Below, piece by piece: positions 1-5,394 of a DNA stretch of 5,394 bases. A program made the position numbers and the translations under genes. The DNA is taken from contig JAJRWM010000071.1 in NCBI GenBank assembly GCA_024276815.1, positions 1-5,394 on the forward strand. Reading direction: 5' to 3'. Position 1 is the first letter of the stretch. Every line of letters starts with the position of its first letter. The notes under the pieces were generated by a model. It saw nothing but the letters and a program-made list of their open reading frames with translations, ran no database searches and had not been told where the DNA came from. Source of the stretch: a bacterium. Lineage in GTDB: Bacteria > JACRDZ01 > JAJRWM01.

Positions 1-963
1 AATCGGAGCGTGTACCCGGCGCTCTACCGTTTCCAACTGCTGTTTGCAGTAATACGCGCTTTTCTTGATGTCGTATATTTTCGGCCCCAGTTCCTTATTG
101 GTGATTTCCAGCTTACCCTTTAGAATATCCGACGGACTCATCCGGTATTCTCTGGTAATCCGCTCCATCTCCTTAACCGCCGAAGACCCCTGTTTGTAGA
201 GCTTTTTCAGCTTTATGGCAATCCGCTCAATTTCTTTGCGGTGCCATTTAATACGGCGAATTTCTTTTTCAATGAGCATACGCTCGCTTTTGATGCCGCG
301 TTCAATGTTTTGCCGGTCATCGCTGGTCTGGGGACCAACTTCCAGCCGCTTCTTTTCCAGCTTTTTGATCTTGTCCCAGGAGAGCACCACCTTGGTGCAC
401 ACCTCTTTAACCCGCTCCATCTCTTCTTTTTCCCGGGCAAAAGGTAAAGATTCTCTCAAGCCGATATTTAAAAGTTCCCGTATTTTCAGGTTGCCGTTAT
501 CGAATTTTTTACCCAGGTTGATTACTTCCTCGATCATAATCGCGGTACCCAGGACCAATTCTTCAATCCTGGTCTCGCCGCGCTCAATCCGCTTGGCCAG
601 GCGTATCTCGCCCTCGCGGGTTAAAAGAGGCACCCGACCCATCTCCCGTAAATACATTTTAACCGGATCATTGGTGCGCACACCCTTGGGCAAAGACAAA
701 TCAAGAACAACTTTCTCTTGCGGAGCTTTGCCGATAACAGCGCCCAAACCATTCTTGGCGGCAGGCTCGTCATATACCTCAATGCCTAATTCATGCAATA
801 TTAATATTAAGTCGTCAATCTGATCGGCGTGAATGACGTCCATCGGCAGGACTTTATTGATTTCGGAATAAGTCAATCCGCCTCGTTCCCGTCCGATGAT
901 AATCATTTCATCCACTTCTTTAAACTTAGTGATATGTTTAATTTCTTTAACTTTAGGCGACAA
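1..963 (-). CDS. rpoD: RNA polymerase primary sigma factor RpoD (sigma-70), N-terminal part, cut by window edge
   Basis: Housekeeping sigma factor, which directs core RNA polymerase to -10/-35 promoters. The frame is open for 321 codons and runs off the window, so regions 2 to 4 (promoter recognition) are not visible. Residues about 10-65 resemble region 1.1 (GLTYSEINKVLP, then a helix ending in LGIEVYDEP). Residues about 97-132 are a clear region 1.2 (TNDPVKMYLREMGRVPLLTREGEIRLAKRIERGE, split here only by reading). From about 133 onward comes a long charged helical stretch, the non-conserved region found between 1.2 and 2.1 in proteobacterial-type sigma-70 and absent from short Firmicutes-type proteins. 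The chosen start is TTG at 961-963, right after the dnaG stop, because the region 1.1 homology begins soon after it. It has a possible AAAGGTG ribosome site. The ATG at 904-906 would cut into region 1.1. The gene is in the same frame as dnaG and probably co-transcribed and translationally coupled with it. No internal stop was found. Confidence 0.94.
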   Translation of the reverse strand, partial: MSPKVKEIKHITKFKEVDEMIIIGRERGGLTYSEINKVLPMDVIHADQIDDLILILHELGIEVYDEPAAKNGLGAVIGKAPQEKVVLDLSLPKGVRTNDPVKMYLREMGRVPLLTREGEIRLAKRIERGETRIEELVLGTAIMIEEVINLGKKFDNGNLKIRELLNIGLRESLPFAREKEEMERVKEVCTKVVLSWDKIKKLEKKRLEVGPQTSDDRQNIERGIKSERMLIEKEIRRIKWHRKEIERIAIKLKKLYKQGSSAVKEMERITREYRMSPSDILKGKLEITNKELGPKIYDIKKSAYYCKQQLETVERRVHAPI

Positions 964-966
964 TTT

Positions 967-2751
967 TTACTGAGCACCTTTCAATAGAGTATTTTCTTTC
1001 TTCAATCTGTCAATTTCCCGTATCAGATAGCCGATTTCATCCTCACTGTTATTTACAGTAAGATCATGGTGAAGTTTTCTGATTTTACGAAGAATCACCC
1101 TTCTTCTCTTTTCCCTGACAAGATCGCTAAACGCTTCCAGTGGGTTCCCCCACAACGCTTCCTTATCATCAACCAACAACAAAGAGGAAGTTTTTTCCCT
1201 TAAAGTTTTCGCTTCAATATGTCCCAGCAATTCTCCCGGTATCTTTAGAATTTCCTCAGGTTGCGCCAAAATAATATCCGCCAGCTCAGCCCACTCGGGG
1301 TCTTCAAAACTGGCGAGAATGTTCGACTCGCTGAAAACCGGCCTTATTTCCCCATGAAACAACAACAATAACTGGACTAAGTCCCTCTCTTCCGGGAAGC
1401 TTTCCGCCCTTTGGGTAACTGCGATATTATCGGCCGCCAAACTACCGGGCTTAACTCTTCCGCCGCCGCTTTTCTTTAACTCAAACCTCAACGCCGCTTC
1501 ATCAAGTTTAAAAGCGTCGCTCAGCCTCCTCAACTATTCTTCCCGGCGCAAGGCGTTTTTCTCTTTGGCGATCAGCGGCAGCAACTCACCCACAGCCTTG
1601 ATACGGCCCTCAGCCCTGGTCAGATCGTATTTGCGTTCGCTGACATGGCAAAAGAAATCGACTTCATCCAGGGCGTTGTCCAGATGACGCTGAAACGCCC
1701 CGGCGCCCTGAGCGCGGATTAACGAATCGGGGTCTTCGCCATCGGCCAGGATTACGACCGAACTCTTCATCCCTCCTTCCATCAATACTTCAACGCCACG
1801 CAAGGCCGCTTTCAAGCCGGCATTGTCAGCGTCAAACACCAGTACCGCATGGTCAGTCAGCCGCTTGAGCAGGTTTAACTGACTGGCGGTCAGAGCCGTT
1901 CCCAGCGGGGCCACGACAGCTTTAAAGCCGGCCATGTAGGCAGTGATTAAATCAAGATAACCTTCAACAATAATAAAATACCCGGTCTCCTTGACGGACT
2001 CTTTCGCCCGGTGAAAATTATATAAAGTACCGCTTTTATGATAAACAGCCGTTTCCGGCGAGTTTAAATATTTGGGCTGCTGCTGTTCGTTGAGCGCCCG
2101 ACCGCCAAAGCCGATAATCCGTCCCTGGTAATCCTGAATCGGGAATATCAGCCGACCGGCGAAGCGGTTGGCAACCCCGTTACGATAAAAATTATAAAGA
2201 CCGGCCTTTTCCACCACGTCTTTATTGATATCAGCCGTAACGATCCGGCGGGCCCCGCCGGGCTCTTTATCGGGAACGAAACCCAGTTGAAATTCGACGG
2301 CGGCCGAGTCGCTGATACCGCGTTCCGACAAATAAGCGCGCGCCGACTCTCCCAAGGCGCCTTTCATTAGGATGTTATGAAAATAATGGGCAAAGCGCTC
2401 GTTCAGGGTGTAAATTTCTTTTCGCCCCAGGAACTTCTTGCCCGCGCTCCCGGTATGGGGAATCACAATGCTGTAGCGGTCAGCGACCAGATGCACCGCC
2501 TCGCTGAAAGAAAGCCCCTTTTTGCGCATCAGGAAGTGATAAACGTTCCCGCCTTCGCCGCAACCAAAGCAATGGAATATCTGCTTTAGCGGACTGACAA
2601 CAAAGCTGGGTGTTTTTTCCTGGTGAAACGGACAGACACCCTTGTAATTGGCCCCGGCTTTTTTTAACGGGATAATAGAGCCGATAATCTCAACGATGTC
2701 GGCCCGGTTCCTGATTTCCTCGACTAGCGTATCCGGAATAAAACTTCCCAT
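967..2751 (-). CDS. dnaG: DNA primase DnaG, full length only if an internal TAG (codon 406) is read through
   Basis: Makes the RNA primers for lagging-strand and origin replication, working with the DnaB helicase at the fork. Read through, it has 594 residues, the usual family size. The N-terminal zinc-binding domain has C40, H43, C61 and C64 (CPFH ... HCFGC). The primase core follows, with FAGRLIFPI at about 197-205 and the TOPRIM motifs EGYLDL (E263, D267) and FDADNAG (D307, D309; often FDGD in relatives), then DGEDPDSLI at 337-345. TAG at 1534-1536 falls after NALRREE, near the end of the catalytic core. The same frame continues with LRRLSDAFKLDEAALRFEL, typical of the family, where a Tyr (EEYL) is common at the stop position. 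The helicase-interacting C-terminal domain, residues 407-594, lies beyond it. If TAG terminates, a 405-residue primase without that domain results. The TTG at 1531-1533 could restart a separate 188-residue protein. The ATG start fits the family N-terminus (FIP...VEEIRNRADIVEII). Termination is at TAA 967-969. Confidence 0.95.
975..981 (-). promoter_or_regulatory. Possible ribosome binding site AAAGGTG for rpoD
   Basis: AAAGGTG lies inside the last codons of dnaG, 11 bases before the TTG chosen as the rpoD start. It supports that start over the ATG at 904-906, which has no comparable site. The match is imperfect and the spacing long, so coupling to dnaG translation probably matters. Confidence 0.4.
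1534..1536 (-). other. In-frame TAG stop inside dnaG (codon 406)
   Basis: Reads LRREE-stop-LRRLSDAF. DnaG homologues run straight through this point, commonly with Tyr there. The 188 codons after it encode the rest of the core and the helicase-binding domain with no further stop and no frameshift. A TTG codon follows immediately, with only a weak GGGAAG upstream, so re-initiation is conceivable but not strongly supported. Confidence 0.9.
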
Positions 2752-2764
2752 TAACCTGTCTGAA

Positions 2765-2771
2765 CTCCTTT
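2765..2771 (-). promoter_or_regulatory. Shine-Dalgarno-like AAAGGAG for dnaG
   Basis: AAAGGAG overlaps the last two bases of the mutS2 TAA stop and lies 13 bases before the dnaG ATG, longer than the usual 5-9. A second weak AGG sits 3 bases before the ATG. The overlap with the mutS2 stop suggests translational coupling, so dnaG expression may depend on ribosomes that reach the end of mutS2. Confidence 0.55.
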
Positions 2772-5139
2772 AAACGTCAAATTCAACAATAGTGACGCCA
2801 ATCCCGCCCTCACCGGCGGCGCCGGAACGGTAACTTTTTACCCGGGGATGCCTGCTTAATATTTCAGCTACGATTTTCCTGAGAATTCCCCCTCCAACGC
2901 CATGAATTATAAACGCCCGGGAAAAATGGCTCAATAAAGCGCGATCAAGATATCTTTCCACTTCCTCTCTCGCCTCATCAGCCCTCAGGCCGACCAGGTT
3001 CAGTTCCAGGCTGACCTCGACCGGCGGAGCCAGGTGAAAGCCAATATTTTTCAAAGTGGTAGTCAGCGGTTTGTCGTTTTTAATGACTTCCAGGCTCGCC
3101 ACCTCGATATTTTTTTCGCCGCACTCAATGCGCAACGTTCCCTTATCGGGATGCCGGCTGATCACCTTGCCGCTCAGATGTAAACTTTCGATATAGACGA
3201 TCTCCCCGATCTGAAAATCACTAACTTTATGATTGTTTTTTACCGCCAGCGGTTGCTAGAGTCTTTTCAGCTCAGCGTTCAGTTCGGCTTCCCTACGCGC
3301 AATGTTTTGCCGGGCGCTCTCAACATCGGCGGCTTTTTCGGCCTTTCTCACCTCGTCAAGCAAGGCCGCGATTTCCTGCCGGGCGGAAGCGACTAACTGC
3401 CTGGTCTCCCTGAGCGCCTGCCGCCGTTTAGCAACCGCGAATTCTTTCAGGCTGCTGTTTTTCTCTTACCACTCCTGGTAAAGCCGGTTGATTTCCCGCT
3501 CTTTGTCCGAAAGCTCCCGTACTTTGACCGCCTGTTCCCGGGTCTCGTTTTCCAGTTTGACCAATAACTGGTCCAGCTTGAATTCAGGCCCGGTCACCAG
3601 CGCTTCGGCTCCGGCGACTATCTCGTCGGGCAGTCCCAGCCTTTTGGCGGTGACAATCGCCCGGCTGCTGCCCAGGAACCCCATCCTGAGCCTGTAAGTC
3701 GGCAACAGGTCCTTTTCGTTAAACTCTACCGACGCGTTCTCCATATCCGGACTATTGGCGGCAACGTTTTTCAGTAAACGAAAATGAGTGGCGACAATGG
3801 TCGTCGCCCTCTTTTTATGTAAAGTGCCGATAATCGAAACCGCTAACGCCGCGCCCTCGGTCGGGTCAGTACCGGCTCCGAGTTCATCGAGTAAATACAA
3901 GGCGTCATTTTGAGCGCCCTTTAACATGTGAACCACGTTGGTCATGTGGGCCGAGAAGGTGCTCAGGCTCTGCTCCAGGCTTTGCTCATCGCCGATATCG
4001 GCGTAAATTTTGTTATAAAACGCGATACTGCTGTTTTCCTTGACCGGAATATACATTCCGCACAGGGCCATCAGCGTCAGGAGACCCACGGTTTTCAAGG
4101 CGACGGTCTTGCCGCCGGTATTCGGCCCGGTAATGACCAGGGTATGATAACCATCGCCAATCCTGATGGACTGGGGAACGACCGCCTCGTTCCCTTTACT
4201 CAGGATCAGTATCGGATGACGGCCTTCGCGAATATCAATCAGTCCCCGCTGATTTAAAACCGGCGCTACGGCCGTTAAAGCTTCAGCCAGGCGCGCCCGG
4301 GCGTAAAAACTGTCAAATTCGGCTAAAACGGAAACCGCTTGTTTCAACTCGCTGACTTCGTGTCTTAAAAGATCGCTGATCCTGATCAAAAGAAAAGAGA
4401 TCTCTTCTTCTTCTTCACCAGCCAGGCTAATTAACTGGTTGTTAAGAGGGAAGACCCTTTCCGGTTCAACAAAAACGGTCGCGCCGCTTTTGGAGGTATC
4501 CTGAACGATTCCTCTAAGCGCGTTCTCCTTGCCCTTTACGGCGGGAATGACATAGCGGCCGTTTCGCTGGGTAATGATTCTTTCAGCGATAACTTCTGTC
4601 AGTCTGCTGGACTGAAGATAGCCGTTTAAAGCATCTTTTATCCTGCTTTGCGTTGAAACAAGCTGCCGTCTTATTCTCGCTAACTTCACGCTGGCCGTGT
4701 CTTTAATCCTGCCCTGAATATCGACCAGGTTTTCGACTTCTTTTACCAGCCGGCTAAAATCAATTACGGTTTCAAACCGCTGTGACCAGAGGGGGTAATC
4801 ATCCCGCCGCGAGCCAAACAGCCGGCGCAGTTTATCGACTACCGGAAAAAAGACTAAAAAAACGGCGACTTCTTTAGCCGTCAGGATACCGTTGGGCTTG
4901 CCAAGTCTTTTTAAGATAGCTCCCATGGGCGGCAGTTCTCTTTGCCAGAGGTCTGACGCCATACTCAAGGCTTTGATCGTTTCCGCCGTTTTAACCAGAC
5001 TTGATTTAGCCTGGCCGTAATCAGTCGCCGGTCTGATTAAATCAATGGATTCCGCCCCTTCAGCGAAGCGGGAATAGGTCTTTAAGTGTTTAACAACCTT
5101 GAAAAAATCTAGGACAGATAACGTATGTTCTTCAATCAC
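2770..5139 (-). CDS. mutS2: Endonuclease MutS2 / MutS-family ATPase, full length only if internal TAA and TAG are read through
   Basis: MutS2 proteins are MutS-like ATPases without the mismatch-recognition domain. They have been linked to suppression of homologous recombination and, in Bacillus, to rescue of collided ribosomes. Read through, the protein has 789 residues, the normal size. The N-terminal lever/clamp helices occupy about 1-300, including GRYVIPAVKGKENALRGIVQDTSKSGAT near 194-221. The ATPase domain has Walker A GPNTGGKT (338-345), STFSAHM (393-399), Walker B LYLLDELGAG (414-423) with D418 and E419, and ATHF (H452). A charged coiled-coil-like linker follows (about 515-627), then a small beta domain (about 638-685) and a C-terminal Smr domain (about 711-789) with LNLVGL and HGVGGG. 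TAA at 3466-3468 (codon 558) and TAG at 3256-3258 (codon 628) both lie in the linker, in frame with all domains. Taken literally, termination at codon 558 removes the Smr domain. The start is GTG (5137-5139), the first start codon after an in-frame upstream stop. Its ribosome site is weak. It is the first gene of the operon. Confidence 0.95.
3256..3258 (-). other. In-frame TAG stop inside mutS2 (codon 628)
   Basis: Reads ELKRL-stop-QPLAVKNN, between the coiled-coil linker and the small beta domain that precedes Smr. The frame is unbroken on both sides and the Smr domain is intact downstream. The stop is followed by CAA. Possible readings are a decoded amber (pyrrolysine or suppressor tRNA), a point mutation from CAG, or a sequence error. 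Confidence 0.9.
3466..3468 (-). other. In-frame TAA stop inside mutS2 (codon 558)
   Basis: Reads YQEW-stop-EKNSS, in the variable coiled-coil linker after the ATPase domain. The next 69 codons (3259-3465) stay in the same frame, are rich in Glu, Lys, Arg, Ala and Leu like the flanking linker, and contain no second lesion. The base after the stop is G. A single C-to-T change from CAA (Gln), or changes from GAA or AAA, would produce it. Pyrrolysine decoding would not explain a TAA. Confidence 0.9.
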
Positions 5140-5206
5140 ACAGGCTCTCGCGAAAAAAGAGGATTAAAAATACCCGGACAAACTCCTCCCCTTATAAAAA
5201 AGAGTA

Positions 5207-5235
5207 TTAATACCATGCAAAAACTCCTGTGTCAA
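5207..5235 (-). promoter_or_regulatory. Sigma-70-type promoter of the mutS2-dnaG-rpoD operon
   Basis: On the minus strand TTGACA (5230-5235, a perfect -35) is followed by exactly 17 bases and then TATTAA (5207-5212, 4 of 6 matches to TATAAT). TGG immediately before the -10 gives an extended -10. Transcription would start near 5200, leaving a leader of about 60 bases before the mutS2 GTG. It is the only convincing promoter seen for the operon, so it probably serves all three genes. Confidence 0.7.
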
Positions 5236-5256
5236 TATTTTTTTTGATTTTTTAGT
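5236..5256 (-). promoter_or_regulatory. A-tract UP-like element upstream of the -35
   Basis: Directly upstream of the -35 the minus strand carries runs of eight A (5238-5245) and six A (5248-5253), roughly in phase with the helix. Such tracts act as UP elements for the RNA polymerase alpha subunit or as bent DNA. This is inference from composition and position. Confidence 0.45.
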
Positions 5257-5289
5257 AACCCGTCAGTGAAGTGGGGGGAGGGGGTTAAG

Positions 5290-5394
5290 GTAATGTCCGG
5301 GAGCAGTCGATAAGCAGGGTATGGGATTTTGTGAGCCATGTTTCGAGAAGCAGCAGCAGATTGACACGTTGTCCGAAGAAAATCTCAGGCTGAA
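5290..5394 (+). mobile_element. Left end of an IS66-like insertion sequence (single-transposase type), cut by window edge
   Basis: A GTAA tetranucleotide, the usual first bases of IS66-family terminal repeats, starts at 5290 (GTAATGTCCGGGAGCAG), 31 bases before a transposase-like start codon. Such a short leader without upstream accessory genes fits the single-ORF (ISBst12-like) branch rather than the three-gene IS66 layout. The boundary is inferred because the right end and the 8-bp target duplicate lie outside the window. If 5290 is the first base, the target copy here would be GGGTTAAG (5282-5289). Confidence 0.55.
5321..5394 (+). CDS. IS66-family-like transposase, N-terminal fragment (window edge)
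   Basis: Twenty-four codons are visible, MGFCEPCFEKQQQIDTLS then EENLRL. The CxxC start followed by a Gln/Glu-rich coiled-coil helix resembles the N-terminus of single-ORF IS66-family transposases (zinc-finger-like CxxC, then a leucine-zipper-like helix). The catalytic DDE domain is outside the window. The start is the ATG at 5321, preceded by a weak AGCAGGG. Transcription is divergent from mutS2. The short length keeps the family call tentative. Confidence 0.6.
   Translation, partial: MGFCEPCFEKQQQIDTLSEENLRL

Follow-up and report, generated by a model that had tools for sequence, protein, structure and literature searches.

The three in-frame stop codons that interrupt mutS2 and dnaG in this contig are, with high probability, substitution errors in the assembled consensus and not features of the organism. 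They exceed what chance would give in a healthy genome, and very probably they are artefacts that arose when short reads of presumably low coverage were assembled. This reading builds on a set of direct observations, namely the genome-wide spread of internal stops, their excess over control loci, the small number of indels, the mixture of residues that they replace and a one-sided spectrum of mismatches between overlapping contigs.

Interrupted genes of the window

The window, that is, the whole stretch of 5,394 nucleotides analysed, is the entire contig C237 of a MAG consisting of 246 contigs and 2.39 Mb (91% complete, 3% contamination). On its minus strand lie mutS2, dnaG and the beginning of an apparent rpoD-type gene for a sigma factor, with the following features:

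2770..5139, minus strand: mutS2, 789 codons plus stop on read-through, GTG start; the sole mutS2 of the MAG
3466..3468, minus strand: in-frame TAA, mutS2 codon 558, in a coiled-coil stretch; native residue not readable from the alignment
3256..3258, minus strand: in-frame TAG, mutS2 codon 628, in a weakly conserved linker; native residue not readable from the alignment
967..2751, minus strand: dnaG, 594 codons plus stop on read-through; the sole dnaG of the MAG
1534..1536, minus strand: in-frame TAG, dnaG codon 406, aligned with Tyr in both same-phylum relatives and in 32 of 71 homologues, with Gln in none
1..963, minus strand: 5' part of a putative rpoD-type sigma factor gene, without internal stop and truncated by the contig end

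The assignment of the last gene to the rpoD type is suggested by the dnaG-rpoD gene order and the look of the protein. The three stops, as reported in the earlier note, are indeed present as letters in the assembly. That note's statement that family sequence continues in frame past each of them, with read-through lengths of 789 and 594 residues, is borne out by NCBIfam: TIGR01069 (mutS2) spans both mutS2 stops (profile positions 2-790 matched) and TIGR01391 (dnaG) spans the dnaG stop (positions 2-413). Coding potential persists downstream of each stop. A profile search of the contigs of the MAG detected no second full mutS2 or dnaG, including the second intact dnaG that the earlier note had envisaged elsewhere in the genome. 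Another MutS-type match, on contig C60, is an 853-residue open frame that covers the mutS2 profile only in part, and a scan of the genome contigs with MutS2 as the sole query gave no result.

The idea that the contig is a contaminant of the bin was rejected, since its GC content and tetranucleotide composition are typical, mid-field among the contigs of the MAG. At its right end, positions 5254-5394 form a repeat (MGFCEPCFEKQQQIDTLSEENLRLK) that contigs L121, L122 and L134 also have at their ends, with 98-99% identity. The repeat resembles the start of a transposase, and the contig therefore probably breaks at an insertion sequence.

Internal stops across the genome

The phenomenon is not confined to the window. 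A survey of coding potential, covering 1.34 of the 2.39 Mb (56%), flagged many in-frame stops, and in NCBIfam one and the same family extends across a TAA in PtsI, trigger factor, YgiQ, ClpX and protoporphyrinogen oxidase, across a TAG in UvrB and PilB, and across a TGA in SHMT. PyrH, with two stops, and L1 also belong to the conserved genes with in-frame stops. A search with E. coli K-12 proteins, many of the matched genes being housekeeping genes, counted 18 internal stops in 65,261 aligned codons (9 TAG, 7 TAA and 2 TGA) and just 2-3 frameshift junctions. The control consisted of 80 dnaG-centred loci from other genomes, searched with the same E. coli queries; its 92,552 codons contained 5 stops, of which 2 are credible and three lie in a spurious E. 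coli frame beside rpsU. The excess in the MAG is significant (Fisher P = 4e-4, or 9e-6 with 2 control stops). A joined search of the phylum with three to four proteins counted stops at joins and gene ends and was excluded as a control.

At the nonsense rate of the MAG, 0.47 stops would be expected in the genes of the window, and the Poisson probability of at least three is 0.012; the window thus stands out as a locally dense part of a pattern that spans the genome. The stops are not clustered by contig (P = 0.24), so that there is no sign of local low depth. A same-phylum genome may carry comparable blemishes: an RF2-like match (G001:C172:1952-2986) contains one TGA and one TAA, which may be accounted for in part by the prfB frameshift site and in part by error.

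Residues opposite the stops

It had been proposed that all three stops could be Gln codons changed by one C-to-T step. At dnaG codon 406 this is contradicted by the homologues: among 71 sequences, Tyr occurs 32 times, followed by Leu (12), Phe (11), Met (5), Trp (4), Ile (4) and Ser (3), while Gln does not occur. The two genomes of the same phylum in which dnaG is matched in full have Tyr and no stop at this position. The tabulation of residues aligned at internal stops in conserved reading frames, which the earlier note had suggested, yielded differing residues. Glu is found at the TAA of PtsI, Gly at the TGA of SHMT, Glu or Asp at the TAG of UvrB and Thr, Ser or Ala at a TAG of PyrH, and E. 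coli YgiQ has Glu.

For the six best-determined sites (Glu, Glu, Glu, Gly, Tyr and Ser/Thr/Ala), a G/T or A/C exchange suffices to turn the native codon into the stop. Under uniform errors such a fit has a chance of 0.5%, for sites picked by the analyst, and of the three PyrH residues just Ser fits. At the remaining stops E. coli has, among others, Lys, Gln and Ala; if these are native, G/T and A/C exchanges do not explain them.

Mismatches between overlapping contigs

Exact overlaps of 141 bases are found at the ends of many contigs of the MAG, as is expected of an assembly with k=141, the MEGAHIT default. Four longer overlaps, apparently single-copy, add up to 1,459 bases with 11 differing sites, all of them G/T or A/C, without a single gap or transition. 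In one of these pairs, encoding a shikimate-kinase-like protein, one contig has an intact GGG motif where the other has GGV. The natural repeats inside contigs have a very different spectrum, in which transitions dominate: 703 transitions, 340 G/T or A/C, 224 C/G and 90 A/T mismatches, with 168 gap columns. At the share of G/T and A/C in these repeats (340 of 1,357 mismatches), 11 out of 11 would arise with a probability of about 2e-7, although four pairs make a small sample of overlaps, and their differences may be the very reason why such pairs exist. We regard this one-sided spectrum as decisive, and it favours substitution errors in the consensus. It also disagrees with the supposed C-to-T origin of the stops, given the lack of any C/T mismatch in the single-copy overlaps. 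For the same reason C-to-T damage of the ancient-DNA type was rejected, even though the counts of stop types alone are compatible with it (P = 0.08). A missense comparison with E. coli gave no excess of the G/T class; natural divergence swamps the signal there.

Probable origin of the substitutions

The MAG has the appearance of a short-read assembly of a population of presumably low coverage, in which base errors, chiefly G/T and A/C, would not have been outvoted and would have entered the contigs. The observed nonsense rate corresponds to a consensus error of about 0.2% per base (0.23%). Where an error of this kind hit a codon for Glu, Gly, Ser, Tyr, Cys or Leu and produced TAA, TAG or TGA, an intact gene would look interrupted, and the three codons of the window would be such cases. 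As to their source, base-calling cross-talk, oxidised guanine in the library, or both, may be responsible.

Two features of Illumina-type errors are found here: substitutions predominate and indels are rare (18 nonsense sites against 2-3 frameshift junctions), and A/C and G/T exchanges are in excess (11 of 11 against 340 of 1,357, in a small sample). On the HiSeq, A-C and G-T exchanges are the commonest substitutions, which has been ascribed to shared laser excitation (PMC3334598), and related remarks on substitution errors exist for the MiSeq (PMC4381044). The pattern in the MAG resembles this four-channel confusion in the exchanges themselves, in the near absence of indels and in the genome-wide spread. 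It differs from it in degree: in the published data these exchanges make up about 56% of raw-read errors, whereas in the small consensus sample from the MAG they account for 11 of 11 mismatches.

Library artefacts from 8-oxoguanine lead from G to T. They are matched by the Glu and Gly codons that become stops through G to T and by the change from GGG to GGV in one of two overlapping contigs. The TAG at dnaG 406, in contrast, would have required a change of T or C to G if it replaced Tyr, and most of the 11 overlap mismatches do not reveal a direction. One paper (PMC8748355) mentions G:C to T:A errors that result from oxidised guanine. The dnaG site suggests that some exchanges went from T or C to G as well.

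Alternative explanations

The changes might be real mutations, caused by a G:C to T:A mutator that has lost 8-oxoguanine repair or accumulated in the oxidised DNA of dead or dormant cells. We consider this improbable. The mismatch class (G/T, A/C), the several Glu or Gly codons whose conversion to stops fits G:C to T:A, and the presence of the same locus as contigs in two forms would all agree with it. However, essential genes are affected jointly (dnaG, pyrH twice, glyA, rplA and clpX), so that a living lineage could not carry all the changes, and the conversion of Tyr, the residue of the relatives at dnaG 406, into TAG is not a G to T change.

Ordinary pseudogene decay in a shrinking genome, to which the interruption of several genes might be attributed, appears very improbable. 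Decay is expected to leave indels along with nonsense changes in dispensable genes. Here, 18 nonsense sites face 2-3 frameshift junctions, and with a yield of about 0.12 stops per codon for each unit of error rate, the stops imply several hundred substitutions with indels nearly absent, in a MAG whose natural repeats do contain gaps. Moreover, housekeeping genes are among those affected. The earlier judgement that simple decay is a poor fit therefore holds for the MAG, with its nonsense changes and hardly any frameshifts.

Of the four readings put forward in the earlier note, substitution errors have gained ground, while stop-codon decoding, programmed read-through and split proteins have lost it: the stops are genome-wide, involve all three codons and replace varied residues, the genes for RF1 and an RF2-like protein are intact, and no suppressor tRNA was found among the tRNA matches that were read. 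Decoding of TAA and/or TAG as Gln or another amino acid, by reassignment or suppression, would account for family sequence in frame past each stop in essential single-copy genes, and yet it is hardly credible. All three stop types stand opposite Glu, Gly, Tyr and Ser/Thr/Ala, and TAG alone, aligned with Tyr in dnaG, Glu/Asp in UvrB and Thr/Ser/Ala in PyrH, would need several meanings; the absence of Gln among the 71 homologues at dnaG 406 adds to this. No codon has been dropped as a terminator, as open reading frames of at least 150 codons end in TAA (409), TGA (283) and TAG (187), counts that include a few of the internal stops. Neither has a release factor been lost or altered: prfA is above the cut-off and there is an RF2-like match, both without internal stops. 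The earlier note had proposed a search for suppressor tRNAs; no CUA, UUA or UCA anticodon occurs in 32 of the 33 tRNA matches, with C167 unread and the MAG 91% complete. In bacteria and phages, reassignment converts one codon into one residue genome-wide, and it has been cautioned that assemblies can give erroneous stop inferences (PMC8629427). The MAG shares with these systems stops that lie in frame within conserved genes. It is unlike them in having three kinds of stops, which are sporadic, replace varied residues and all still terminate genes. Equally hard to believe is a deep-branching bacterium with genome-wide, residue-unspecific read-through of genuine stops in essential genes. Among the tRNA genes, two tandem copies for tRNA-Gln (L277:1501-1575 and 1681-1755) both have the anticodon UUG and are one base apart in sequence.

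That the fragments are translated separately as subunits of split proteins has a negligible probability: the dnaG stop does lie close to where the catalytic domain gives way to the C-terminal helicase-binding part, and the mutS2 stops lie in the linker ahead of the Smr domain, but none of the three is followed by an ATG, GTG or TTG start in the next 15 codons, stops elsewhere cut catalytic domains (SHMT at codon 51 of the tested piece, PyrH twice) and the dnaG of the relatives is unsplit.

Phylogenetic setting and implications

The MAG is the sole genome of its class among the four genomes of its phylum that were compared. The other three show no full MutS2 and give partial MutS-type matches only, and in the scan the DnaG of the MAG was closest to those of Omnitrophota MAGs (41-43%). 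With consensus errors as the favoured origin of the stops, the case is a warning and not a discovery, in that scattered errors can mimic a new code or split essential genes, a risk that applies to a lineage without near relatives. We found no literature on premature stops arising from errors in MAGs. The comparison of contigs that cover the same locus, combined with that of mismatch classes against natural repeats, provides a quick internal test for which no reads are needed.

A repeat of about 122 bases is also scattered through the 1.34 Mb; its roughly 20 copies, with 91-100% identity, include L009:2290-2395, L020:6941-7062 and L028:5388-5509. It looks like a MITE or a REP-type element.
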